NCBI RefSeq assembly: GCF_000205025.1
Contig: NZ_GL883675.1
Coordinates: 1 to 64,000 of the forward strand
Direction of reading: 5' to 3'
Length of the DNA: 64,000 bases
Source: Parasutterella excrementihominis YIT 11859
GTDB taxonomy: Bacteria; Pseudomonadota; Gammaproteobacteria; Burkholderiales; Burkholderiaceae_F
How positions within the stretch are numbered: the first letter of the stretch is position 1; every line of letters begins with the position of its first letter. Shown piece by piece: positions 1 through 64,000 of this stretch. Made by a program: the position numbers and the translations under genes. Under the pieces are notes generated by a model. That model saw only the letters and a list, made by a program, of their open reading frames with translations. It made no database searches and had not been told where the DNA came from.

Positions 1-301
1 ACTTTTAGTGCCCTAGTTTCGCAATTTTTCAGAAAACGATTCGCTGCATTACTTACGAGTCTTTTTTCTTCAGAAAATTCTGGGAAAACCTTTCATCTGC
101 TGTGTCCTTTTAGCCGCCAAACTAAAACCTCGACCGCTTCTCCTGATTGCGCTCATTAGCCGGCGCCAGAACGATTTTCAAACAAGCCCGCGTCCATCCG
201 ATTGGGAAATTTTTCGAAAATTAGCACAATCTTTTCAGACTAAAACTCCTGTATGAAGTATCCTTAGGTAAACGAAAACCCTGATTTCCTAAATAACAAC
301 T
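1..301. other. AT-rich stretch without a recognisable gene
   Basis: I see no open frame with family character and no RNA gene in this stretch. It is rich in A/T runs and probably carries the promoter of the lipoprotein gene that follows, but I could not pick a convincing -35/-10 pair. The start codon at 302 has no clear Shine-Dalgarno sequence. Confidence 0.4.
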
Positions 302-1399
302 ATGAAAATATTTGTCCGCAAAAATATTCTTCTCTCCTTCTCAGTAGTTGCCGCCCTCCTGCTTTCTGCATGCTCAATGGATCCGGACGTCGAAATCACC
401 AATGAAAACGTTAAAGACGCCGTCAGCAGCCTCTCAAAAGCAGATGCAGCCAAAGTAGCCGCTCTCGGCGGGGACAAATATCTTCTTGGTAAAACCTTAA
501 ATAAGGTGAGCAAGCAGCTGCCTGCCGATTACTACAATTATGAGATCAACGAGTTGGTTGAACACGCCCGTTTGAATCGAAATTTCAATCTTGCTCAGGC
601 TAATAAAGGAGAACTTACTCCCGAGACGGTCAGATCAGATTTTGCTGAAAGTCCCGAAGAAAAGTCTATTGAGATCTCTGAAATCAGCATGCAAGACCAT
701 TATTTAAGAGCTCTCAGAACCGAACTTAAACGACCTTTGCCTTTAGGCACTGCCACCCTCGGAAAAGGCGTTCTGACGTGCAGAAAAAAAGACAACCTGA
801 TTGCGCTTGACGAACTGGAATCTCAAAACGCAGAAGCCTTCAAAAAAGAAAAAGCCCGCAAACTCAGACGTAAAGAATGTCATGAGATGAAACGTCCGGC
901 AAAATTAACGCTTCGCGCAGAAGAAAAGGGTTTCGGTGGAAAAACTATTTTTAGAACGGCAAGAGGCTGGGTGGATGCAAGAGATCTGACAGACAGGACA
1001 CCGGCCGAAGAATTAGCCAAGATGAGAGAAGAAGCCCAGGAAAAACTGACTTATCTGAAGAACCATCCTGCTCCTCAGTTCTATCATGTCTTCAGACCTC
1101 TTCTTGATATTTCCGCAAAGAATCCGACACGAATCAAATTAGCCCAAAAAGCGATTCTTATCAATATGGCTCAGCATAAGGAGTCTTGGGATCAGGCAAC
1201 TGCACGCTTCGTGCAGGAACAACGAGACTTCGCTCGGTCAGAATATTCCTGCTCCTTCGAAAAAGACTGCTCTGAAAATCAAAAAGGCAACCTCAGAATG
1301 GCTTACTACATTCATACAGCTGCCCCGAAGAACGTAAAAGTCGGCACGCTACCTTGTGAAATTTCTAACGTCTCAGGTTGCCGAAATTTCACGAACTAA
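302..1399 (+). CDS. Putative outer-membrane or periplasmic lipoprotein of unknown function
   Basis: This 365-residue protein begins with a basic N-terminus, a hydrophobic stretch and a lipobox of the form LLSAC, so signal peptidase II should cleave before Cys24. The residue after the cysteine is Ser, which in Proteobacteria favours transfer to the outer membrane. The mature part is hydrophilic and rich in Lys and Glu. It has six further cysteines: three are spread through the middle (within the stretch about residues 155-200) and the rest lie in the last 60 residues, where paired disulfides are possible. I recognise no enzymatic motif or named family. The gene stands alone and ends at a strong bidirectional terminator shared with the convergent XRE regulator gene. 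Function unknown. Confidence 0.8.
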   Translation: MKIFVRKNILLSFSVVAALLLSACSMDPDVEITNENVKDAVSSLSKADAAKVAALGGDKYLLGKTLNKVSKQLPADYYNYEINELVEHARLNRNFNLAQANKGELTPETVRSDFAESPEEKSIEISEISMQDHYLRALRTELKRPLPLGTATLGKGVLTCRKKDNLIALDELESQNAEAFKKEKARKLRRKECHEMKRPAKLTLRAEEKGFGGKTIFRTARGWVDARDLTDRTPAEELAKMREEAQEKLTYLKNHPAPQFYHVFRPLLDISAKNPTRIKLAQKAILINMAQHKESWDQATARFVQEQRDFARSEYSCSFEKDCSENQKGNLRMAYYIHTAAPKNVKVGTLPCEISNVSGCRNFTN

Positions 1400-1414
1400 C
1401 TCAAGGCATTCCTT

Positions 1415-1443
1415 AAAAACGCTCGAAATTATCGAGCGTTTTT
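1415..1443. terminator. Bidirectional rho-independent terminator
   Basis: A perfect 12-bp inverted repeat (AAAAACGCTCGA, five-base loop, TCGAGCGTTTTT) gives a stem with A/T-rich ends on both sides. It can terminate the lipoprotein gene on the plus strand and the XRE gene on the minus strand. The stop codon of the XRE gene (1429-1431) lies in the loop. Confidence 0.85.
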
Positions 1444-1845
1444 CACATCCGCAGGAGGAACAATCTTTTGAGTACGGCTAGACTTCATAGCTTCCTGTTT
1501 TTGAACGGAAGCCGCATGGAGACCCTCAGCAACTCTGAGCAGGACTTGACGGTCTCTTCTTGAAAGCTGAGATATCACCGAGTCCTCTGAGATCAAACTC
1601 CTCGCCCCGCTTTTATCGTCGGTGCGGCCCAGAAGGTAATCGGTAGAAACGTTCAGTGAATTGGCAAGACGCACTAAAGCGTAAAGCGTCGGAGATCTTG
1701 AACTGCCCTGATTCTCATAAAGAGAAAGAACCGGCTGAGGTATCGCGCTCAGACTCGAGAGCTCGGCTTGAGTAAGGTTGTTTTCGTGTCTAAGCTGTAA
1801 AAGCCTCTGACAAAGTGTTCTTCTAATTTTAGGATCGGATCCCAT
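1429..1845 (-). CDS. XRE-family helix-turn-helix transcriptional regulator
   Basis: This is a 138-residue protein with a Cro/C1-type DNA-binding domain at about residues 10-72. The signs are the RLLQLRHENNLTQAELS opening, a recognition-helix region around residues 35-50, and the closing LANSLNVSTDYLLG. The remaining 65 residues are polar and probably serve in dimerisation or ligand sensing. The start is backed by a strong Shine-Dalgarno (AGGAGG) a few bases upstream. It is convergent with the lipoprotein gene and divergent from rpiA. A likely own promoter lies about 110 bases upstream. Targets cannot be told from sequence; autoregulation is the usual behaviour of such small regulators. Confidence 0.85.
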   Translation of the reverse strand: MGSDPKIRRTLCQRLLQLRHENNLTQAELSSLSAIPQPVLSLYENQGSSRSPTLYALVRLANSLNVSTDYLLGRTDDKSGARSLISEDSVISQLSRRDRQVLLRVAEGLHAASVQKQEAMKSSRTQKIVPPADVKNAR

Positions 1846-2214
1846 TCTTCCTCCTGTCCTGTTCAGGCAAACGGAAATCTTATCACGTTAATTGGCTATT
1901 TGTTCGCAATAAAGACCCTGTAGTAAAACCTCATTTAAATAATTTTTTCCTTTTCTTTTATAGTGATACACGATTTTAGTACAAAAAAATAACTTACAAA
2001 TAAATCCAAAATACGGGATATTTGTACCTTCCCTACCAATTTTACTAATTTTCGAGTCCCCCACTCCGCATCTTTTTCAGCAATCCTCTCAAAAAAGCAT
2101 CAACCGCCATTCGCTTCTCAAAATGTAGTTAGATTCATCGGATATGCCCTCTCCCATAGCTAAAATATCCTCGACATGCGCTTTCAAGCGCCTCTTTTTA
2201 TTTCGGGAAAAACA
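1846..2214. other. Divergent intergenic region between the XRE regulator and rpiA
   Basis: No gene is seen here. The region is AT-rich and holds the promoters for the divergent genes. Two inverted heptamers, GTACAAA near 1979-1985 and TTTGTAC near 2030-2036, could be operator half-sites for the XRE protein, though the spacing of about 45 bases between them is long. Confidence 0.4.
1957..1984 (-). promoter_or_regulatory. Possible sigma-70 promoter of the XRE gene
   Basis: Read on the minus strand there is TTGTAC, a 16-base spacer and TATAAA. The match to the -35/-10 consensus is fair, and it would give a leader of about 105 bases before the XRE start codon. This is inferred from sequence only. 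Confidence 0.35.
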
Positions 2215-2910
2215 ATGGAATTACAGAATCAACTTAAGCAGATGGCTGCCAAAGCTGCCCTCGAATATGTTGTCGAGGGAGAATATCTTGGCGTAGGCAC
2301 CGGAACAACGGTAGGATTTTTCATCACTGAATTAGCTACTTCCGGTAAAAAAGTAAAGGGCTGCGTTTCCAGTTCGGAAGCCACGACCCGACAGCTTCTC
2401 GCCTACGGCATTCCTGTCTGCGATTTGAATGATATCGTTGATTACCTTCCTGTTTATATTGACGGATGCGATGAAATTGACGGCAATTTCTGCATGATCA
2501 AAGGCGGCGGCGGAGCACTAACACGCGAGAAGATTGTCGCTCAGGCATCTGAAAAATTTGTCTGTATCGCTGACGAAAGCAAGGTTGTAAAACAGCTCGG
2601 TGCTTTCCCTCTTCCTTTAGAGGTCATCCCGATGGCTGTGAGCTCTGTCTCCAGAGCAATGGAAGATTTAGGCGGTCATCCGGTTGTTCGTGATTTCATT
2701 ACGGACAACGGCAACAACATCATCGATGTGCACGGTCTTCAGATTAAAGAACCGCAGCTGTTGGAAAACGCCATCAACAAAATTCCGGGCGTTGTAACCT
2801 GCGGCATTTTTGCTCACAGAGGCGCCGACGTCCTCCTCGTTGCTTCGGAAGCAGGTATTAAAGTTACAAAGCCCAAGAAAAGCTTCTTCTCTTCACGAAA
2901 AGCTAAATAA
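2215..2910 (+). CDS. rpiA: Ribose-5-phosphate isomerase A
   Basis: RpiA interconverts ribose 5-phosphate and ribulose 5-phosphate in the non-oxidative pentose phosphate pathway in the cytosol. The family motifs are clear: [11 protein letters not shown] (phosphate loop), [18 protein letters not shown] (catalytic Asp region), [11 protein letters not shown] (catalytic Lys region) and VHGLQI near the end. An upstream in-frame ATG at 2176 exists, but the start at 2215 gives 231 residues, in line with the E. coli enzyme (219), and is preceded by a weak purine-rich site. The C-terminus carries about ten extra basic residues ending RKAK. The gene is single and followed by a terminator. Confidence 0.93.
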
Positions 2911-2930
2911 CTAAAGTTCTATGTCGAGGG

Positions 2931-2959
2931 AGCGGCGCTAAAGCGCCGCTCTTTTGTTT
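2931..2959. terminator. Terminator after rpiA
   Basis: An 8-bp GC stem (AGCGGCGC / GCGCCGCT) with a TAAA loop is followed by CTTTTGTTT. It ends rpiA and touches the stop codon of the convergent SIMPL gene. Confidence 0.8.
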
Positions 2960-3668
2960 AGTCGTTCAAGAAATATTCAACTGTCGTTACGACGCGAACA
3001 TTCTTTATGAAGGGCGTATTGTCATCTCTATCGGTAATAGAGAAGACGCCTTGGTTAGCCCTTCTGATCTTCCCGAGTTTTGAGCCGGAGTCTTCAGCGA
3101 ATTTTTTAGCTGCTTCCTTAGCGTTTTTCGTCGCAATCTCGATCATCTTTGGCTTGATTTCGTTCAAACCGGTAAACGAATAATTGATCATATAGCTATA
3201 GTCGTTCGTCAGAGCAACACCTTGCTTCAGAAGCTCTCTCTGGGCCTCCATAAGCTTCCGAACTGTGTCTACTTTGTCCGTCGCAATCGTGATGACCTGA
3301 GTGATAATGTAGCGGAAAGGCGGCCGGTTAGGCCCGTAATTATTTGCCAAAGTATCGTTAACTTTTGGCGCAGCTAACGAGATTTCAGAAGGGTCAATTC
3401 CTCCTTTCTTTAAAAAGTCAAAAACAGTGTCTTGCTTTTTCTCCAGGTTGTCATAAACCGTAGCGAGGTCATTGCCCATTTCATTAAAGCTCAGCGGCCA
3501 AATGACATGATTTGCTTTGACTTCTTTTTCGCAAAGACCCTTAACCGTCACGATGCGGTCTTTGTTTAAAAGTGCATTGACACCGTCCCCTACTTGGTTT
3601 CCGAAGAGGGCAATACCGCCTATGAACCCGGCGGCCAGGATAATGCTGGGAATTATTTTTCCTTCCAC
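2958..3668 (-). CDS. SIMPL-domain (DUF541) membrane-anchored protein
   Basis: This 236-residue protein has one N-terminal hydrophobic helix (about residues 6-25), so it is probably anchored in the inner membrane with the rest in the periplasm. The body matches the SIMPL/DUF541 pattern: an early VKGLCEKEVKA strand, a middle section with YIITQVITIAT, and AKKFAEDSGSKLGKIRRANQGVF followed by a closing beta strand. Members such as E. coli YggE have been tied to oxidative stress, but the biochemical role is unknown. The start codon is GTG, chosen because it begins just before the hydrophobic helix. It lies 25 bases after the DJ-1/PfpI gene and is probably co-transcribed with it. Confidence 0.82.
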   Translation of the reverse strand: MEGKIIPSIILAAGFIGGIALFGNQVGDGVNALLNKDRIVTVKGLCEKEVKANHVIWPLSFNEMGNDLATVYDNLEKKQDTVFDFLKKGGIDPSEISLAAPKVNDTLANNYGPNRPPFRYIITQVITIATDKVDTVRKLMEAQRELLKQGVALTNDYSYMINYSFTGLNEIKPKMIEIATKNAKEAAKKFAEDSGSKLGKIRRANQGVFSITDRDDNTPFIKNVRVVTTVEYFLND

Positions 3669-3693
3669 GACCTATTCTCTCTTAACTTAGTTA

Positions 3694-4473
3694 CTAATTT
3701 TGAAGTGCGGTACGAATCGCATCACCTACGGCCATCGCCGACATCGGATTCTGTCCGGTGATCACTCTATTATTAACAACGACATGAGACTGGAAGTTAT
3801 CCGAACACTGAAATTTGGCTCCATGTTTTACTAAAGCAGTTTCCAGAGCAAACGGGACGACCTTATCTAAACCAATACCCTTTTCTTCCGAATTTGTAAA
3901 GCTGTTGATTTTCTTTCCGTCCACAAGATACTTGCCGTTTGAAAGTTTCACATTTACTAAAGCGGCCGGTCCGTGGCAAACAGCAGCAACCACACCGCCG
4001 TTTTCATAAATCTTAGAAGTTATGGCAGCTAATTCTTTATTGTCGGGAAAGTCCCACATGACGCCATGGCCACCGGCAAAAAAGACAGCCTTATATTCTT
4101 CGGGTTTAACCTCAGACGGTTTCATGGTGAAATTGATTTTTCTCTGTGCAGAAAGATCCTGCGCAAAAGCCTTATTAATCGGATCGGAAGCGTCCTGTCC
4201 TTCGACAGGGCATTCGCCGCCCTGAGGACTGACGAAATCAATTTCGTACCCTGCGTCCTTCAATACTTTCCAGGGATGTGTCACTTCTGAGAGCCAGTAG
4301 CCCGTCTTTTTACCTGTGTTTCCCAGTTCTCCATGACTGGTAATTACGAAAAGAATTTTTCCGGACGTTTTTGGTTTTTCCTCAGGAACTGCCGCAGCCG
4401 AAGTTCCTCCAGCGGCCGCTGCAATAGGCATACAAGTTAAGAACGACAATGCGTTCCTACGCAACATTCTCAT
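3694..4473 (-). CDS. Exported DJ-1/PfpI-family (Hsp31-like) protein
   Basis: The 259-residue product belongs to the class I glutamine amidotransferase-like superfamily. After a probable signal peptide (basic start, hydrophobic stretch and an Ala-rich AXA-type site near residue 28) comes the Hsp31-like core: ITSHGELGNTGKKTGYWLSE (Glu63), FFAGGHGVMWDF and the nucleophile elbow AVCHGPAAL with Cys166. Family members act as glyoxalases, chaperones or protein deglycases; the substrate cannot be told. A longer frame reaches 4581, but the start at 4473 has a GAGGAG site seven bases upstream and gives a proper signal peptide. Periplasmic location is unusual for this family. It is likely in one unit with the SIMPL gene. 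Confidence 0.85.
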   Translation of the reverse strand: MRMLRRNALSFLTCMPIAAAAGGTSAAAVPEEKPKTSGKILFVITSHGELGNTGKKTGYWLSEVTHPWKVLKDAGYEIDFVSPQGGECPVEGQDASDPINKAFAQDLSAQRKINFTMKPSEVKPEEYKAVFFAGGHGVMWDFPDNKELAAITSKIYENGGVVAAVCHGPAALVNVKLSNGKYLVDGKKINSFTNSEEKGIGLDKVVPFALETALVKHGAKFQCSDNFQSHVVVNNRVITGQNPMSAMAVGDAIRTALQN

Positions 4474-4695
4474 TTTTAATCTCCTCATTATCGAGTTATT
4501 TTGGATTGTATTTCTCGGGATAACCCTTAAATTTGCACTTCTCCCACAATGGGAAAAAATTAAAAGAAAAATAATTTTCAAAATCTTTTATATTGCAATC
4601 AGGGCGTTGGACTATCTTGGAGGAATTATTCAAAATTTTTACATTCAATCGAGATGACAAGTATTTTTTTTTCCTATAGAATTCAATTCTCTTTT

Positions 4696-4786
4696 GGAGA
4701 GGTGGCCGAGTGGTTTAAGGCGCACGCCTGGAAAGCGTGTAAACCCTTTAAAGGTTTCGGGGGTTCGAATCCCCCCCTCTCCGCCA
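4696..4786 (+). tRNA. tRNA-Ser (anticodon GGA)
   Basis: This is a 91-base class II tRNA with a seven-base acceptor stem (GGAGAGG with CCTCTCC), a five-base anticodon stem (CACGC/GCGTG), anticodon GGA at 4730-4732, a long variable arm and a GGTTCGAATCC T-loop. The CCA end is encoded at 4784-4786. The gene reads UCC and UCU codons. Its 3' end borders a degenerate AT-rich region, as is common where integrases have used a tRNA gene as target. Confidence 0.96.
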
Positions 4787-5549
4787 ATCACTTCTTTGCA
4801 TACGTTCGTATGTGACCCGACACCTAAAATCCCCTTTATTACGAAGCCTTCGTAATGACTACCTTGCGTATGGAGTTTCTTACAGCCGTGATTAAACGGT
4901 CACTTAGACGGTCACCTGTTTTCTAAATTGGTCTCCTGGAAATATTATTTCTCGGTTCAGAAGTGGAATTAGTTATAAATAAAACTCGGCAAATCCTATT
5001 CAAAATGTCGTTTGTGCTGCGAATTTTTATAACCCCTCTAACATAGCTATCAACCAGATTATTCAAAAAGCACACATAGGAAAGATGCTTGCTGTCTGAA
5101 TTAATCCCATCGACAATGAAAAAACAGAAAAAGCATCTCCTCTCAGAACAGACAGAATCGCTGGTAGTCGCTTTGAGTCTTGGATAAAAGACGGCTGCTC
5201 TGAAACAAAAAAGAGGATAAAGAAACCATGAAGCCCAATGGGCTAATAGATAGCTTATGACAAAGAAAAGTGGAACGAGAATATGTTGATTTAACCAAGT
5301 TCATAGCTCTGACGGCTTAGGCCATTCCATTAAAAAATTAGCCGAAACGTTATATCCCAGAATATCAAAGTGAAGAGAGTTGGTTATAGGAAAAGTCAAT
5401 CACAGCTTCTAACTTTGACTCAACCACCCTAGAAGAAATTTTCCGACTTAAAAGAGGAGCCCATTCGGGCAGACGTTCTTTAAGCCAATTGGCAGTCATT
5501 TTCGTGCATATTGCGGTGGTAAGCGTTCTCTTCAGAACAAGGAGTTAAT
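4787..5549. other. Degenerate AT-rich region downstream of tRNA-Ser
   Basis: No intact gene is visible. Short open stretches in different frames are broken by stops, as expected of decayed coding DNA. An 8-bp direct repeat ACGGTCAC occurs at 4896-4903 and 4908-4915. I found no integrase motif and no second copy of the tRNA 3' end in the window. The stretch probably belongs to the same island relic as the broken PLD gene that follows. Confidence 0.5.
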
Positions 5550-6660
5550 ATGGCGTCAAAATATTTGATTTACAAAAACAGAAAAAATGAATTTAAAAAA
5601 TTATTGGACAGAGCGGTCAAATTAGATATTGTGTCAGCCTTTGTCTCAAGAAACGATATCTTCAATGACACCATTGAGAGAGCTAAAGATGGAAAACTAA
5701 CGGTCAGGCTTCTTGCTGGAATAAGCAATGCTATTTCTGACCCCGATGTTCTGCTTAAAAAGCTCCTAACATTGAAATAAGAGTACTTTCTGAAAACATA
5801 TCAGAAAATAAAAAAATGGGGTTTTCCACCCAAAAATCTATATATTCACTGATCACTCTGGTAAAAAAAGAGTTCCTTTAGGAAGTGCAAATTTCACAAA
5901 TGGAGAGTTACAAAAAAACGAGGAGATTCTCCTTCTCCTTGAAAACCCAGATTTGATAGATGAAATTTCCGATTATTTTGAAGGGCTATGGCAGCAAACC
6001 TTCCTTTTTGAAGACGCTGACAATAGTTACAGGAACTTACACGTTAGACAAAGAAGCCAAAGGATGAATATAGACAAAAATCTCTCAAAACAACCAGTTA
6101 AAAATAGAACACTTTCTTTAATGCTCACAGATTCATTAGAATTGCAAAAAATCATTCTCTAAATATTGTCGATTACTCGAAGAAGCAAAATCACAGCATG
6201 AGTCAGGTCTTGGTCTCAAAGTAGCACTTGATACAATCGGCGAAATGCACGATCTACTCCTTCACCACAAAGGAACTTACACAAAAGAAGAAGTTAATAA
6301 ACTTACAGGCACTTCTGATCCTTACATGATATTAGGTAGCCAAGAACGTTGGCCACTCAACACGCATATCATTGAAGAAGATGGCAAGCGGGTTTTGTGG
6401 ATATTGAGAGATTTTGCATCTAGAGAACTTCCAAAGAACTCTCAAGAAAAGAAAATAAAGTTCTAGAAGTTTTAGAACAATTGACAAATATTCCCTCCCT
6501 GAGGAGTGGAATATCACGTTCTAGCCGACTGATGGCTATAGCCAGACCAGATGTTGCTTTTTCTTACAACGGTCGATCAAAAGAAACTTTGGACTTCTTA
6601 GTTGGAATTGAAGACTCTGATGCTCAAAACTCAAAGAAAAAATTGAAAACTATGGGTTAA
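5550..6660 (+). pseudogene. Decayed PLD-family (HKD) nuclease-like gene, multiply frameshifted
   Basis: The pieces fit one ancestral protein of at least 370 residues split over all three forward frames. Piece one is 5550-5780 and ends around a LLAGISNAISDPDVLLKK segment. A short piece from 5768 reads NIEIRVLSE. Piece three, 5824-6162, has the HKD core: FHPKIYIF (HxK) followed by PLGSANFTNGE. Piece four, about 6161-6466, reads GLGLKVALDTIGEMHDLLLHH. Piece five, 6454-6660, ends with SRLMAIARPDVAFSYNG. PLD-domain proteins of this form include restriction-type nucleases; the SRLxAxARPD tail resembles a helical DNA-binding end seen in some of them, which I hold only loosely. At least three frame changes make the gene non-functional. 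Confidence 0.7.
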
Positions 6661-6743
6661 TACTCGACTGGGTCTAGACTCAACCGTGGTACCTCCAATT
6701 GTGGTACGGGTTTAAATAGTGAAGAAAAGGCAATTGGAAATAA

Positions 6744-6863
6744 AGGGCCGCAGTCATTGATTTTTTAGTCTACGACTATCATGGTGATTATGAGAAAGGC
6801 CTTAAGGGAAGGATTTTATATTTCCTACAGGGAGGCACTCTTGAAGATGATAGTCAAGTATAA
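6744..6863 (+). pseudogene. Short remnant of a coding sequence
   Basis: An open stretch without a start codon reads VIDFLVYDYHGDYEKGLKGR and ends at a stop at 6861. It follows directly on the broken PLD gene and precedes a terminator-like hairpin, so it may be its ancient C-terminus or a second decayed gene. No family is recognised. Confidence 0.3.
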
Positions 6864-6899
6864 AAAAGATGCTCCTTTTGTAAGGTCTTAAAGAATTGC

Positions 6900-6938
6900 C
6901 GCACACTTGGTGTGTACCTAAGTGTGCGTGGTTTTTAC
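6900..6938 (+). terminator. Terminator-like hairpin at the end of the decayed region
   Basis: The arms CGCACACTT (6900-6908) and AAGTGTGCG (6920-6928) pair perfectly, with further GG/CC pairing inside, and are followed by TGGTTTTTA. It has the form of a rho-independent terminator and probably once ended the decayed transcription unit. Confidence 0.6.
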
Positions 6939-7272
6939 TACTCAAGCAATAGGAAGCGCCGGTACGTGCTGGCGGAACTCGTACATCTACGGCCAGTCCA
7001 CCAGCAACCTCGATGGGTCTGTTTTTTTAGCCGCTCGTCAATAGTCTATGAAGAGGGAGAAAAAATCCGCGCAAGTTTTAGCGACGCTCTTTGCGAAGTT
7101 GAATTTGCGACTATTCCTAGAAACTAACTTAAAACTTTCAGCCTGGTAAGAACACAAGGCTTGCTCCTAGGAGTGGCATAATTAAGAACTACTGATTTGT
7201 ATCTTTTAATGAACAAATCTAAAGGCGCTTCACTATAGAAGGCCTCAAATATAAATTTATAGAAAGATTGCC
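6939..7272. other. Non-coding leader of the sensor kinase gene
   Basis: No supported gene is seen. Fragments such as a frame reading through 6950-7040 look like decayed coding DNA. A GTATCT hexamer at 7199-7204 matches a half-site type that recurs in the gap between the kinase and its response regulator. Confidence 0.35.
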
Positions 7273-9684
7273 ATGACTTATAAGAAGCATATATCGCAAA
7301 GCAACGACTTATTAGACCGATTCTCGTCGGCTTTTGCGGGTATAAAAAGTCATTCCAATCTTCCGAGCGGTACAACGCCATTCATCTGGGCGATCGCGGT
7401 TCTCATTGTCGTCATCTTCTCGGCTTTCTATTTCAACGTCCGAGCCAATAACGAAACTATTCTCAGAACTAATCTGATGAAAAGCACGGCAAAGGTGGCT
7501 GATAACATCGAAATGAGAATGCGCGGCATCTCCGCCAATATGGCCCGCATGATTGAAAAAATGGAACTAGACGGCATTAATTCTGCCGTTGTAAATAAGT
7601 ACGGCAGAGAGATCATCTCGTCGAGCCCGGAAGTCATTCTGCTTCGCGTCATTGAGCCAAGCGGTAAGGGCCTGGAATCAGTGGTTAATCCCCGCCTCGG
7701 CAGAAGTGACCTTCGTCAATACAACTATTTAGACTACCCTCAGGTTGTACGCGATGCGATCGGAGATGCCTTCCTCTCTAACCGAGTCTCTTATTCTTCC
7801 TTCTGGTTTACGCCCGGCGACATCTCTTCGCCCTCGGTCGTCATCATTTATCCGTTTGCAATCGGTGAGAAAACATATGCCCTGCTCGCCAGACTGTCAC
7901 TGAACAAACTTTTGGAGGTTTCCACTCCACAGTCGCTTCTTTCCGACTATGAGTTCTCCTTCCTCCACGGAACAAAGGAAATTGCCGGCCGAGCTGCCTA
8001 CAACCCGCCGGATGACTACACCATCCCGAGTTACGTACGCGCAGCCGATCCGCTGCCGCCTTCCATTCAGTTATACGGCTGCAACGTACTCGAAAGCCCG
8101 ATGATCTTTGCCAGCCCGCTGATCTACTGGCTGGGGGCTCTGATGTTGTTCCTGCTCCTCTCGCTCTTTTTCCTCAACCGTGAAATGCGCCGGAATCAAT
8201 CCGATCTGGAACGCGCTCTAAAGGAACTGGAGCTCCGCCGCTCGATCGAAGATTCCATGAACCTGGCTTTGGTCATCACTGACTTGGACAACAAAATTGT
8301 CTACACCAACGGCCAAACCGAAGAAATTACGGGATACTCCGAAGAGGAACTCCTCGGCAAGACACCGCCTTATCCTTTCTGGGGAGACAGCTCCGAACTT
8401 CCTTCTCAGCTGCTAAAAGATCGTCCCCACGAAGAGCCCGGTAAACCTTATCGCTTTGACCTGACAATCCGCTGTAGGAATGACGAAACGCTAGAAGCAC
8501 TGATGCTGGCGATGCCCTTCTACTCGGCATACAACGAGCACATCGGCTGGATTTATATGATCCAGGACAACACCGTCGAGGCTCAGTCCATGAACCTCAC
8601 GAACGACTCCATCGCTTCGTACGAAAGACTTCTGAACTCTGTCTTGTCTTGTATTTCCGCTGTGATGCAGAAACCAACCGGAAGCATGCTTGGTATTCAC
8701 AACAACCACTACACGGAACAGCTCGGAAACACCGCTGACGGCCACTTAGAGATTTCCAAGGCATTTAAAGAACCGTTCGATCCTCAAGGCAATCGTCAGG
8801 GAGAGGTTTGGGTCGACTCCCTTGGCCGCTGGTTCTCAGTAGCGGAAGCCAGAGTGACACTTCCGGGCGGCTCTCACGTCACGCTTCAGTCTGCTCTGGA
8901 CATCACTAAGAGAAAAATCAATGAGCAGGAATTTGAAGAGCAGACCAGCAAGATGGAAAACTCTTCCCGCTTGATTACGCTCGGCGAGATGGCCTCTACG
9001 ATCACGCACGAAATTAATCAGCCGCTCACCGCGATTACGGCTTACGCCAATACGGCCTTAGAAGTGATTGACCGAGCACCTGAAGTGAACAAAACTCAGG
9101 TACTTGAAATCTACCGAAAAATTGCTAATCAGGCCGCACGTATCGACAAAATTATTAAGAACATCAGAGCATTTGCCAAACGTCGCCCGACTACATTGGA
9201 ATGCGTATCCCTGAACAGCGTCTTCTCTGACACGATGGAACTCGGACGTTTGATCGAGAAGAAATATGCCGGTGTCCACGTCGTCTACGAACTGCCGGCC
9301 GTGGTGCCTGATGTGATCTGCGACCCGGTTCAGATCATGCAGATCCTGATGAACCTGATTCGCAACGCAGCAGAAGCTATTCTTGAGCACGGTAGCAAAG
9401 ACAAAACGATTACGGTCAGCGCGAAAGTCGGTGCAAAGGACGTCGAACTGTCTGTCGGCGACCACGGCCCCGGTATCAGCGATACCATGAAGGCTAGTCT
9501 GTTCACACCCTTCTTTTCTACCAAGAAGAACGGTCTCGGCTTGGGTCTGAGTACTTGTCAGACGATTGCAGAATCGCATAATTCCAGACTCCGAGTGAGG
9601 GATAATGAGGGCGGAGGCACCGTCTTCTTCTTCGACTTGAAGATTTGCTTCACCAAGGATTCCGAGAACAAGAAACAAAATTAA
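7273..9684 (+). CDS. PAS-domain sensor histidine kinase (membrane-bound)
   Basis: This 803-residue kinase has a transmembrane helix at about residues 36-56, a periplasmic sensor domain of some 220 residues, a second helix at about 280-300, then a cytoplasmic PAS domain (from about 325, with the ITDLDNKIVYTNGQTEEITGYSEEELLGK signature region) and a further PAS-like part. The kinase core has the phosphoacceptor motif ITHEINQPLTAI with His579, the N-box NLIRNAAEAI, the G1 box GDHGPGIS and a G2 box ending GLGLGLSTC. The HEINQPL form is typical of FixL/DctB/TtrS-type kinases that work with FixJ-class regulators, and such a regulator gene follows. The signal is unknown. The start has only a weak upstream GAAAG. 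Confidence 0.9.
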   Translation: MTYKKHISQSNDLLDRFSSAFAGIKSHSNLPSGTTPFIWAIAVLIVVIFSAFYFNVRANNETILRTNLMKSTAKVADNIEMRMRGISANMARMIEKMELDGINSAVVNKYGREIISSSPEVILLRVIEPSGKGLESVVNPRLGRSDLRQYNYLDYPQVVRDAIGDAFLSNRVSYSSFWFTPGDISSPSVVIIYPFAIGEKTYALLARLSLNKLLEVSTPQSLLSDYEFSFLHGTKEIAGRAAYNPPDDYTIPSYVRAADPLPPSIQLYGCNVLESPMIFASPLIYWLGALMLFLLLSLFFLNREMRRNQSDLERALKELELRRSIEDSMNLALVITDLDNKIVYTNGQTEEITGYSEEELLGKTPPYPFWGDSSELPSQLLKDRPHEEPGKPYRFDLTIRCRNDETLEALMLAMPFYSAYNEHIGWIYMIQDNTVEAQSMNLTNDSIASYERLLNSVLSCISAVMQKPTGSMLGIHNNHYTEQLGNTADGHLEISKAFKEPFDPQGNRQGEVWVDSLGRWFSVAEARVTLPGGSHVTLQSALDITKRKINEQEFEEQTSKMENSSRLITLGEMASTITHEINQPLTAITAYANTALEVIDRAPEVNKTQVLEIYRKIANQAARIDKIIKNIRAFAKRRPTTLECVSLNSVFSDTMELGRLIEKKYAGVHVVYELPAVVPDVICDPVQIMQILMNLIRNAAEAILEHGSKDKTITVSAKVGAKDVELSVGDHGPGISDTMKASLFTPFFSTKKNGLGLGLSTCQTIAESHNSRLRVRDNEGGGTVFFFDLKICFTKDSENKKQN

Positions 9685-9688
9685 TTGT

Positions 9689-9771
9689 GTATCTAATTAA
9701 GGAGATACAACTTCTGTACTACCCAGGGGTGTGATTAAGATATATAATATCTTCACGTGATACAAAGTATC
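9689..9771. promoter_or_regulatory. Cluster of three small palindromes upstream of the response regulator gene
   Basis: Between the two genes lie an inverted pair GTATCT (9689-9694) / AGATAC (9703-9708), a perfect palindrome AAGATAT-ATA-ATATCTT (9737-9753), and GATAC-AAA-GTATC (9759-9771). All share an (A)GATAY/RTATC(T) half-site. They lie 75-160 bases before the regulator start codon, where operators or promoter elements are expected. The first AGATAC overlaps a GGAG-like run that has no following start codon, so it is not a ribosome site. Confidence 0.45.
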
Positions 9772-9846
9772 TCAGTTAGCGATTCTTATCATCCTTTAGA
9801 TTAAGATAACGGATTGCTTGTAAAAAGAAATTAATTAGAAAGGCAC

Positions 9847-10527
9847 ATGATGATTCAGATGACCTCGAAACCCTACACTCAAGAATCTCCGGATACCGCA
9901 GGTGTTGTGTATATCGTTGAAGACGACGAAGCCGTACGTGATTCTCTCAAGTGGCTTCTGGAAGCTTCCAGCTACCGTGTTGAACTTTTCGAAAGCGGTG
10001 AAATGTTCCTTGCCAAATTCGATCCGAACGCTATCGCCGTTCTCGTCCTTGACGTCAGAATGCCGGGCATGAGCGGTTTGGAAGTCCAGGAACACCTTAT
10101 CGCCCGTAAGTGCGACATTCCTATTATCTTTATCTCCGGTCACGGCGACGTTTCGATGGCAGTCTCCACCTTGAAGAAAGGTGCGGTCGACTTCATCGAA
10201 AAACCCTTCGACCAAGCAGCTCTGCGCTCTTTAATCGAAAGAATGCTGCAGGAAGCCCGTCAGCGCAAGGCCAAGGCTGAACAGCGCTCCTTGAACGACG
10301 CTCTTCTGAGCAAACTGACTCCGAGAGAGCAGCACGTTCTCGAAAGAATTGTGAGCGGACGCCTGAATAAACAAATCGCGGCAGACTTGGGCATTTCCAT
10401 TAAGACCGTTGAAGCTCATCGCGCTTCCATTATGGATAAGACCAATTCCGGCACCGTCGCAGACCTGATGCGCGTCGTAATGAATGCGAACAGACCTCCT
10501 GTCAAAGACTCCGGTTCTATGAGATAG
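9847..10527 (+). CDS. FixJ-family response regulator
   Basis: The 226-residue protein has an N-terminal receiver (about residues 20-135) with acidic pocket EDDE, phosphoacceptor Asp69 in LVLDVRMPGMSG, the switch Ser in FISGHGD and Lys in EKPFD. A C-terminal LuxR/NarL-type HTH (about 160-215) carries LTPREQHVLERIVSG and KQIAADLGISIKTVEAHRA. This is the FixJ/TtrR/TodT arrangement. The partner is almost certainly the kinase gene 160 bases upstream. The gap between them, rich in palindromes, suggests that the regulator has its own promoter or controls itself. An alternative start two or three codons later is possible. Confidence 0.92.
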   Translation: MMIQMTSKPYTQESPDTAGVVYIVEDDEAVRDSLKWLLEASSYRVELFESGEMFLAKFDPNAIAVLVLDVRMPGMSGLEVQEHLIARKCDIPIIFISGHGDVSMAVSTLKKGAVDFIEKPFDQAALRSLIERMLQEARQRKAKAEQRSLNDALLSKLTPREQHVLERIVSGRLNKQIAADLGISIKTVEAHRASIMDKTNSGTVADLMRVVMNANRPPVKDSGSMR

Positions 10528-10546
10528 TCTTTTAGACAGCGTCGCT

Positions 10547-10577
10547 AAGGAAGGCCCACTGCCTTCCTTTTCTTTTT
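10547..10577 (+). terminator. Terminator after the response regulator
   Basis: AAGGAAGGC (10547-10555), loop CCACT, and GCCTTCCTT (10561-10569) form a nine-pair stem followed by a T-rich tract to 10577. Confidence 0.85.
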
Positions 10578-10688
10578 TGTGCGCCTATTCTTTCGACGAT
10601 CTTTGTTACTCGTTCTTGTGACTAAAAAGTTTAGCCAAGCTGAATATCCTTACAATGGTTCGGTCTTAGTTACTATCTTTTAACAACA

Positions 10689-11552
10689 ATGAGCGCAAAA
10701 ATAATTGATGGAAAAGCACTGGCGCAGTCTGTTCGAACCGGTTTGAAAGAAAAGGTAGAACAATTCAAATTAAGCTCGAGAGCACCCGGCCTGACCGTTA
10801 TTCTCGTCGGTGACAACCCGGCGAGCCAGGTCTACGTCCGCAACAAGATCAAAGCATGCTCTGATGTCGGCATTACCTCTAAATTGGAAAAGCTGCCGGC
10901 TGAAACTTCAGAAGCGGAGTTATTAGCACTTTTGGAGAAACTCAATGCCGACGATTCTGTGGACGGAATCTTAGTCCAGCTGCCCTTGCCTCGTCATATC
11001 AACGAGCAAGAGGTCATTGAGACGATTCGTGCGGATAAAGACGTCGATGGTTTCCACGTTGCCAACGTCGGTTCAGTTGTTACCGGCATCGGCGGTTTCC
11101 GCAGCTGCACGCCCTACGGCGTCATCAAAATGCTGGAGTCTGTGGATTATCCCCTGACCGGCGCCCATGCTTTAGTCATCGGAAGAAGCAATATTGTCGG
11201 GAAACCGATGGCGATCATGTTGCTGGAGAAAAATGCCACTGTCACGGTCGCCCACAGCAAAACCAAGAATTTGAAAGAGCTCGCTCTTCAGGCCGATGTC
11301 ATTGTCGCTGCGGTCGGTAAAGAAAAAGTCGTCACGGCCGATATGGTCAAGCCCGGCGCCGCAGTGATTGATGTGGGAATGAACCGCAATGCCGAGGGCA
11401 AACTCTGCGGAGACGTCGACACCGAGGAAGTTGCAAAAGTCGCCGGGTATATCTCACCGGTCCCCGGTGGTGTCGGCCCCATGACCATCGCAATGCTTCT
11501 TTCCAATACGGTAGAAGCCTATGAAAGGCGTCTGCAAAAAATATCTCAGTAG
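10689..11552 (+). CDS. folD: Methylenetetrahydrofolate dehydrogenase / methenyltetrahydrofolate cyclohydrolase
   Basis: FolD oxidises 5,10-methylene-THF with NADP and then hydrolyses the methenyl form to 10-formyl-THF, feeding purine and fMet-tRNA synthesis. The 287-residue length is normal. The signature [14 protein letters not shown] holds the catalytic Lys (about residue 56), [11 protein letters not shown] and [11 protein letters not shown] line the folate site, and [13 protein letters not shown] is the nucleotide-binding loop, with [10 protein letters not shown] near the end. The next gene, prlC, begins 11 bases after the stop, so the three genes folD, prlC and xth probably form one transcript. 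The start has no strong Shine-Dalgarno. Confidence 0.95.
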
Positions 11553-11562
11553 GAATCAATAC

Positions 11563-13617
11563 ATGTCTGATTTAATTAACATTCTGAGCATCATCGACGA
11601 TAAATCTCAACTGATCAACTTTCCGAAACTTGATCCGAACAGCTTCAAGCCGGCTGTCCTTACATTGATTCAACGCTTGAAAGACACAGTAAAGGCGGTT
11701 AAATCTTCGAACAGAGAACCGACTTGGGACACTTTGGTAACACCGATAGAAGATGCTTCCGAAAACCTTTCCTATGTTTGGTCGGTTGTCGAGCATTTAA
11801 ACAGTGTTGCCGACACGCCTGAGTTAAGAGTAACGATTAATGAACTTCTTCCTCCGATTTCCGAAGTATTTAGCGAACTCGGCATGGATGAGAAACTCTA
11901 TGCGAAGTACAAAGCTTTGAAGGCCGAGAAAGCTTTCGAAAAATTCTCTGCAACTCGTCAGCGGGTCATTAATAAAGAATTAGAAGGCTTTGTTCTCGCC
12001 GGCGCTGAGCTGGATGAACCGGGCAAGAAGAAGATGGCCGATATCAATCGAGAAGAAGCCGAACTTTCTCAGAAGTTCTCGGAAAATCTTCTTGACTGCA
12101 CCAATGAATTTGCGCTGTATCTTCCGGAAGACACCGATGAACTCAAGGGGGTGCCGGAAGCTGAACTGCATCTTTTTGCTCAGCAGGCAGCTGCCGAAGG
12201 CGCCAAAGGCTACAAAATCACCCTGCATATGCCGAATTATCTGCCCATCATGCAGTACGCAGAAAACAGAGATCTTCGCGAGAAGATGTATCACGCATAC
12301 GTTACCCGTGCATCTGATTTCTCTCCGGCAGGCAAGGACAATCTTCCGATCATCAACCGTCTGCTTGAACTTCGTGTTGAAGATGCTCACCTCTTGGGCT
12401 ATAAAAACTTCGCTGAAGTTTCCTTGGTTCGGAAAATGGCTGAGTCTCCCGAACAGGTCGTTTCTTTCCTGCGCGAGCTAGCTGCCAAAGCCAAACCGGC
12501 AGCAGAAAAAGAAATGGAAGAGCTCATTGATTACGGCAGGAACCAACTCGGCATCAAGGACGTCCAAACTTGGGATCTTTCCTTCATCAGTGAAAAACTC
12601 CGTGAAGCAAAGTTCTCTTACTCTGAAAATGAAGTAAAGCAATACTTCACGGAACCCGCTGTTCTTAAAGGAATGTTCGGACTCGTCGAGAAGATGTTCT
12701 CGATCAAAATCAAAGAAAAGAAAGCGCCCGTCTGGAACGATGACGTCAAATTCTTTGTCATTGAAGACAAGGAAGGCAAAGAAATCGCCGGATTCTATAT
12801 GGATCTTTATGCCCGCAGCGGAAAGAGAGGCGGCGCATGGATGAACGATCAGATCTCCCGCCGAGAGGTCAACGGAAAAATTCAAAAACCGATTGCCTAC
12901 CTCGTCTGCAACTTTGCCGCACCGGTCGGAGACAATCCTTCCCTTCTGACGTTAAGAGACGTCGAAACGATTTTCCACGAATTCGGCCACGGACTTCATC
13001 ATATGCTGACTCGCCAGACAGAATTGGCCGTTTCCGGCATCAGCGGTGTGGAGTGGGATGCGGTTGAAATGCCGAGCCAATTCATGGAGAACTTCGTTTT
13101 GAATTGGGATGTGATGCAGACCATAACGCACCATGTCAAAACCGGCAAGACTATGCCGCGCGAACTCTTCGACAAACTGGTAGCTGCCAAGAACTACGGC
13201 GCCGGAATGGCAAACGTTCGTCAAATCGAATTTGCCCTCTTCGACATGCTCCTTCATATGGACACCCATCCGGAAAAGGACACGGTTAACAAGATCTTGA
13301 ACGAAGTCAGAAAAGAAGTCGCTATCGCATTCCCGCCTGAATACAACCGTTTTGCCAACTCCTTCTCGCACATCTTTGCAGGCGGCTATGCGGCAGGCTA
13401 CTACAGCTACAAGTGGGCTGAAGTACTGTCTGCAGACGCCTTCTCGCTGTTCCAGGAAAAAGGCATTTTCAATCCTGTGGTCGGAAACAAATGGCTGGAC
13501 GAAGTTCTCTCCCGCGGCGGCAGCCGTCCTGCAATGGAAAGCTTCGTTGCATTCCGCGGCCGTAAACCTTCGGTCGACGCCCTCCTCCGCCAATACGGAC
13601 TTGTGGAGTCCAAATGA
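11563..13617 (+). CDS. prlC: Oligopeptidase A (M3 family zinc metallopeptidase)
   Basis: The 684-residue cytosolic peptidase degrades short peptides, including cleaved signal peptides in E. coli. The M3 zinc motif HEFGH sits at residues 472-476, with a downstream Glu in the following helix (VEWDAVEMPSQ region) as third ligand. The start at 11563 is chosen over an in-frame ATG at 11521 because the latter lies inside folD, and because a TAGGAA site precedes 11563. The length equals that of E. coli OpdA (680). The stop codon overlaps the xth start (ATGA at 13614-13617), which points to translational coupling. Confidence 0.94.
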   Translation: MSDLINILSIIDDKSQLINFPKLDPNSFKPAVLTLIQRLKDTVKAVKSSNREPTWDTLVTPIEDASENLSYVWSVVEHLNSVADTPELRVTINELLPPISEVFSELGMDEKLYAKYKALKAEKAFEKFSATRQRVINKELEGFVLAGAELDEPGKKKMADINREEAELSQKFSENLLDCTNEFALYLPEDTDELKGVPEAELHLFAQQAAAEGAKGYKITLHMPNYLPIMQYAENRDLREKMYHAYVTRASDFSPAGKDNLPIINRLLELRVEDAHLLGYKNFAEVSLVRKMAESPEQVVSFLRELAAKAKPAAEKEMEELIDYGRNQLGIKDVQTWDLSFISEKLREAKFSYSENEVKQYFTEPAVLKGMFGLVEKMFSIKIKEKKAPVWNDDVKFFVIEDKEGKEIAGFYMDLYARSGKRGGAWMNDQISRREVNGKIQKPIAYLVCNFAAPVGDNPSLLTLRDVETIFHEFGHGLHHMLTRQTELAVSGISGVEWDAVEMPSQFMENFVLNWDVMQTITHHVKTGKTMPRELFDKLVAAKNYGAGMANVRQIEFALFDMLLHMDTHPEKDTVNKILNEVRKEVAIAFPPEYNRFANSFSHIFAGGYAAGYYSYKWAEVLSADAFSLFQEKGIFNPVVGNKWLDEVLSRGGSRPAMESFVAFRGRKPSVDALLRQYGLVESK

Positions 13618-14411
13618 GCATCACGATTACTACTTGGAACGTCAATTCCCTGAAGGTTCGTCAGCCGCAAGTTTTAGACTTCCTGAAGGAGACTGAAAAC
13701 AGCATTCTCTGTCTTCAGGAACTCAAGATGCAGGAGGCAGACATCGACGCTAGCGCCTTCAAAGAAATCGGATACACGCTGGATGCATTCGGCCAGAAAA
13801 CCTACAACGGCGTAGCCACGATCCTTCGTGATCCGCTGACTTTTCTTCCGGACGAGGAAGTTCGCAACATCCCCGGTTTTGAAGATCCGCAGAGCCGTCT
13901 CTTAGCCGCAACGGTGCGGGTCGGCTGCGAAAGGCTCCGCGTCATCAACGGATACTTCCCGAACGGGGAAACGGTTGAGAGCGAAAAGTTCCCTTATAAA
14001 CTTTCTTGGCTGGAAGCCTTAGCCGAATGGCTCCCGAGCCAGTTAGAGCAATACCCCAACCTCGTTTTGCTCGGCGACTTTAATATCGCTCCGGAAGACA
14101 GAGATGTTTGGGATCCGGAATCCTGGGCCGAATCCGTGCTTTGCACACCAAAGGCCAGAGAAGCTTTTCAGCGTCTTATCGATCTCGGATTAACGGATTC
14201 CTTCCGCGCTTTTGAACAGCCGGAAAAATCCTATTCCTGGTGGGACTATCGAATGATGGCTTTCAGAAGGAATCGCGGCCTTCGCATCGATCACATTTTG
14301 ATTTCCAAGGCTCTTGTCAGCAAGAACCTTGGCGTTGAAATCCACAAGAAAGTTAGAGGAAATGAGCGCCCGAGTGATCACGCACCCGTGACACTAACGC
14401 TCGATCTTTAA
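13614..14411 (+). CDS. xth: Exodeoxyribonuclease III
   Basis: This 265-residue enzyme is an AP endonuclease and 3'-5' exonuclease of base-excision repair. The EEP-fold motifs are all present: ITTWNVNSLKVR at the start, CLQELKMQ with the metal-binding Glu, GYFPNGE, LLGDFNIAP with the catalytic Asp/Asn pair, SYSWWDYR, LRIDHILIS, and the final SDHAPV with the catalytic His. It overlaps prlC by four bases. Its terminator lies beyond the stop codon, inside the 3' end of the convergent rlmN gene, with which it overlaps by 18 bases. Confidence 0.95.
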   Translation: MSITITTWNVNSLKVRQPQVLDFLKETENSILCLQELKMQEADIDASAFKEIGYTLDAFGQKTYNGVATILRDPLTFLPDEEVRNIPGFEDPQSRLLAATVRVGCERLRVINGYFPNGETVESEKFPYKLSWLEALAEWLPSQLEQYPNLVLLGDFNIAPEDRDVWDPESWAESVLCTPKAREAFQRLIDLGLTDSFRAFEQPEKSYSWWDYRMMAFRRNRGLRIDHILISKALVSKNLGVEIHKKVRGNERPSDHAPVTLTLDL

Positions 14412-15419
14412 TTCCTGAGCCGGCTGTATCGCCGGCTTTCTTTTTAGCGCTCTGGCGCGAAGCTGACCGCACCCTCCGTCAACATCTTGAGCTGCAGAAT
14501 CACGGAATTTAAGCAGTATTCCGTTAGCCCGGCATGCTTCCTTAATTCTTTCGATCTGCTCTGCCGACGGGCGCTTATAGGGACTGCCTTCAACAGCGTT
14601 GACGGGAATCATGTTGAGGATGGCCTGCCGCGACCACAGCGGAGCGAGCGCTTCAATTTCATCAACTCCGTCGTTGACGCCGTTAATCAAAGTCCACTGA
14701 TATTGGATCGGATATTTCCCAACCTCTGCGTACTTTGCGCCGAACTCTAATATTTCCTTGACAGTCAGCTCCGCAGCTCGGGGCAACAGACTTCTGCGCT
14801 TCTCATCCATTGCGCTGTGCAGAGAAATTGCCAGAGCCGGTTTGATTTGGGATTCCATTAAGGCTTTGAAGAGTCTTTTATCGCCGACGGTAGAGATAAC
14901 AACTTCTTTATATCCGATGCCGGAATACCGAACGATATGTTCAACCGCAGAAAAAACGGAACGAAGATTATGAGAAGGCTCGCCCATACCCATCAAAACT
15001 ACCTTCTTAACAGGCGCATTCCTCATGGCGTATTGAACTTGACCGGCAACCTCCAAGTCAGTTAACTGACGTATGAGACCGCTTTTGCCGGTCATACAAA
15101 AGACACACCCGACTGCGCATCCGACTTGCGTAGAAACACAAACGCCCTCTCGCGGAAGAAGAACACATTCGATCAGCTGACCGTCGTAAGCTTTAAGAAC
15201 CCAGCGCGTTCCGGTCTCGGATTCTGCCTTTTCCTGAGCAGTTAATTGATTGGCTAAGTATTCCTCCATTTGAGGCAATATCGCCTCGGCAGCAGCAGGC
15301 AAGCGCACCTTACTGCGGTTCAGAGGTTTGCCGGAATACCAATTGCGCCAAAAGCGTTCGATGTGAACGCTTTTACAGCCGGCTTGGATAAGTTGTTGTT
15401 CAATATCAGCAATCTTCAT
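14394..15419 (-). CDS. rlmN: RlmN-type 23S rRNA/tRNA adenine C2 methyltransferase (radical SAM)
   Basis: RlmN methylates A2503 of 23S rRNA and A37 of some tRNAs. The radical-SAM cluster motif CAVGCVFC gives Cys101, Cys105 and Cys108. Also present are LMGMGEPSHN (SAM-binding GEP motif), AISLHSAMDEKR, and a closing CGQLRAR containing the methyl-carrying Cys. At 341 residues it is a little short of the E. coli enzyme (384), mainly at the N-terminus. The ATG at 15419 is taken; a TTG at 15437, nearer to a GACGAG run, is an alternative. It follows ntrC by only a few bases. It lies outside the usual rlmN-pilF-ispG-hisS setting, so a paralogue elsewhere in the genome is possible and the exact RNA target is less sure. 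Confidence 0.85.
   Translation of the reverse strand: MKIADIEQQLIQAGCKSVHIERFWRNWYSGKPLNRSKVRLPAAAEAILPQMEEYLANQLTAQEKAESETGTRWVLKAYDGQLIECVLLPREGVCVSTQVGCAVGCVFCMTGKSGLIRQLTDLEVAGQVQYAMRNAPVKKVVLMGMGEPSHNLRSVFSAVEHIVRYSGIGYKEVVISTVGDKRLFKALMESQIKPALAISLHSAMDEKRRSLLPRAAELTVKEILEFGAKYAEVGKYPIQYQWTLINGVNDGVDEIEALAPLWSRQAILNMIPVNAVEGSPYKRPSAEQIERIKEACRANGILLKFRDSAAQDVDGGCGQLRARALKRKPAIQPAQELKIER
14418..14445 (+). terminator. Terminator of xth, lying inside the rlmN coding end
   Basis: AGCCGGC (14418-14424), loop TGTATC and GCCGGCT (14431-14437) are followed by TTCTTTTT. The hairpin falls seven bases past the xth stop and encodes the last codons of rlmN on the other strand. Confidence 0.8.
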
Positions 15420-15442
15420 AGAAGCAAATATTATCAAGCTCG

Positions 15443-16867
15443 TCAGTCTTCGCTTTCAAGTTTGAGCTCGGCGATTTTGCGTGTAATTGTATTTCGGCCG
15501 ATGCCAAGTCTTGTTGCAGCGTCGACACGCCTTCCGTGCGTATATTCAAGTGCGGTTCCGATCACAATGCTTTCGAAGGTATCGGCAAGCTGCTTCATAA
15601 GATCTGGAGACTGATTTTTCAGCATCTCTTTGACCTCTCCTTTGAGCAGTTCCTCCCAGCTTCCGCCTGCAGGTGTGCTGCCCGAAACCTCGCCGTTTTT
15701 ATGAACTTTTTCCGCTTCACCGTTGCGAACTTCCTCAGGAAGATCCGTCACTCGGATATGCTGGGAAGGTGCCATCACGACAAGCCAATTGCAGAGATTT
15801 TCTAATTGACGAACATTGCCGGGAAACGGGAAACGCTTCAAAAACTCCATCGCCTCTTCGGACATGAGCTTGGGTTCGACACCAAGATTCTCCGCTGACT
15901 TCTGAAGAAAATGATTGACCAAAAGCGGAATGTCTTCGGGTCTTTCCCTTAAGGGCGGCAAACGCAGACGAATGACATTGAGTCTGTGATACAAGTCCTC
16001 GCGGAACCGATTTTCCCGAACCATCGCCTCGAGATTTTGGTGCGTTGCCGCAATGATTCTGACGTTGGCTTTTAGAGACTGATGTCCGCCGACGCGATAG
16101 TAATAACCATCGGACAATACTCTCAGGAGCCTGGTCTGGAGTTCAGCAGGCATATCACCGATTTCGTCCAGAAACAGCGTGCCGCCTTCGGCTTGTTCGA
16201 AGCGTCCGTGACGAATCGCACTGGCGCCGGTAAACGCCCCCTTCTCATGACCGAAGAGTTCGGTTTCCATTAAGTCTTTCGGAATTGCCGCCATATTGAT
16301 CGCGACAAACGGGGCATTGGAGCGCGGGCTGTGTTTATGAAGCGCTCGGGCTACAACTTCCTTGCCGGCGCCGGATTCTCCGGTCAAAAGGACGGTTGCC
16401 TTGCTTTGAGACAAACGTCCGATAGCGCGGAAGACTTCCTGCATGGCCGGCGCCTTACCGATGATTTCGGAAGCAGTCTCTTCAGCAGGAGTCTGTTCTT
16501 CTTCCTCACTCTCTTCCGTTGCACGCCGTACGAGTTCAATCGCTTTATCGATGTCGAAAGGTTTGGGAAGATATTCGAACGCACCGCCTTGGAAACTTGC
16601 CACGGCACTGTCCAGATCCGAATAGGCCGTCATGATGATGATCGGAAGTTTTGGGTAGGACTTCTTAATTTCGGCGAGCATTTCCAAGCCGCTTTTGCCC
16701 GGCATATGAATGTCACTCAAAATCAGGGCGGGCTGTTCTTTCTTGATCGCCTGCAGCACAGACTCGGCTTCACTAAAAGTTTTGCAGGGAATATCTGCCT
16801 TTTGAAGTGCTTTTTCTAATACCCATCTGATGGAACGATCATCGTCCACGATCCAAACATTTTTCAT
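15443..16867 (-). CDS. ntrC: Nitrogen regulation response regulator NtrC (sigma-54 activator)
   Basis: The 474-residue activator has a receiver (residues 1-120, phosphoacceptor Asp52 in [11 protein letters not shown]), an AAA+ sigma-54 interaction domain (about 140-370) with Walker [10 protein letters not shown], the GAFTGA loop that contacts sigma-54, Walker [12 protein letters not shown] and the arginine finger region, and a C-terminal Fis-type HTH ([17 protein letters not shown]). Phosphorylated NtrC turns on nitrogen-scavenging genes, glnA among them. Its ATG overlaps the ntrB stop by three bases (ATGA), so the pair is translationally coupled. Confidence 0.96.
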
Positions 16868-17931
16868 AACGATAAGGGAAACAAGATGCTGAAATCGGTA
16901 CGGCCGGCTTCACTGCTGACCGAGATACTGCCGCCGTGCTGTTCAACGAAAGTCTGAACCAATGAGAGTCCGAGGCCGCTCCCCTGTTCTTTTCCGCTGA
17001 CCAGCGGATAAAAAATACTGTCAGTCAGTTCTTTGGGTATGCCTTCTCCGTTGTCGATCACATGGATATTTAATGCCGTGCGGCAAAAACTTTGACCGAC
17101 CTGAACATGATGGACAACACGGGTTTTAAGCGTGATACAGGCCGTACCCTGTGCTATTTGCTCGGATAAAGCTTCAGCGGCGTTGCGCATTAAGTTCAAG
17201 GAAATTTGTGTCAGCTGACCTCTGTCGGCCATCATTTCAGGTACACTGATGTCATAGTCGCGAACAACCTTTAACCCTTCCGGGAATTCCGACTGCACTA
17301 GAAGGCGAACACGTTCCAGGATTTCGTGAACATTGGTTGGCACAGGATGATAAAGCTGACGGTAAGGCGCGAGGATCTTATCGACAAGATGCTGGAGACG
17401 GTCGGCTTCACTAATGATCACTTCGGTAAATTCTTTATTTTCCGGATCGTGAAGCTCCCCTTCCAAGAGCTGTGCTGCGCCTCGAATCCCTCCGAGAGGA
17501 TTCTTAATTTCATGAGCGAGATTTCTCAGCAGGCGCCGAGTATTTTCAGACAACTCATTCATATGACGTTCTCGCGTCATTTGAAGGGTCTTATCTGCCG
17601 GCACAATCTCGGCCAAGAGAATATTTTCGTCATCTGGGAAAGGATGAATGGTGACTAGAACCGGAATCGGTTCTGCCGGAGGACGCAGGAAATGGTCTAG
17701 TTCGTTCGGAACCAAAAATGAAGGCTCGGGATGCGCACGGTAATTTGCGAGCCATTCATCCGACGAATTCAGGTAATACTGAAGTTTTCTTTCTTTTAGA
17801 AGTTTGAGCGACTGCCCGGATAGAAATTGAGCCGCGGTATTGGCGTAAAGAATATCGCCTTCTTTATTACATGCAAAAAGACCGAGCCTGAGGAGATCGA
17901 AACTTTCTAAACGCTTAGCATCAAAACTCAC
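16864..17931 (-). CDS. ntrB: Nitrogen regulation sensor kinase NtrB
   Basis: NtrB (NRII) phosphorylates and dephosphorylates NtrC in response to PII. The 355-residue cytosolic protein has a PAS domain (about residues 10-110) and a kinase core with LAHEIKNPLGGIRGAAQLLE (His140), N-box NLMRNAAEAL, DNGEGIP and a G2 box reading GSGLGLSLVQ. There is no membrane segment, as expected. The start codon is GTG, five bases after a good GGAGG. A short hairpin lies between glnA and this gene. Confidence 0.95.
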   Translation of the reverse strand: MSFDAKRLESFDLLRLGLFACNKEGDILYANTAAQFLSGQSLKLLKERKLQYYLNSSDEWLANYRAHPEPSFLVPNELDHFLRPPAEPIPVLVTIHPFPDDENILLAEIVPADKTLQMTRERHMNELSENTRRLLRNLAHEIKNPLGGIRGAAQLLEGELHDPENKEFTEVIISEADRLQHLVDKILAPYRQLYHPVPTNVHEILERVRLLVQSEFPEGLKVVRDYDISVPEMMADRGQLTQISLNLMRNAAEALSEQIAQGTACITLKTRVVHHVQVGQSFCRTALNIHVIDNGEGIPKELTDSIFYPLVSGKEQGSGLGLSLVQTFVEQHGGSISVSSEAGRTDFSILFPLSL

Positions 17932-17954
17932 GACATCCTCCGCTCGGTCATTTT

Positions 17955-17974
17955 GCTGTCTTTACTCAGACAGC
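17955..17974. repeat. Hairpin between glnA and ntrB
   Basis: GCTGTCT and AGACAGC form a perfect seven-pair stem with a six-base loop. No T-run follows on the minus strand, so it is not a normal terminator. It may lower read-through or protect the glnA mRNA end, which would explain lower ntrBC than glnA expression. Confidence 0.5.
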
Positions 17975-17988
17975 CTCAAATTACTCTA

Positions 17989-19410
17989 CTAGCTCGAATA
18001 GTACATGTCGTATTCTTCAGGTGTCACCGCCATCTGAGTACGTACGACTTCTTCATGCTTGAGTGCAATGTAAGAGGTGATCAGATCTTCGCTGAAGACT
18101 CCGCCGGCCGTCAGGAATTCATGGTCGGCAGCCAAAGCTTCCAAGGCCTGTTCCAAAGAAGAACATACGGTCGGGATCTTAGCGTTTTCTTCCGGAGGCA
18201 GATCATAGAGATTCTTGTCAGCAGCTTCGCCCGGATGAATCTTGTTCTGGATACCGTCCAAACCGGCCATCAGCAAAGCAGAGAAAGCCAAATAGGGATT
18301 GGCCATCGGATCGGGGAAGCGAACTTCAACGCGACGTGCCTTATCACTGGAAACGAATGGAATACGCAGAGAAGCAGAACGGTTACGGGCGGAATAAGCA
18401 AGTTTCACAGGAGCTTCAAAACCCGGGACTAAACGACGATAGCTGTTCGTTGTCGGATTCGTAATCGCGTTCAAAGCACGAGCGTGTTTGATGACGCCGC
18501 CGATGTAATAGAGAGCCGTATCAGAAAGCCCTGCGTAGCCGTTGCCGGCGAAGATATTCTTGCCGTCTTTCCAAATAGACTGATGAACGTGCATACCTGA
18601 GCCGTTGTCGCCGACAACAGGTTTCGGCATAAAGGTTGCAGTCATGCCGTAGGCTGCTGCCACATTCCAAACTGTGTATTTAAGAATCTGAGTCCAGTCA
18701 GCGCGTTTGGTCAGTGTGCTGAACAGCGTACCGATTTCGCACTGGCCGCAGCCGCCGACTTCATGATGATGAACTTCAACGGGAACGCCCTGTTCTTCAA
18801 GAAGTTCGCACATCTGAGAGCGGACATTGTAGAGAGAGTCAACCGGAGGAACTGGGAAATAACCGCCTTTGACAGTAGGACGATGGCCGCTGTTGGCGCC
18901 GTTCATATCCTTGCCGTTGCTCCAATAGCCTTCTTCACTTTCGATTTTGAAGAAGCTGTGATTCATTGTGGTGCCCCAGCTAACACCGTTAAAAATGAAG
19001 AATTCCGGTTCAGGTCCGAAGTAAGCATTGTCGCCGATACCGGTGCTCTTTAAGTAAGCTTCAGCACGATTGGCAACGCTGCGGGGGTCGCGATCGTATC
19101 CCTTGCCGGTAGAAGGCTCAACAACGTTGCAGGTCAGGATCATTGTCGGAATATCTTCGTCGGCGAACGGGTCCATACGGGCGCTGTCCGGATCCGGCAT
19201 CAGCAGCATATCGCTGGCCTCAATGCCTTTCCATCCAGCGATGGAAGAACCGTCGAAAGCGTGACCTTCTTCAAACTTGTCTTCATCAAAAGCAGAAACC
19301 GGTACGGAAACGTGCTGTTCTTTGCCTTTGAAATCAGTGAAGCGCAAATCAACAAATTTGACGTTGTTGTCCACAAGCATCTGCATGATTTCAGCGCTGG
19401 TCTTAGCCAT
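17989..19410 (-). CDS. glnA: Glutamine synthetase type I (adenylylated form)
   Basis: GlnA makes glutamine from glutamate, ammonia and ATP as a cytosolic dodecamer. The 473-residue protein shows the early [13 protein letters not shown] strand, [11 protein letters not shown], the EPEFF metal-binding motif, [10 protein letters not shown], the ATP-binding region [12 protein letters not shown] and NRSASLRIP. The adenylylation loop reads NLYDLPPEE with Tyr402, so activity should be controlled by GlnE. The start is at 19410, preceded by AAGGAGATATCC; an upstream in-frame codon at 19446 is not needed. Transcription should run from a sigma-54 promoter under NtrC control (next entries). Confidence 0.97.
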
Positions 19411-19468
19411 GGATATCTCCTTAGTAAATTTGGACGTAGCAATCAAAAAATATGTTCAACAAAGCTTA

Positions 19469-19484
19469 TGCAAATTTCGTGCCA
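19469..19484 (-). promoter_or_regulatory. Sigma-54 promoter of glnA
   Basis: Read on the minus strand the sequence is TGGCAC, five bases, TTGCA, a full match to the -24/-12 consensus. The expected transcription start is near 19457, giving a leader of about 47 bases before glnA. Confidence 0.9.
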
Positions 19485-19494
19485 ATTTTCGACA

Positions 19495-19510
19495 TGCACG
19501 AAATCATGCA
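19495..19510. promoter_or_regulatory. Weak TGCA palindrome just upstream of the sigma-54 promoter
   Basis: TGCACGAAATCATGCA has NtrC-like ends but is one base shorter than the usual 17-base site. It sits about 10 bases from the -24 element, where a low-affinity NtrC site or governor site could lie. Confidence 0.3.
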
Positions 19511-19555
19511 TTCTCAAAGAGCCTCAGTAAGCAATCGCAAAAACTTTTGTAATGA

Positions 19556-19572
19556 TGCACCTTTTTAGTGCA
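19556..19572. promoter_or_regulatory. NtrC binding site upstream of glnA
   Basis: TGCACCTTTTTAGTGCA keeps both arms (TGCAC and GTGCA) of the 17-base NtrC consensus. Its centre lies about 107 bases before the predicted start site, the same place as the strong NtrC enhancer of E. coli glnAp2. Confidence 0.85.
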
Positions 19573-19625
19573 AAAAGGAACAATTTAGGGATTTTTTTAT
19601 TGATTTTTGATCCGCAATAGAACAT

Positions 19626-19642
19626 TGCGGCGAAATGGTGCA
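19626..19642. promoter_or_regulatory. Second, weaker NtrC-like site
   Basis: TGCGGCGAAATGGTGCA keeps one perfect arm (GTGCA) and three of five bases of the other. Its centre is 70 bases beyond the strong site, close to seven helical turns, so both could be on one face of the DNA. Confidence 0.5.
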
Positions 19643-19664
19643 TTTCTTCCGAGTGAAACAATTA

Positions 19665-19682
19665 GCGGCCGAAATCGGCCGC
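19665..19682 (-). terminator. Probable terminator of the rph-rdgB-hemW unit
   Basis: GCGGCCGA and TCGGCCGC form an eight-pair stem with a two-base gap 30 bases after hemW. On the minus strand it is followed by TAATTGTTT, a modest T-tract. Confidence 0.6.
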
Positions 19683-19711
19683 ATAGTTTGATGTCGTACG
19701 CTGAGATCCTG

Positions 19712-20851
19712 TCAAAGAAAAGCTTCAAGCACCTCGTTCAAGAAAAGCCAGCCCTTCTCTGTCGTTTTGATTCTCTTGAGATGGTCGCAGACAAGACCTT
19801 TTTCTCGAAGTTCCGTCCAAATCGACTCAATAACATCGAAATCGAGGCCGGTCCTCTCGGTGTAAAAATCGAAGGGCACGCCCTCTCTCAGCCGAAGCGC
19901 ATTAAGCATGAATTCAAATGGCAAATCTTCCGGATCAATGAGTTTCCGCTCGGCGATTTGAGTCTGATGTTCTTTAAACGATAAAAGCCATCGGGCCGGA
20001 TCGCGATAGTTATAAAAACGCTCCGGACGTCCTTGAATGGTTATTTTTCCGTGGGCACCGGGACCGACGGCAAAATAATCTCCGAACTCCCAATAGTTAA
20101 GGTTATGCCTGCAGCGGTACCCTCCTTTGGCATAGGCAGACACTTCATAGTGATCAAAACCGCGGGCTGCGGTTTTATCCCTGACCAAATCGGACATATC
20201 TGAAAGCACATCGTCATCAGGAATCCCTTTGGGCGGAAATTTGGCAAAATAGGTGTTCGGCTCCAGGGTCAGCTGATAGCAGGACAAATGCGTCGATCCG
20301 AAAGAAAACGCGGTTTCCAGCTCTTCGTCCAGTTCCTGAATAGTCTGGCCGGGAAGCCCGAACATTAAATCCAGGTTGAAGTTCTCAAAGATCTTTCCGG
20401 CGCTTTCTGCAGCCCGCCTGGCTTCCTGCGAGTTGTGAACCCGGCCTAAAGCCCTCAATTTAGCGTCATCAAAACTTTGAATTCCGATCGAAAGCCGGTT
20501 GACACCGGCCTCCCTGAAGTCTTTAAATTTCTGTTCCTCAAAAGTGCCGGGGTTGGCTTCCAGCGTAATTTCGATGTTTTCGTGGAACGGAATATTGTTG
20601 TCGGCCGCTTCAATGATTCTGCCGATGGTTTCCGGCGCCATCAGAGAAGGAGTGCCGCCCCCGAAAAATATGCTCTTCAGCTTTCTTCTCTGGACACGGG
20701 CGCCCTGCTCTTTGAGCCCTTCAATGATGGCAGCCTCATAGAGTGCTTCCGGCGCCGGCCCTCTCAAGCCGTGAGAATTAAAGTCGCAGTAAGGACATTT
20801 TTTTAGGCACCACGGCCAGTGAATATATAAAGAAAGCGGAAGTTCTTTCAA
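19712..20851 (-). CDS. hemW: Radical SAM heme chaperone HemW
   Basis: HemW binds heme and passes it to target proteins; it was formerly annotated as oxygen-independent coproporphyrinogen oxidase. The 379-residue product has the cluster motif CLKKCPYC (Cys15, Cys19, Cys22), the GGGTPSL motif, NRLSIGIQSFDD, DLMFGLPGQT and a C-terminal HemN_C region. It has the extra Cys of HemW-type sequences rather than the HemN N-terminus, so HemW is the better call. The start codon is TTG, two bases after the rdgB stop, with a GGAATTGG site inside rdgB. It is the last gene of the rph-rdgB-hemW operon. Confidence 0.93.
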   Translation of the reverse strand: MKELPLSLYIHWPWCLKKCPYCDFNSHGLRGPAPEALYEAAIIEGLKEQGARVQRRKLKSIFFGGGTPSLMAPETIGRIIEAADNNIPFHENIEITLEANPGTFEEQKFKDFREAGVNRLSIGIQSFDDAKLRALGRVHNSQEARRAAESAGKIFENFNLDLMFGLPGQTIQELDEELETAFSFGSTHLSCYQLTLEPNTYFAKFPPKGIPDDDVLSDMSDLVRDKTAARGFDHYEVSAYAKGGYRCRHNLNYWEFGDYFAVGPGAHGKITIQGRPERFYNYRDPARWLLSFKEHQTQIAERKLIDPEDLPFEFMLNALRLREGVPFDFYTERTGLDFDVIESIWTELREKGLVCDHLKRIKTTEKGWLFLNEVLEAFL

Positions 20852-20852
20852 T

Positions 20853-21452
20853 TTACCAATTCCAACGTTCGGTTAATAAAGTGCGCATTTTTCTCATGGC
20901 TTTGCCGCGATGGCTGACGGCATTCTTTTCTTCGGCCGTCATCTGAGCAGCGGTCTTTCCGTCCGGCGTCACGATAAAGAAAGGATCGTATCCGAAGCCG
21001 CCCTCGCCTTTCGGTTCATAACCGATCGTGCCGTTCCAAAAATCAATCGCGATCAGCGGCTCGGGATCGTTTTCATCACGGACGGCGACAATAACGCAGG
21101 TGTAATGAGCGTTACGATTGTCTTTGTCTTCAAGTTCTTTAATCAGTTTTGCGTTATTTGCAGCATCTGAGCTCGGCTCGCCGGCAAAACGTGCACTCAG
21201 TACGCCGGGCGCGCCTTTTAAGGCATCCGAGCAAATTCCCGAGTCATCGGCAATGGCCGGAAGACCGGAATGTTTCGCCGCCCATCTGGCTTTTGCCAGC
21301 GCATTTTCCACAAAGGTACCGAAAGGCTCTTCTGCAGAAGGGATTCCCAAAGAACCTTGAGAAATCACTTCGGCACTCATCGGAGCAAGAAGCTCCTGCA
21401 TTTCTTTCATTTTCTTTTTGTTATTGCTGGCGAGAACAATTTTCTTAGACAT
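20853..21452 (-). CDS. rdgB: XTP/dITP diphosphatase (RdgB/HAM1)
   Basis: This housekeeping enzyme hydrolyses non-canonical purine triphosphates (dITP, XTP) to monophosphates and keeps them out of DNA. The 199-residue protein starts IVLASNNKKKMKEM (substrate-binding SNN-K motif) and has GLPAIADDSGICSDAL with the catalytic Asp, then GYEPKGEGGFGYDPFF and a closing VSHRGKA motif. A GAGGAG precedes its ATG and overlaps the end of rph. Confidence 0.95.
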   Translation of the reverse strand: MSKKIVLASNNKKKMKEMQELLAPMSAEVISQGSLGIPSAEEPFGTFVENALAKARWAAKHSGLPAIADDSGICSDALKGAPGVLSARFAGEPSSDAANNAKLIKELEDKDNRNAHYTCVIVAVRDENDPEPLIAIDFWNGTIGYEPKGEGGFGYDPFFIVTPDGKTAAQMTAEEKNAVSHRGKAMRKMRTLLTERWNW

Positions 21453-21458
21453 GTCTTT

Positions 21459-22196
21459 TTACTCCTCGGCAAGAGCTGCTCTCTGAGCTGCAAACAGCTG
21501 CTTCAGGCCGTCTTCAGCCAGCTTGAGCAAAGCATCGAGGTCTTCCCGACTAAAGGGTTCTCCTTCAGCGGTTCCCTGCAGTTCAACAAATTTTCCTGCG
21601 TCTGTCATCACGACATTCATATCCGTATCACTTAAATGATCTTCGTCGTAGTCGAAATCAGCAACTGGAACACCTTCATAAATACCAACTGAAAGTGCAG
21701 CGACTTGTCCTTTGAGCGGAGATTTTTCCAAGGAGCCGTTTTTAATGAGCCAATTGACGGCATCAGCGAGTGCCACATATGCACCGGTAATCGAAGCGCA
21801 TCTTGTACCGCCGTCTGCCTGGGTCACATCGCAGTCAATTTTGATCATTCTCTCGCCGAGTGCTTCCATGTCCACCACTGCGCGCAGAGATCTTCCGATC
21901 AGACGCTGGATTTCCTGTGTGCGGCCGCTTTGCTTTCCTTTGGCGGCTTCTCGGTCCGTGCGAGTACCGGTAGCGCGCGGCAGCATTCCGTACTCCGCAG
22001 TCACCCAGCCTTTTCCCTGATCTTTGAGCCAGCCCGGGACCTTTTCTTCAACCGAAGCGGTGCAAATGACCTTGGTGCCTCCGACTTCAATTAAAACGGA
22101 GCCTTCGGCGTATTTTGTGTAGTGACGTGTGATCTTTATCGGGCGCAGTTCGTCTGCTTTGCGGCCGCTGGGACGGCTCCAAGTTTCTTCTGTCAT
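21459..22196 (-). CDS. rph: Ribonuclease PH
   Basis: RNase PH is a phosphate-dependent 3' exonuclease that trims tRNA ends. The 245-residue protein has [12 protein letters not shown] at its start, the phosphate site region [11 protein letters not shown], and [18 protein letters not shown] (RNase PH signature). The length is as usual and the ATG follows GGAGATATGA. It is the first gene of rph-rdgB-hemW, divergent from yicC, an arrangement common in Betaproteobacteria. Confidence 0.96.
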
Positions 22197-22370
22197 TCAT
22201 ATCTCCTTCAACAATGTTCTGTCATTCTAATGAAGGCAGATTCGTAAACCATAATTTCCACCCGATCCGAACCTTGTGGAAGTTAGAGCCGGCTTCAAGG
22301 AAGGTAAAATACGGCGGCAGAAAGACCGTGCAATCCAGTTCAATCAAGCGCGGCAGAGAAGGAGTTTTGA

Positions 22371-23273
22371 ATGAGTAATATTTCGAGTATGACGGGTTAC
22401 GCGAATGCCAAAGTCCAAACCGACATGGGCTTGCTGAGCATCGACATGAGAAGCGTTAACTCTCGTTTTTTAGACTTAAGTTTCCGCGCTTCCGAAGAAA
22501 TTCGTTTCCTCGAACCGAAATTCAGAGAGATCATCTCCGGCAAAATCGCCCGCGGCAAGATGGAATGCCGCTTGAATTTAGTGGATTCCGGCTTATCGGC
22601 GGATACGGCCTTAAATGAAGAAGCCCTCAACAAGCTTATGGCTCTTCAGACGCAGGTCTTAAAGACAGACCCTTCCGCCACAGCCCTGCGCGTCGCCGAC
22701 ATTCTGAATTATCCCGGCATCGTCGCCGCTCCGGTCCCCGATCCCGAAGTCTTCGCAAAGCAAGTGCTGACAGGCTTTGAACAGTGCCTCGCTGCATTTA
22801 ACGAAAGCCGACAGCGTGAAGGCGCTGCTTTAGCTCAGGTTCTGCTCAAATACTGCACACAGATTGAAGACCTCGTCAATACGCTTCGTCCTAAGATTCC
22901 TGAAATTCTTCAGGCGCAAAAGGACAAACTCACCGAAAGACTTGAAGAAGCATTAGGTACCACGCTGGCAGACGGCGCTCAGATCACCAAAGAAGAAGTC
23001 AATGAACGCATCCGTCAGGAAATCACGCTTTACGGCATCAAGCTTGATGTCAACGAAGAGATGGAAAGACTGTGCACCCACGTCAAAGAAGTGAGAAGAA
23101 CACTGGATCGCGGCGGCCCCGTCGGCCGGAAACTCGACTTCCTGATGCAGGAACTCAACCGTGAAGCCAATACGCTCGGCAGCAAAGCCGTTTCAATTTC
23201 GATGACGGACACGTCCGTCAATCTGAAGCTCGTGATTGAATCGATGCGCGAGCAAATTCAGAACCTCGAATAA
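22371..23273 (+). CDS. yicC: YicC-family endoribonuclease
   Basis: YicC proteins are recently described endoribonucleases linked to small-RNA decay. The 300-residue protein has the N-terminal YicC_N pattern (SMTGYANA, MRSVNSRFLDLSFR) and the C-terminal DUF1732 part (EMERLCTHVKEVRRTL, GRKLDFLMQELNREANTLGSK). An AAGGAG site stands before the ATG. It is a single gene that ends at a strong terminator. Confidence 0.93.
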   Translation: MSNISSMTGYANAKVQTDMGLLSIDMRSVNSRFLDLSFRASEEIRFLEPKFREIISGKIARGKMECRLNLVDSGLSADTALNEEALNKLMALQTQVLKTDPSATALRVADILNYPGIVAAPVPDPEVFAKQVLTGFEQCLAAFNESRQREGAALAQVLLKYCTQIEDLVNTLRPKIPEILQAQKDKLTERLEEALGTTLADGAQITKEEVNERIRQEITLYGIKLDVNEEMERLCTHVKEVRRTLDRGGPVGRKLDFLMQELNREANTLGSKAVSISMTDTSVNLKLVIESMREQIQNLE

Positions 23274-23293
23274 TTTTTCTTTTTCTGATAATC

Positions 23294-23328
23294 GAAGGGG
23301 CGCCCATCGGCGCCCCTTCTTGTTTCTT
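23294..23328 (+). terminator. Terminator of yicC
   Basis: GAAGGGGCGCC and GGCGCCCCTTC pair over 11 bases with a CATC loop, followed by TTGTTTCTTT. Confidence 0.88.
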
Positions 23329-23343
23329 TAGCAGTTCAAATGA

Positions 23344-24890
<1,547 letters not shown>

Positions 24891-24892
24891 CA

Positions 24893-26635
24893 TCAGATTT
24901 TCTCCGAGCCTAAGATCATTTCCGTCAGTCCGCGTCCGGCTTTCACCATCGGCCAAACGTTTTCGGTCGGATCCACATGGAAATCAAGGAAGACGAGTTT
25001 GTCTTTGTATTTGCCGAAAGCATCCTTCAGAGCTTGTTCGACGTCTTCAGGACGATCGACCACAATACCGATGTGACCGTAAGCTTCCGCCAGGGCTTTA
25101 AAGTCCGGTGTCACTTCCATGTGAGAATGGGAGTAGCGGCGGTCATATTCAAGTTCCTGCCACTGACGAACCATACCGAGATAGTTATTGTTGAGCAGGA
25201 TGATCTTGGGCGCTACGCCGAGCTGCTTAGCAGTGGCCAATTCCTGAATATTCATCTGAATGGAACCGTCGCCTGTGACGCAGACCACCGGTTTATCGGG
25301 ATGAGCAACGCAGGCACCGATCGCATAAGGCAGGCCCACACCCATCGTGCCCAAGCCGCCGGAAGTCAGCCAATGGCGAGGCTTACGGAACTTAAGGAAT
25401 TGGGCGCACCACATCTGATGCTGACCGACGTCGGTCGCCACGATCATATCGTCACCGCCGATTTCCTGCAGCTTCTGAAGAACGTACTGAGGCTTAATCA
25501 CCGTATCGCTGTTTTCGTAGTGAAGGCAGTCTTTTTCACGCCAGCCGTTGATTCTGTTTTGCCACGCGGCAAGCTTTTCAGGATCGGGGCGCTTGTCGGT
25601 GGTTTCGAGCAGATTGAGCATGTCGGCGATGACTTCTTTCACGTCGCCGACAATCGGGATATCGACTTTCACGCGTTTGGAAATCGTGGACGGATCGATA
25701 TCAATATGAATAATCTTGCGGCCGGGCTGTGCAAAGTTGGACGGCAAGCCGACAACGCGGTCGTCGAATCTGGAACCGATTGCGATCAGAACGTCGCAGT
25801 TCTGCATCGCCATGTTAGCTTCGTAGGTTCCGTGCATGCCCACCATGCCGAGGAACTTTTTATCGTCGGATGGCATGGCACCCAACCCCATCAATGTTGA
25901 ATTGACGGGAATGCCGAGTTCAAAAGCTAAACGCTGGAGCAGTTCGCTCGCATTGGCAGAAACGATGCCTCCGCCGATATGGATCAAAGGACGTTCAGCC
26001 GAGAGAATTAATTGCAGTGCCTTTTTGATCTGGCCCAAATGGCCCTTCGTCAAAGGTTTGTAAGAACGAAGTTCCATGTTTTCCGGATATTGATATTCGC
26101 AGATCGCTGCGGAAACATCCTTCGGAATGTCGATCAAGACAGGACCGGGGCGGCCGGTTTTAGCAATATAAAAAGCTTTCTTAATCGTCTTGGCTAAGTC
26201 TTTTACATCTTTCACCAAGAAATTGTGTTTGACACAAGGACGAGAGATACCGACGATATCCACTTCTTGGAAAGCATCCTGACCGATCGCGAGGGTATTA
26301 ACCTGACCGGTAAAAATAACCATCGGAATGCTGTCGGCATAGGCGGTCGCGATGCCGGTAACAGCGTTAGTAGCGCCGGGTCCGCTGGTGACCAAGGCTA
26401 CGCCGACTTTATTAGATGCTCTGGAGTAGGCATCTGCAGCATGAGCTGCACCTTGTTCGTGTCGAACAAGAATGTGTTTGAATTTATCCTGCTTATAGAT
26501 CGCGTCAAAAATATTCAGCACGCTGCCGCCGGGATAACCAAAAACGTATTCAACGCCTTCTTCGGCAAGCGCGCGTACAAGTATCTCTGACCCGTTCAGA
26601 CGTTCTGCGGGTTTAGACCCTTCTTGAGATTTCAT
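24893..26635 (-). CDS. ilvB: Acetolactate synthase large (catalytic) subunit
   Basis: This ThDP enzyme condenses two pyruvates, or pyruvate and 2-oxobutyrate, as the first common step of branched-chain amino acid synthesis. The 580-residue protein has the N-terminal VEYVFGYPGG with catalytic Glu in RHEQGAAHAADAY, a central FAD-binding domain, and the ThDP motif GDGSIQMNIQEL ending in NNN. The ATG at 26635 is taken with an AAGGA upstream; the TTG at 26653 is less likely. It could equally be called ilvI or ilvG, since beta-proteobacterial names vary. Confidence 0.95.
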   Translation of the reverse strand: MKSQEGSKPAERLNGSEILVRALAEEGVEYVFGYPGGSVLNIFDAIYKQDKFKHILVRHEQGAAHAADAYSRASNKVGVALVTSGPGATNAVTGIATAYADSIPMVIFTGQVNTLAIGQDAFQEVDIVGISRPCVKHNFLVKDVKDLAKTIKKAFYIAKTGRPGPVLIDIPKDVSAAICEYQYPENMELRSYKPLTKGHLGQIKKALQLILSAERPLIHIGGGIVSANASELLQRLAFELGIPVNSTLMGLGAMPSDDKKFLGMVGMHGTYEANMAMQNCDVLIAIGSRFDDRVVGLPSNFAQPGRKIIHIDIDPSTISKRVKVDIPIVGDVKEVIADMLNLLETTDKRPDPEKLAAWQNRINGWREKDCLHYENSDTVIKPQYVLQKLQEIGGDDMIVATDVGQHQMWCAQFLKFRKPRHWLTSGGLGTMGVGLPYAIGACVAHPDKPVVCVTGDGSIQMNIQELATAKQLGVAPKIILLNNNYLGMVRQWQELEYDRRYSHSHMEVTPDFKALAEAYGHIGIVVDRPEDVEQALKDAFGKYKDKLVFLDFHVDPTENVWPMVKAGRGLTEMILGSEKI

Positions 26636-26830
26636 TAGGAAATATCCTTTCAAAGTCCACGGGAAATTGATTGGAGGCGAACACTCTGCTTGTGACGGAG
26701 GCCCGCATGTTCTAATACCGACGCCGGCTCATTCTTGCGGAATGGTTGGGTTCAGTTTTTTTATTCTTCTTGTAGAAGACTCTTCCAATATAGCGCAATA
26801 AACGCGGGAACTTTAAATCTCAGAAAGAAA

Positions 26831-28717
26831 TTACTTCTTCTCGATTTCTCGATGAATAATCCGATTAATCTCTGTCGGCGTGACCGGCTTCTGTACGATA
26901 AGCGGGAGTTCCATCAGGTTAACCGCTGAATCCGCAAAGTCCAAACCCTCGGTCTCTTCTTCGTACTGAGCCATGATGGCATCACGAGAAGTGGCCGTGC
27001 TGATAATCGCCGGAATCTTGCGTCCCAGAACACTGCGGATGCGGAAGATCGATTGGAGACCGGTCAAACGGCTGGGACCTAAGTTAAAGTCAGAGAAAAT
27101 AATGTCTACCGGCGCCTCCTCAATCAACTGAGCAGCGAGTTCAGCATCAAAGTATTCCGCCCTTCTCACTTTGGCACCCCAGCCTTCTAATAACGTTGCC
27201 AGGCTCTCACGAATCAAAGGATCGTCCTCAATTAACAGGACGTTGACATCCTCCAGAGAAAAAATCCGATTCGGCTGTACGGGCGGCTGTACTTCCGTCG
27301 TATCTACAGACGTTTCGATTGCCATTTCCAAGCGGAAGATAGAACCTTTTCCTACTTTAGAAATCAGTTTGAGTTCGATATTCAGAAGTTTGCAGATCTT
27401 ATCGACAATCGAAAGACCTAAGCCGAAACCCTCTCGGGATTTGTGGCCGGCGCCGCCGCGGTAATAAGCCTGAAAAAGTTTAGCTTGATCTTCTTTCGTA
27501 ATCCCGCAGCCCGAGTCGGAGACAGTAACAACAAGCGTGTTCTTCTTTGTTTTCTTTGCCCTCAGCAGGATACCGCCGTGCTCGGTATAACGTACGGCGT
27601 TTCCGATAAGGTTACGAAGCACCCGTTCAAAAAGCAGTCCGTCGGTGACGATCATCAGAGGCTCGGCCCTCACTTCAAAAGTCAACCCCTTGTGTTCGGC
27701 CATCGGCGTAAATTCATTCGCCAATTCAGAGAACATTGAACGAATGGAGACTTCGGTAGGCCGAATCTTCATCGTCTTGGAATCCAGCTTCGAAATAATC
27801 AGAATCTGATCCACCAGCGTCGCCACCGTATTGCAGGCCTTCGACAAATTATCAATTAAAGGTTTAGCCTGTTGATCGGCCTGCCCCTGAAGAATAGAGA
27901 TAAAAATGCCCATAGCCTGGAGCGGCTGACGGAGGTCATGGTTAGCAGCCGCAAAGAATCGTGTTCTTGCAGAGATCGCCATTTCGGACGCTTCGCGGAT
28001 ATAGTCGGCCTTCTGCCGCTGGAAAATCAGCTGCTCCATCAAGAACTCTCGTTCAAACGAACGATAGATGCCTTGGAGATAAATCTTATTCAGACGGACG
28101 CCGAAGTAGAAAATAATGAGGAAAAGAATAAGCGTCCAGAATAAAGCGATAAACAAGGACGGCTGGTATATCAGGACGAGCTTCAGAATCGTCGGAAGCA
28201 GCGTTGCCGGAACGAATATCCAAAGGGCGGGAAGCCAGATGGCGTAAAGCGGAACACTGCCGAATGTCACGCCCACAATCATGGCCAAGAGAATCATCTC
28301 GACAATGACGTTGTCCGGAACCATGAAATAAAAGCCTGCAAAACCGATAGAGAGACCCGACACCAAAATCATCTGGAGCGTGCGGTTCTTCCAGTAATGA
28401 AAACGCTTGTCCATGGACGGCTCGTTGAAGAAGTCATCCGCAGATTTCATGCTAGCCAGCGTATGCATCACATTAAAAGCCAGCCAGAGCGCCATGACCC
28501 AGCCCCCGACATAGCTCCAGCAAGTCAAGGTAAAAATAAGGTACAGCAGCATGCGGATCGCAACGACCGCTGTCGTCCGGTGCTTTAAAACCGACAACTG
28601 ACGAAGCTGCACCTTGGAAGCTAACCGAGCGCCTGAAAGATGAAGATGGTAATTAGTCGCCTCGGGAGGGTTCGGCTCAAAAATGGTTTTAAGGCGCTTA
28701 ATAGCAGAAAAAATCAT
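26831..28717 (-). CDS. Membrane hybrid sensor histidine kinase with C-terminal receiver
   Basis: The 628-residue protein has a hydrophobic N-terminal half (about residues 45-210, five or six helices), a HisKA with FAAANHDLRQPLQAMG (His260), N-box NLIGNAVRYTEHGG, G1 DSGCGIT, G2 GFGLGLSIV, and a C-terminal receiver with Asp543 in FSDFNLG. The HDLRQPLQAMG form is that of the NahK/ErcS'-type hybrid kinases. There is no output or Hpt domain, so a separate partner regulator must exist. Its start overlaps the ldcA stop by three bases (ATGA), so it is translated together with a murein-recycling enzyme. The ligand is not known. Confidence 0.9.
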   Translation of the reverse strand: MIFSAIKRLKTIFEPNPPEATNYHLHLSGARLASKVQLRQLSVLKHRTTAVVAIRMLLYLIFTLTCWSYVGGWVMALWLAFNVMHTLASMKSADDFFNEPSMDKRFHYWKNRTLQMILVSGLSIGFAGFYFMVPDNVIVEMILLAMIVGVTFGSVPLYAIWLPALWIFVPATLLPTILKLVLIYQPSLFIALFWTLILFLIIFYFGVRLNKIYLQGIYRSFEREFLMEQLIFQRQKADYIREASEMAISARTRFFAAANHDLRQPLQAMGIFISILQGQADQQAKPLIDNLSKACNTVATLVDQILIISKLDSKTMKIRPTEVSIRSMFSELANEFTPMAEHKGLTFEVRAEPLMIVTDGLLFERVLRNLIGNAVRYTEHGGILLRAKKTKKNTLVVTVSDSGCGITKEDQAKLFQAYYRGGAGHKSREGFGLGLSIVDKICKLLNIELKLISKVGKGSIFRLEMAIETSVDTTEVQPPVQPNRIFSLEDVNVLLIEDDPLIRESLATLLEGWGAKVRRAEYFDAELAAQLIEEAPVDIIFSDFNLGPSRLTGLQSIFRIRSVLGRKIPAIISTATSRDAIMAQYEEETEGLDFADSAVNLMELPLIVQKPVTPTEINRIIHREIEKK

Positions 28718-29622
28718 TTCGGCACTCCCGCAACTCTAAAGTTTGGACAGCCTTTCATCGTGAGTTCTGCCATGTTTGACTGAACATTGAGATGTGCCTC
28801 AGAGCCGACTACAAGTGTGGCGGTTTTCATTTCGTGCCCGAAAGGCAACCCTGAGATAAACGGGGTTTTAGTGCGCCCTGCGATGAAACTCAAAGCATCT
28901 TCCAGCCCGTATCCGAAATCATGTTCGGAGGACTTAATTTTCGAGAAATCCCCCAGGACCACGGCTTTTTGGTTATCGATCACTCCGGCCTGCAGAAGGT
29001 GATTCAAATCACGCTCTATTTTGTAAGCCGGTTCAGCGATATCCTCGACAAAAAGAATACCGCCTTCGATTTTCGGGAAGTACTTGGTTCCGAGCATCGA
29101 ACACAAGACGGTCAAATTCCCGCCCCAAAGCAAACCCGTTGTTTGAAAGTCCGGAAACGGTGTCGGGAAAAAGAATTTGTATTCTTCTGCCGCCAATACT
29201 TCAAAGAAAGTTTGAATGGTATAAGGATCGCACTTGAGGTCGCCGAGCACAGAAGCCGTCGGCGCCTGCAGGCTCTTTCCGCCGGTCAGTGCTAAATAAG
29301 CCGTAGTGAAAAAAGTGATATCGGAAAAACCGGCAACCCAAGTTCCATTAGATTTGATTTTGTTGAAATCAAGGTTCGGTAGGAGTCGGGAAAAACCGTA
29401 ACCGCCTCGAGCACACAAAACAAGTTCATTATCGCTGCAAGCCTGCTGAAAATCATTCAACCGAGCGGAGTCGCTGGAACCGCCGAAACGACCGAAGCTG
29501 GTGTAAACATCTTCTCCGATGGTTACGTCCCAACCTCTTTCTCTGAAAAGTTCGGCCGCCCTCTCGACGGATTTGAAATGAATGACATTACCGGAAGGGG
29601 CGTTAATACCGACTTTATCCAT
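28714..29622 (-). CDS. ldcA: LD-carboxypeptidase (S66 family, LdcA-type)
   Basis: The S66 serine peptidase removes the terminal D-Ala from tetrapeptides in peptidoglycan recycling in the cytosol. The 302-residue protein has GINAPSGNV at the start, LCARGGYGFSRLLP, the nucleophile motif GFSDIT with Ser, the LLWGGNLTVL motif and the Glu/His pair (VEDIAEP and LPFGHEM). The start at 29622 overlaps the tadA stop (ATGGATAA), a coupled arrangement; a GTG at 29634 is possible. It ends in overlap with the hybrid kinase. Confidence 0.9.
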   Translation of the reverse strand: MDKVGINAPSGNVIHFKSVERAAELFRERGWDVTIGEDVYTSFGRFGGSSDSARLNDFQQACSDNELVLCARGGYGFSRLLPNLDFNKIKSNGTWVAGFSDITFFTTAYLALTGGKSLQAPTASVLGDLKCDPYTIQTFFEVLAAEEYKFFFPTPFPDFQTTGLLWGGNLTVLCSMLGTKYFPKIEGGILFVEDIAEPAYKIERDLNHLLQAGVIDNQKAVVLGDFSKIKSSEHDFGYGLEDALSFIAGRTKTPFISGLPFGHEMKTATLVVGSEAHLNVQSNMAELTMKGCPNFRVAGVPK

Positions 29623-30460
29623 TTGTTTTACCACGGCTCTTTCTTAATTCGACAAAAAAACTTTGGAGTATCCGGAGACAATCTTCCTCCAGTACTCCTG
29701 CTGTCACATCAGTGTGATGATTGACTCTTTTCTCGTCAAATAGTTTAAACACACTTTCGGCGGCACCCGCTTTTTGGTCTTTGGCCCCGTAAACCAATCG
29801 GGCAAGTCTGGCCCCGATAATTGCTCCGGAGCACATCGGACAAGGCTCAAGCGTCACATAAATCGTGCAGTTATCCAGCCGATAATTTTTAAGATTCTGA
29901 GAAGCGTTTTTAAGAGCAATGATTTCAGCGTGTCCGCTCGGGTCATGACCGGCAACCACCAAGTTATGACCTCGGCCTATAATTTTGCCTTCTTTATCGA
30001 CAACAACGGCGCCAACCGGTACTTCTCCGGCCTGATGAGCCTTTTCTGCCTCGACAAGGGCTTCGCGCATGAAGTATTCATCACGCGAGCGATCGATCCG
30101 AGAAAGCCGAACTTCTTCCTCACGGCTCAGGGCTTTATGTTTTCTTTTTTGCCGAATCTCTTCTCGAAAAGCTTCAACTGCAGAAGTTAACTCTGAGAGC
30201 GGAAATCGGACGATTTGTTCGATAGAAGAAGCCGATACTTCCAAAAGATTTTGTGCTGTATCGGTTATCCAGTTTCCGGCTTCGGCTAGAAATTTTTTTG
30301 CATCTTCTTCGTCCGGATCCAGCGGATCTCGAGCCGTTGCTCTAAACGTATCGACAACTATACGAAGATGGTCGGGAGATTTTGAAAGGGAAGCAAGAGA
30401 AGAGCCTCGCCGAATAGACAATTTCACAAATTTCGAAATTAGATCCGACTGCTGAGGCAT
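29615..30460 (-). CDS. tadA: tRNA adenosine(34) deaminase TadA with N-terminal extension
   Basis: TadA converts A34 of tRNA-Arg(ACG) to inosine. The deaminase core is at about residues 128-280: GHAEIIAL with His177 and proton shuttle Glu179, and LEPCPMCSGAI with zinc ligands Cys207 and Cys210, then RLARLVYGAKD and a GVLEEDC end. The first 125 residues have no match to TadA, which usually has 150-170 residues. They are charged, with helical pattern, and read SIEQIVRFPLSELTSAVEAF near residues 79-98. Homology would let translation begin at Met131, but no ribosome site is seen there, and one is weak at 30460 too. It follows the 188-residue unknown gene by 14 bases. Confidence 0.88.
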   Translation of the reverse strand: MPQQSDLISKFVKLSIRRGSSLASLSKSPDHLRIVVDTFRATARDPLDPDEEDAKKFLAEAGNWITDTAQNLLEVSASSIEQIVRFPLSELTSAVEAFREEIRQKRKHKALSREEEVRLSRIDRSRDEYFMREALVEAEKAHQAGEVPVGAVVVDKEGKIIGRGHNLVVAGHDPSGHAEIIALKNASQNLKNYRLDNCTIYVTLEPCPMCSGAIIGARLARLVYGAKDQKAGAAESVFKLFDEKRVNHHTDVTAGVLEEDCLRILQSFFVELRKSRGKTNG

Positions 30461-30474
30461 CTTTCATTAGAAAT

Positions 30475-31041
30475 TTAATTGAGACGGGGCTGTTGCCAAT
30501 TAATATCGGTGCTTTGGTTTGCCACGCCTTCCTTGAGTTCGGACTCAAGGCCTTCTTCGTCGTTGGTTAATTGACCAAATTTCTTTAATCGGTCCAAAGC
30601 ATTCAGCATTGTTCTTGCGCCGTGTTCTCCGACGTAAATGTCCATATCGTCGCAGCCGTATTGATTTTCTTCCATGGCTGCCAGCGCAGAAGAAGCTGCC
30701 TCATATCTCTTAGTTAACTGTCGGAAATCTTCTTCGAGAAAAACCATCAGTTCCAAGACGGCAATATAAGGCGTCCCGGAAAGCTCCGGATGTTTGACAA
30801 AAACCGTAAAGACTTCAGTCAGCATCTCATCAACTTCTTTTCTGGTGCTATAGAGCTCGTCGATATGATTTTCGGCGACTTCCATAAAATCGTCTAAGTT
30901 ACTGTAGTCTTCCGGCTGAGGCGTATGTCGCTCATACGATTGTATTCTTCCGTTCGCCATCGCATGAACCTTATGGCCTTCTTCTATCATCTTTGCCAGG
31001 TCAGGCGTAGTTTTAAATTTCTTTATTTCGATCTTTTTCAT
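30475..31041 (-). CDS. Unknown acidic protein, first gene of the tadA operon
   Basis: The 188-residue protein is acidic and mostly helical in pattern, with no signal peptide or membrane segment. It opens with a basic stretch (MKKIEIKKFKTTPDL) and then is rich in Glu and Asp. I do not recognise the family. The ATG at 31041 has no Shine-Dalgarno, but a TATACT box ends seven bases upstream, so the transcript could be leaderless. It heads the series unknown-tadA-ldcA-hybrid kinase. Confidence 0.75.
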   Translation of the reverse strand: MKKIEIKKFKTTPDLAKMIEEGHKVHAMANGRIQSYERHTPQPEDYSNLDDFMEVAENHIDELYSTRKEVDEMLTEVFTVFVKHPELSGTPYIAVLELMVFLEEDFRQLTKRYEAASSALAAMEENQYGCDDMDIYVGEHGARTMLNALDRLKKFGQLTNDEEGLESELKEGVANQSTDINWQQPRLN

Positions 31042-31308
31042 GGCCAAAGTATAAACGAGTTACCTGCTTAGCATATTAACGCGCGGACCTCGAAGACGAA
31101 GGTAAAGCCGTGCGAATCGAGTAAGTTGGATGCCTTAACGCACTAATATTTCATTCTCAAGGAACTTTCGCGAGAACCTTTTTTCCCCAGAGGAACGTAC
31201 TCATGTTCCAAAAAGAACAAGAAGTCATTCTAAAAAACACTTGAACTTATTGATAAGTAAATGCAAAAAGCAATGATTAAACTTACGATATAAACTTTCT
31301 ATTATTTT

Positions 31309-34300
31309 TCAAAGGGTTACTCGAGATCTGATTTCGGTTTCAATATCCAGCCTTTCAGCTTCACATTCATATGTATAGACCATCGACATCAACAAAGATG
31401 AAGAAACGAAAGGGTGTGTAAATTGCAACGCATCTGCCCAAACGCGGTACTTGTTCGCAAGTTCACGCTCTTGAGCTCCGCCTTTACCGCAAAAATGAGC
31501 TCCGCGAGAATTGAATAAACCCATGTGTGCCCCTCTACTTATAAACTGAGACCGAATGTTCTCCATTACATTGCGAACAGCTTCATCGGGCCACACTCCG
31601 TCCTCCCCAACTGGAGCGTGAGAGAACAGATTTCCAAGCCACTCGTCCGCCACCTCAAGACGGTCGAGGTCTGCACAAGCTCGCCTCACTGCTTCAACCC
31701 ATTTAGATAGTTTCTCCTGCTGTTCTTTTTTAGTAGCTTCATTTAGACCTGGAATGCGTTCAATGGCTTCTAAAAAACGGTAACCGCACTGGGCCAAACT
31801 GTCTTTATCTCCCTCAATGAGATCTTCTCCACCATTCTTGCGTTTGTATGTCCAAACTATAGCCTGAACAAACAGTTCAGGATGTTGCTCTGTGTACAGT
31901 TCAAGGTTGGGAATCCCGTGCTTATCTTCTCCTCTTGAGGAAACATCAAGTATGCCAAGATATGAGAATTCCAGCCTAGCCTTTTCCTCTAAAGAGAGAT
32001 CTGATTTACGATCGAGAAGCTGGAAGGCTTCTCGAACGTCATAGCTGTTCAACAGGTACTCCCCTTCTTTGTCCTGACCATTCTTCAACATGTCAGATAA
32101 CATCTGAATAATGAGTGACGGATTTATTTTTTCTAGATTGAAACGCACCGATGCAAATGCTGCTCTTGGACGTTTAACTTCAAGCAGTCGACGAATGCTC
32201 TCATTGTTTTCCTCAAATGAGTCAAAAGAATATTGAGGAATTACTTCAACCCAGTAACCATTCCTGGCTTCAGCCGAAAGTTGATCTACAATTTCCCAAG
32301 TAGAGGCTCTATACGGCGATAGAAGCAACAATCGAAGTAATTCCTCTTCAGAAATCTTATTCCGAAGGCTTGCGAGCATAGCTTTCCTTCTGTCCTTATT
32401 CAACGACCAGAGGGCTCCTGCTAAGATTTCATTAAGAGAAAGACAATTATTTTCTGAGCGCAAGCACGTTAAGATCAAGTCCTGAACCCTCTCGGCAGCG
32501 AGTACGTCGGACACTAAGTACGCGCCAATTAAGCGTCGGGAATTTCCTCTTTCTGAGAGTTCAAGAATGCCAGGGATTCCACGCTCTCGTGCAATTTCCG
32601 TTAAAGCATCTATTCGGAGCCTTTGTACTTCTTTTTCTCGCGTTTGGAAATCCTCTTCTTCCACAACTCCTTCAACTGTCCCCTCGAACCATACCTGGCG
32701 AAACAGCCACTCATAGTTGTTCAGAATGTCTTTGGGAAGCAATTCATCATAAACTTCCTTGGCTTTCTTTTTCAGAAACGCTTGACTTTCATCACCTGCC
32801 CATTTATGTCCTCGACGAGAGAGAACAGCCACACGAATTTTCTCGCGTACCTTGGCAATATCTTCGTCTGGAGCACCTGAGATACGCCAATCTTCAATGA
32901 TCTTCCAAACACGCTCCTGATCATTTAGCACGAGCACATGTAACTTAGATACAAGATCACATAGCATTTCGGGAGTATAGGTCTGTCTAGTAAGTACTAA
33001 TTCGATCATCTCCCGCTCCGACGCATGGATCTTTTCAAACGTCATTAGAGGTTCTCCGTACCCATAGCCATCACGACGCCACTTGGGTTTATAGTTGTAC
33101 CGACCGATCCGTGTCCCGTAATCCTCCATCTGTTTAAGACAAACTCGCCAACCGACTACTGGATGCTTGTCCAAAAGCATCTTAACCGCTCTCACTCGCA
33201 TTTCTTGATCAGCCGCTGTCTGCGGCATCCATACTCGAAGAATGGAGCTAAGCGATTCAAATGGTTTATTCACCCAATTATCATTAATCTCTACCTCTGA
33301 GAGCCGTCCCAAAATGTTCACTACTCTTGGAAAGGTGTGAGGATTCCAAGCTAGTGCCTCAAGGGCCCAAAGTAACCCAGTGCGTGGACAAGTGCTAAAT
33401 ATCCAAGTACCAACAGGTCTTAATAAACCCAACACCTCAGAATTATCTGATTGCAAATCTTGCTCGATGATATTGAGAAACGCCCTCGGAGCAGCCTCTG
33501 CATAAAGGGGAAGGTCTCGATTATTAGCCTCTAACTTTCTAGTCGTTAGGGGCATAAGAAGCTCACGGACAATTTTTGCCGCCTCCAATGCCCCATCAAA
33601 ACCGAGGTGTTTACCAAAAAGGTCCTTGCCATGCACGGCTAACAGAACCAAAGTCTCGGAAATGCCTTCTCGCAATACTCCAGAAAATTCTCGCTTTTTC
33701 CCATATAGACCAGCCGCCCATCGTTCCTTTTCCGGCAAGTCGAGCGCCGGATCATCTTCACCCAATACGATTTGCGCAATCTCAAGAAAGCGATAAAGAT
33801 CAGCTTTAGAGACACTACCTTTAATTGCGAAAATTGCATCTTTTTTGGAAATTACGCCTCGCAAATTACCAAGGGACCAGACTGGGGAATCGTTAAGCTG
33901 CAATAAATTAAGAATGCGTTTTTCCAACAATTCATAAGAAGAAACCTCGGCTAGAAGAGAAAGCAATGTTCGATCCGCTTCGTTCTGAGCATCCCATGTC
34001 CCAGCAAGAACCAGGGGAACCATATCAGATGCAATTCTTGAATCATCAGCCCATTCAGGTGTTCCGATGGCGGGAACATTCGAAAGTTGACGCCGAAGCA
34101 CAGTCAAGGAACGCCCTGAAGCCTTCTCTAATACTGCTATGTCATCTCGAGATTTTCCCATTGACTCCAGCGCTTTCCTGAAGGGTTCAGTCCCAAGCGG
34201 TTCCAAAACGATATCGGACTTCACCCGGGCGGCATTTCGCGGATAGACAACTATGGAGCGCAACATTGTGCAGTAAGGTGCAAGCTCACGTTCCACCTCA

Positions 34301-35115
34301 CGAGTATGGGCTACTACAATGAAATCAGTAGTTTCTTGTGCAATTTTGGGAAGTATTTCCGTCTTGTCGAACACCAGCACTCGATCCCGATACTGTTCAA
34401 GCTCTGGAATATCAAAGACCTGTTTTAAAAAAGCTAGTGCCTCTTCCATAGAGTCAGCCGTTATTACTAACGGCTTTGAGTCGCATTTCTCAAAGAAAGA
34501 CTTGATCTCACAATTCCACGCTTGGATCGCAGTAGCAAAAAGAGAAGAATGAAGGTAAGGATCCGTCACGTTTGCCCAGTCAGCCCAACAACGCTCTAAG
34601 GTTCTGACACCATCGGAAGGGCGCCCCGTCTCGTTTGCAAACCAGATTCGGGACGAGACTGATTGCTCCATCCACTGTTCTAGATCACTTGCGTCATATG
34701 CACGAATGTCTTTCCAGAGATTCTTGCCCTTCATCTTCTTGACCCAATGGACTTTGCCTTGCCAGCGTCTCGGAGTGACAAAAACAAACGTAATATTTCT
34801 TCTTTCAGCGTCGTTAGTCGCTCTAACACTTTTTTCAAAATCTCCGTCTGCCTTCTTTGTGATGCTCTCCGTAACACCGAACTCCCAACCAGAAATACCA
34901 TCTGGTATCCAAGCATTACTTGAGCTTGTTTCTAAGAAACCGTCCCAGCCTGGACGCTCGGCATCGTCGTTTCCTGGAAAATCCACTTTTTGAAGTTCAT
35001 GTCCTGTTGATTGAATAAGCTTACGTAGAAGCACGGCTAACTGGGTACGCGCATGAATTGAAGTTGTAAACCAGTTTATGAGTTCGTTCGCTTGGGTGTT
35101 TAAAAAATGAGGCAT
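31309..35115 (-). CDS. Large orphan protein with restriction-endonuclease-like N-terminal domain
   Basis: This 1268-residue protein is not a named family to me, but its N-terminus (residues 1-160) has a strongly patterned module: LLRKLIQSTGHEL, PGWDG (Asp58), GWEFG (Glu78) with Lys87/Lys88, VFVTPRRW (111-118) and DASDLEQWME (141-150). Asp, Glu and Lys in this order suggest a PD-(D/E)XK nuclease fold with a shifted Lys. Residues about 213-345 alternate strand and helix (LVITADSMEEALAFL, RVLVFDKTEI, FIVVAHTREV) like a NTPase core without a P-loop. The rest, about 370-1268, is helical and repeat-like. There are no membrane segments. The ATG at 35115 is chosen by the look of the N-terminus; a TTG at 35163 is open. 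It stands alone between guaA and the tadA operon, as a gene-sized insertion would. Confidence 0.8.
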   Translation of the reverse strand: MPHFLNTQANELINWFTTSIHARTQLAVLLRKLIQSTGHELQKVDFPGNDDAERPGWDGFLETSSSNAWIPDGISGWEFGVTESITKKADGDFEKSVRATNDAERRNITFVFVTPRRWQGKVHWVKKMKGKNLWKDIRAYDASDLEQWMEQSVSSRIWFANETGRPSDGVRTLERCWADWANVTDPYLHSSLFATAIQAWNCEIKSFFEKCDSKPLVITADSMEEALAFLKQVFDIPELEQYRDRVLVFDKTEILPKIAQETTDFIVVAHTREVERELAPYCTMLRSIVVYPRNAARVKSDIVLEPLGTEPFRKALESMGKSRDDIAVLEKASGRSLTVLRRQLSNVPAIGTPEWADDSRIASDMVPLVLAGTWDAQNEADRTLLSLLAEVSSYELLEKRILNLLQLNDSPVWSLGNLRGVISKKDAIFAIKGSVSKADLYRFLEIAQIVLGEDDPALDLPEKERWAAGLYGKKREFSGVLREGISETLVLLAVHGKDLFGKHLGFDGALEAAKIVRELLMPLTTRKLEANNRDLPLYAEAAPRAFLNIIEQDLQSDNSEVLGLLRPVGTWIFSTCPRTGLLWALEALAWNPHTFPRVVNILGRLSEVEINDNWVNKPFESLSSILRVWMPQTAADQEMRVRAVKMLLDKHPVVGWRVCLKQMEDYGTRIGRYNYKPKWRRDGYGYGEPLMTFEKIHASEREMIELVLTRQTYTPEMLCDLVSKLHVLVLNDQERVWKIIEDWRISGAPDEDIAKVREKIRVAVLSRRGHKWAGDESQAFLKKKAKEVYDELLPKDILNNYEWLFRQVWFEGTVEGVVEEEDFQTREKEVQRLRIDALTEIARERGIPGILELSERGNSRRLIGAYLVSDVLAAERVQDLILTCLRSENNCLSLNEILAGALWSLNKDRRKAMLASLRNKISEEELLRLLLLSPYRASTWEIVDQLSAEARNGYWVEVIPQYSFDSFEENNESIRRLLEVKRPRAAFASVRFNLEKINPSLIIQMLSDMLKNGQDKEGEYLLNSYDVREAFQLLDRKSDLSLEEKARLEFSYLGILDVSSRGEDKHGIPNLELYTEQHPELFVQAIVWTYKRKNGGEDLIEGDKDSLAQCGYRFLEAIERIPGLNEATKKEQQEKLSKWVEAVRRACADLDRLEVADEWLGNLFSHAPVGEDGVWPDEAVRNVMENIRSQFISRGAHMGLFNSRGAHFCGKGGAQERELANKYRVWADALQFTHPFVSSSLLMSMVYTYECEAERLDIETEIRSRVTL

Positions 35116-35235
35116 ATAACTGTATGAGTTTTTAACCAGACACTGTGTTATTGGTCGGGTCAACGTAAATAGCAGATAAAAGGCAATGGAAACAAATAGA
35201 TTTTAAAAAGAAGCCCTTGTTAATTGATTTTAAAC

Positions 35236-35268
35236 AAAAAAAACGGGATAACCAATTGATCATCCCGA
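35236..35268 (-). terminator. Terminator of guaA
   Basis: On the minus strand CGGGAT and ATCCCG pair around a 12-base loop and are followed by eight T residues (A-run 35237-35244 on the plus strand). Confidence 0.8.
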
Positions 35269-35300
35269 ATGCTTAAGAAATAGCTAGAAATTCAATATTT

Positions 35301-36866
35301 TTATTCCCACTCGATCGTTGCGGGGGGTTTGCCAGATACATCATAAACGACGCGGTTAATACCCTTAACCTCGTTGATGATGCGGTTGGAAACCTTGCCA
35401 AGAAGATCGTATGGCAGATGAGCCCATTTAGCGGTCATAAAGTCGCTGGTCTGAACAGCTCTCAAGCTGACAACCCAGTCGTATGTTCTACCGTCGCCCA
35501 TCACACCGACGCTCTTAACCGGCAGGAAGACAACGAAAGCCTGGCTGACTTTGTCATACCAACCTGCATTGCGAAGTTCTTCAATGAAGATCGCATCAGC
35601 TTCTCTCAGAAGATCGGCGTATTCGCGTTTAATAGCGCCGAGAATACGAACGCCGAGGCCGGGACCAGGGAAAGGATGACGATAAACCATTTCGGCAGGC
35701 AGTCCCAGTGCGATACCGAGTTCACGAACTTCGTCTTTGAAGAGTTCGCGAAGCGGTTCGAGAAGCTTCAGATGAAGTGTATCGGGCAAACCGCCGACAT
35801 TATGGTGGGACTTAATGGTTTGGGCTTTCTTGGTCTTGGCGCCGTTGGATTCAATGACGTCAGGATAAATGGTGCCCTGTGCGAGCCACTTAGCATTCTG
35901 CAGTTTTTCAGCTTCTTCCTGGAAGACTTCGACAAACAGACGACCGATGATCTTACGTTTGGCTTCAGGATCGGTAACACCGGATAACGCATCCATGAAC
36001 CGGTCGGAAGCATCAACCACAATCAGCTTCATACCCATATTGTCACGGAAAGTCTGAGCGACCTGTTCTCTTTCGTGAAGACGAAGCAGTCCGTTGTCTA
36101 CGAAAACGCAGGACAGCTGATCGCCGATCGCGCGATGAATCAAAGCCGCCGTAACGGAAGAATCGACGCCGCCGGAAAGACCGAGAATAACTTCATCTTT
36201 TCCAACCTGATGACGAATTTTTTCAACGGCTTCCTGAGCGAAGTTGCCCATGACCCAGTCGGGAGTGGCCTTGCAGATCTTAAGAACAAAGGTCTCAAGG
36301 ATTTCACGGCCCTTCTCGGTATGCGTAACTTCGGGATGGAACTGGACAGCGTAAAAGCCTCTTTCCTCGTCAGCCATACCGGCGATGGGGCAAGTCGGAG
36401 TCGAGCACATCAGTTTGAAGCCGGGAGGCATTTCAGTGACTTTGTCGCCGTGGCTCATCCAAACCTTCAGATAGCTCTTGCCGTCTTTATCAGTAAAGTC
36501 GGAGATGTTCTTCAAAAGTTTTGTGTGGCCGTGCTCACGAACTTCTGCGTAGCCGAACTCACGCTGAGCGCCGCTTTCAACTTTGCCGCCGAGCTGCTCA
36601 GCCATTGTCTGCATGCCGTAGCAAATGCCTAAAACCGGAACGCCGATTTCAAAAACGGCCTTCGGAGCGCGGTCCGTGGATTCTTCATAAGCGCTCATGT
36701 GAGAGCCGGAAAGGACGATGCCGCTCGGCTTGAATTCTTTAATAAATCCATCCGATACGTCGCAGGAGTGGACTTCGCAGTAAACGTGAGCTTCACGAAT
36801 ACGGCGCGCAATCAATTGCGTGACTTGGCTTCCGAAGTCAAGAATTAAAATTCGATCGTGGTTCAT
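35301..36866 (-). CDS. guaA: GMP synthase (glutamine-hydrolysing)
   Basis: GuaA aminates XMP to GMP. The 521-residue protein has a class I amidotransferase domain (LGICYGMQ with nucleophile Cys, and [11 protein letters not shown] with His/Glu), an ATP pyrophosphatase domain with the P-loop LSGGVDSSV, and the C-terminal dimerisation domain ending with [16 protein letters not shown]. The length is typical. It follows guaB in the same direction with a gap of about 100 bases and no strong terminator between, so the two are likely one operon. Confidence 0.97.
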
Positions 36867-36969
36867 CTTCGCTAAATATCAATTAAAAACAAAAGTCGGC
36901 CCGAGTCTATAAAACTCGAGTCGACCCTTGCCCGTCATATTAATCTGAAATTTCAGACATGTAGGAAAA

Positions 36970-38463
<1,494 letters not shown>

Positions 38464-38528
38464 TTATACGTAAATTGAAGGAGCTGTATTTGTTGACAGC
38501 AATAGGTATTTATTCGAAGGGTGAAATT

Positions 38529-38816
38529 TTATTTCGCATGTTTTCGACCTCGAGTTGCCAAAAGCGGTTTATTTAAAGCGCGAAGCCGTCTGGCTTCTTT
38601 CGGATCGATTCGGAGCGGTTCGGTTAATTCAATTCGGTCCCCGTCCTTGAGGAGGTCTTCTTCTTTGCAGCGCCGGCCGTAAATGCTCAGACCGATTTCT
38701 TCGGTTTTTTGCCAGCCGAGTGCGCGCAGTGCGTCCCCGACCGTTGAACCTTCAGGAAGCTCAAGAACTTTTTTGAGCAGTCCGGAGGGTGTTTGTTTTA
38801 CGGCTGATAACAGCAA
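38529..38816 (-). CDS. rnfH: RnfH-family ubiquitin-like protein
   Basis: This 95-residue protein has the RnfH signature in its second half: DGDRIELTEPLRIDPKEARR, the highly conserved IDPKE(A/L)RRxRA. RnfH belongs to the MoaD/ThiS beta-grasp fold without the terminal Gly-Gly; the function is unknown. The start is TTG, five bases after GGGAGG. Translating upstream gives EVH before the TTG, which fits the first beta strand of the fold, but no start codon is found there. In many Proteobacteria rnfH follows ratA next to smpB; here ratA is absent and rnfH is directly divergent from smpB. Confidence 0.85.
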   Translation of the reverse strand: MLLSAVKQTPSGLLKKVLELPEGSTVGDALRALGWQKTEEIGLSIYGRRCKEEDLLKDGDRIELTEPLRIDPKEARRLRALNKPLLATRGRKHAK

Positions 38817-38932
38817 ATGAACCTCCCGTACCTCGAATAAAGTAAAATTATGCAGATTTTACTCGGCTTTCAGCCTGTTTTCGGCCCTGCCGCATCAATT
38901 CGCTGTGAGCCATTATTACTTGGAGAGCAACC

Positions 38933-39391
38933 TTGGCAATTATTCAAAATAAAAAGGCCAGATTCGACTACGAAATTGAAGAAAAATTTGAAGCCGGTCT
39001 GGAACTAAGAGGATGGGAAGTGAAATCCATCCGTGCCGGCGGCGCTTCCATTAAAGAAGCTCACGTTTTCGTCAGAAACGGAGAACTGTTTTTATTGAAT
39101 GCAAACATTACGCCTCTGAAAACCGCCAGTACCCATGAAAAAGCGGATCCCACGCGTAACCGTAAGCTCCTTCTTCATAAGCATGAAATCATGCGATTAA
39201 TCGGCCGCGTCGAACAAGCCGGGTATTCGCTGATTCCTTTAGACATGCATTTCAAGGACGGACGTGTCAAACTCGAACTCGGCCTTGGTAAAGGGAAAAA
39301 GTTATTTGAAAAACGAGCCGATATCGGTAAGCGAGAGTGGAAACGCGAACAAGGCCGTCTGTTGAAAAACAGAACACTTAACCGAAAATAA
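38933..39391 (+). CDS. smpB: tmRNA-binding protein SmpB
   Basis: SmpB brings tmRNA to stalled ribosomes. The 152-residue protein has the core LELRGWEVKSIRAGGASIKEAH, the stretch LLNANITPLKTAS, LLLHKHEI, and the basic C-terminal tail (KREWKREQGRLLKNRTLN) that enters the mRNA channel. The start is TTG, six bases after GGAGAG, giving MAIIQNKKARFDYEI, which matches family starts. A terminator follows. Confidence 0.95.
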   Translation: MAIIQNKKARFDYEIEEKFEAGLELRGWEVKSIRAGGASIKEAHVFVRNGELFLLNANITPLKTASTHEKADPTRNRKLLLHKHEIMRLIGRVEQAGYSLIPLDMHFKDGRVKLELGLGKGKKLFEKRADIGKREWKREQGRLLKNRTLNRK

Positions 39392-39400
39392 TCTTTTATC

Positions 39401-39427
39401 GAGCTGCCGAATGGCAGCTCTCTTTTT
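39401..39427 (+). terminator. Terminator of smpB
   Basis: GAGCTGCC and GGCAGCTC pair over eight bases with a GAAT loop, followed by TCTTTTT. Confidence 0.87.
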
Positions 39428-39435
39428 GTAACCCT

Positions 39436-40008
39436 ATGAAATACTTCCTTTTATGCCTTGCACAAGCTGCTGCTATTTCTTTGGCAGCCCCTGCTTCTGC
39501 CTCTCCTTTCTATCCTACAGAGGCCGCAGTCTTCTTCTCTCCTAACGGAGGCGCTGAGAACGCCATCGTTCAATCTATTGACAGCGCAAAGGTCCGAATT
39601 CGTATGCAGGCCTTTCTTTTCTCTAACAAGGAAATTACGCAGGCGCTCATCCGAGCTCATCAGCGCGGCGTGAAAGTCGATGTCATCATTGATAAGAAGA
39701 TGCCTAAGAAAAAACCGAATACAACGGAAGACCTCTTAAAAACCGGTGTTCCGACTTTCTTTGACACGGCTCACCGAACCGCGCACGACAAAATCATCAT
39801 CGTCGATGACAATATCGTCCTCACCGGAAGCTTCAATTTCGTCAAAGTCGCCGAAACCAAGAACGGGGAAAACCTCTTAATTTTGAAATCCAAGCCGCTC
39901 GCCGAAGAATATGTCAAAAACTGGGAGAAGCATTTCTCTCACTCCGTTCTGGCAGCGCCAGAAAAAGAGAAAGGCACCGAAGTGCCTCTCACAAAAAATC
40001 AAAATTAA
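39436..40008 (+). CDS. Secreted PLD-family endonuclease (Nuc-like)
   Basis: This 190-residue protein has a signal peptide ending near residue 23 (APASAS) and a single HKD motif: AHDKIIIVDD (His117, Lys119, Asp124) followed by GSFNF (131-135). Length, single HKD motif and signal peptide match the Nuc endonuclease of Salmonella plasmids, which acts as a dimer on DNA. It is likely periplasmic. The C-terminus is Lys-rich. It overlaps the convergent dehydrogenase gene by four bases. Unlike the broken PLD gene at 5.5-6.6 kb, it is intact. Confidence 0.88.
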   Translation: MKYFLLCLAQAAAISLAAPASASPFYPTEAAVFFSPNGGAENAIVQSIDSAKVRIRMQAFLFSNKEITQALIRAHQRGVKVDVIIDKKMPKKKPNTTEDLLKTGVPTFFDTAHRTAHDKIIIVDDNIVLTGSFNFVKVAETKNGENLLILKSKPLAEEYVKNWEKHFSHSVLAAPEKEKGTEVPLTKNQN

Positions 40009-41174
40009 CGCATCAGTTTGTAAATCTTGACGATGTCCTTCTCATAAAGCGGGAGGAAATTTCCTAATTTTCCGGGAATTTCCACCGCTTTTTTCGCGAG
40101 CTCTTTGGGATCGGCCTTCTCAGCGCCGAGTTCCTTCAGATTCTTCGGGGCACCCATCTTCTTCAGGAATCGTCTAAAGGCTTTGATACCTTTACGAATA
40201 ATCTCTTCGTCGGTACCTTCGCCTTTTACGCCCATAACGTTGCGGGCAAACTGAACAAAACGTTTCGGATTGGCATGCCAGACGTACTTCATCCAAGCCG
40301 GAACTACAACTGCCAGACCTTCGCCGTGCGTAATCGTCGTATCCCAGGCGCTCAGTTCATGTTCCATCCCGTGGGAGGCCCAGTCTTCGACCTGTCCCAA
40401 TCCGTAATATCCGTTGTGTGCAAAAGATCCGGCCAAACCGATCTGGCACCAAGCGTCGTAATCCTTAGGATTCTTTTTGAGCTTCAGACCGTTCTTCATG
40501 ATCGTCTTCATGGCGCTTTCAGCCTGACTGTCCACAAAGTCGGTATTTTTGGTCTGGGTAAAGTAGCGCTCCATGATGTGACTCATCATGTCGATCACAC
40601 CTGCTCTAATTTGCTTTTCCGGAAGCGTAAAGAAAAGTTCGGGATCGATGACGCTTACAAACGGACGAACTAGAGGAGAGCCGGCGCCGAGCTTTCTGTC
40701 TCCGTTTGAAATCACAATACGGATACTCTGTTCGCTGCCTGCAGCAGGAAGCGTGAGCACAGCGGCAACCGGAAGCGCTTCTGTCGGCGTAATTTTCTTT
40801 GTGAAGAAATCCCAAACATCACCGACGTAAGGAACGCCGATCGCAATCGCCTTGGAAGCATCAATAACACTTCCGCCGCCGACGGCCAAAATAGCTTTGA
40901 CTCTGTGCTCGCGGGCCAAAAGAATACCCTTCTGAACAAAAGAAAGCTGCGGGTTCGGTGTCACGCCGCCCAATTCAATCGGCACAAGGTCGGCAGCTTT
41001 TAACGACTCGGAGATGCGCTCCAAAAGGCCGCTCTCTTTGGCAGAACCGCCGCCGTAAACCACCAGCACGGGACTCATCGCCGGCACACGGGCACGCATT
41101 AGCTCTCCGATACGGCTTTCTTCTCCTTTGCCGAAAACTAAGCGTGTGGGATTAGAGTATTCAAAGTTATTCAT
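40005..41174 (-). CDS. Iron-containing alcohol dehydrogenase (YqhD/BdhA-like)
   Basis: The 389-residue protein belongs to group III metal-dependent alcohol dehydrogenases. The nucleotide site is AVGGGSVIDASKA (preceded by the GVTPNP turn), and metal-binding His residues occur in MMSHIMERYF, SHGMEHELS and ITHGEGLAVV. The sequence FGKGEESRIGEL at the start and the MKYVWHANPKRFVQFARNV region resemble the NADPH-dependent butanol dehydrogenase/YqhD branch, which reduces aldehydes. The substrate is not known. It lies 21 bases after the small unknown gene, so it may be in one operon with the NfeD-like gene series. Confidence 0.9.
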   Translation of the reverse strand: MNNFEYSNPTRLVFGKGEESRIGELMRARVPAMSPVLVVYGGGSAKESGLLERISESLKAADLVPIELGGVTPNPQLSFVQKGILLAREHRVKAILAVGGGSVIDASKAIAIGVPYVGDVWDFFTKKITPTEALPVAAVLTLPAAGSEQSIRIVISNGDRKLGAGSPLVRPFVSVIDPELFFTLPEKQIRAGVIDMMSHIMERYFTQTKNTDFVDSQAESAMKTIMKNGLKLKKNPKDYDAWCQIGLAGSFAHNGYYGLGQVEDWASHGMEHELSAWDTTITHGEGLAVVVPAWMKYVWHANPKRFVQFARNVMGVKGEGTDEEIIRKGIKAFRRFLKKMGAPKNLKELGAEKADPKELAKKAVEIPGKLGNFLPLYEKDIVKIYKLMR

Positions 41175-41195
41175 TATTTTTTCCTATTTTCAGTT

Positions 41196-41729
41196 TTAGT
41201 TATTGCTGCCCATCGGAGCACCGACGAACAAAAGGGTCCAGGATTCGACAAAAGAAGCGACCGGCGCCGGTAACTCATCGGCATCCAGCAGCGGGAATCC
41301 GGCTTTCAAAGCATCATGGATCGCCTTATAGGCTTCCCCTACAAAAATCGCGCAGGCTTTGACGACGACCTCATCAGAACTCATCTCCTCCCCTTCCGGA
41401 TTCTCCTCGATCTGAGGCAGCGCCTGTTTGATGTATTCTGCCAAACCTTCGGTGGTCCAGTCTTCAGGGCCCGGTTCAAAATGACTGTTGTTGCCGCAGA
41501 AAGTCTCTCCAAGCCACTCCATGAGCTTCATATCTTTCTCTGCAAGCTCATCTCTCGTCAGTTCGCCTTCCGCACAAGCAATAGCGCGCTTGCACATATT
41601 CACGACAGCCTGGGAGAGGATTTTTCGGACGACTTCAATGTCTACGATAGAAGGAGCCTGTTCTGCCTTGGAGCTGTGATCGTGACCGCAGCAGCCGCGG
41701 TTACAGCTCGGTTTAATACATTTAGGCAT
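41196..41729 (-). CDS. Unknown protein with Cys/His-rich N-terminus
   Basis: The 177-residue protein starts MPKCIKPSCNRGCCGHDH, with four Cys and two His within the first 20 residues that could bind a metal ion. The rest is acidic and helical with no membrane helix. Its layout is like that of the next gene upstream: a VVxxxKRAI or AMAVSKRLAEAV-type helix, a WLGETFCGNN or FLATTLLGQNP segment, and a closing FVESW or LLESW. I take the two as probable tandem paralogues. It overlaps that gene by eight bases (ATGCCTAA) and has an AGAGAAG site. Function unknown. Confidence 0.75.
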   Translation of the reverse strand: MPKCIKPSCNRGCCGHDHSSKAEQAPSIVDIEVVRKILSQAVVNMCKRAIACAEGELTRDELAEKDMKLMEWLGETFCGNNSHFEPGPEDWTTEGLAEYIKQALPQIEENPEGEEMSSDEVVVKACAIFVGEAYKAIHDALKAGFPLLDADELPAPVASFVESWTLLFVGAPMGSNN

Positions 41730-42243
41730 CGCACTTCTCTTTGGTTAATTTTTTCACCCAAGACTCGAGCAGAGCGTCGAGAGCCTGCGGACCTTTTGCT
41801 TCGATCTCATCCGGATTTTTCTGCAGTTCATTAATGAGCTCGTGAACTTGGTTCGTGAATAAGAACATCACGAGCTGCATAAAGACGGCCGGATCAGCGG
41901 CCTCTTCCTCTTTGATCCCGAAGCCTTTCAAAGCCTCTGTGAATTCCGCACGAAGCAGCTTTTCAATTCTTTCAGGCGTATTTACTGCCGCCTTTGCATA
42001 AGCCGGATTTTGGCCTAAGAGCGTTGTAGCCAAGAATGCAGCGGCTCTCTGGTCGGCTTGAACGACTTCTTCTCGACGAACATTTTTATGAACGGCTTCC
42101 GCAAGGCGTTTAGAGACCGCCATTGCATGAGCTCTCAATAAATCTTTAATGACGAGAGGATCGTCAAGATTGGGGAGCCTGACGCCCTCCGGGATTTTTC
42201 CTTCTACGGAATCAGAACTAGCCGGTTCGAAAGCATTTTCCAT
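41722..42243 (-). CDS. Unknown soluble protein, likely paralogue of its downstream neighbour
   Basis: The 173-residue protein is acidic at its start and helical. It has the segments AAFLATTLLGQNPAY and LDALLESWVKKL, which line up with WLGETFCGNN and FVESWTLLF in the neighbour, but it lacks the Cys-rich N-terminus. No family is recognised. The start at 42243 lies 40 bases inside the NfeD-like gene and has an AGGGA ten bases upstream. Three genes so closely overlapped suggest one transcript. Confidence 0.72.
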   Translation of the reverse strand: MENAFEPASSDSVEGKIPEGVRLPNLDDPLVIKDLLRAHAMAVSKRLAEAVHKNVRREEVVQADQRAAAFLATTLLGQNPAYAKAAVNTPERIEKLLRAEFTEALKGFGIKEEEAADPAVFMQLVMFLFTNQVHELINELQKNPDEIEAKGPQALDALLESWVKKLTKEKCDA

Positions 42244-42626
42244 ATTTTGTATTTCCCTGCACGAAGATTACCGCCCGCATTAAAAGCAATCTCGGCTTCC
42301 CAAACTCGCCCGTTGTATTGGACGGTCGCGTACCGATTGTGCCTCCATTCGTGAACCGTCACGGTCTTACCAATGTGCCGGCGGAGAATTTCGGAATAAA
42401 AGTCGACTTCTCTCAAGTGACGCTGCAAAAGCATCAAATAACTGATCACTAAAAGAGAAATGACGGTGAAGATGGCGACTTGTAAATAAACGGAACTGAG
42501 GAAGAAGGAAAAAAGGGCTGTCGTAAAGGCGGCAGCTGAAATCACCAATAGAAAAAAATTGCCGAAGTAAAGATCCATCGCGCCGATCACTGCAGCGGCA
42601 ATAAACCAAAAATACGACAATCCCAT
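42204..42626 (-). CDS. NfeD-like membrane protein (YbbK type)
   Basis: The 140-residue protein has two or three hydrophobic helices (about residues 5-70) followed by a soluble C-terminal beta domain with GKTVTVHEWRHNRYATVQYNGRVWEAE, the pattern of the NfeD/OB-fold domain. Short NfeD proteins usually work next to a stomatin/SPFH protein in membrane quality control; no such gene is next to it here. A GAAGGGA site precedes the ATG. It is the first gene of a run with two unknown genes and perhaps the dehydrogenase. Confidence 0.82.
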   Translation of the reverse strand: MGLSYFWFIAAAVIGAMDLYFGNFFLLVISAAAFTTALFSFFLSSVYLQVAIFTVISLLVISYLMLLQRHLREVDFYSEILRRHIGKTVTVHEWRHNRYATVQYNGRVWEAEIAFNAGGNLRAGKYKIWKMLSNRLVLIP

Positions 42627-42689
42627 AATGCGTTCCCTTCTTTGAGGTCTCTCCTTTGACCGTGAGTCAATTATAGGTTAAGAACGCGA

Positions 42690-42722
42690 AAACGGCCGCA
42701 TCCGAAAGGAAAACGGCCGTTT
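42690..42722 (-). terminator. Terminator of ppsA
   Basis: AAACGGCCG and CGGCCGTTT pair over nine bases around a 15-base loop. On the minus strand the hairpin is followed by a short T-run (TTTTCGCG). Confidence 0.7.
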
Positions 42723-42744
42723 GGTAAAGCTTAGAACCTAAGAA

Positions 42745-45126
42745 TTATTTCTTAACGTCTTTAGCCAGTCTGCGCCAAGTATTGACGACAGTATCCGGGT
42801 TCAGAGAGATAGATTCGATACCTTCTTCCATCAGCCACTGAGCTAAGTCAGGATGGTCGGAAGGACCCTGACCGCAGATACCGACATAAGCCCCTTTCTC
42901 ACGGCAGGCCTTGATGGCACGTGCCAGGAGGATCTTAACGGCTTCGTCGCGTTCATCGAAGAAGTTGGCAACCAGTCCGGAATCGCGGTCCAGACCGAGT
43001 GTCAGCTGGGTCAAGTCGTTGGAGCCGATAGAGAAACCGTCGAAGTGTTCAAGGAACTTCTCGGCAAGCAGTGCGTTGCTCGGGATTTCGCACATCATAT
43101 TGAGGCGAAGACCGTTCACGCCGCGCTTGAGACCTTGTTCGTTCAGACGTTCGTTAACTTCCTTGGCTTCCTTAACGGTTCTGACAAACGGAATCATGAT
43201 TTCGACGTTGGTCAGGCCCATTTCGTCGCGGACTTTCTTCAGAGCTTCGCATTCCATAGCAAAGCATTCTTTGAAGTCTTCGGAAACGTAACGGCTTGCA
43301 CCGCGGAAACCGAGCATGGGGTTTTCTTCTTCCGGTTCGTAGAGCTTGCCGCCTAAGAGTTTGCGGTATTCATTGCTCTTGAAGTCGGACATACGAACGA
43401 TCACTTTCTTCGGATAGAAAGCGGCAGCAATCGTGGCAACACCTTCGGCGATCTTTTCCTTGAAGAATTCACGCGGGTTTTCGTAACCGGCAGAAGCCTC
43501 TTCAACCGCTCTTCTCAGATCTTCGGGAAGATCCGGGTAAGCTAAGCAGGCCTTCGGATGGATGCCGATGTTGTTATTGATAATGAATTCAAGGCGGGCC
43601 AGACCGACACCATTGTTCGGGATGGACTGGAAGTCGAATGCAAGCTGAGGATTGCCCACGTTCATCATGATCTTAACGGGGATCTCAGGCAGTTCGCCCT
43701 GTTTCACTTCTTTGATTTCGAACGGGATCAGGCCGTTGTAAATATTGCCTGTATCACCTTCGGCGCAGGAGACGGTAACTTCCTGGCCGTCTTTGAGGAC
43801 TTCCGTAGCGTCGCCGCAGCCGACAACAGCAGCGATACCGAGCTCACGAGCAATAATAGCTGCGTGGCAGGTACGGCCGCCGCGGTTAGTAACGATGGCG
43901 CTGGCCTTCTTCATCACCGGCTCCCAGTTAGGATCGGTCATGTCCGTAACAAGGACGTCTCCTTCCTGAACCAGGTCCATCTGTTCCGGACCGGCAACAA
44001 TACGAACCTTGCCGGCGCCGATCTTCTGACCGATAGCGCGGCCGGTTACCAGGACTTCGCCTTTGCCGAGAAGAACGAATTTCTGCTGAACATCAGCCTT
44101 CTTCTGGCGGCTCTTCACGGTCTCGGGACGAGCCTGAAGAATATAGAGTTTTCCGTCGATACCGTCTTTGCCCCATTCAATGTCCATCGGACGGCCGTAG
44201 TGTTTTTCAATAATACGGGCGTACTTGGCAAGCTGAACGATTTCGTCGTCGTTCAAGGCAAACTTGCGGCGTTCGGATTCGGGAACATCGACCACCTTCA
44301 CAGAGCGTCCGCTGGACTTGTCTGTGTCGAAGATCATCTTGATCTTCTTGCTGCCGAGAACTTTACGGATGATCGGGAATTTGCCCATTTCCATGATGGG
44401 TTTGTGGACAAAGTATTCGTCCGGGTTCACAGCGCCCTGAACAACGGTTTCACCGAGGCCATAGCTGGCTGTAATGAAAACGACCTGATCAAAGCCGCTT
44501 TCGGTATCCATCGTAAACATAACACCGGCAGCGCCCTTATCGGAGCGAACCATTCTCTGAACACCGGCGGACAAAGCCACATCAGCGTGGTCGAAGCCTT
44601 TGTGAACGCGGTAAGATATTGCGCGGTCGTTGTAGAGGGAAGCGAATACTTCCTTCATTCTTGCGAACACCTGTTCGAGACCGACGACGTTCAGGTAAGT
44701 TTCCTGCTGGCCGGCAAAGGAAGCGTCCGGAAGGTCTTCAGCAGTTGCAGAGGAACGAACAGCAACGGAAATTTCCTTCTGGTCGCCCTTGAGCCACTCA
44801 TAGTGTTCTCTGATTTCTTTTTCGAGCTGAGCCGGGAAAGGAGCTTTTTCAATCCATTCACGAATTTCAGCGCCTGCCTTTGCCAGCTCTTTAACATCAT
44901 CAACGTCTAACTTGCTCAGACGATCTTCAATTCTTTTATCAAGACCGCCTTCTTTTAAAAAGACTCTGAAAGCTTCAGCCGTCGTTGCAAAGCCGTCAGG
45001 TACTCTGATGCCGGCTTCTGTAAGCTGGCTAAGCAGTTCGCCAAGAGAAGCATTCTTGCCGCCTACGATGTCAACATCTGTCATACGAAGTTGGCTGAAT
45101 GGAATGACGAAACGTCCTTGTGTCAT
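42745..45126 (-). CDS. ppsA: Phosphoenolpyruvate synthase
   Basis: PpsA turns pyruvate, ATP and water into PEP, AMP and phosphate for gluconeogenesis. The 793-residue protein has an N-terminal ATP-grasp domain ([29 protein letters not shown]), a central phosphohistidine domain with [15 protein letters not shown] containing the catalytic His, and a C-terminal PEP/pyruvate barrel with [12 protein letters not shown] and [11 protein letters not shown] (catalytic Cys). The ATG is preceded by GAGGTAAAC. Its regulator gene ppsR is divergent, 91 bases away. Confidence 0.97.
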
Positions 45127-45217
45127 GTTTACCTCGAAATTGAGTGAAAAAATTTGCTAAATTTTAGCCGTTCTTTTAGCGTTAAGTTCGTAACTTCATC
45201 TAACAGCGTTAAATTTT

Positions 45218-46084
45218 ATGAATTCAAACGTAAACGAAACCCCTGAAAAACCGACTCAGCGTACCGTGTTTTTTGTATCCGACGCGACGGCTATTACTGC
45301 AGAAACTTTGGCAAATGCTGTTTTAGCGCAGTTTCACGGCCTTAAATACCTGCGCTACCGCATGCCTTTCGTCAACACGGAAGAAAAAGCCAAGGCCGCG
45401 GCCTTGAGAATCAATGAGGTCGGCAAAGAGAACGGCGTGCGCCCGATTGTTTTCTCTACACTCGTCGCCGGATCTCTGGCTTCGACATTTAACGAATACT
45501 GCAACGCCTTCGTCATCGAGCTTTTCCGCTCCTTCGTCGGACCGCTTGAGCGTGAACTCGGTGTTCCGAGTGACCACTCCGTCGGCAAGAGCCATGAAAT
45601 CGGTGACCAGGAAAGATACAACCGTCGTATTGATGCGATTAACTACACGCTGGCACACGACGACGGACAAACCAACAAAGGCTTGGAAGATGCAGACGTG
45701 GTGCTGGTAGGTGTGTCCCGCAGCGGTAAGACTCCGACCAGCCTGTACTTGGCCATGCAGTACGGTATCAAAGCAGCTAACTATCCGCTTATTCCAGAAG
45801 ATTTCGAGCGCGGCGAACTTCCGCCCGCACTGGAAAACTGCAAAGACAAGATATTCGGTCTTTCCATTTCTCCCAAGCGTCTCTCTGAAATTCGAGGCGA
45901 ACGCCGCCCGAATTCTAAGTACGCTTCCATAGAGAACTGCGAATACGAAGTTGAAGAGGCTCAGCGGATGATGGATCGTGAAGGCATTAAATATCTGTCT
46001 TCCACTTCTAAGTCCATTGAAGAAATTTCAGCGACGATCCTGCTTGAACTCAAAATCAATATTGATCCTCACATGAGTATGTGA
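45218..46084 (+). CDS. ppsR: PEP synthase regulatory protein (kinase/pyrophosphorylase)
   Basis: PpsR inactivates PEP synthase by ADP-dependent phosphorylation of a Thr next to the catalytic His, and reactivates it with phosphate. The 288-residue protein shows the DUF299 pattern: VFFVSDATAITAETLANA at the start, the P-loop-like GVSRSGKTPTSLYLA, and the closing YLSSTSKSIEEISATIL. The Ser/Thr-Cys-His target on PpsA is also present in this window. The start lacks a clear Shine-Dalgarno. Confidence 0.96.
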   Translation: MNSNVNETPEKPTQRTVFFVSDATAITAETLANAVLAQFHGLKYLRYRMPFVNTEEKAKAAALRINEVGKENGVRPIVFSTLVAGSLASTFNEYCNAFVIELFRSFVGPLERELGVPSDHSVGKSHEIGDQERYNRRIDAINYTLAHDDGQTNKGLEDADVVLVGVSRSGKTPTSLYLAMQYGIKAANYPLIPEDFERGELPPALENCKDKIFGLSISPKRLSEIRGERRPNSKYASIENCEYEVEEAQRMMDREGIKYLSSTSKSIEEISATILLELKINIDPHMSM

Positions 46085-46111
46085 GGCCGGACCGAATCGA
46101 TATTTAGATAT

Positions 46112-46140
46112 GCGGCCGAATCTTCGGCCGCTTTCTATTT
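46112..46140 (+). terminator. Terminator of ppsR
   Basis: GCGGCCGAA and TTCGGCCGC form a nine-pair stem (two-base gap), followed by TTTCTATTT. The stop codon of the convergent methyltransferase gene lies in the T-tract. Confidence 0.85.
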
Positions 46141-46941
46141 GTGCGCAATGCCTGAAAGACGGCGTCTGCGCTGTTCAAAAAGGCAGACGGAAGCCGCTGT
46201 TGCAACGTTGAGGCTTTCAACTCTGGAATCCAAAGGAATCAACAGGGTTAAATCGGAAAGTTCCAGGGCTTTTTCAGAAACACCCAGACCTTCGCTTCCG
46301 AACACCCACAAAGTTTGGCCCTTTCCCCATTTTTCCTCGTAGAGATCTTTTCCGCCGCGCGCGTCAGCCACTAAACATACAGCTCCGGTTTTTTCTTTGA
46401 TCTCTGCAAGCTCGACGGAAGAAATAATGTTGCAGAAGAAATGAGCTCCCATGGCTGCACGAAGCACTTTGGGAGACCAAACGTAGGCACATTGCGGTGA
46501 CAACGCAATATTCGTCACACCGGAAGCCAGTGCGGAACGAAGGATGGTTCCGACATTGCCCGGATCTTGGACGCCGTCAAGATAAATCCAATCCTCGTCT
46601 TTTTTGATCTTTCCCTCTTCCGGGATGCGGATCTCACAAACTATCCCGGCACTGGTGTCCACCGGAGAAATCGAAGCATAAATTTGAGACGGCAACTGAA
46701 CTACAGAAATCTTCAACGACAGGTACTTTTGCAGGATTTCCGATATTTCAAAATTCTTCTCGGCCCCTTCTCTTAAAAATACTTTGCGGACAAGCTCAGG
46801 ATGCGAAAGAAGTTCTCGGGCCAAATGAATCCCTTCGGCGAGAGATAAACCTTCTTTTCTCGCCGCCCTCGAGTGCTGCGCCAAATTCTTCGCAAGCTTA
46901 ATCGAAGGATTAGCTGCGCTTGTGATCCGCATGAATTCCAT
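46135..46941 (-). CDS. TrmH/SpoU-family RNA 2'-O-methyltransferase
   Basis: The 268-residue protein has an N-terminal substrate-binding domain (about 1-100) and a C-terminal SPOUT knot: LDGVQDPGNVGTILRSA (motif 1), WVFGSEGLGVSE (motif 2) and LIPLDSRVESLNVATAASV (motif 3). This marks a SAM-dependent ribose methyltransferase of rRNA or tRNA. The exact target (such as the RlmB or TsnR type) is not given by sequence. Its ATG touches the rnhB stop (TAAATG), with a GGGACAG site. It ends the long lpx operon. Confidence 0.9.
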   Translation of the reverse strand: MEFMRITSAANPSIKLAKNLAQHSRAARKEGLSLAEGIHLARELLSHPELVRKVFLREGAEKNFEISEILQKYLSLKISVVQLPSQIYASISPVDTSAGIVCEIRIPEEGKIKKDEDWIYLDGVQDPGNVGTILRSALASGVTNIALSPQCAYVWSPKVLRAAMGAHFFCNIISSVELAEIKEKTGAVCLVADARGGKDLYEEKWGKGQTLWVFGSEGLGVSEKALELSDLTLLIPLDSRVESLNVATAASVCLFEQRRRRLSGIAHK

Positions 46942-47583
46942 TTACTGTCCCTTTCGCTTTTTACGATCGGCTCGCCGTTCAAACTTCTTAGCAATCAAGG
47001 CCACAGGACCGAACGTCATTCGGTGCACTGGACACGGGCCCCATTTCTCCAGCATTTTAAGATGGTGTGCCGTACCGTATCCCGCATGTTGCTCAAAGCC
47101 GTATTTCGGATACATTCCTCCCAAGATTTTCATCAAGGCGTCCCGATAGGTCTTGGCCAAGATGGAGGCTGCGGAAATTTCCGGAATCAAGTCGTCGCCT
47201 TTGACAATCGGCTCTGCACGGAAAGGAAGCTCTGGCAGGCGGTTCCCATCAACCAAGACTAAGTCCGGTTTTGGATCAAGCTGAAGAACGGCTTTACGCA
47301 TCGCTGCCATCGTCGCCTGAAGAATGTTCATTCGGTCAATGTCCGCAACCGAACTTTCGGCGATCGCCCAAGCGAGCGCATGCGTTTTAATCTGCTCTGC
47401 AAGAACTTCTCTTGCGTGAGCCGTCAGTTTTTTTGAGTCTCTGAGCCCTTCTATCGGATGATCGGGGTTCAAAATCACGGCTGCAGCAACAACCGGTCCG
47501 GCCAAAGGGCCGCGGCCCGCTTCGTCCACACCGCAAACAAGTGTGGCGATCGTTTCCTCACCGTCGAATAAATAGTCAGCCAT
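46942..47583 (-). CDS. rnhB: Ribonuclease HII
   Basis: RNase HII cuts RNA in RNA-DNA hybrids and removes single ribonucleotides from DNA. The 213-residue protein has the catalytic [33 protein letters not shown] and [11 protein letters not shown] motifs, covering the four acidic residues. The ATG overlaps the lpxB stop (TGATG). The placing after lpxB is typical of Proteobacteria. Confidence 0.96.
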
Positions 47584-48734
47584 CAGCGTTTTAAAACCTG
47601 ATCGATTGCCTCTGTTGCCAGCTGAGCAGTCGGCCTCAGCAATGTTTCATGCATTTCTGAAAATACTTCTTTGAGATATTCCTGCCGCTTCGGCTCCAGG
47701 GCGTGAAGCAAATGGGACGAAAGGATCTCAGGCGAACAGAACATCTGAACGCACTCGGGAACCAAAGTCTTCTGCGCCAGGATATTGGGCAGGCTGATCC
47801 ACTTTGTCTGTCCTTTGGAAAGAATCAGCATTGCCGAAAGCGCCGGCATAGCGTATCCGACGACCAAGGGCTTTTTATAAAGTGCCGCCTCAAGCGTTGC
47901 TGTGCCGCTCGCCACCAAAATAGCGTCAGCCGCTTCCATCGCCAAATGAGACTTCCCGTCCAAAAGAACGGTATTGTCTTCGACATCAGGAAAGCGATTG
48001 AGAACTTCTAAAATCTCTTTTTTCCTTTGCTCATCGGCGCCCGGAACTATGAATCGAGTTCTCGGTTCCTGCTTCAGCAGTAAGGACGCAGCGCCGAAAA
48101 ATGCCGGCGCACACCAGCGAATCTCGTCTTTACGGCTGCCGGGAAGAATGGCAATGACCGCCCCCTGCGCAGCGATGTTCAGTTTGCGTCTTGCACCTTC
48201 CGTATCCGGCACCATCGGAATGATCTCGGCTAGAGGATGGCCGATGTACGTGCTCGGAATGCCGGCTTCTTTAAAAATTTTCTCTTCAAAAGGGAAAATC
48301 AAAAGCAGATGATCCACCGCACGTTTGATTTGGTGAATTCTCTGCGGACGCCAAGCCCAAACGGCCGGAGCCACCATGTGAACAACCGGAATCCCCGATG
48401 CTCTGACCTTCTCTTCAATCGACAGATTAAAGTCAGGAGCATCAACTCCGATGTAGGCAGCAGGACGAAGCTGGACAGTACGGCGCATCATTTCTCGGCG
48501 AATTTTTAAAATTCGAGGCAAATGACGGATCACTTCCAAATAGCCCCGGACGGAAAGTTCGCTGGCATGAAACCAAGGATCCAAGCCGTCTTGAATCATT
48601 CGGTTACCGCCGATACCTTCCATCTTAAGATTCGGACGAGACGCGGCAACAGCCGGCAGAACACGCGAAGCTAGATAATCTCCGCTGTTCTCTCCGGCTG
48701 CCCAGATAATGCTGTTGTTGGTCAATTGCTCCAT
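47583..48734 (-). CDS. lpxB: Lipid-A-disaccharide synthase
   Basis: LpxB joins UDP-2,3-diacylglucosamine and lipid X at the inner membrane in lipid A synthesis. The 383-residue glycosyltransferase (family 19) has [17 protein letters not shown] at the start, [38 protein letters not shown] and a [12 protein letters not shown] donor-site motif. The start at 48734 overlaps the lpxA stop by one base (TAATG); the longer frame to 48776 is rejected. It ends in overlap with rnhB. Confidence 0.96.
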
Positions 48735-49528
48735 TAGCGAGCCAATCCTCGAGTTGCCTGCTCTGTGAATTCGCACATCAGTTCACAGACTTTCTTAGCC
48801 TGTTCATCTTCTAATGCTGATGCGTAAGCCTTGATGGCTTCCACGGCCTCTGGAACGGTCTTGCCTTCACGGAAGATCAGTTTGTAGCTTTCGCGTGCCG
48901 CGTGCATGGCAGCCCTTGAATAGCCGTGACGCTTCATGCCTTCAAGATTGATGCCGAAAGGAGAGGCAGGATAACCTTGATACATGCCGTAGGGAATGCA
49001 GTCCTGACGAACCATGCTTCCGCCGCTCAGCATCGCGCCCTTTCCGATCTTGACAAACTGGTGGATGCCGGACTGGCCGCCGACGATCACGTCGTCGGCA
49101 ACATGAACGTGCCCGGCAAAGCCGACATTGTTGGCAATGATGGTGCCGTTTCCGATGACGCAGTCATGTGCAACATGAACGTTGGCCATCAGCAGATTGC
49201 CGTTTCCAATAATGGTTATTCCTTTGTCCTGCACGGTCCCGACAGAGAGTGTGCAGTGTTCGCGAATAACGTTGTTGTCACCGATGATTAGCTGAGTTTC
49301 TTCACCGCGGTATTTTTTATCCTGAGGATCGATACCGATCGCTGCAAAGGCATAAATCTTGTTGTTCTTACCGATCTTCGTATGACCGGTAAGAACAATA
49401 TGGCTCTGCAAAGTGGTTCCTTCACCGACTTCAACGTGGGGACCGATCGTGCAGAACGGACCGACGACAACGTTCTCCGCAAGTTTGGCTTGAGGATCTA
49501 CTAAGGATGAGGGATGGATCTGAGCCAT
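48734..49528 (-). CDS. lpxA: UDP-N-acetylglucosamine O-acyltransferase
   Basis: LpxA does the first step of lipid A synthesis, adding a hydroxyacyl chain from ACP to UDP-GlcNAc. The 264-residue trimeric enzyme has left-handed beta-helix hexapeptide repeats from about residue 5 to 190, NVHVAHDCVIGNGTIIAN with the catalytic His (about 123), and a helical C-terminal domain. AAGGAAAA precedes the ATG. It follows fabZ by ten bases. Confidence 0.96.
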   Translation of the reverse strand: MAQIHPSSLVDPQAKLAENVVVGPFCTIGPHVEVGEGTTLQSHIVLTGHTKIGKNNKIYAFAAIGIDPQDKKYRGEETQLIIGDNNVIREHCTLSVGTVQDKGITIIGNGNLLMANVHVAHDCVIGNGTIIANNVGFAGHVHVADDVIVGGQSGIHQFVKIGKGAMLSGGSMVRQDCIPYGMYQGYPASPFGINLEGMKRHGYSRAAMHAARESYKLIFREGKTVPEAVEAIKAYASALEDEQAKKVCELMCEFTEQATRGLAR

Positions 49529-49538
49529 ATTTTTTCCT

Positions 49539-49979
49539 TTATTTGGGTGAACGATAAGAGCACATCATGTCGGCACATGCAGCCAGCTGACCGTCAACCG
49601 TTGCATCGCAGTGCATCTTGATCATGCCGAGTTTTTCACGGAGGAATGTGCATTCAAAACGAAGCTGATCACCCGGAATCACGACACGTTTGAAGCGAGC
49701 GTTGTCAATAGAAGCAAAATAGAAAAGTTTCTCAGGATCTCTTTCGCCGCCCATTCTTGCAAAAGCAAGCATCGCACAGGCCTGAGCCATCGCTTCGATG
49801 ATCAGAACGCCGGGCATGACGGGAACGCCGGGGAAGTGGCCGGTGAACTGAGGTTCGTTGACAGTGACGTTTTTGATCGCAATCAGCTTATCAACACCGT
49901 TCGTTTCCAAAACTCGGTCAACTAAAAGAAACGGATAGCGGTGAGGCAGGAGCCTCATGATGTCATTAATGTCTTGCAT
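49539..49979 (-). CDS. fabZ: 3-hydroxyacyl-ACP dehydratase FabZ
   Basis: FabZ removes water from 3-hydroxyacyl-ACP in fatty acid elongation. The 146-residue hot-dog protein has [37 protein letters not shown] with the catalytic His and, further on, Glu, and [11 protein letters not shown]. The start at 49979 begins one base after the lpxD stop region (TAAAATG) with AAAGAG upstream; the longer frame is rejected. Its place between lpxD and lpxA is classical: the same hydroxyacyl-ACP pool feeds both pathways. Confidence 0.96.
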
Positions 49980-49980
49980 T

Positions 49981-51069
49981 TTACTCTTTCTTAAGGGAAT
50001 CAACTTTTTCAGCCAGATGCTTCAGCTGTCTGCGCATCTCAGGCAAACGTTTAATTACGGACAGAATGTTATAGAACTCTCTATGAGGCATTGCGGGCAT
50101 GTAGCCGGCATAGTAGTCAGGTTTCTCGATCGAACTCGGAACGCCTGCCCCGCCGCCGATGATCGAACCTGCAGCGACCTTGAGGTGTCCGGCAAAACCG
50201 GAACCGCCGCCGGCCTGAACGTTGTCGCCGATAATCGTGCTGCCGGCCAAACCGGTTCTTCCGGATAGGACAACATTCTTACCAACTTGGCAGTTGTGAC
50301 CGATCATAACTAAGTCATCAATCTTGGTGCCTTGTCCGATGGTGGTATTCTGCAACGCACCGCGGTCGATACATGTATTGGCGCCGATTTCAACATCGTC
50401 GCCAGTTTCAACCGCACCGATCTGCGGAATCTTCACGTATTGTCTGTCCAAAGGCGCAAATCCGAAACCGTCGGCGCCAATCACGGCACCGGAGTGAATG
50501 ATATTGCGTCTGCCGATACGGCAGCCATAGTAGATGGTAACGTTCGGATAAATACGAGTGTGTTCGCCGAGAACAACGCCTTCGCCGATAACGCTGTTGG
50601 CTCCGACAAAGCAGTAAGGCCCGACCTGCGCACCTTTGCGAATTACAACGCCGGCTTCAACGGTTGCGGTCGAATCAATAACGGCACCGTCTTCGACTAC
50701 GGCTCTGGTATCAACCCCCGGCTCCGGCTGCTCCTGCGGGAAGATGATTTGCAGGGCATATGCAAACCAAGCGTACGGATTGCGGGTAATGACGAGGATA
50801 CGTTCGGGCTCTTTTTCTCCCCAAATCGCCTGTTTGTCTTCTTCTGTCAAAACCAAAGCTGTCGCTTTGCAGGCGCCAGCCGCATCGCGATATTTGCTGT
50901 TGGCTAAAAAAGCAACGTCGCCGTGCCCGGCGGTCTCCAGCGGAGCAATGGACTTAATTTCAGCCTTGCCTCCGTTGGCACTGATTGTGCTCAATAAAGT
51001 ATCGTTGCTTTTTTCTTTAATTCGGTCTACTAACTCAAGAAGAGTCATCGGCGCTGTTTGTTGAATCAT
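49981..51069 (-). CDS. lpxD: UDP-3-O-acylglucosamine N-acyltransferase
   Basis: LpxD adds the second hydroxyacyl chain in lipid A synthesis. The 362-residue protein has an N-terminal uridine-binding domain (1-110, with [10 protein letters not shown] at about 99), hexapeptide-repeat beta helix (about 110-310) and a C-terminal helix with the conserved catalytic region [18 protein letters not shown], the last containing the acyl-chain rule part and His. AGGGCGA precedes the ATG. Confidence 0.96.
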
Positions 51070-51187
51070 TTGAATCGCCCTAATTAAAAAATTTATGCGG
51101 CTGATCTGAGAGGGAGAGCAAGTTTGAAGTCGCCGAAACCCGAGTCAGGTCATGCCGCACGTATTGCACTAAATGGCAATTAAGCAA

Positions 51188-51209
51188 CAAGCAGACATCT
51201 GTCTGCTTG
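51188..51209. repeat. Long perfect hairpin between skp and lpxD
   Basis: CAAGCAGAC, a four-base ATCT loop and GTCTGCTTG pair perfectly. On the minus strand it lies just after skp and before lpxD. The T-run behind it is weak (TTGCTTAATT), so it may be a partial terminator or a barrier to exonucleases. Confidence 0.55.
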
Positions 51210-51222
51210 TGCCCGATAAAAA

Positions 51223-51720
51223 TTACTTGAGTTCCTTAAGAACCTGGTCAGTGATGTCAATCTTCGGGTTGACGTAGATAGCTTCCTGAAGAATGAGGTC
51301 ATATTTTTCGCGCTGAGCGATGTTCTTGATGACCGTGTTTGCCTGACGGAGAAGCTTCTGAAGCTCCTCATTTCTGCGCTGATTGAAGTCTTCGCGGAGT
51401 TCGCGCTGACGGCGCTGGAAATCGCGGTCTCTTTCAGCCAAATCACGCTGCTTGCGAATTCTTTCCTGTTCCGTCATTGTGCCGGCGTTCTTTTCGAAGC
51501 GCTCGACGTCATTTTTCAAACGCTGACCGGCAGCATTGAGCTCTTTATCGCGCTTAGAGAATTCCTGTTCAAGTTTTTTACTTGCGGCCTGAGCAGCTGC
51601 AGAATCGCGAAGAATAACCTCGGTGCTGACAACACCGATCTTAACTTCTGCCTGCACTGCTGTCGCAGCAGAGCAAACCAAGGCGGAAACTAAAGCAACC
51701 GCTAACCATTTTTTTTGCAT
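51223..51720 (-). CDS. skp: Periplasmic chaperone Skp/OmpH
   Basis: Skp holds unfolded outer-membrane proteins in the periplasm as a trimer on the way to BamA. The 165-residue protein has a signal peptide (about residues 1-23, ending AVQA), then KIGVVSTEVIL (start of the beta core), and a long charged coiled coil (about 50-130, rich in Arg, Glu and Gln) typical of the tentacles. The start at 51720 is set by GGAGATAC and the signal peptide; the longer frame is rejected. It lies between bamA and lpxD, the usual order. Confidence 0.94.
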   Translation of the reverse strand: MQKKWLAVALVSALVCSAATAVQAEVKIGVVSTEVILRDSAAAQAASKKLEQEFSKRDKELNAAGQRLKNDVERFEKNAGTMTEQERIRKQRDLAERDRDFQRRQRELREDFNQRRNEELQKLLRQANTVIKNIAQREKYDLILQEAIYVNPKIDITDQVLKELK

Positions 51721-51734
51721 GAATGTATCTCCTA

Positions 51735-51752
51735 CACAATTGTTTAATTGTG
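51735..51752. repeat. Small hairpin in front of the skp ribosome site
   Basis: CACAATT, GTTT loop and AATTGTG form a seven-pair stem just upstream of the skp Shine-Dalgarno. It could modulate translation of skp relative to bamA. Confidence 0.35.
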
Positions 51753-51763
51753 CCACAAATTTA

Positions 51764-54097
51764 TTAGAAACCTGTACCAATTTGGAATTGGAATCTCTGA
51801 AGCTCGTCACTGTCCTTCTTATTGAGCGGGAATGCGAAGCTCAATTTAAGCGGGCCCATCGGAGAAATCCAGGCTAAACCGAAACCGACGGAGTAACGAA
51901 GGTCACCGAGGTCAAGCTTGTCTTTCTCATAGCGATCCACAACATAACTGCCGTTAGCTGCTTGTTTGTAAAAGGCTTTGCGGCCCCAAACCCAGCCGCC
52001 ATCCAGGAAGGTGAACATACGAAGGGTTCTGTCTGCCCCGGGGATCGGCGTCAACAGTTCGAGAGAGAAATTGAGTTTGCGGTTACCGCCGGAGGCATCT
52101 CCGTCTGTATCACGGGGGCCCAAGGAGGAAGTATCGTAGCCGCGAACTGAACCGATACCGCCACCATAGAAATTCTTGAAGAACGGGTACTGTTTGCCTG
52201 CATAACCGTCACCATAACCGAGTTCGGTATTGAACGCAAAAGTAATGGATTTCGTAACCGGAACAAACTGCTGGAACTGGTAGGTCGCACGATAGTATTT
52301 CAGATCAAGAACAGGAAGAGAAATTTCACCGAACAATCTCTGATAGCGGCCGCGAGTCGGAGCCAGAATGTTGTCTCGGGTATCACGAGACCAGCCGATC
52401 GTCGCTGCAATGCTCTTCGGCTTCTTGCCGTAATCGTTGACATAGTCGACGTAGCGGCGCGGAGCACCGGAGCCGACGGTCACATCGGTCATTTCAAACT
52501 TGCCGCCGAGAAAGATCTGGTCGTTTTCCGTAATCGGCACACCGTAAGTTACGCCGGCACCGTACGTTTCGTACTTAACGTCATCGGTAATTTCGAGTTC
52601 GTCCAAGTCGAGCTTACGATCGTAAATTTCGAAGGACTGGCTAATACCCGAAGTCGTGATGTAAGGCTGCGTGAAGCTGGCAGCATAAGTTCTAGAGCTC
52701 TTAGACGTATTGACTTCAAGAGATAGAGAATTACCGGTACCGAAAACGTTGTTCTGCGAGAAACCGCCGGAAAGAACAATACCTTCGGAGGTGGAGTAGC
52801 CGGCACCGATCGAGATGTTGCCGGTCGGACGTTCTTTCACGTTAACGGCCAAATCAACTTCGTCCGGAGAACCGGGTACGGGTTCGGGTTCCGCAGTAAC
52901 AGTTTCAAAGAAACCGAGACGGTCGATACGGTCACGAGAAACGGCAACTTTATCGCTGTCAAACCAGCTCGCTTCATACTGACGAACTTCACGACGAATG
53001 ACTTCGTCCTGAGTACGCGTGTTGCCGGTAATGTTCACTTTACGAACATAAACTCGGCGGCCGGGGTCAATCGTGTATACGACACTAACTTCATCCGGAT
53101 TTTCCGGATCAACGACCGGATTCGGGTTTGCTCTTGCAAACGCGTAGCCCAAAGCGGAAAGACGATCCGTAAATTTCTTTGCCAGACCATTTACTTCGGA
53201 AGCGTTGTAGACGGAACCCGGCTTGATATCCACAAGATCTTCAAACTCGGGCTCAAGGCCAAGCATGTCACCGGTTAAGCGGATATCTTTGATTGTGTAC
53301 TTTTTGCCTTCATCAATATTGATGGTGACAAAAATCTCTGACTTATCGGGACTGACAGATACTTGTGTCGAGTCAATCTTGAAGTCGAGGTAACCGTTGT
53401 TGTTGTACAGAGCGCGAATTGCCTCTAAGTCGGCAGTGAGCTTCTCTCGAGAGTACTGGTCGCGTTTGGTATACCAAGAGAACCAGTTCGGGGTACCGAG
53501 CTGCATTTCGTCGCGAAGATCGCCTTCGTCATAAACTTTGTTGCCGACAAAACGGATTTGCTGAATCTTTGCAGCAGGACCTTCATCAACGTCGATGTTG
53601 ATGCGGACGCGGTTGCGTTCGACCGGCGTCACAGTGACTTTGACATCTGCGGAGTAACGGCCACGCGAGAGATATTGGCGTCTTAATTCTTGAACGGCAC
53701 GGTCTAACACCGCACGGTCAAAAATAAAGCCTTCGGCTAAGCCCACATCACGGAGAGATTTTTCAACACCTTTGGCATCAAACTCGGAAATACCGGTAGT
53801 GTGAATGTTTGCGACCGTCGGACGTTCCTGAACTCGAACAACCAGGACGTTGCCGTCCATGTCGAGCTGAACGTCTTGGAACATTCCGGAGGCATACAGA
53901 GAACGCAGTGATTCAGCGCCCAGCTCCGGAGAATACGTGTCTCCCACTCGGATCGGCAGATGCGAAAATACAGTACCCGCCTCCGTACGGGAAATGCCCT
54001 CGAGTCGAATGTCTTTAATCACATGACCCTGTGCAAGCACGGTCGTCGCTGCCAAAGCTAAAGCGCAAGCTAGCGCTATCTTCTTAGGATGAGGCAT
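51764..54097 (-). CDS. bamA: Outer membrane assembly factor BamA
   Basis: BamA is the core of the BAM complex that inserts beta-barrel proteins. The 777-residue precursor has a signal peptide (1-22, ending VLAQG), five POTRA domains (about 23-420; first one starts VIKDIRLEGI and others have NIDEGKKYTIKDI and RRVYVRKVNITGN), and a 16-strand barrel (about 425-777) with the VRGY motif (GSVRGYDTSSLG) and the terminal FQFQIGTGF, whose last residue is Phe as expected. The ATG at 54097 has only a weak ribosome site. Confidence 0.96.
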   Translation of the reverse strand: MPHPKKIALACALALAATTVLAQGHVIKDIRLEGISRTEAGTVFSHLPIRVGDTYSPELGAESLRSLYASGMFQDVQLDMDGNVLVVRVQERPTVANIHTTGISEFDAKGVEKSLRDVGLAEGFIFDRAVLDRAVQELRRQYLSRGRYSADVKVTVTPVERNRVRINIDVDEGPAAKIQQIRFVGNKVYDEGDLRDEMQLGTPNWFSWYTKRDQYSREKLTADLEAIRALYNNNGYLDFKIDSTQVSVSPDKSEIFVTINIDEGKKYTIKDIRLTGDMLGLEPEFEDLVDIKPGSVYNASEVNGLAKKFTDRLSALGYAFARANPNPVVDPENPDEVSVVYTIDPGRRVYVRKVNITGNTRTQDEVIRREVRQYEASWFDSDKVAVSRDRIDRLGFFETVTAEPEPVPGSPDEVDLAVNVKERPTGNISIGAGYSTSEGIVLSGGFSQNNVFGTGNSLSLEVNTSKSSRTYAASFTQPYITTSGISQSFEIYDRKLDLDELEITDDVKYETYGAGVTYGVPITENDQIFLGGKFEMTDVTVGSGAPRRYVDYVNDYGKKPKSIAATIGWSRDTRDNILAPTRGRYQRLFGEISLPVLDLKYYRATYQFQQFVPVTKSITFAFNTELGYGDGYAGKQYPFFKNFYGGGIGSVRGYDTSSLGPRDTDGDASGGNRKLNFSLELLTPIPGADRTLRMFTFLDGGWVWGRKAFYKQAANGSYVVDRYEKDKLDLGDLRYSVGFGLAWISPMGPLKLSFAFPLNKKDSDELQRFQFQIGTGF

Positions 54098-54134
54098 ATT
54101 CTATAAATTAAAAAATGACCCTGCGTGATTGAAA

Positions 54135-55496
54135 TCACGGCAAAAGTCGCGTCAAATCATTAAATAGTGCAAGTATAGTCAAACCAAAGAGAGCTGCGAT
54201 GCCAATCTTTTGTGCAGACGCTTGTACAGCCTCAGAAACCGGCTTACCAGTCACTACTTCGAGAGAATAATACAGGAGATGGCCGCCGTCCAACATGGGA
54301 ATCGGTAACAAGTTCAAAATTCCCAAGCTGATGGAAACCAACGCTAAAAACGAAATAAAAGGAAGAATACCCAGCTGAGCAGTCTGGCCGGCATAGTCGG
54401 CAATCGTCACCGGACCAGAGATGTTGCTGATAGAGACATCACCGGTGAACATCTTTCCGATCATTCGAACAGACATCGCCGCGGTATCCCACGTCTTCTT
54501 CACACCCTCGGCCAGACTCTTTAGGAGGCCATAAGAAACCTGAGTGTGCGGAAAATCTACCCCGATCGCTGCGCCGATGCGGCCGATTTCATTACCCTGT
54601 TCGTCCATAGCGGCTGCCGGTGTAACTTCCAGAGTATGTGTCGGACCGTTTTCGTCTCCGACGAGTAATGTGACGGGTTTCCCGGGATATTTTTTGATTT
54701 CACTGACAAAATCTTTCGGCATCTTAACCGGAACATTACCGACGCGATAAATATGGTCGCCGATTTTGATTCCGTCGCGCTGCGCGGCAGAGTTCTCAAC
54801 AAAAGATGAGATAAACGGATGGCCCATATTCAAATGAAGACCGACCTCATCAAAAGGATCGGCATCTTTTGCTTTCGGGTCCAGACTCATCTTCGTGAGG
54901 TCAATTTCTTTCGTTACTTCGCTCCCGTTGGGACGGTGAACCAAAATATCCGTCGTACTTCCGAACTTATTCAGCATCTCCATACGGAGATCCGTAAAAG
55001 TTTTAATTTCGGAATCGCCGACTTTCAGAATCTTGTCGCCGGCATGGAGTCCGGCCATGGCGGCCGGCGTACCGGCGGGAGGCTCGGCAACAACCGGCGT
55101 CGGCTGCGTGCTGCCTATCATGAAGATAGAAGCGTAAAGCAGGACGGCGAGCAGAAGATTGGCAAATGGACCTGCAGCAACGATGGCGAATCGCTGCCAT
55201 ACATTCTTGGCCCCGAATTCACGGTTTTTATCTTCCGGTTTGATAGGCAGACAGGCAGGGTCTCTCGCATCAAGCATCCTGACGTATCCGCCTAAAGGCA
55301 GTGCACTAACCGCCCACTCGGTTGCGTCCGGGTCGTTCTTGCGTTTATAGATAAAAATCGGTTTTCCGAAGCCGAGAGAAAATCTCAGAATTTTTACGCC
55401 GCAAAGTCTGGCGACTAAATAATGCCCGAGCTCATGAAAGGTAATCAAAATACCGATCGTTACCGCAAAGGCAGCAATGGTCGTCAACAATGTCAA
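54135..55496 (-). CDS. rseP: Site-2 metalloprotease RseP
   Basis: RseP cuts RseA-type anti-sigma factors in the inner membrane and clears remnant signal peptides. The 453-residue protein has HELGH (residues 21-25) in its first membrane helix, a periplasmic region with two PDZ domains (about 120-290), and a closing NLLPIPMLDGGHLLYY with the third zinc ligand Asp. The start is TTG at 55496, six bases after GGAGAA and past the dxr stop. The frame is open to 55535, but that part lies in dxr. Confidence 0.93.
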   Translation of the reverse strand: MTLLTTIAAFAVTIGILITFHELGHYLVARLCGVKILRFSLGFGKPIFIYKRKNDPDATEWAVSALPLGGYVRMLDARDPACLPIKPEDKNREFGAKNVWQRFAIVAAGPFANLLLAVLLYASIFMIGSTQPTPVVAEPPAGTPAAMAGLHAGDKILKVGDSEIKTFTDLRMEMLNKFGSTTDILVHRPNGSEVTKEIDLTKMSLDPKAKDADPFDEVGLHLNMGHPFISSFVENSAAQRDGIKIGDHIYRVGNVPVKMPKDFVSEIKKYPGKPVTLLVGDENGPTHTLEVTPAAAMDEQGNEIGRIGAAIGVDFPHTQVSYGLLKSLAEGVKKTWDTAAMSVRMIGKMFTGDVSISNISGPVTIADYAGQTAQLGILPFISFLALVSISLGILNLLPIPMLDGGHLLYYSLEVVTGKPVSEAVQASAQKIGIAALFGLTILALFNDLTRLLP

Positions 55497-55498
55497 GG

Positions 55499-56677
55499 TT
55501 AGTTCTCCAGTTTGTCGCAAAAACCTTCGAGCCAAGACTGAGCCAGTTTTCTGGCTTCTTTATCCGTTTCCAAAATCTCTTCCAAGTTGGTCGGAGTCGG
55601 GGGCTGGAAGCCGTACATCATTGCATGACACAGGCGTGCAATGTCGGTAAAGCCGATCTTGCCTTGAATAAACGCCTCGACGCCGATCTCGTTGGCCGCG
55701 TTCAAGACGATCGAAGCAGCTCCGCCCAGCTTCAATGCATCATAAGCGTAGCCGAGCTGGGGAAAACGTTTTAAGTCCGGTTCTTCGAAGGTTAACGTTT
55801 TGATTTTTGAGAAGTTTAATGGTTCTACTCCGGCGTCCAATCTTTCCGGGAAGCCTAAAGAGTAAGCAATCGTGTTTCTCATGTCTGGAGCGCCCATTTG
55901 GGCAATGACTACGCCGTCGGCGTATTGGACCATAGAGTGAATGACGCTCTGGGGATGAACGACAACCTGAATGCGTTCCGGTTCGAAATCAAAAAGCCAG
56001 CGGGCCTCGATAACTTCCAGGCCTTTATTCATCAGCGTCGCAGAGTCAACGGTAATTTTCTTGCCCATCGACCAGTTTGGGTGATGCGTGGCTTCTTCAA
56101 CCGTGACATCAGAGAGGTCCTGTCTTTGACGGAAAGGGCCTCCCGAGCAAGTCAGAATGATATTGGCTTCACATCTAGCTTTTTTGGTCGCGCCGACAAG
56201 ACACTGGAAAATGGCATTGTGTTCGCTGTCAACCGGCATGAGAACAGCACCTGAGGCCTTTATCGCATCCATCAGGATTCGGCCGCCGCAAACGACACTT
56301 TCCTTATTGGCGAGCAGAAGCTTTTTTCCGGCTTCCGCAGCTTTAAATGTAGAAGAAATTCCGGCAGCTCCGACGATGGCTCCGATAACGATATCGACTT
56401 CGGGGTTCGCAGCGATTTCATCGATCGCCTTCGAACCGGCCAAAGCTTCGGCCGTACTTCCGGCAGCTCTAAGCTCTTCCTGTAAGGCTCCCAGAAGCTC
56501 TTTATCAGCAATAACCGCGACTTTAGCTCCGCTGTCCTTAGCCGCTTGAGCGATTTTTTTAACGCTGGAATTCGCCGTTACCGCATACACGGTGAACCGG
56601 TCGGGATAACGAGAGATGACATCTAATGAACTTTTACCGATCGAGCCGGTCGCACCGAGTATCGCAATGCTTTCCAT
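55499..56677 (-). CDS. dxr: 1-deoxy-D-xylulose 5-phosphate reductoisomerase
   Basis: Dxr makes 2-C-methylerythritol 4-phosphate, the second step of the MEP isoprenoid pathway. The 392-residue protein has the NADPH loop ILGATGSIGKSSLDV, ANKESVVCGG, MPVDSEHNAIFQ with the metal-binding Asp and Glu, and NLMNKGLEVIEA-like MNKGLEVIEARWLF. The length is normal. It follows cdsA by nine bases and feeds isoprenoid units to uppS in the same operon. Confidence 0.96.
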   Translation of the reverse strand: MESIAILGATGSIGKSSLDVISRYPDRFTVYAVTANSSVKKIAQAAKDSGAKVAVIADKELLGALQEELRAAGSTAEALAGSKAIDEIAANPEVDIVIGAIVGAAGISSTFKAAEAGKKLLLANKESVVCGGRILMDAIKASGAVLMPVDSEHNAIFQCLVGATKKARCEANIILTCSGGPFRQRQDLSDVTVEEATHHPNWSMGKKITVDSATLMNKGLEVIEARWLFDFEPERIQVVVHPQSVIHSMVQYADGVVIAQMGAPDMRNTIAYSLGFPERLDAGVEPLNFSKIKTLTFEEPDLKRFPQLGYAYDALKLGGAASIVLNAANEIGVEAFIQGKIGFTDIARLCHAMMYGFQPPTPTNLEEILETDKEARKLAQSWLEGFCDKLEN

Positions 56678-56686
56678 GACTGAAAC

Positions 56687-57541
56687 TTAGTAACCTTGGA
56701 GGAAAAGAAGAATGAAGACGGTAAGCGGAAGAACGCTCATCTGAGCGTCGAGACGGTCGTAGAAACCACCGTGTCCCGGAAGAAGATTGCTCGAATCTTT
56801 GACACCGGCGGAGCGCTTGAGGGCACTTTCAAACAAGTCGCCGGCAATCGAAAACAGAACTACTACGATCAGGATCAAGGCAGAAGCCCAGCCTGTTAAA
56901 TGAGAGATCAGAGCGTTGGTCCAGAGCGGGAAGGACGGCTGAGCCCAATAAAGAACGTACGACAAAGCCAGGACACTTACAAAAGCCGTCAGCGCGCCTG
57001 ACCAAGTCTTTTTCGGACTGATGCCTTCGGCCATCTTCGGACCGCCTAGGCAGCGGCCGCCGAAATAGGCCACGATATCGGCAACCCAAACAATAGCTAA
57101 GACGGAAAGCATGTAGATGGTGCCCTTCTCACGGAAGAGATACATGAGGGAGAACCAAGCTGCCGGAACAAAGATCCAGGCAAGCAAAGCCCCGATGCCT
57201 TTCGGTACCATCCAGCCGGAAGCCCGGCGAGTGAAGATGACAGCGGTGATAACAGCCCAAAGCACGGTAGCCACAGCTGTAATAATCATGAGCCCGTTGC
57301 CGGACTGAATGGTTTGCAGCGCAGCCGGTGAAACATACTCTAGAAAGAAGAGGAAGGCCGCCAGCAAAACGCCGCAGACCATAGCGACTCCGTTATTCCA
57401 TTTACAGATCCGGAGCCACTCCCAAAAGCAGCATCCGATGGCAATCGCGGCCACCGCCGTGAAAGCGAGAGGGGAAATTAAAAGCGCGCCGATGATGATA
57501 ATTAACAACACAACGGCGGTGATGACTCTTTGCAGCAACAT
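56687..57541 (-). CDS. cdsA: Phosphatidate cytidylyltransferase
   Basis: CdsA makes CDP-diacylglycerol from phosphatidate and CTP at the inner membrane. The 284-residue protein is almost wholly hydrophobic, with some eight helices, and has the family signature near its end: SAGVKDSSNLLPGHGGFYDR (Asp/Gly-rich), and the KKTWSGA motif. It starts four bases after the uppS stop. Confidence 0.95.
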   Translation of the reverse strand: MLLQRVITAVVLLIIIIGALLISPLAFTAVAAIAIGCCFWEWLRICKWNNGVAMVCGVLLAAFLFFLEYVSPAALQTIQSGNGLMIITAVATVLWAVITAVIFTRRASGWMVPKGIGALLAWIFVPAAWFSLMYLFREKGTIYMLSVLAIVWVADIVAYFGGRCLGGPKMAEGISPKKTWSGALTAFVSVLALSYVLYWAQPSFPLWTNALISHLTGWASALILIVVVLFSIAGDLFESALKRSAGVKDSSNLLPGHGGFYDRLDAQMSVLPLTVFILLFLQGY

Positions 57542-57544
57542 GAA

Positions 57545-58291
57545 CTATTCCTTTTTCGCTTCCTGTTGAATTTGTTCGGAAGTCTTACCAAATCTACGTT
57601 CTCTATTAGAGTACCAATTTAGCGCATTTAAAAACTCGTTCTCGGTGAAATCGGGCCATAAAATTTTCGTGAAATAGAGCTCCCCGTAAGCGAGCTGCCA
57701 CAGCATAAAGTTGCTGATGCGCTCCTCTCCGCTCGTGCGGATAAACAGGTCCACATCTCCGGAATCTGCTAACGGCAGCAGTGATGCAAATTTTTGTTCC
57801 GTCAGCTCCTCCGGAGGAACCTCACGAGATCTTTTGGCAGCTTCAAGAATCTCCCAGCGGCCTCCGTAATTCACGCAGACATTGAGCGTAAGACCCGTGT
57901 TGTTCTCTGTGATCTTCATTGAATCTGCGATTTGCTGCTGAAGTTCTTCAGAAAAAGCTGTCAAATCACCGACGAGACGAACACGAACATTCGCTTTATT
58001 GAGAGCGGCGATCTCTCTGCGCAGACTCACGAGAAAAAGCTTCATCAAGCCCTTCACTTCTTCGGCCGGCCGATTCCAGTTTTCGCTGGAAAAAGCAAAG
58101 AGCGTCAAATGCTGAACTCCGGCCTTAGCCGCAGTCTGGATTGCAGTTCGGACGGACTCTACCCCTTTTTGATGGCCCATGAGACGCGGAAGCTTGCGGG
58201 CCTTGGCCCATCTTCCGTTGCCATCCATAACAATAGCCACGTGACGGGGCACCCTTTCACGTGGCTTTGCAGTCAATTCCTGACTTGTCAT
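57545..58291 (-). CDS. uppS: Undecaprenyl (isoprenyl) diphosphate synthase
   Basis: UppS builds the C55 lipid carrier for cell wall synthesis by cis-condensation of isopentenyl diphosphate. The 248-residue protein has AIVMDGNGRWAKARKLPR (catalytic Asp), GHQKGV, FAFSSENWNRP and the RTSGEERISNFMLWQ motif with Arg residues for the diphosphate. The C-terminus is Gln/Glu/Lys rich. It lies 15 bases past frr. Confidence 0.96.
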   Translation of the reverse strand: MTSQELTAKPRERVPRHVAIVMDGNGRWAKARKLPRLMGHQKGVESVRTAIQTAAKAGVQHLTLFAFSSENWNRPAEEVKGLMKLFLVSLRREIAALNKANVRVRLVGDLTAFSEELQQQIADSMKITENNTGLTLNVCVNYGGRWEILEAAKRSREVPPEELTEQKFASLLPLADSGDVDLFIRTSGEERISNFMLWQLAYGELYFTKILWPDFTENEFLNALNWYSNRERRFGKTSEQIQQEAKKE

Positions 58292-58306
58292 AGGATTTAA
58301 AACCGA

Positions 58307-58867
58307 TTAAACGGTCATGATTTCCTTTTCTTTTTCGGCAATCAGCTTGTCGACTTCACCGATGTACTTATCGGTGAGCTTCTGAATTTCAGTATTGGAA
58401 CGGCGTTCGTCGTCTTCGGAAATTTCTTTTTCCTTAACGAGCGCGGCAACCTTGTTGTTGGCGTCACGGCGCAGATTGCGGATGGCAACCTTAGTTTCTT
58501 CGCCTTCGGAACGAACGACCTTCGTTAAGTCACGGCGGCGTTCTTCTGTCAGAGGAGGCATCGGGACGCGGATGACTTCGCCGGAAGTTGCCGGATTCAG
58601 ACCCAGATCGGAGTTGCGGATTGCTTTTTCAACCACGGCAACCATTTTCTTTTCCCAAGGCTGAACAGTGATTGTTCTGGCGTCGGCCAAACCGAGCTGA
58701 GCGACCTGAGAAATCGGGGTCGGGCAGCCGTAGTAATCGACGGTGATATGTTCGAGCAAACCGGTATGAGCACGACCCGTACGGATCTTCATCAGGTTTT
58801 CTTTGAGCGTTTCAATAGAACGCTTCATATGATGTTCGGACTGTGAATAGATGTCTTTAGTTGTCAT
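58307..58867 (-). CDS. frr: Ribosome recycling factor
   Basis: RRF splits post-termination ribosomes with EF-G. The 186-residue protein has the [19 protein letters not shown] motif, [12 protein letters not shown] and the final helix with [19 protein letters not shown]. The ATG at 58867 is taken with GGAAA before it; the longer frame to 58903 gives an N-terminus unlike the family. A 450-base gap holding a plus-strand small gene separates it from pyrH, which it usually follows closely. Confidence 0.95.
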
Positions 58868-59113
58868 GTCAATTTCCAATCTCTGCAGATTTCTCGGCTG
58901 CAAGTCGCAAAACTTAGTCGCACGCCGGTGAGCAGAAAATCACGGACGCGGTCAAATCCGCCGAAATAAAACAACGGCGGCAGTGACAGCCTTATTAATT
59001 CGTTGAGTTTACCACGGAGCGCAATAGCCTCAAACCGCTCGATTCGAGTTGGTTTAATAGGCTCCTCGGCCAAACGCGCTTAAGCTCAAAACATCTGATA
59101 AGGAGTTTGAACT

Positions 59114-59260
59114 ATGGCAAAAATTGAAAAAATGTTCGGCGCAATCCTGAAAGATCAGGAACAAAAGAGTGATGAACTGCGCGACAAGATCCACGCAGAA
59201 AACAAACTCAAAAAGGAAGAAGCTGAGAAATCTTCCGAACGCGAAAAAGCCGAAAAGTAA
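59114..59260 (+). CDS. Small charged protein of 48 residues, unknown
   Basis: The open frame starts ATG eight bases after AAGGAG and ends at 59260. The product starts MAKIEKMFGAILKDQEQKSD and is very rich in Lys and Glu with heptad-like spacing, so one long helix or coiled coil is likely. A good terminator follows. Ribosome site, codon use and terminator make it a credible gene, though it is too short for firm proof. It lies on the plus strand between frr and pyrH, against the direction of the operon around it. Confidence 0.68.
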   Translation: MAKIEKMFGAILKDQEQKSDELRDKIHAENKLKKEEAEKSSEREKAEK

Positions 59261-59278
59261 TTCGCCGACCGAAAAAGA

Positions 59279-59315
59279 AGCTCCGGACCCGCTGATGCAG
59301 GCCCGGAGCTTTTTG
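59279..59315. terminator. Terminator after the 48-codon gene
   Basis: AGCTCCGG and CCGGAGCT form a perfect eight-pair stem with further inner pairing, followed by TTTTG. The minus-strand side ends in CTTCTTTTT, so it could also serve pyrH, whose stop lies at 59334. Confidence 0.75.
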
Positions 59316-59333
59316 TATCCGTTTTTTTCTCGG

Positions 59334-60059
59334 TTAAACGTGAACGAGCGTGCCCTCGTCTTCACCAAGCACAACGCGTTTGAGCGCGCCGGGCTTATGA
59401 AGGTTGAAGACTCTGATCGGCATGCCTTGATCGCGGCAGAGCGTAAAAGCCGTGGCGTCCAAAATCTTGAGTTTCTTCTGAATGGCTTCGTCGAAGGTCA
59501 GAGACTTATACATTTTTGCGTTGGGATCCTTCTTAGGATCAGCGGTAAATACGCCGTCAACCTGAGTGGCTTTCAGAACCATATCGGCTCCGATTTCCGC
59601 ACTTCTCAGAGCTGCAGCAGTATCCGTTGTGAAGAACGGATTACCGGTGCCGGCAGCAAAAATCACGACGCGGCCTTTCTTCAGATGGCTCAATGCTTTG
59701 CCGCGAATGTACGGCTCGGCAACCTGGTCGATATCCAGGGCGCACTGGACACGGGCTTCAACACCGGCGTTTCTCAGTGCATCCTGAAGTGCCATTGCGT
59801 TCATGCAGGTGGCCAGCATGCCCATATAGTCGCCGGTGGCGCGATCCATACCGGTAGAGCCGAGTGCGACTCCGCGGAAGATGTTGCCGCCGCCGACCAC
59901 GATCGCAAGCTGAACGCTTAAGTCAACTACTTCCTTGATTTCGCCGACGATGCTTTTAAGCGTATCGCGGCTGATGCCGAAGGCGTTGTCGCCCATAAGG
60001 GCTTCGCCGGAGAGTTTCAGCAGAATTCGTTTGGTTTTAGGCGTTTCAGACTTACTCAT
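59334..60059 (-). CDS. pyrH: UMP kinase
   Basis: PyrH phosphorylates UMP to UDP as a hexamer under GTP/UTP control. The 241-residue protein has [13 protein letters not shown] (phosphate loop), [29 protein letters not shown], and [15 protein letters not shown]. The ATG has GGAGTAAACG before it. It sits 26 bases after tsf. Confidence 0.96.
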
Positions 60060-60085
60060 CGTTTACTCCGAAAAAAGTTCAACAA

Positions 60086-60973
60086 TTAGGCACGTGCGGC
60101 AGCAGCCTGAGCAGCAACTTCGGCAGCGAAGTCGTCGTTGCGTTTTTCAAGACCTTCACCGACAACAAACAGCGCAAATGCAGATACTGTAGCACCATTG
60201 CTCTTCAGGAGTTCGCCGACGCTCTTAGAGTCGTCCTTAACGAACGGCTGAGAAAGAAGCGTGACTTCCTTGAGGAACTTGTTAACGGAACCTTCGGCGA
60301 TCTTCTCGATCAGGTGTTCCGGTTTGCCGTTTTCGCGAGCTTTTTCGATAGCAACGCGGCGTTCTGTTTCGATCAGGTTCTGATCAACACCGTCTTTGTC
60401 GAGAGCCTTCGGCTTAGAAGCAGCGATGTGCATAGCCACGTCGTGAGCAACTTCGTCGTTGCCGCCGACCACGTCAACGATAACGCCGATCTTGGCGCCG
60501 CCGTGGATGTATGTGGAGAGCTTGCCTTTACCTTCAATGATCTGGAAGCGGCGGATGGAGATGTTTTCACCGATCTTGCCGATCAGGCCTTTACGAACTT
60601 CGTCAACGGTAGAGCCGTTGAGCGGAAGAGCGGAAAGAGCAGCAACGTCAGCCGGTTTGTTTTCGGCGACGAGCTTGGCGATATCGTTGGCGAAAGCGAT
60701 GAAGTCGGCATTCTTAGCAACGAAGTCGGTTTCGGAGTTCAGTTCAACGATAGCGCCGATCTTGCCCGGTTCGTCGATGTAGATAGCGACAACGCCGTCA
60801 GCGGTAATGCGGCTAGCAGCCTTAGTGGCCTTGTTGCCGAGCTTAACGCGAAGAATTTCTTCAGCCTGCTCCATGTTGCCGTCTGCTTCTGTCAAAGCCT
60901 TTTTGCATTCCATCATCGGAGCGTCGGTTTTAACACGAAGTTCTTTAACCATTGCGGCAGTGATAACAGCCAT
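60086..60973 (-). CDS. tsf: Elongation factor Ts
   Basis: EF-Ts recycles EF-Tu by nucleotide exchange. The 295-residue protein has [22 protein letters not shown] (UBA-like first part with the conserved MECKKAL), [14 protein letters not shown] (the TDFV element that contacts EF-Tu), and a C-terminal domain with [24 protein letters not shown] precedes the ATG. Confidence 0.96.
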
Positions 60974-61008
60974 TGTTTTATCCTTAAAAAATAATTGGTT
61001 TAAAAAGA

Positions 61009-61028
61009 AAGGGGCGCGAACGCCCCTT
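61009..61028 (-). terminator. Attenuator-like terminator between rpsB and tsf
   Basis: On the minus strand GGGGCG, the tetraloop TTCG and CGCCCC form a very stable hairpin followed by TTTCTTTTT. It should stop part of the transcripts after rpsB and so set the S2:EF-Ts ratio. Confidence 0.8.
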
Positions 61029-61058
61029 CCCTTGGTACTTCAGACAAGAAGAGGCGAA

Positions 61059-61817
61059 TTACTCAGCTTTTTCTTCGACAGCGGCTTCTTCAACGAAGTC
61101 GGAGTCTTTAGCAGCCTTGACAGTGTCTTCAAGGTTCTTGTTCTTGCCTTCAAGAATTGCGTCAGCAAATCCTTTAGCGTAAAGAGCAACAGCGCGGGCG
61201 CTGTCGTCGTTACCCGGGATGACATAGTCAACACCGGCAGGATTGTGGTTCGTATCAACGATACCGACAACAGGAATACCAAGCTTGTTAGCTTCCTGAA
61301 TAGCAATCTTGTGGTAGCCAACGTCAACAACGACCAGAGCGTCGGGCAGACCGTTCATTTCTTTGATGCCGCCCATAGCTTTGTTCAGCTTTTCGAGTTC
61401 ACGAGTGAAGTCGAGAGCTTCTTTTTTGGTCATCTTTTCAAGAGCGCCGTCGGCAACTTTCTGTTCCATTTCTTTAAGACGCTTCAGGGAAACCTTAACC
61501 GTCTTGAAGTTGGTGAGCATACCGCCCAGCCAGCGCTGATCAACATAAGGCATTCCGGCGCGTTTGGCTTCAGCAACGATGGCGTCGCGGGAAGTGCGCT
61601 TTGTGCCGACGAAAAGGATGGTGCCCTTCTGAGCGGCCAGGTTTGTTAAGAACTTGGCAGCTTCGTCGAACTTAGCAACAGTCTTTTCGAGGTTGATGAT
61701 GTGAATCTTGTTACGAGAGCCGAAAATGTACTGGGACATTTTGGGGCTCCAAAAACGAGTCTGGTGACCGAAGTGTGCACCGGCTTCGAGCAGTTCACGC
61801 ATGCTCAGAGATGACAT
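61059..61817 (-). CDS. rpsB: Ribosomal protein S2
   Basis: S2 of the 30S subunit. The 252-residue protein has [20 protein letters not shown] and the zinc-free signature IFVGTKR-type [25 protein letters not shown], and ALVVVDV...; the acidic C-terminus is typical. The start at 61817 is set by AAAGGA; the longer frame to 61856 lacks a ribosome site. Divergent from map. Confidence 0.96.
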
Positions 61818-62160
61818 ATCTTTAATTCCTTTAGGGTTTAATTCCAACAGCCTCACGTTTTCCGAATGGAACCCTGTTGTGAGACTGCGCTATTTAACAA
61901 AAAAGTCCAAACGTTTCCGTCCGGATCGGGGCGGAATTCTATCATGCTTTTTCAAAGAGTTAAGCGTTTGAAAAGAGGCGTTACAACCTTTTGACGTTCC
62001 TTTTTGAGACAAAACAAATGAAACCTTGTTTTAGCGGCGATTTAAAGAATGATCGCCACCTTTCTTCCGGTTGACCTATATAAGGCTGAGATAACTCCGC
62101 TCATCGGTGAATCCACTAAAATTGCGGCATTGAAAAACTTTTTCGAGTCAGATTTAATCA
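61818..62160. other. Divergent leader region rpsB-map
   Basis: This gap holds the rpsB promoter and its leader of about 110 bases, where S2 autoregulation is known in other bacteria, and the map promoter. An inverted repeat GGCGAT/ATCGCC (62036-62057) lies in the map half, with no T-tract. No gene is seen. Confidence 0.45.
61936..61963 (-). promoter_or_regulatory. Probable rpsB promoter
   Basis: On the minus strand TTAACT, a 16-base spacer and TAGAAT match the -35/-10 pattern fairly well and lie about 120 bases before the rpsB start. Confidence 0.5.
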
Positions 62161-62976
62161 ATGTTTGACAATATTCTTATTAAGACCCCGGAACAAATCG
62201 AAGGCATCCGGGCGGCCTGCCGCGATGCGGCTTTGGTTCTCGACTACATTGAACCGTTTGTTAAAGCCGGCGTCACCACCGAGTACCTCGATGATTTGAT
62301 GCTCAGATATACCGAAGACGTCCTCAAAGACAAGTCCGCTTGCCTCAACTACGACCCGGACGGCACCAATCCTTATCCGAAAGCTACCTGCATTTCCGTC
62401 AATCATCAGATCTGCCACGGTATTCCAAATGAGAAAGTGCTCAAAAACGGCGATATCTTAAATATTGACGTGACCGTCATTAAAAACGGTTATTACGGAG
62501 ACACCAGCCGTATGTATTCCGTCGGCCATATTTCCGTTGCTGCTAAGCACCTCATTAATGTCACTTTCGACTCCATGTGGAAAGGCATTGAAATCGTGCG
62601 TCCCGGCGCCCATTTCGGAGATATCGGCTATGCAATTCAGCATTTTGTCGAACCTCAGGGCTGCAGCGTCGTTCGTGAATTCTGCGGTCACGGGGTCGGA
62701 GTCGGTTTCCACGAAGATCCTCAGGTCTGCCATTACGGCAAGCTCGGCACCGGCGCTGTCATGAAGCCCGGCATGATCTTCACGATCGAGCCGATGATCA
62801 ACGCCGGAAGAAAAGAACTTCGCATTCTTCCGAACGGCTGGACGGCTGTAACCAAAGACAGAAGTCTTTCCGCCCAGTGGGAACATACGATTCTCGTCAC
62901 TGAAACCGGATACGAAGTTCTGACGGTCTCGCCAAAATGCCCGCCTGCTCCCTCATGGATAAAACCTTCTTCCTAA
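62161..62976 (+). CDS. map: Methionine aminopeptidase type I
   Basis: Map removes the initiator Met from new proteins. The 271-residue enzyme has the metal ligands in place: NIDVTVIKNGYYGDTSRM (Asp pair), CGHGVGVGFHEDPQV (His), MIFTIEPMIN (Glu), and SLSAQWEHTILVTETG (last Glu). The length is normal. Gene pair map-glnD follows, as in E. coli. Confidence 0.96.
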   Translation: MFDNILIKTPEQIEGIRAACRDAALVLDYIEPFVKAGVTTEYLDDLMLRYTEDVLKDKSACLNYDPDGTNPYPKATCISVNHQICHGIPNEKVLKNGDILNIDVTVIKNGYYGDTSRMYSVGHISVAAKHLINVTFDSMWKGIEIVRPGAHFGDIGYAIQHFVEPQGCSVVREFCGHGVGVGFHEDPQVCHYGKLGTGAVMKPGMIFTIEPMINAGRKELRILPNGWTAVTKDRSLSAQWEHTILVTETGYEVLTVSPKCPPAPSWIKPSS

Positions 62977-63002
62977 ATTAATAAAGAAAGAATCTCAAGG
63001 CT

Positions 63003-64000
63003 ATGGAAATCAACGAAATCGTCAAAAAATTTAAAGATCAGCGAGAAGTTTTAGCAAAGAAGTTTTTGGCGGACGTTGACGCCGATGCCTATCTTTCTGC
63101 GCACGCCAAGGCTGCCGACAAGGCAGTCTTGGCGATTCTCAAGCTGAATCAATTATCCGAGGATGTTGCTGTCGTTGCCGTCGGAGGCTACGGCAGAGAG
63201 CAGCAATTTCCCTACTCAGACCTCGATCTTCTTTTCCTTCTGCCTGACGGCGTCCGAGACAAGGACTTAAAAACGATTTCCGATGCGATCGGCAACTTAT
63301 GGTCGCTCGGTTTGACCGTCGGTTACTCGGTGCGAAGCATCGAAGAATGCCTTGAACAAGCCGAAGTCGACATTACCGCTCAAACGGCGATGCTTGAGTC
63401 GCGCCTCATCGCCGGAAATGAAGAGCTTTTTAAGACCTATTCGGAAACGATGGAAAAGAATCTGAATCTTAAAAAGTTTTATCGGGCAAAATTCATCGAA
63501 CAGCAGCAGCGGCATTTGAAGTACCACGAGTCCTCTTATGCTCTGGAGCCGAACATTAAAGAAGCCCCGGGCGGTCTTCGAGATCTGAATATTTTGATCT
63601 GGGTGCTCAGGGCGGCTCGTCTCGGCAACACTTGGCAGGAAGTCTTTGAAAAAGGCTTGATCACCCGCCGAGAATGCGAACTTTTGGAATCTGTCACCAA
63701 AAGCCTTTATCGGCTGCGGATTCATATGCATTTGCTCACCAACCGCCACGAAGACCGATTGATTTTCGAAATTCAGGAACCGCTGGCTAAAGCGCTGGGC
63801 ATTGTCGGGACTGTCGGCCGGCGTCCGAGTGAAGTGATGATGCAGCACTTCTACGTCAATGCAAAAACCATCGGCCAGCTCAACTCCATCATTCTTCAGG
63901 CCATTAAAGAGCGCTACTCTAAAGAGCCCGAACAAACCGGTGAACCCATTTGCAGCGGTTTTGTGCGTCAGGGCGACGTGCTCGGCCTTGAGTCTCCCGA
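63003..64000 (+). CDS. glnD: [Protein-PII] uridylyltransferase GlnD, 5' part (runs off the window)
   Basis: GlnD adds or removes UMP on PII proteins in answer to glutamine, and so sets NtrB/NtrC and GlnE activity, that is, the glnA system found in this window. The first 332 residues are visible: the nucleotidyltransferase motif VGGYGREQQFPYSDLDLLFLL with the catalytic Asp pair, EAPGGLRDLN, and the GlnD_UR_UTase region with KSLYRLRIHMHLLTNRHEDRL. The HD and ACT domains must lie beyond base 64000. The ATG at 63003 has an AAGG upstream and is 26 bases past map. Confidence 0.95.
   Translation, partial: MEINEIVKKFKDQREVLAKKFLADVDADAYLSAHAKAADKAVLAILKLNQLSEDVAVVAVGGYGREQQFPYSDLDLLFLLPDGVRDKDLKTISDAIGNLWSLGLTVGYSVRSIEECLEQAEVDITAQTAMLESRLIAGNEELFKTYSETMEKNLNLKKFYRAKFIEQQQRHLKYHESSYALEPNIKEAPGGLRDLNILIWVLRAARLGNTWQEVFEKGLITRRECELLESVTKSLYRLRIHMHLLTNRHEDRLIFEIQEPLAKALGIVGTVGRRPSEVMMQHFYVNAKTIGQLNSIILQAIKERYSKEPEQTGEPICSGFVRQGDVLGLESP

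Follow-up and report, generated by a model that had tools for sequence, protein, structure and literature searches.

The window, a stretch of 64,000 nucleotides from Parasutterella excrementihominis YIT 11859, contained a minus-strand open reading frame (31309..35115) whose product is probably (a probability of about 0.7) a horizontally acquired member of a family of immune receptors that each consist of a single protein, are akin to PD-Lambda-4_A, and are similar by fold to Avs3 and Avs4, with a P-loop-less hinge and autoregulation by a helix-turn-helix (HTH) domain. The frame started with ATG and had no internal stop in its 1268 codons; initiation at a TTG codon at 35163 instead would lengthen the product by 16 residues. 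All window features given below with coordinates are on the same strand. The protein is predicted to be composed of a PD-(D/E)XK-type nuclease, a STAND-type fold without Walker A, and an alpha-solenoid of about 900 residues, and it lacked the HTH of its close relatives. A sequence-only reading had named a protein of this length at this place, without its strand, and the frame was found to be real.

Searches of Pfam, NCBIfam, and PDB sequences with the window protein or its profiles gave no useful match. PADLOC gave a single weak match, between residues 538–661 and the PD-Lambda-4_A model (E = 1.9e-5), and most relatives gave no score with it. The AlphaFold2 (AF2) model of residues 1–440, calculated from 28 sequences, had a pLDDT of 90.3 and a pTM of 0.86. 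When this model was compared with the PDB by Foldseek, the best match was Avs3 with terminase (E = 2.3e-6, probability 1.00) and the second was Avs4 with portal (E = 7.7e-5), followed by RFC clamp loaders and then by NRC1 NB-ARC, Apaf-1, Dark, and CED-4. The TM-scores against Avs3 and Avs4 over the whole model were low (0.25–0.30) and therefore indicate a similarity domain by domain, as expected if the modelled domains are arranged differently. The only further matches, obtained with a viral fold library, were RFC-like or restriction-enzyme-like.

Residues 1–160 (34636..35115) are predicted to form the PD-(D/E)XK-type nuclease domain on the basis of AF2 secondary structure, the Avs3 and Avs4 fold matches, and conservation. 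The first 150 residues of the model had the order alpha-beta-beta-beta-alpha-beta that is found in PD-(D/E)XK proteins (helix 22–37, strands 41–45, 59–63, and 73–79, helix 85–99, and strands 108–113 and 136–140). The motifs PGWDG, WEFG...KKAD, FVTPRRW, and DLEQWME, which had been read from the sequence alone as a sign of a diverged nuclease, were present in that order and ranked among the best conserved positions of the family. Asp58 was located before strand 2, Glu78 ended strand 3, and Lys88 started the next helix; these three are the putative catalytic residues (codons 34942–34944, 34882–34884, and 34852–34854, respectively). In an alignment of 19 homologues, residues Trp57, Asp58, Gly59, Trp77, Glu78, Gly80, Lys88, Ala89, and Asp92 were invariant or nearly so, and DLEQW was invariant. 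Residues D, G, W, E, G, K, A, and D were still invariant in a diverged set of 11 members with only 22–29% identity to its own first member. The second position after Glu78 was occupied by glycine, where canonical PD-(D/E)XK proteins have lysine, and Lys88 may replace that lysine in the window family. The element order and the Avs3 and Avs4 matches of the model of residues 1–440 support the earlier suspicion of a nuclease-type N-terminus, and we infer nuclease activity.

Residues from about 190 to 345 (34081..34548) are predicted to form a STAND/AAA-like Rossmann domain without Walker A, as judged by AF2, Foldseek, hhalign, and regular-expression searches. Residues 221–229, DSMEEALAF (34429..34455), occupied the place of the P loop of PD-Lambda-4_A. 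Relatives of PD-Lambda-4_A had GLSGVGKT, GISGMGKT, or GEAGLGKT at this place, whereas in the window family this stretch was ADSxEEALAF or a more divergent version. In none of the window-family members examined did regular-expression searches detect a Walker A where the P loop would lie, and the matches that did occur in the family were away from this position and not conserved. The sequence ALESMGKS at residue 315 of the window protein was rejected as a Walker A, being unconserved and situated in helix 309–318, off the P-loop position. The Rossmann-like part without a P loop had also been recognized in the sequence-only reading and was supported by the STAND-like fold matches. The middle domain appears to be a STAND fold no longer able to bind nucleotides.

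The C-terminal module began with a helical, possibly winged-helix-like bridge (residues 346–440, 33796..34080), identified by AF2 and by comparison with viral contigs, and continued as a HEAT-like alpha-solenoid (residues 441–1268, 31312..33795), which is the putative sensor. Residues 346–1268 were modelled by AF2 as an all-helical solenoid (pLDDT 84.7, pTM 0.60), in line with the 900 or so helical residues noted from the sequence, and this model matched HEAT/ARM-type solenoids in general, not Avs. A scan of viral contigs revealed six loci (L054–L058 and L064) in which the segment from residue ~335/362 to residue 1231/1256 was fused to an unrelated N-terminus, reading GGGGVHFEAHVQASF...DGFDTDDL...LLGQIKHS. 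This N-terminal region had no Pfam match and is presumably a nuclease of the Cap4-like type, and no NTPase-like domain was located between it and the sensor part. In another locus, L062, the C-terminal module stood nearly alone, and the sensor-swap proteins were located on several viral or prophage contigs. The occurrence of one C-terminal module with different N-termini, or nearly alone, is what would be anticipated for a sensor whose effectors can be exchanged and suggests that effector and sensor are separate modules.

Enterobacter, E. coli HS, Aeromonas, and rhizobia were among the hosts of close relatives (50–69% identity). The window protein was 65–69% identical to the homologues in Enterobacter (69%), Lonsdalea, Aeromonas, and Litchfieldella, and it grouped with them in a tree with a poorly resolved inner order. 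In contrast, it was only 41% identical to the homologue from G026, a genome in the same family, and this difference argues for horizontal transfer. The family was patchy, with a homologue in 16 of 399 genomes of the order, in 10 of 5426 E. coli genomes, and in 6 of 61 relatives. Homologues were also located on 23 plasmids, 12 of which were typed as conjugative. Literature searches found no papers naming the accessions of the homologues.

Nearly all close relatives had about 95 extra N-terminal residues containing an Xre/HigA HTH, and HTH-less full-length members were present among distant relatives (L006, L029, L049, and L059–L061). Directly upstream of the gene, many close relatives had a palindrome of the type GTGTAATGTG-N-CACATTACAC. 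The palindrome was better than all 200 dinucleotide shuffles in 7 of 17 upstream regions and weaker in several others, and in L012, L014, L024, L025, and L046 it was not significant by this test. The fused HTH of close relatives probably binds this palindrome and represses its own promoter.

The gene is located at a known site of island integration. The 3′ end of guaA, ACGATCGAGTGGGAATAA (35301..35318), contained the octamer GAGTGGGA, published (PMC9376610) as the core at which GIsul2 islands integrate into the guaA 3′ end. In E. coli HS, the homologue, WP_000128902.1, was encoded by the last gene of an island between guaA and yfgI, which also carried an integrase, RepA, trbJ, and trbL. In Enterobacter and Litchfieldella, the homologue directly followed guaA, as in the window. 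In E. coli HS, Lonsdalea, and Litchfieldella (loci L008, L020, and L026), the guaA 3′-end sequence GAGTGGGA recurred about 115 bp past the gene. In the window, neither a second copy of the attachment core nor an integrase was detected, and no convincing direct repeats flanked the gene. The window locus shared the attachment site of GIsul2-type islands but kept the gene only. It had been described as a gene alone between core genes, guaA and the tadA operon; guaA and tadA were there, but a 190-residue gene with no Pfam or PADLOC match intervened between the gene and tadA, and guaA is an island hotspot. In a genome of the same genus without the gene (G002), guaA and tadA were separated by about 0.9 kb that included an integrase-like remnant, and G026 had other genes in this interval. 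The guaA–tadA interval is a known island integration site, not undisturbed core, and the family is carried by mobile elements, in particular by islands at the guaA 3′ end. A housekeeping gene at a fixed locus, as the position between two conserved genes might suggest, is extremely improbable, and this role was rejected after the comparison of relatives, because the gene was missing from G002 and varied in presence, with a homologue in just those 6 of 61 relatives.

The HTH typical of close relatives was missing in the window, and the window copy may be a broken example of its family. The 185 bp between the guaA stop and the gene (35116..35300) contained no HTH remnant in any frame, and no operator palindrome, promoter match, or visible ribosome-binding site. 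A hairpin followed by T8, resembling an intrinsic terminator, was located between guaA and the gene (35244..35267). HTH proteins encoded elsewhere in the window genome were small, separate, and just 31–35% identical to the Enterobacter HTH. Judged from the absent HTH and this upstream region, the window copy may not be expressed. There is a nearly even chance that it is a decaying, 5′-truncated pseudogene of a mobile-element gene, so that the family would be real and this copy idle; the absent HTH extension, the bare upstream region behind the guaA terminator, and the loss of the second attachment site are all consistent with decay. However, its 1268 codons were intact, it deviated at 3 of 177 leave-one-out invariant sites, which was within the range of full-length members and no worse than several of them, and some distant full-length relatives also lacked the HTH. 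The copy is 5′-truncated and probably impaired; a recent truncation and use from an unusual signal are about equally likely.

An antiphage role of the family is well supported, though indirectly, by the homology to PD-Lambda-4_A, the Avs fold match, the swapping of effectors, the mobile location, and neighbouring defence genes. The sequence-only reading had proposed an Avs/STAND-like defence layout; the layout and the Avs3 and Avs4 matches held, and antiviral function is what we infer from them. The immediate neighbours of homologues included Olokun OloA, PDC-S71, PDC-M04A, PDC-S33, a UvrD helicase scoring as GajB, and RM methylases. The enrichment was modest, since the UvrD-type and methylase models are broad, and in the control 2 of 10 window core genes also matched PADLOC weakly. 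In the proposed mechanism, the C-terminal alpha-solenoid would bind a product of a phage, of a plasmid, or of infection, and the N-terminal PD-(D/E)XK domain would act as the effector. The P-loop-less STAND domain would probably serve as a structural hinge or assembly surface, not as an ATPase switch, and binding of the trigger would assemble or unlock the nuclease, which would then cut DNA. In close relatives, the HTH on the upstream palindrome would keep the promoter repressed. The window copy at the guaA site would have lost the HTH, the operator, and the promoter region, and would either be a recent 5′ truncation on its way to a pseudogene or depend on another expression signal.

Some of the same features can be read in other ways. 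A regulatory or addiction (toxin–antitoxin) module that stabilizes an island or plasmid, with no antiphage role, would account for the Xre/HigA HTH with its palindromic operator, for the homologues on plasmids and islands, and for the PIN-domain gene upstream of the homologue in E. coli HS and Lonsdalea. It would also agree with the RefSeq name of the 1365-residue relatives, 'HigA family addiction module antitoxin'. That name, however, covers only the first tenth of these proteins and rests on the first ~66 residues, whereas the other ~1270 residues have the Avs/PD-Lambda-4 fold order, for which we know of no toxin–antitoxin precedent. The PIN gene was not conserved in most loci, distant members lacked the HTH, and no HigB gene adjoined the homologue in the annotated loci of E. 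coli HS and S. baltica. An addiction module is quite improbable. It is unlikely, too, that the protein is restriction-like, with a solenoid that recognizes modified or incoming DNA itself before cutting and senses no phage protein. The PD-(D/E)XK domain and the ability of HEAT-like solenoids to bind nucleic acid would suit such a protein, as would a conjugative-element location for the exclusion of competitors, but the closest folds, Avs3 and Avs4, sense phage proteins.

A broader version of the immune-receptor reading, in which STAND-like receptors without nucleotide switching are widespread and, in close relatives, the nuclease is restrained by dose control through the fused HTH and its palindrome instead of ATP gating, is put forward only tentatively. 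The P loop was lost family-wide, and the middle domain was absent in the variant with the other probable nuclease, as would be expected from this broader version. An immune role of the family would mean that the NLR/Avs-type layout does not need ATP binding to function, with consequences for ideas about the triggering of STAND receptors. Furthermore, large proteins of E. coli, Shewanella, and rhizobia that now go by the name 'HigA family addiction module antitoxin' or 'helix-turn-helix transcriptional regulator' would become testable defence genes, and guaA islands would be carriers of such genes.

PD-Lambda-4 is a two-component system. No PD-Lambda-4 component B was found beside the window gene, whose neighbours were guaA and the 190-residue gene. 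The system came from the functional selection of Vassallo et al. 2022 (PMC9519451), and its component A corresponds to PADLOC PDLC03991. When the window family was aligned with the relatives of PD-Lambda-4_A by hhalign, the match (probability 99.2, E = 3.5e-19) extended over 1057 columns and was collinear from nuclease to solenoid. Both have a nuclease-like N-terminus, a STAND domain, a helical C-terminus, and a length of about 1280 residues. However, the sequence identity in the profile alignment was only about 14%, and the relatives of PD-Lambda-4_A have the P loop GLSGVGKT and a DGGID...FQxKK nuclease motif, whereas the window family has no P loop, a WDG...WExG...K motif, and usually an added Xre HTH. 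The claim of an undescribed system did not hold in full, because the protein is homologous to PD-Lambda-4_A over nearly its full length; the P-loop-less variant itself is not listed in PADLOC or Pfam.

The proteins of the VHFEAHVQASF...QIKHS type (L054–L058 and L064) shared the C-terminal module of about 900 residues with the window family but had another probable N-terminal nuclease and lacked the NTPase-like domain. Avs proteins are STAND ATPases. The window protein resembled Avs3 and Avs4 (PDB codes 8dgc and 8dgf) in having a predicted N-terminal nuclease effector, a STAND-like fold, and a C-terminal helical-repeat sensor, but it differed from them in the absent Walker A P loop and in a solenoid model that matched generic HEAT solenoids. 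Because the defining P loop was tested for and was absent, the family is best filed as akin to Avs and PD-Lambda-4 and as a member of neither; by profile comparison, it is a distant P-loop-less sister of the validated antiphage protein PD-Lambda-4_A.

The ~900-residue C-terminal module of the family was joined to a different N-terminal domain on viral and prophage contigs (L054–L058 and L064). This alternative domain read VHFEAHVQASFVALMLTGG...DGFDTDDL...LLGQIKHS, and the NTPase domain was absent from these VHFEAHVQASFVALMLTGG-type fusion proteins, which included L054:5152–8742, L055:644–4189, and L058:5131–8694. On two viral contigs (L048:5557–8684 and L051:5557–6150), a broken family copy was located in frame behind a phage-protein-like N-terminus, MTVDQQRQAFVAQLLGMTGN..., and may represent a decayed fusion. 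The homologue of a same-family genome (G014; L003:1219–5309) was composed of two overlapping frames, split near residue 1130 by a frameshift or sequencing error.

The multidomain homologues L026:9722–13819 (ECHS_RS13060 of E. coli HS) and L027:152–4264, of 1365–1370 residues, were labelled 'HigA family addiction module antitoxin' in RefSeq because of the N-terminal HTH only. Immediately upstream of HTH-bearing homologues, long near-perfect palindromes of the GTGTAATGTG-N-CACATTACAC type were found (L010:7673–7700, L013:7661, L017:277, L020:7667, and L008:3546), which are probable operators.

In the window, a 190-residue protein of unknown function (30475–31047, minus strand) adjoined tadA and had no match in Pfam or PADLOC. 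Because a weak homologue (23%) in genome G001 (L073) also adjoined a tadA-like gene, this protein probably belongs natively with tadA. In genome G002, the guaA–tadA interval (L074:6740–7583) contained a broken tyrosine-integrase-like N-terminus, MLTDKKINQLTPKEMQYKFADREGLYLLVYPT, behind guaA, a vestige left at this site by a previous island. Litchfieldella (L020:5955–18335) had three guaA-type att sites: one behind guaA, one behind the family gene, and one at a further, second 3' fragment of guaA. The single family gene was thus flanked by att sites, like a minimal cassette.
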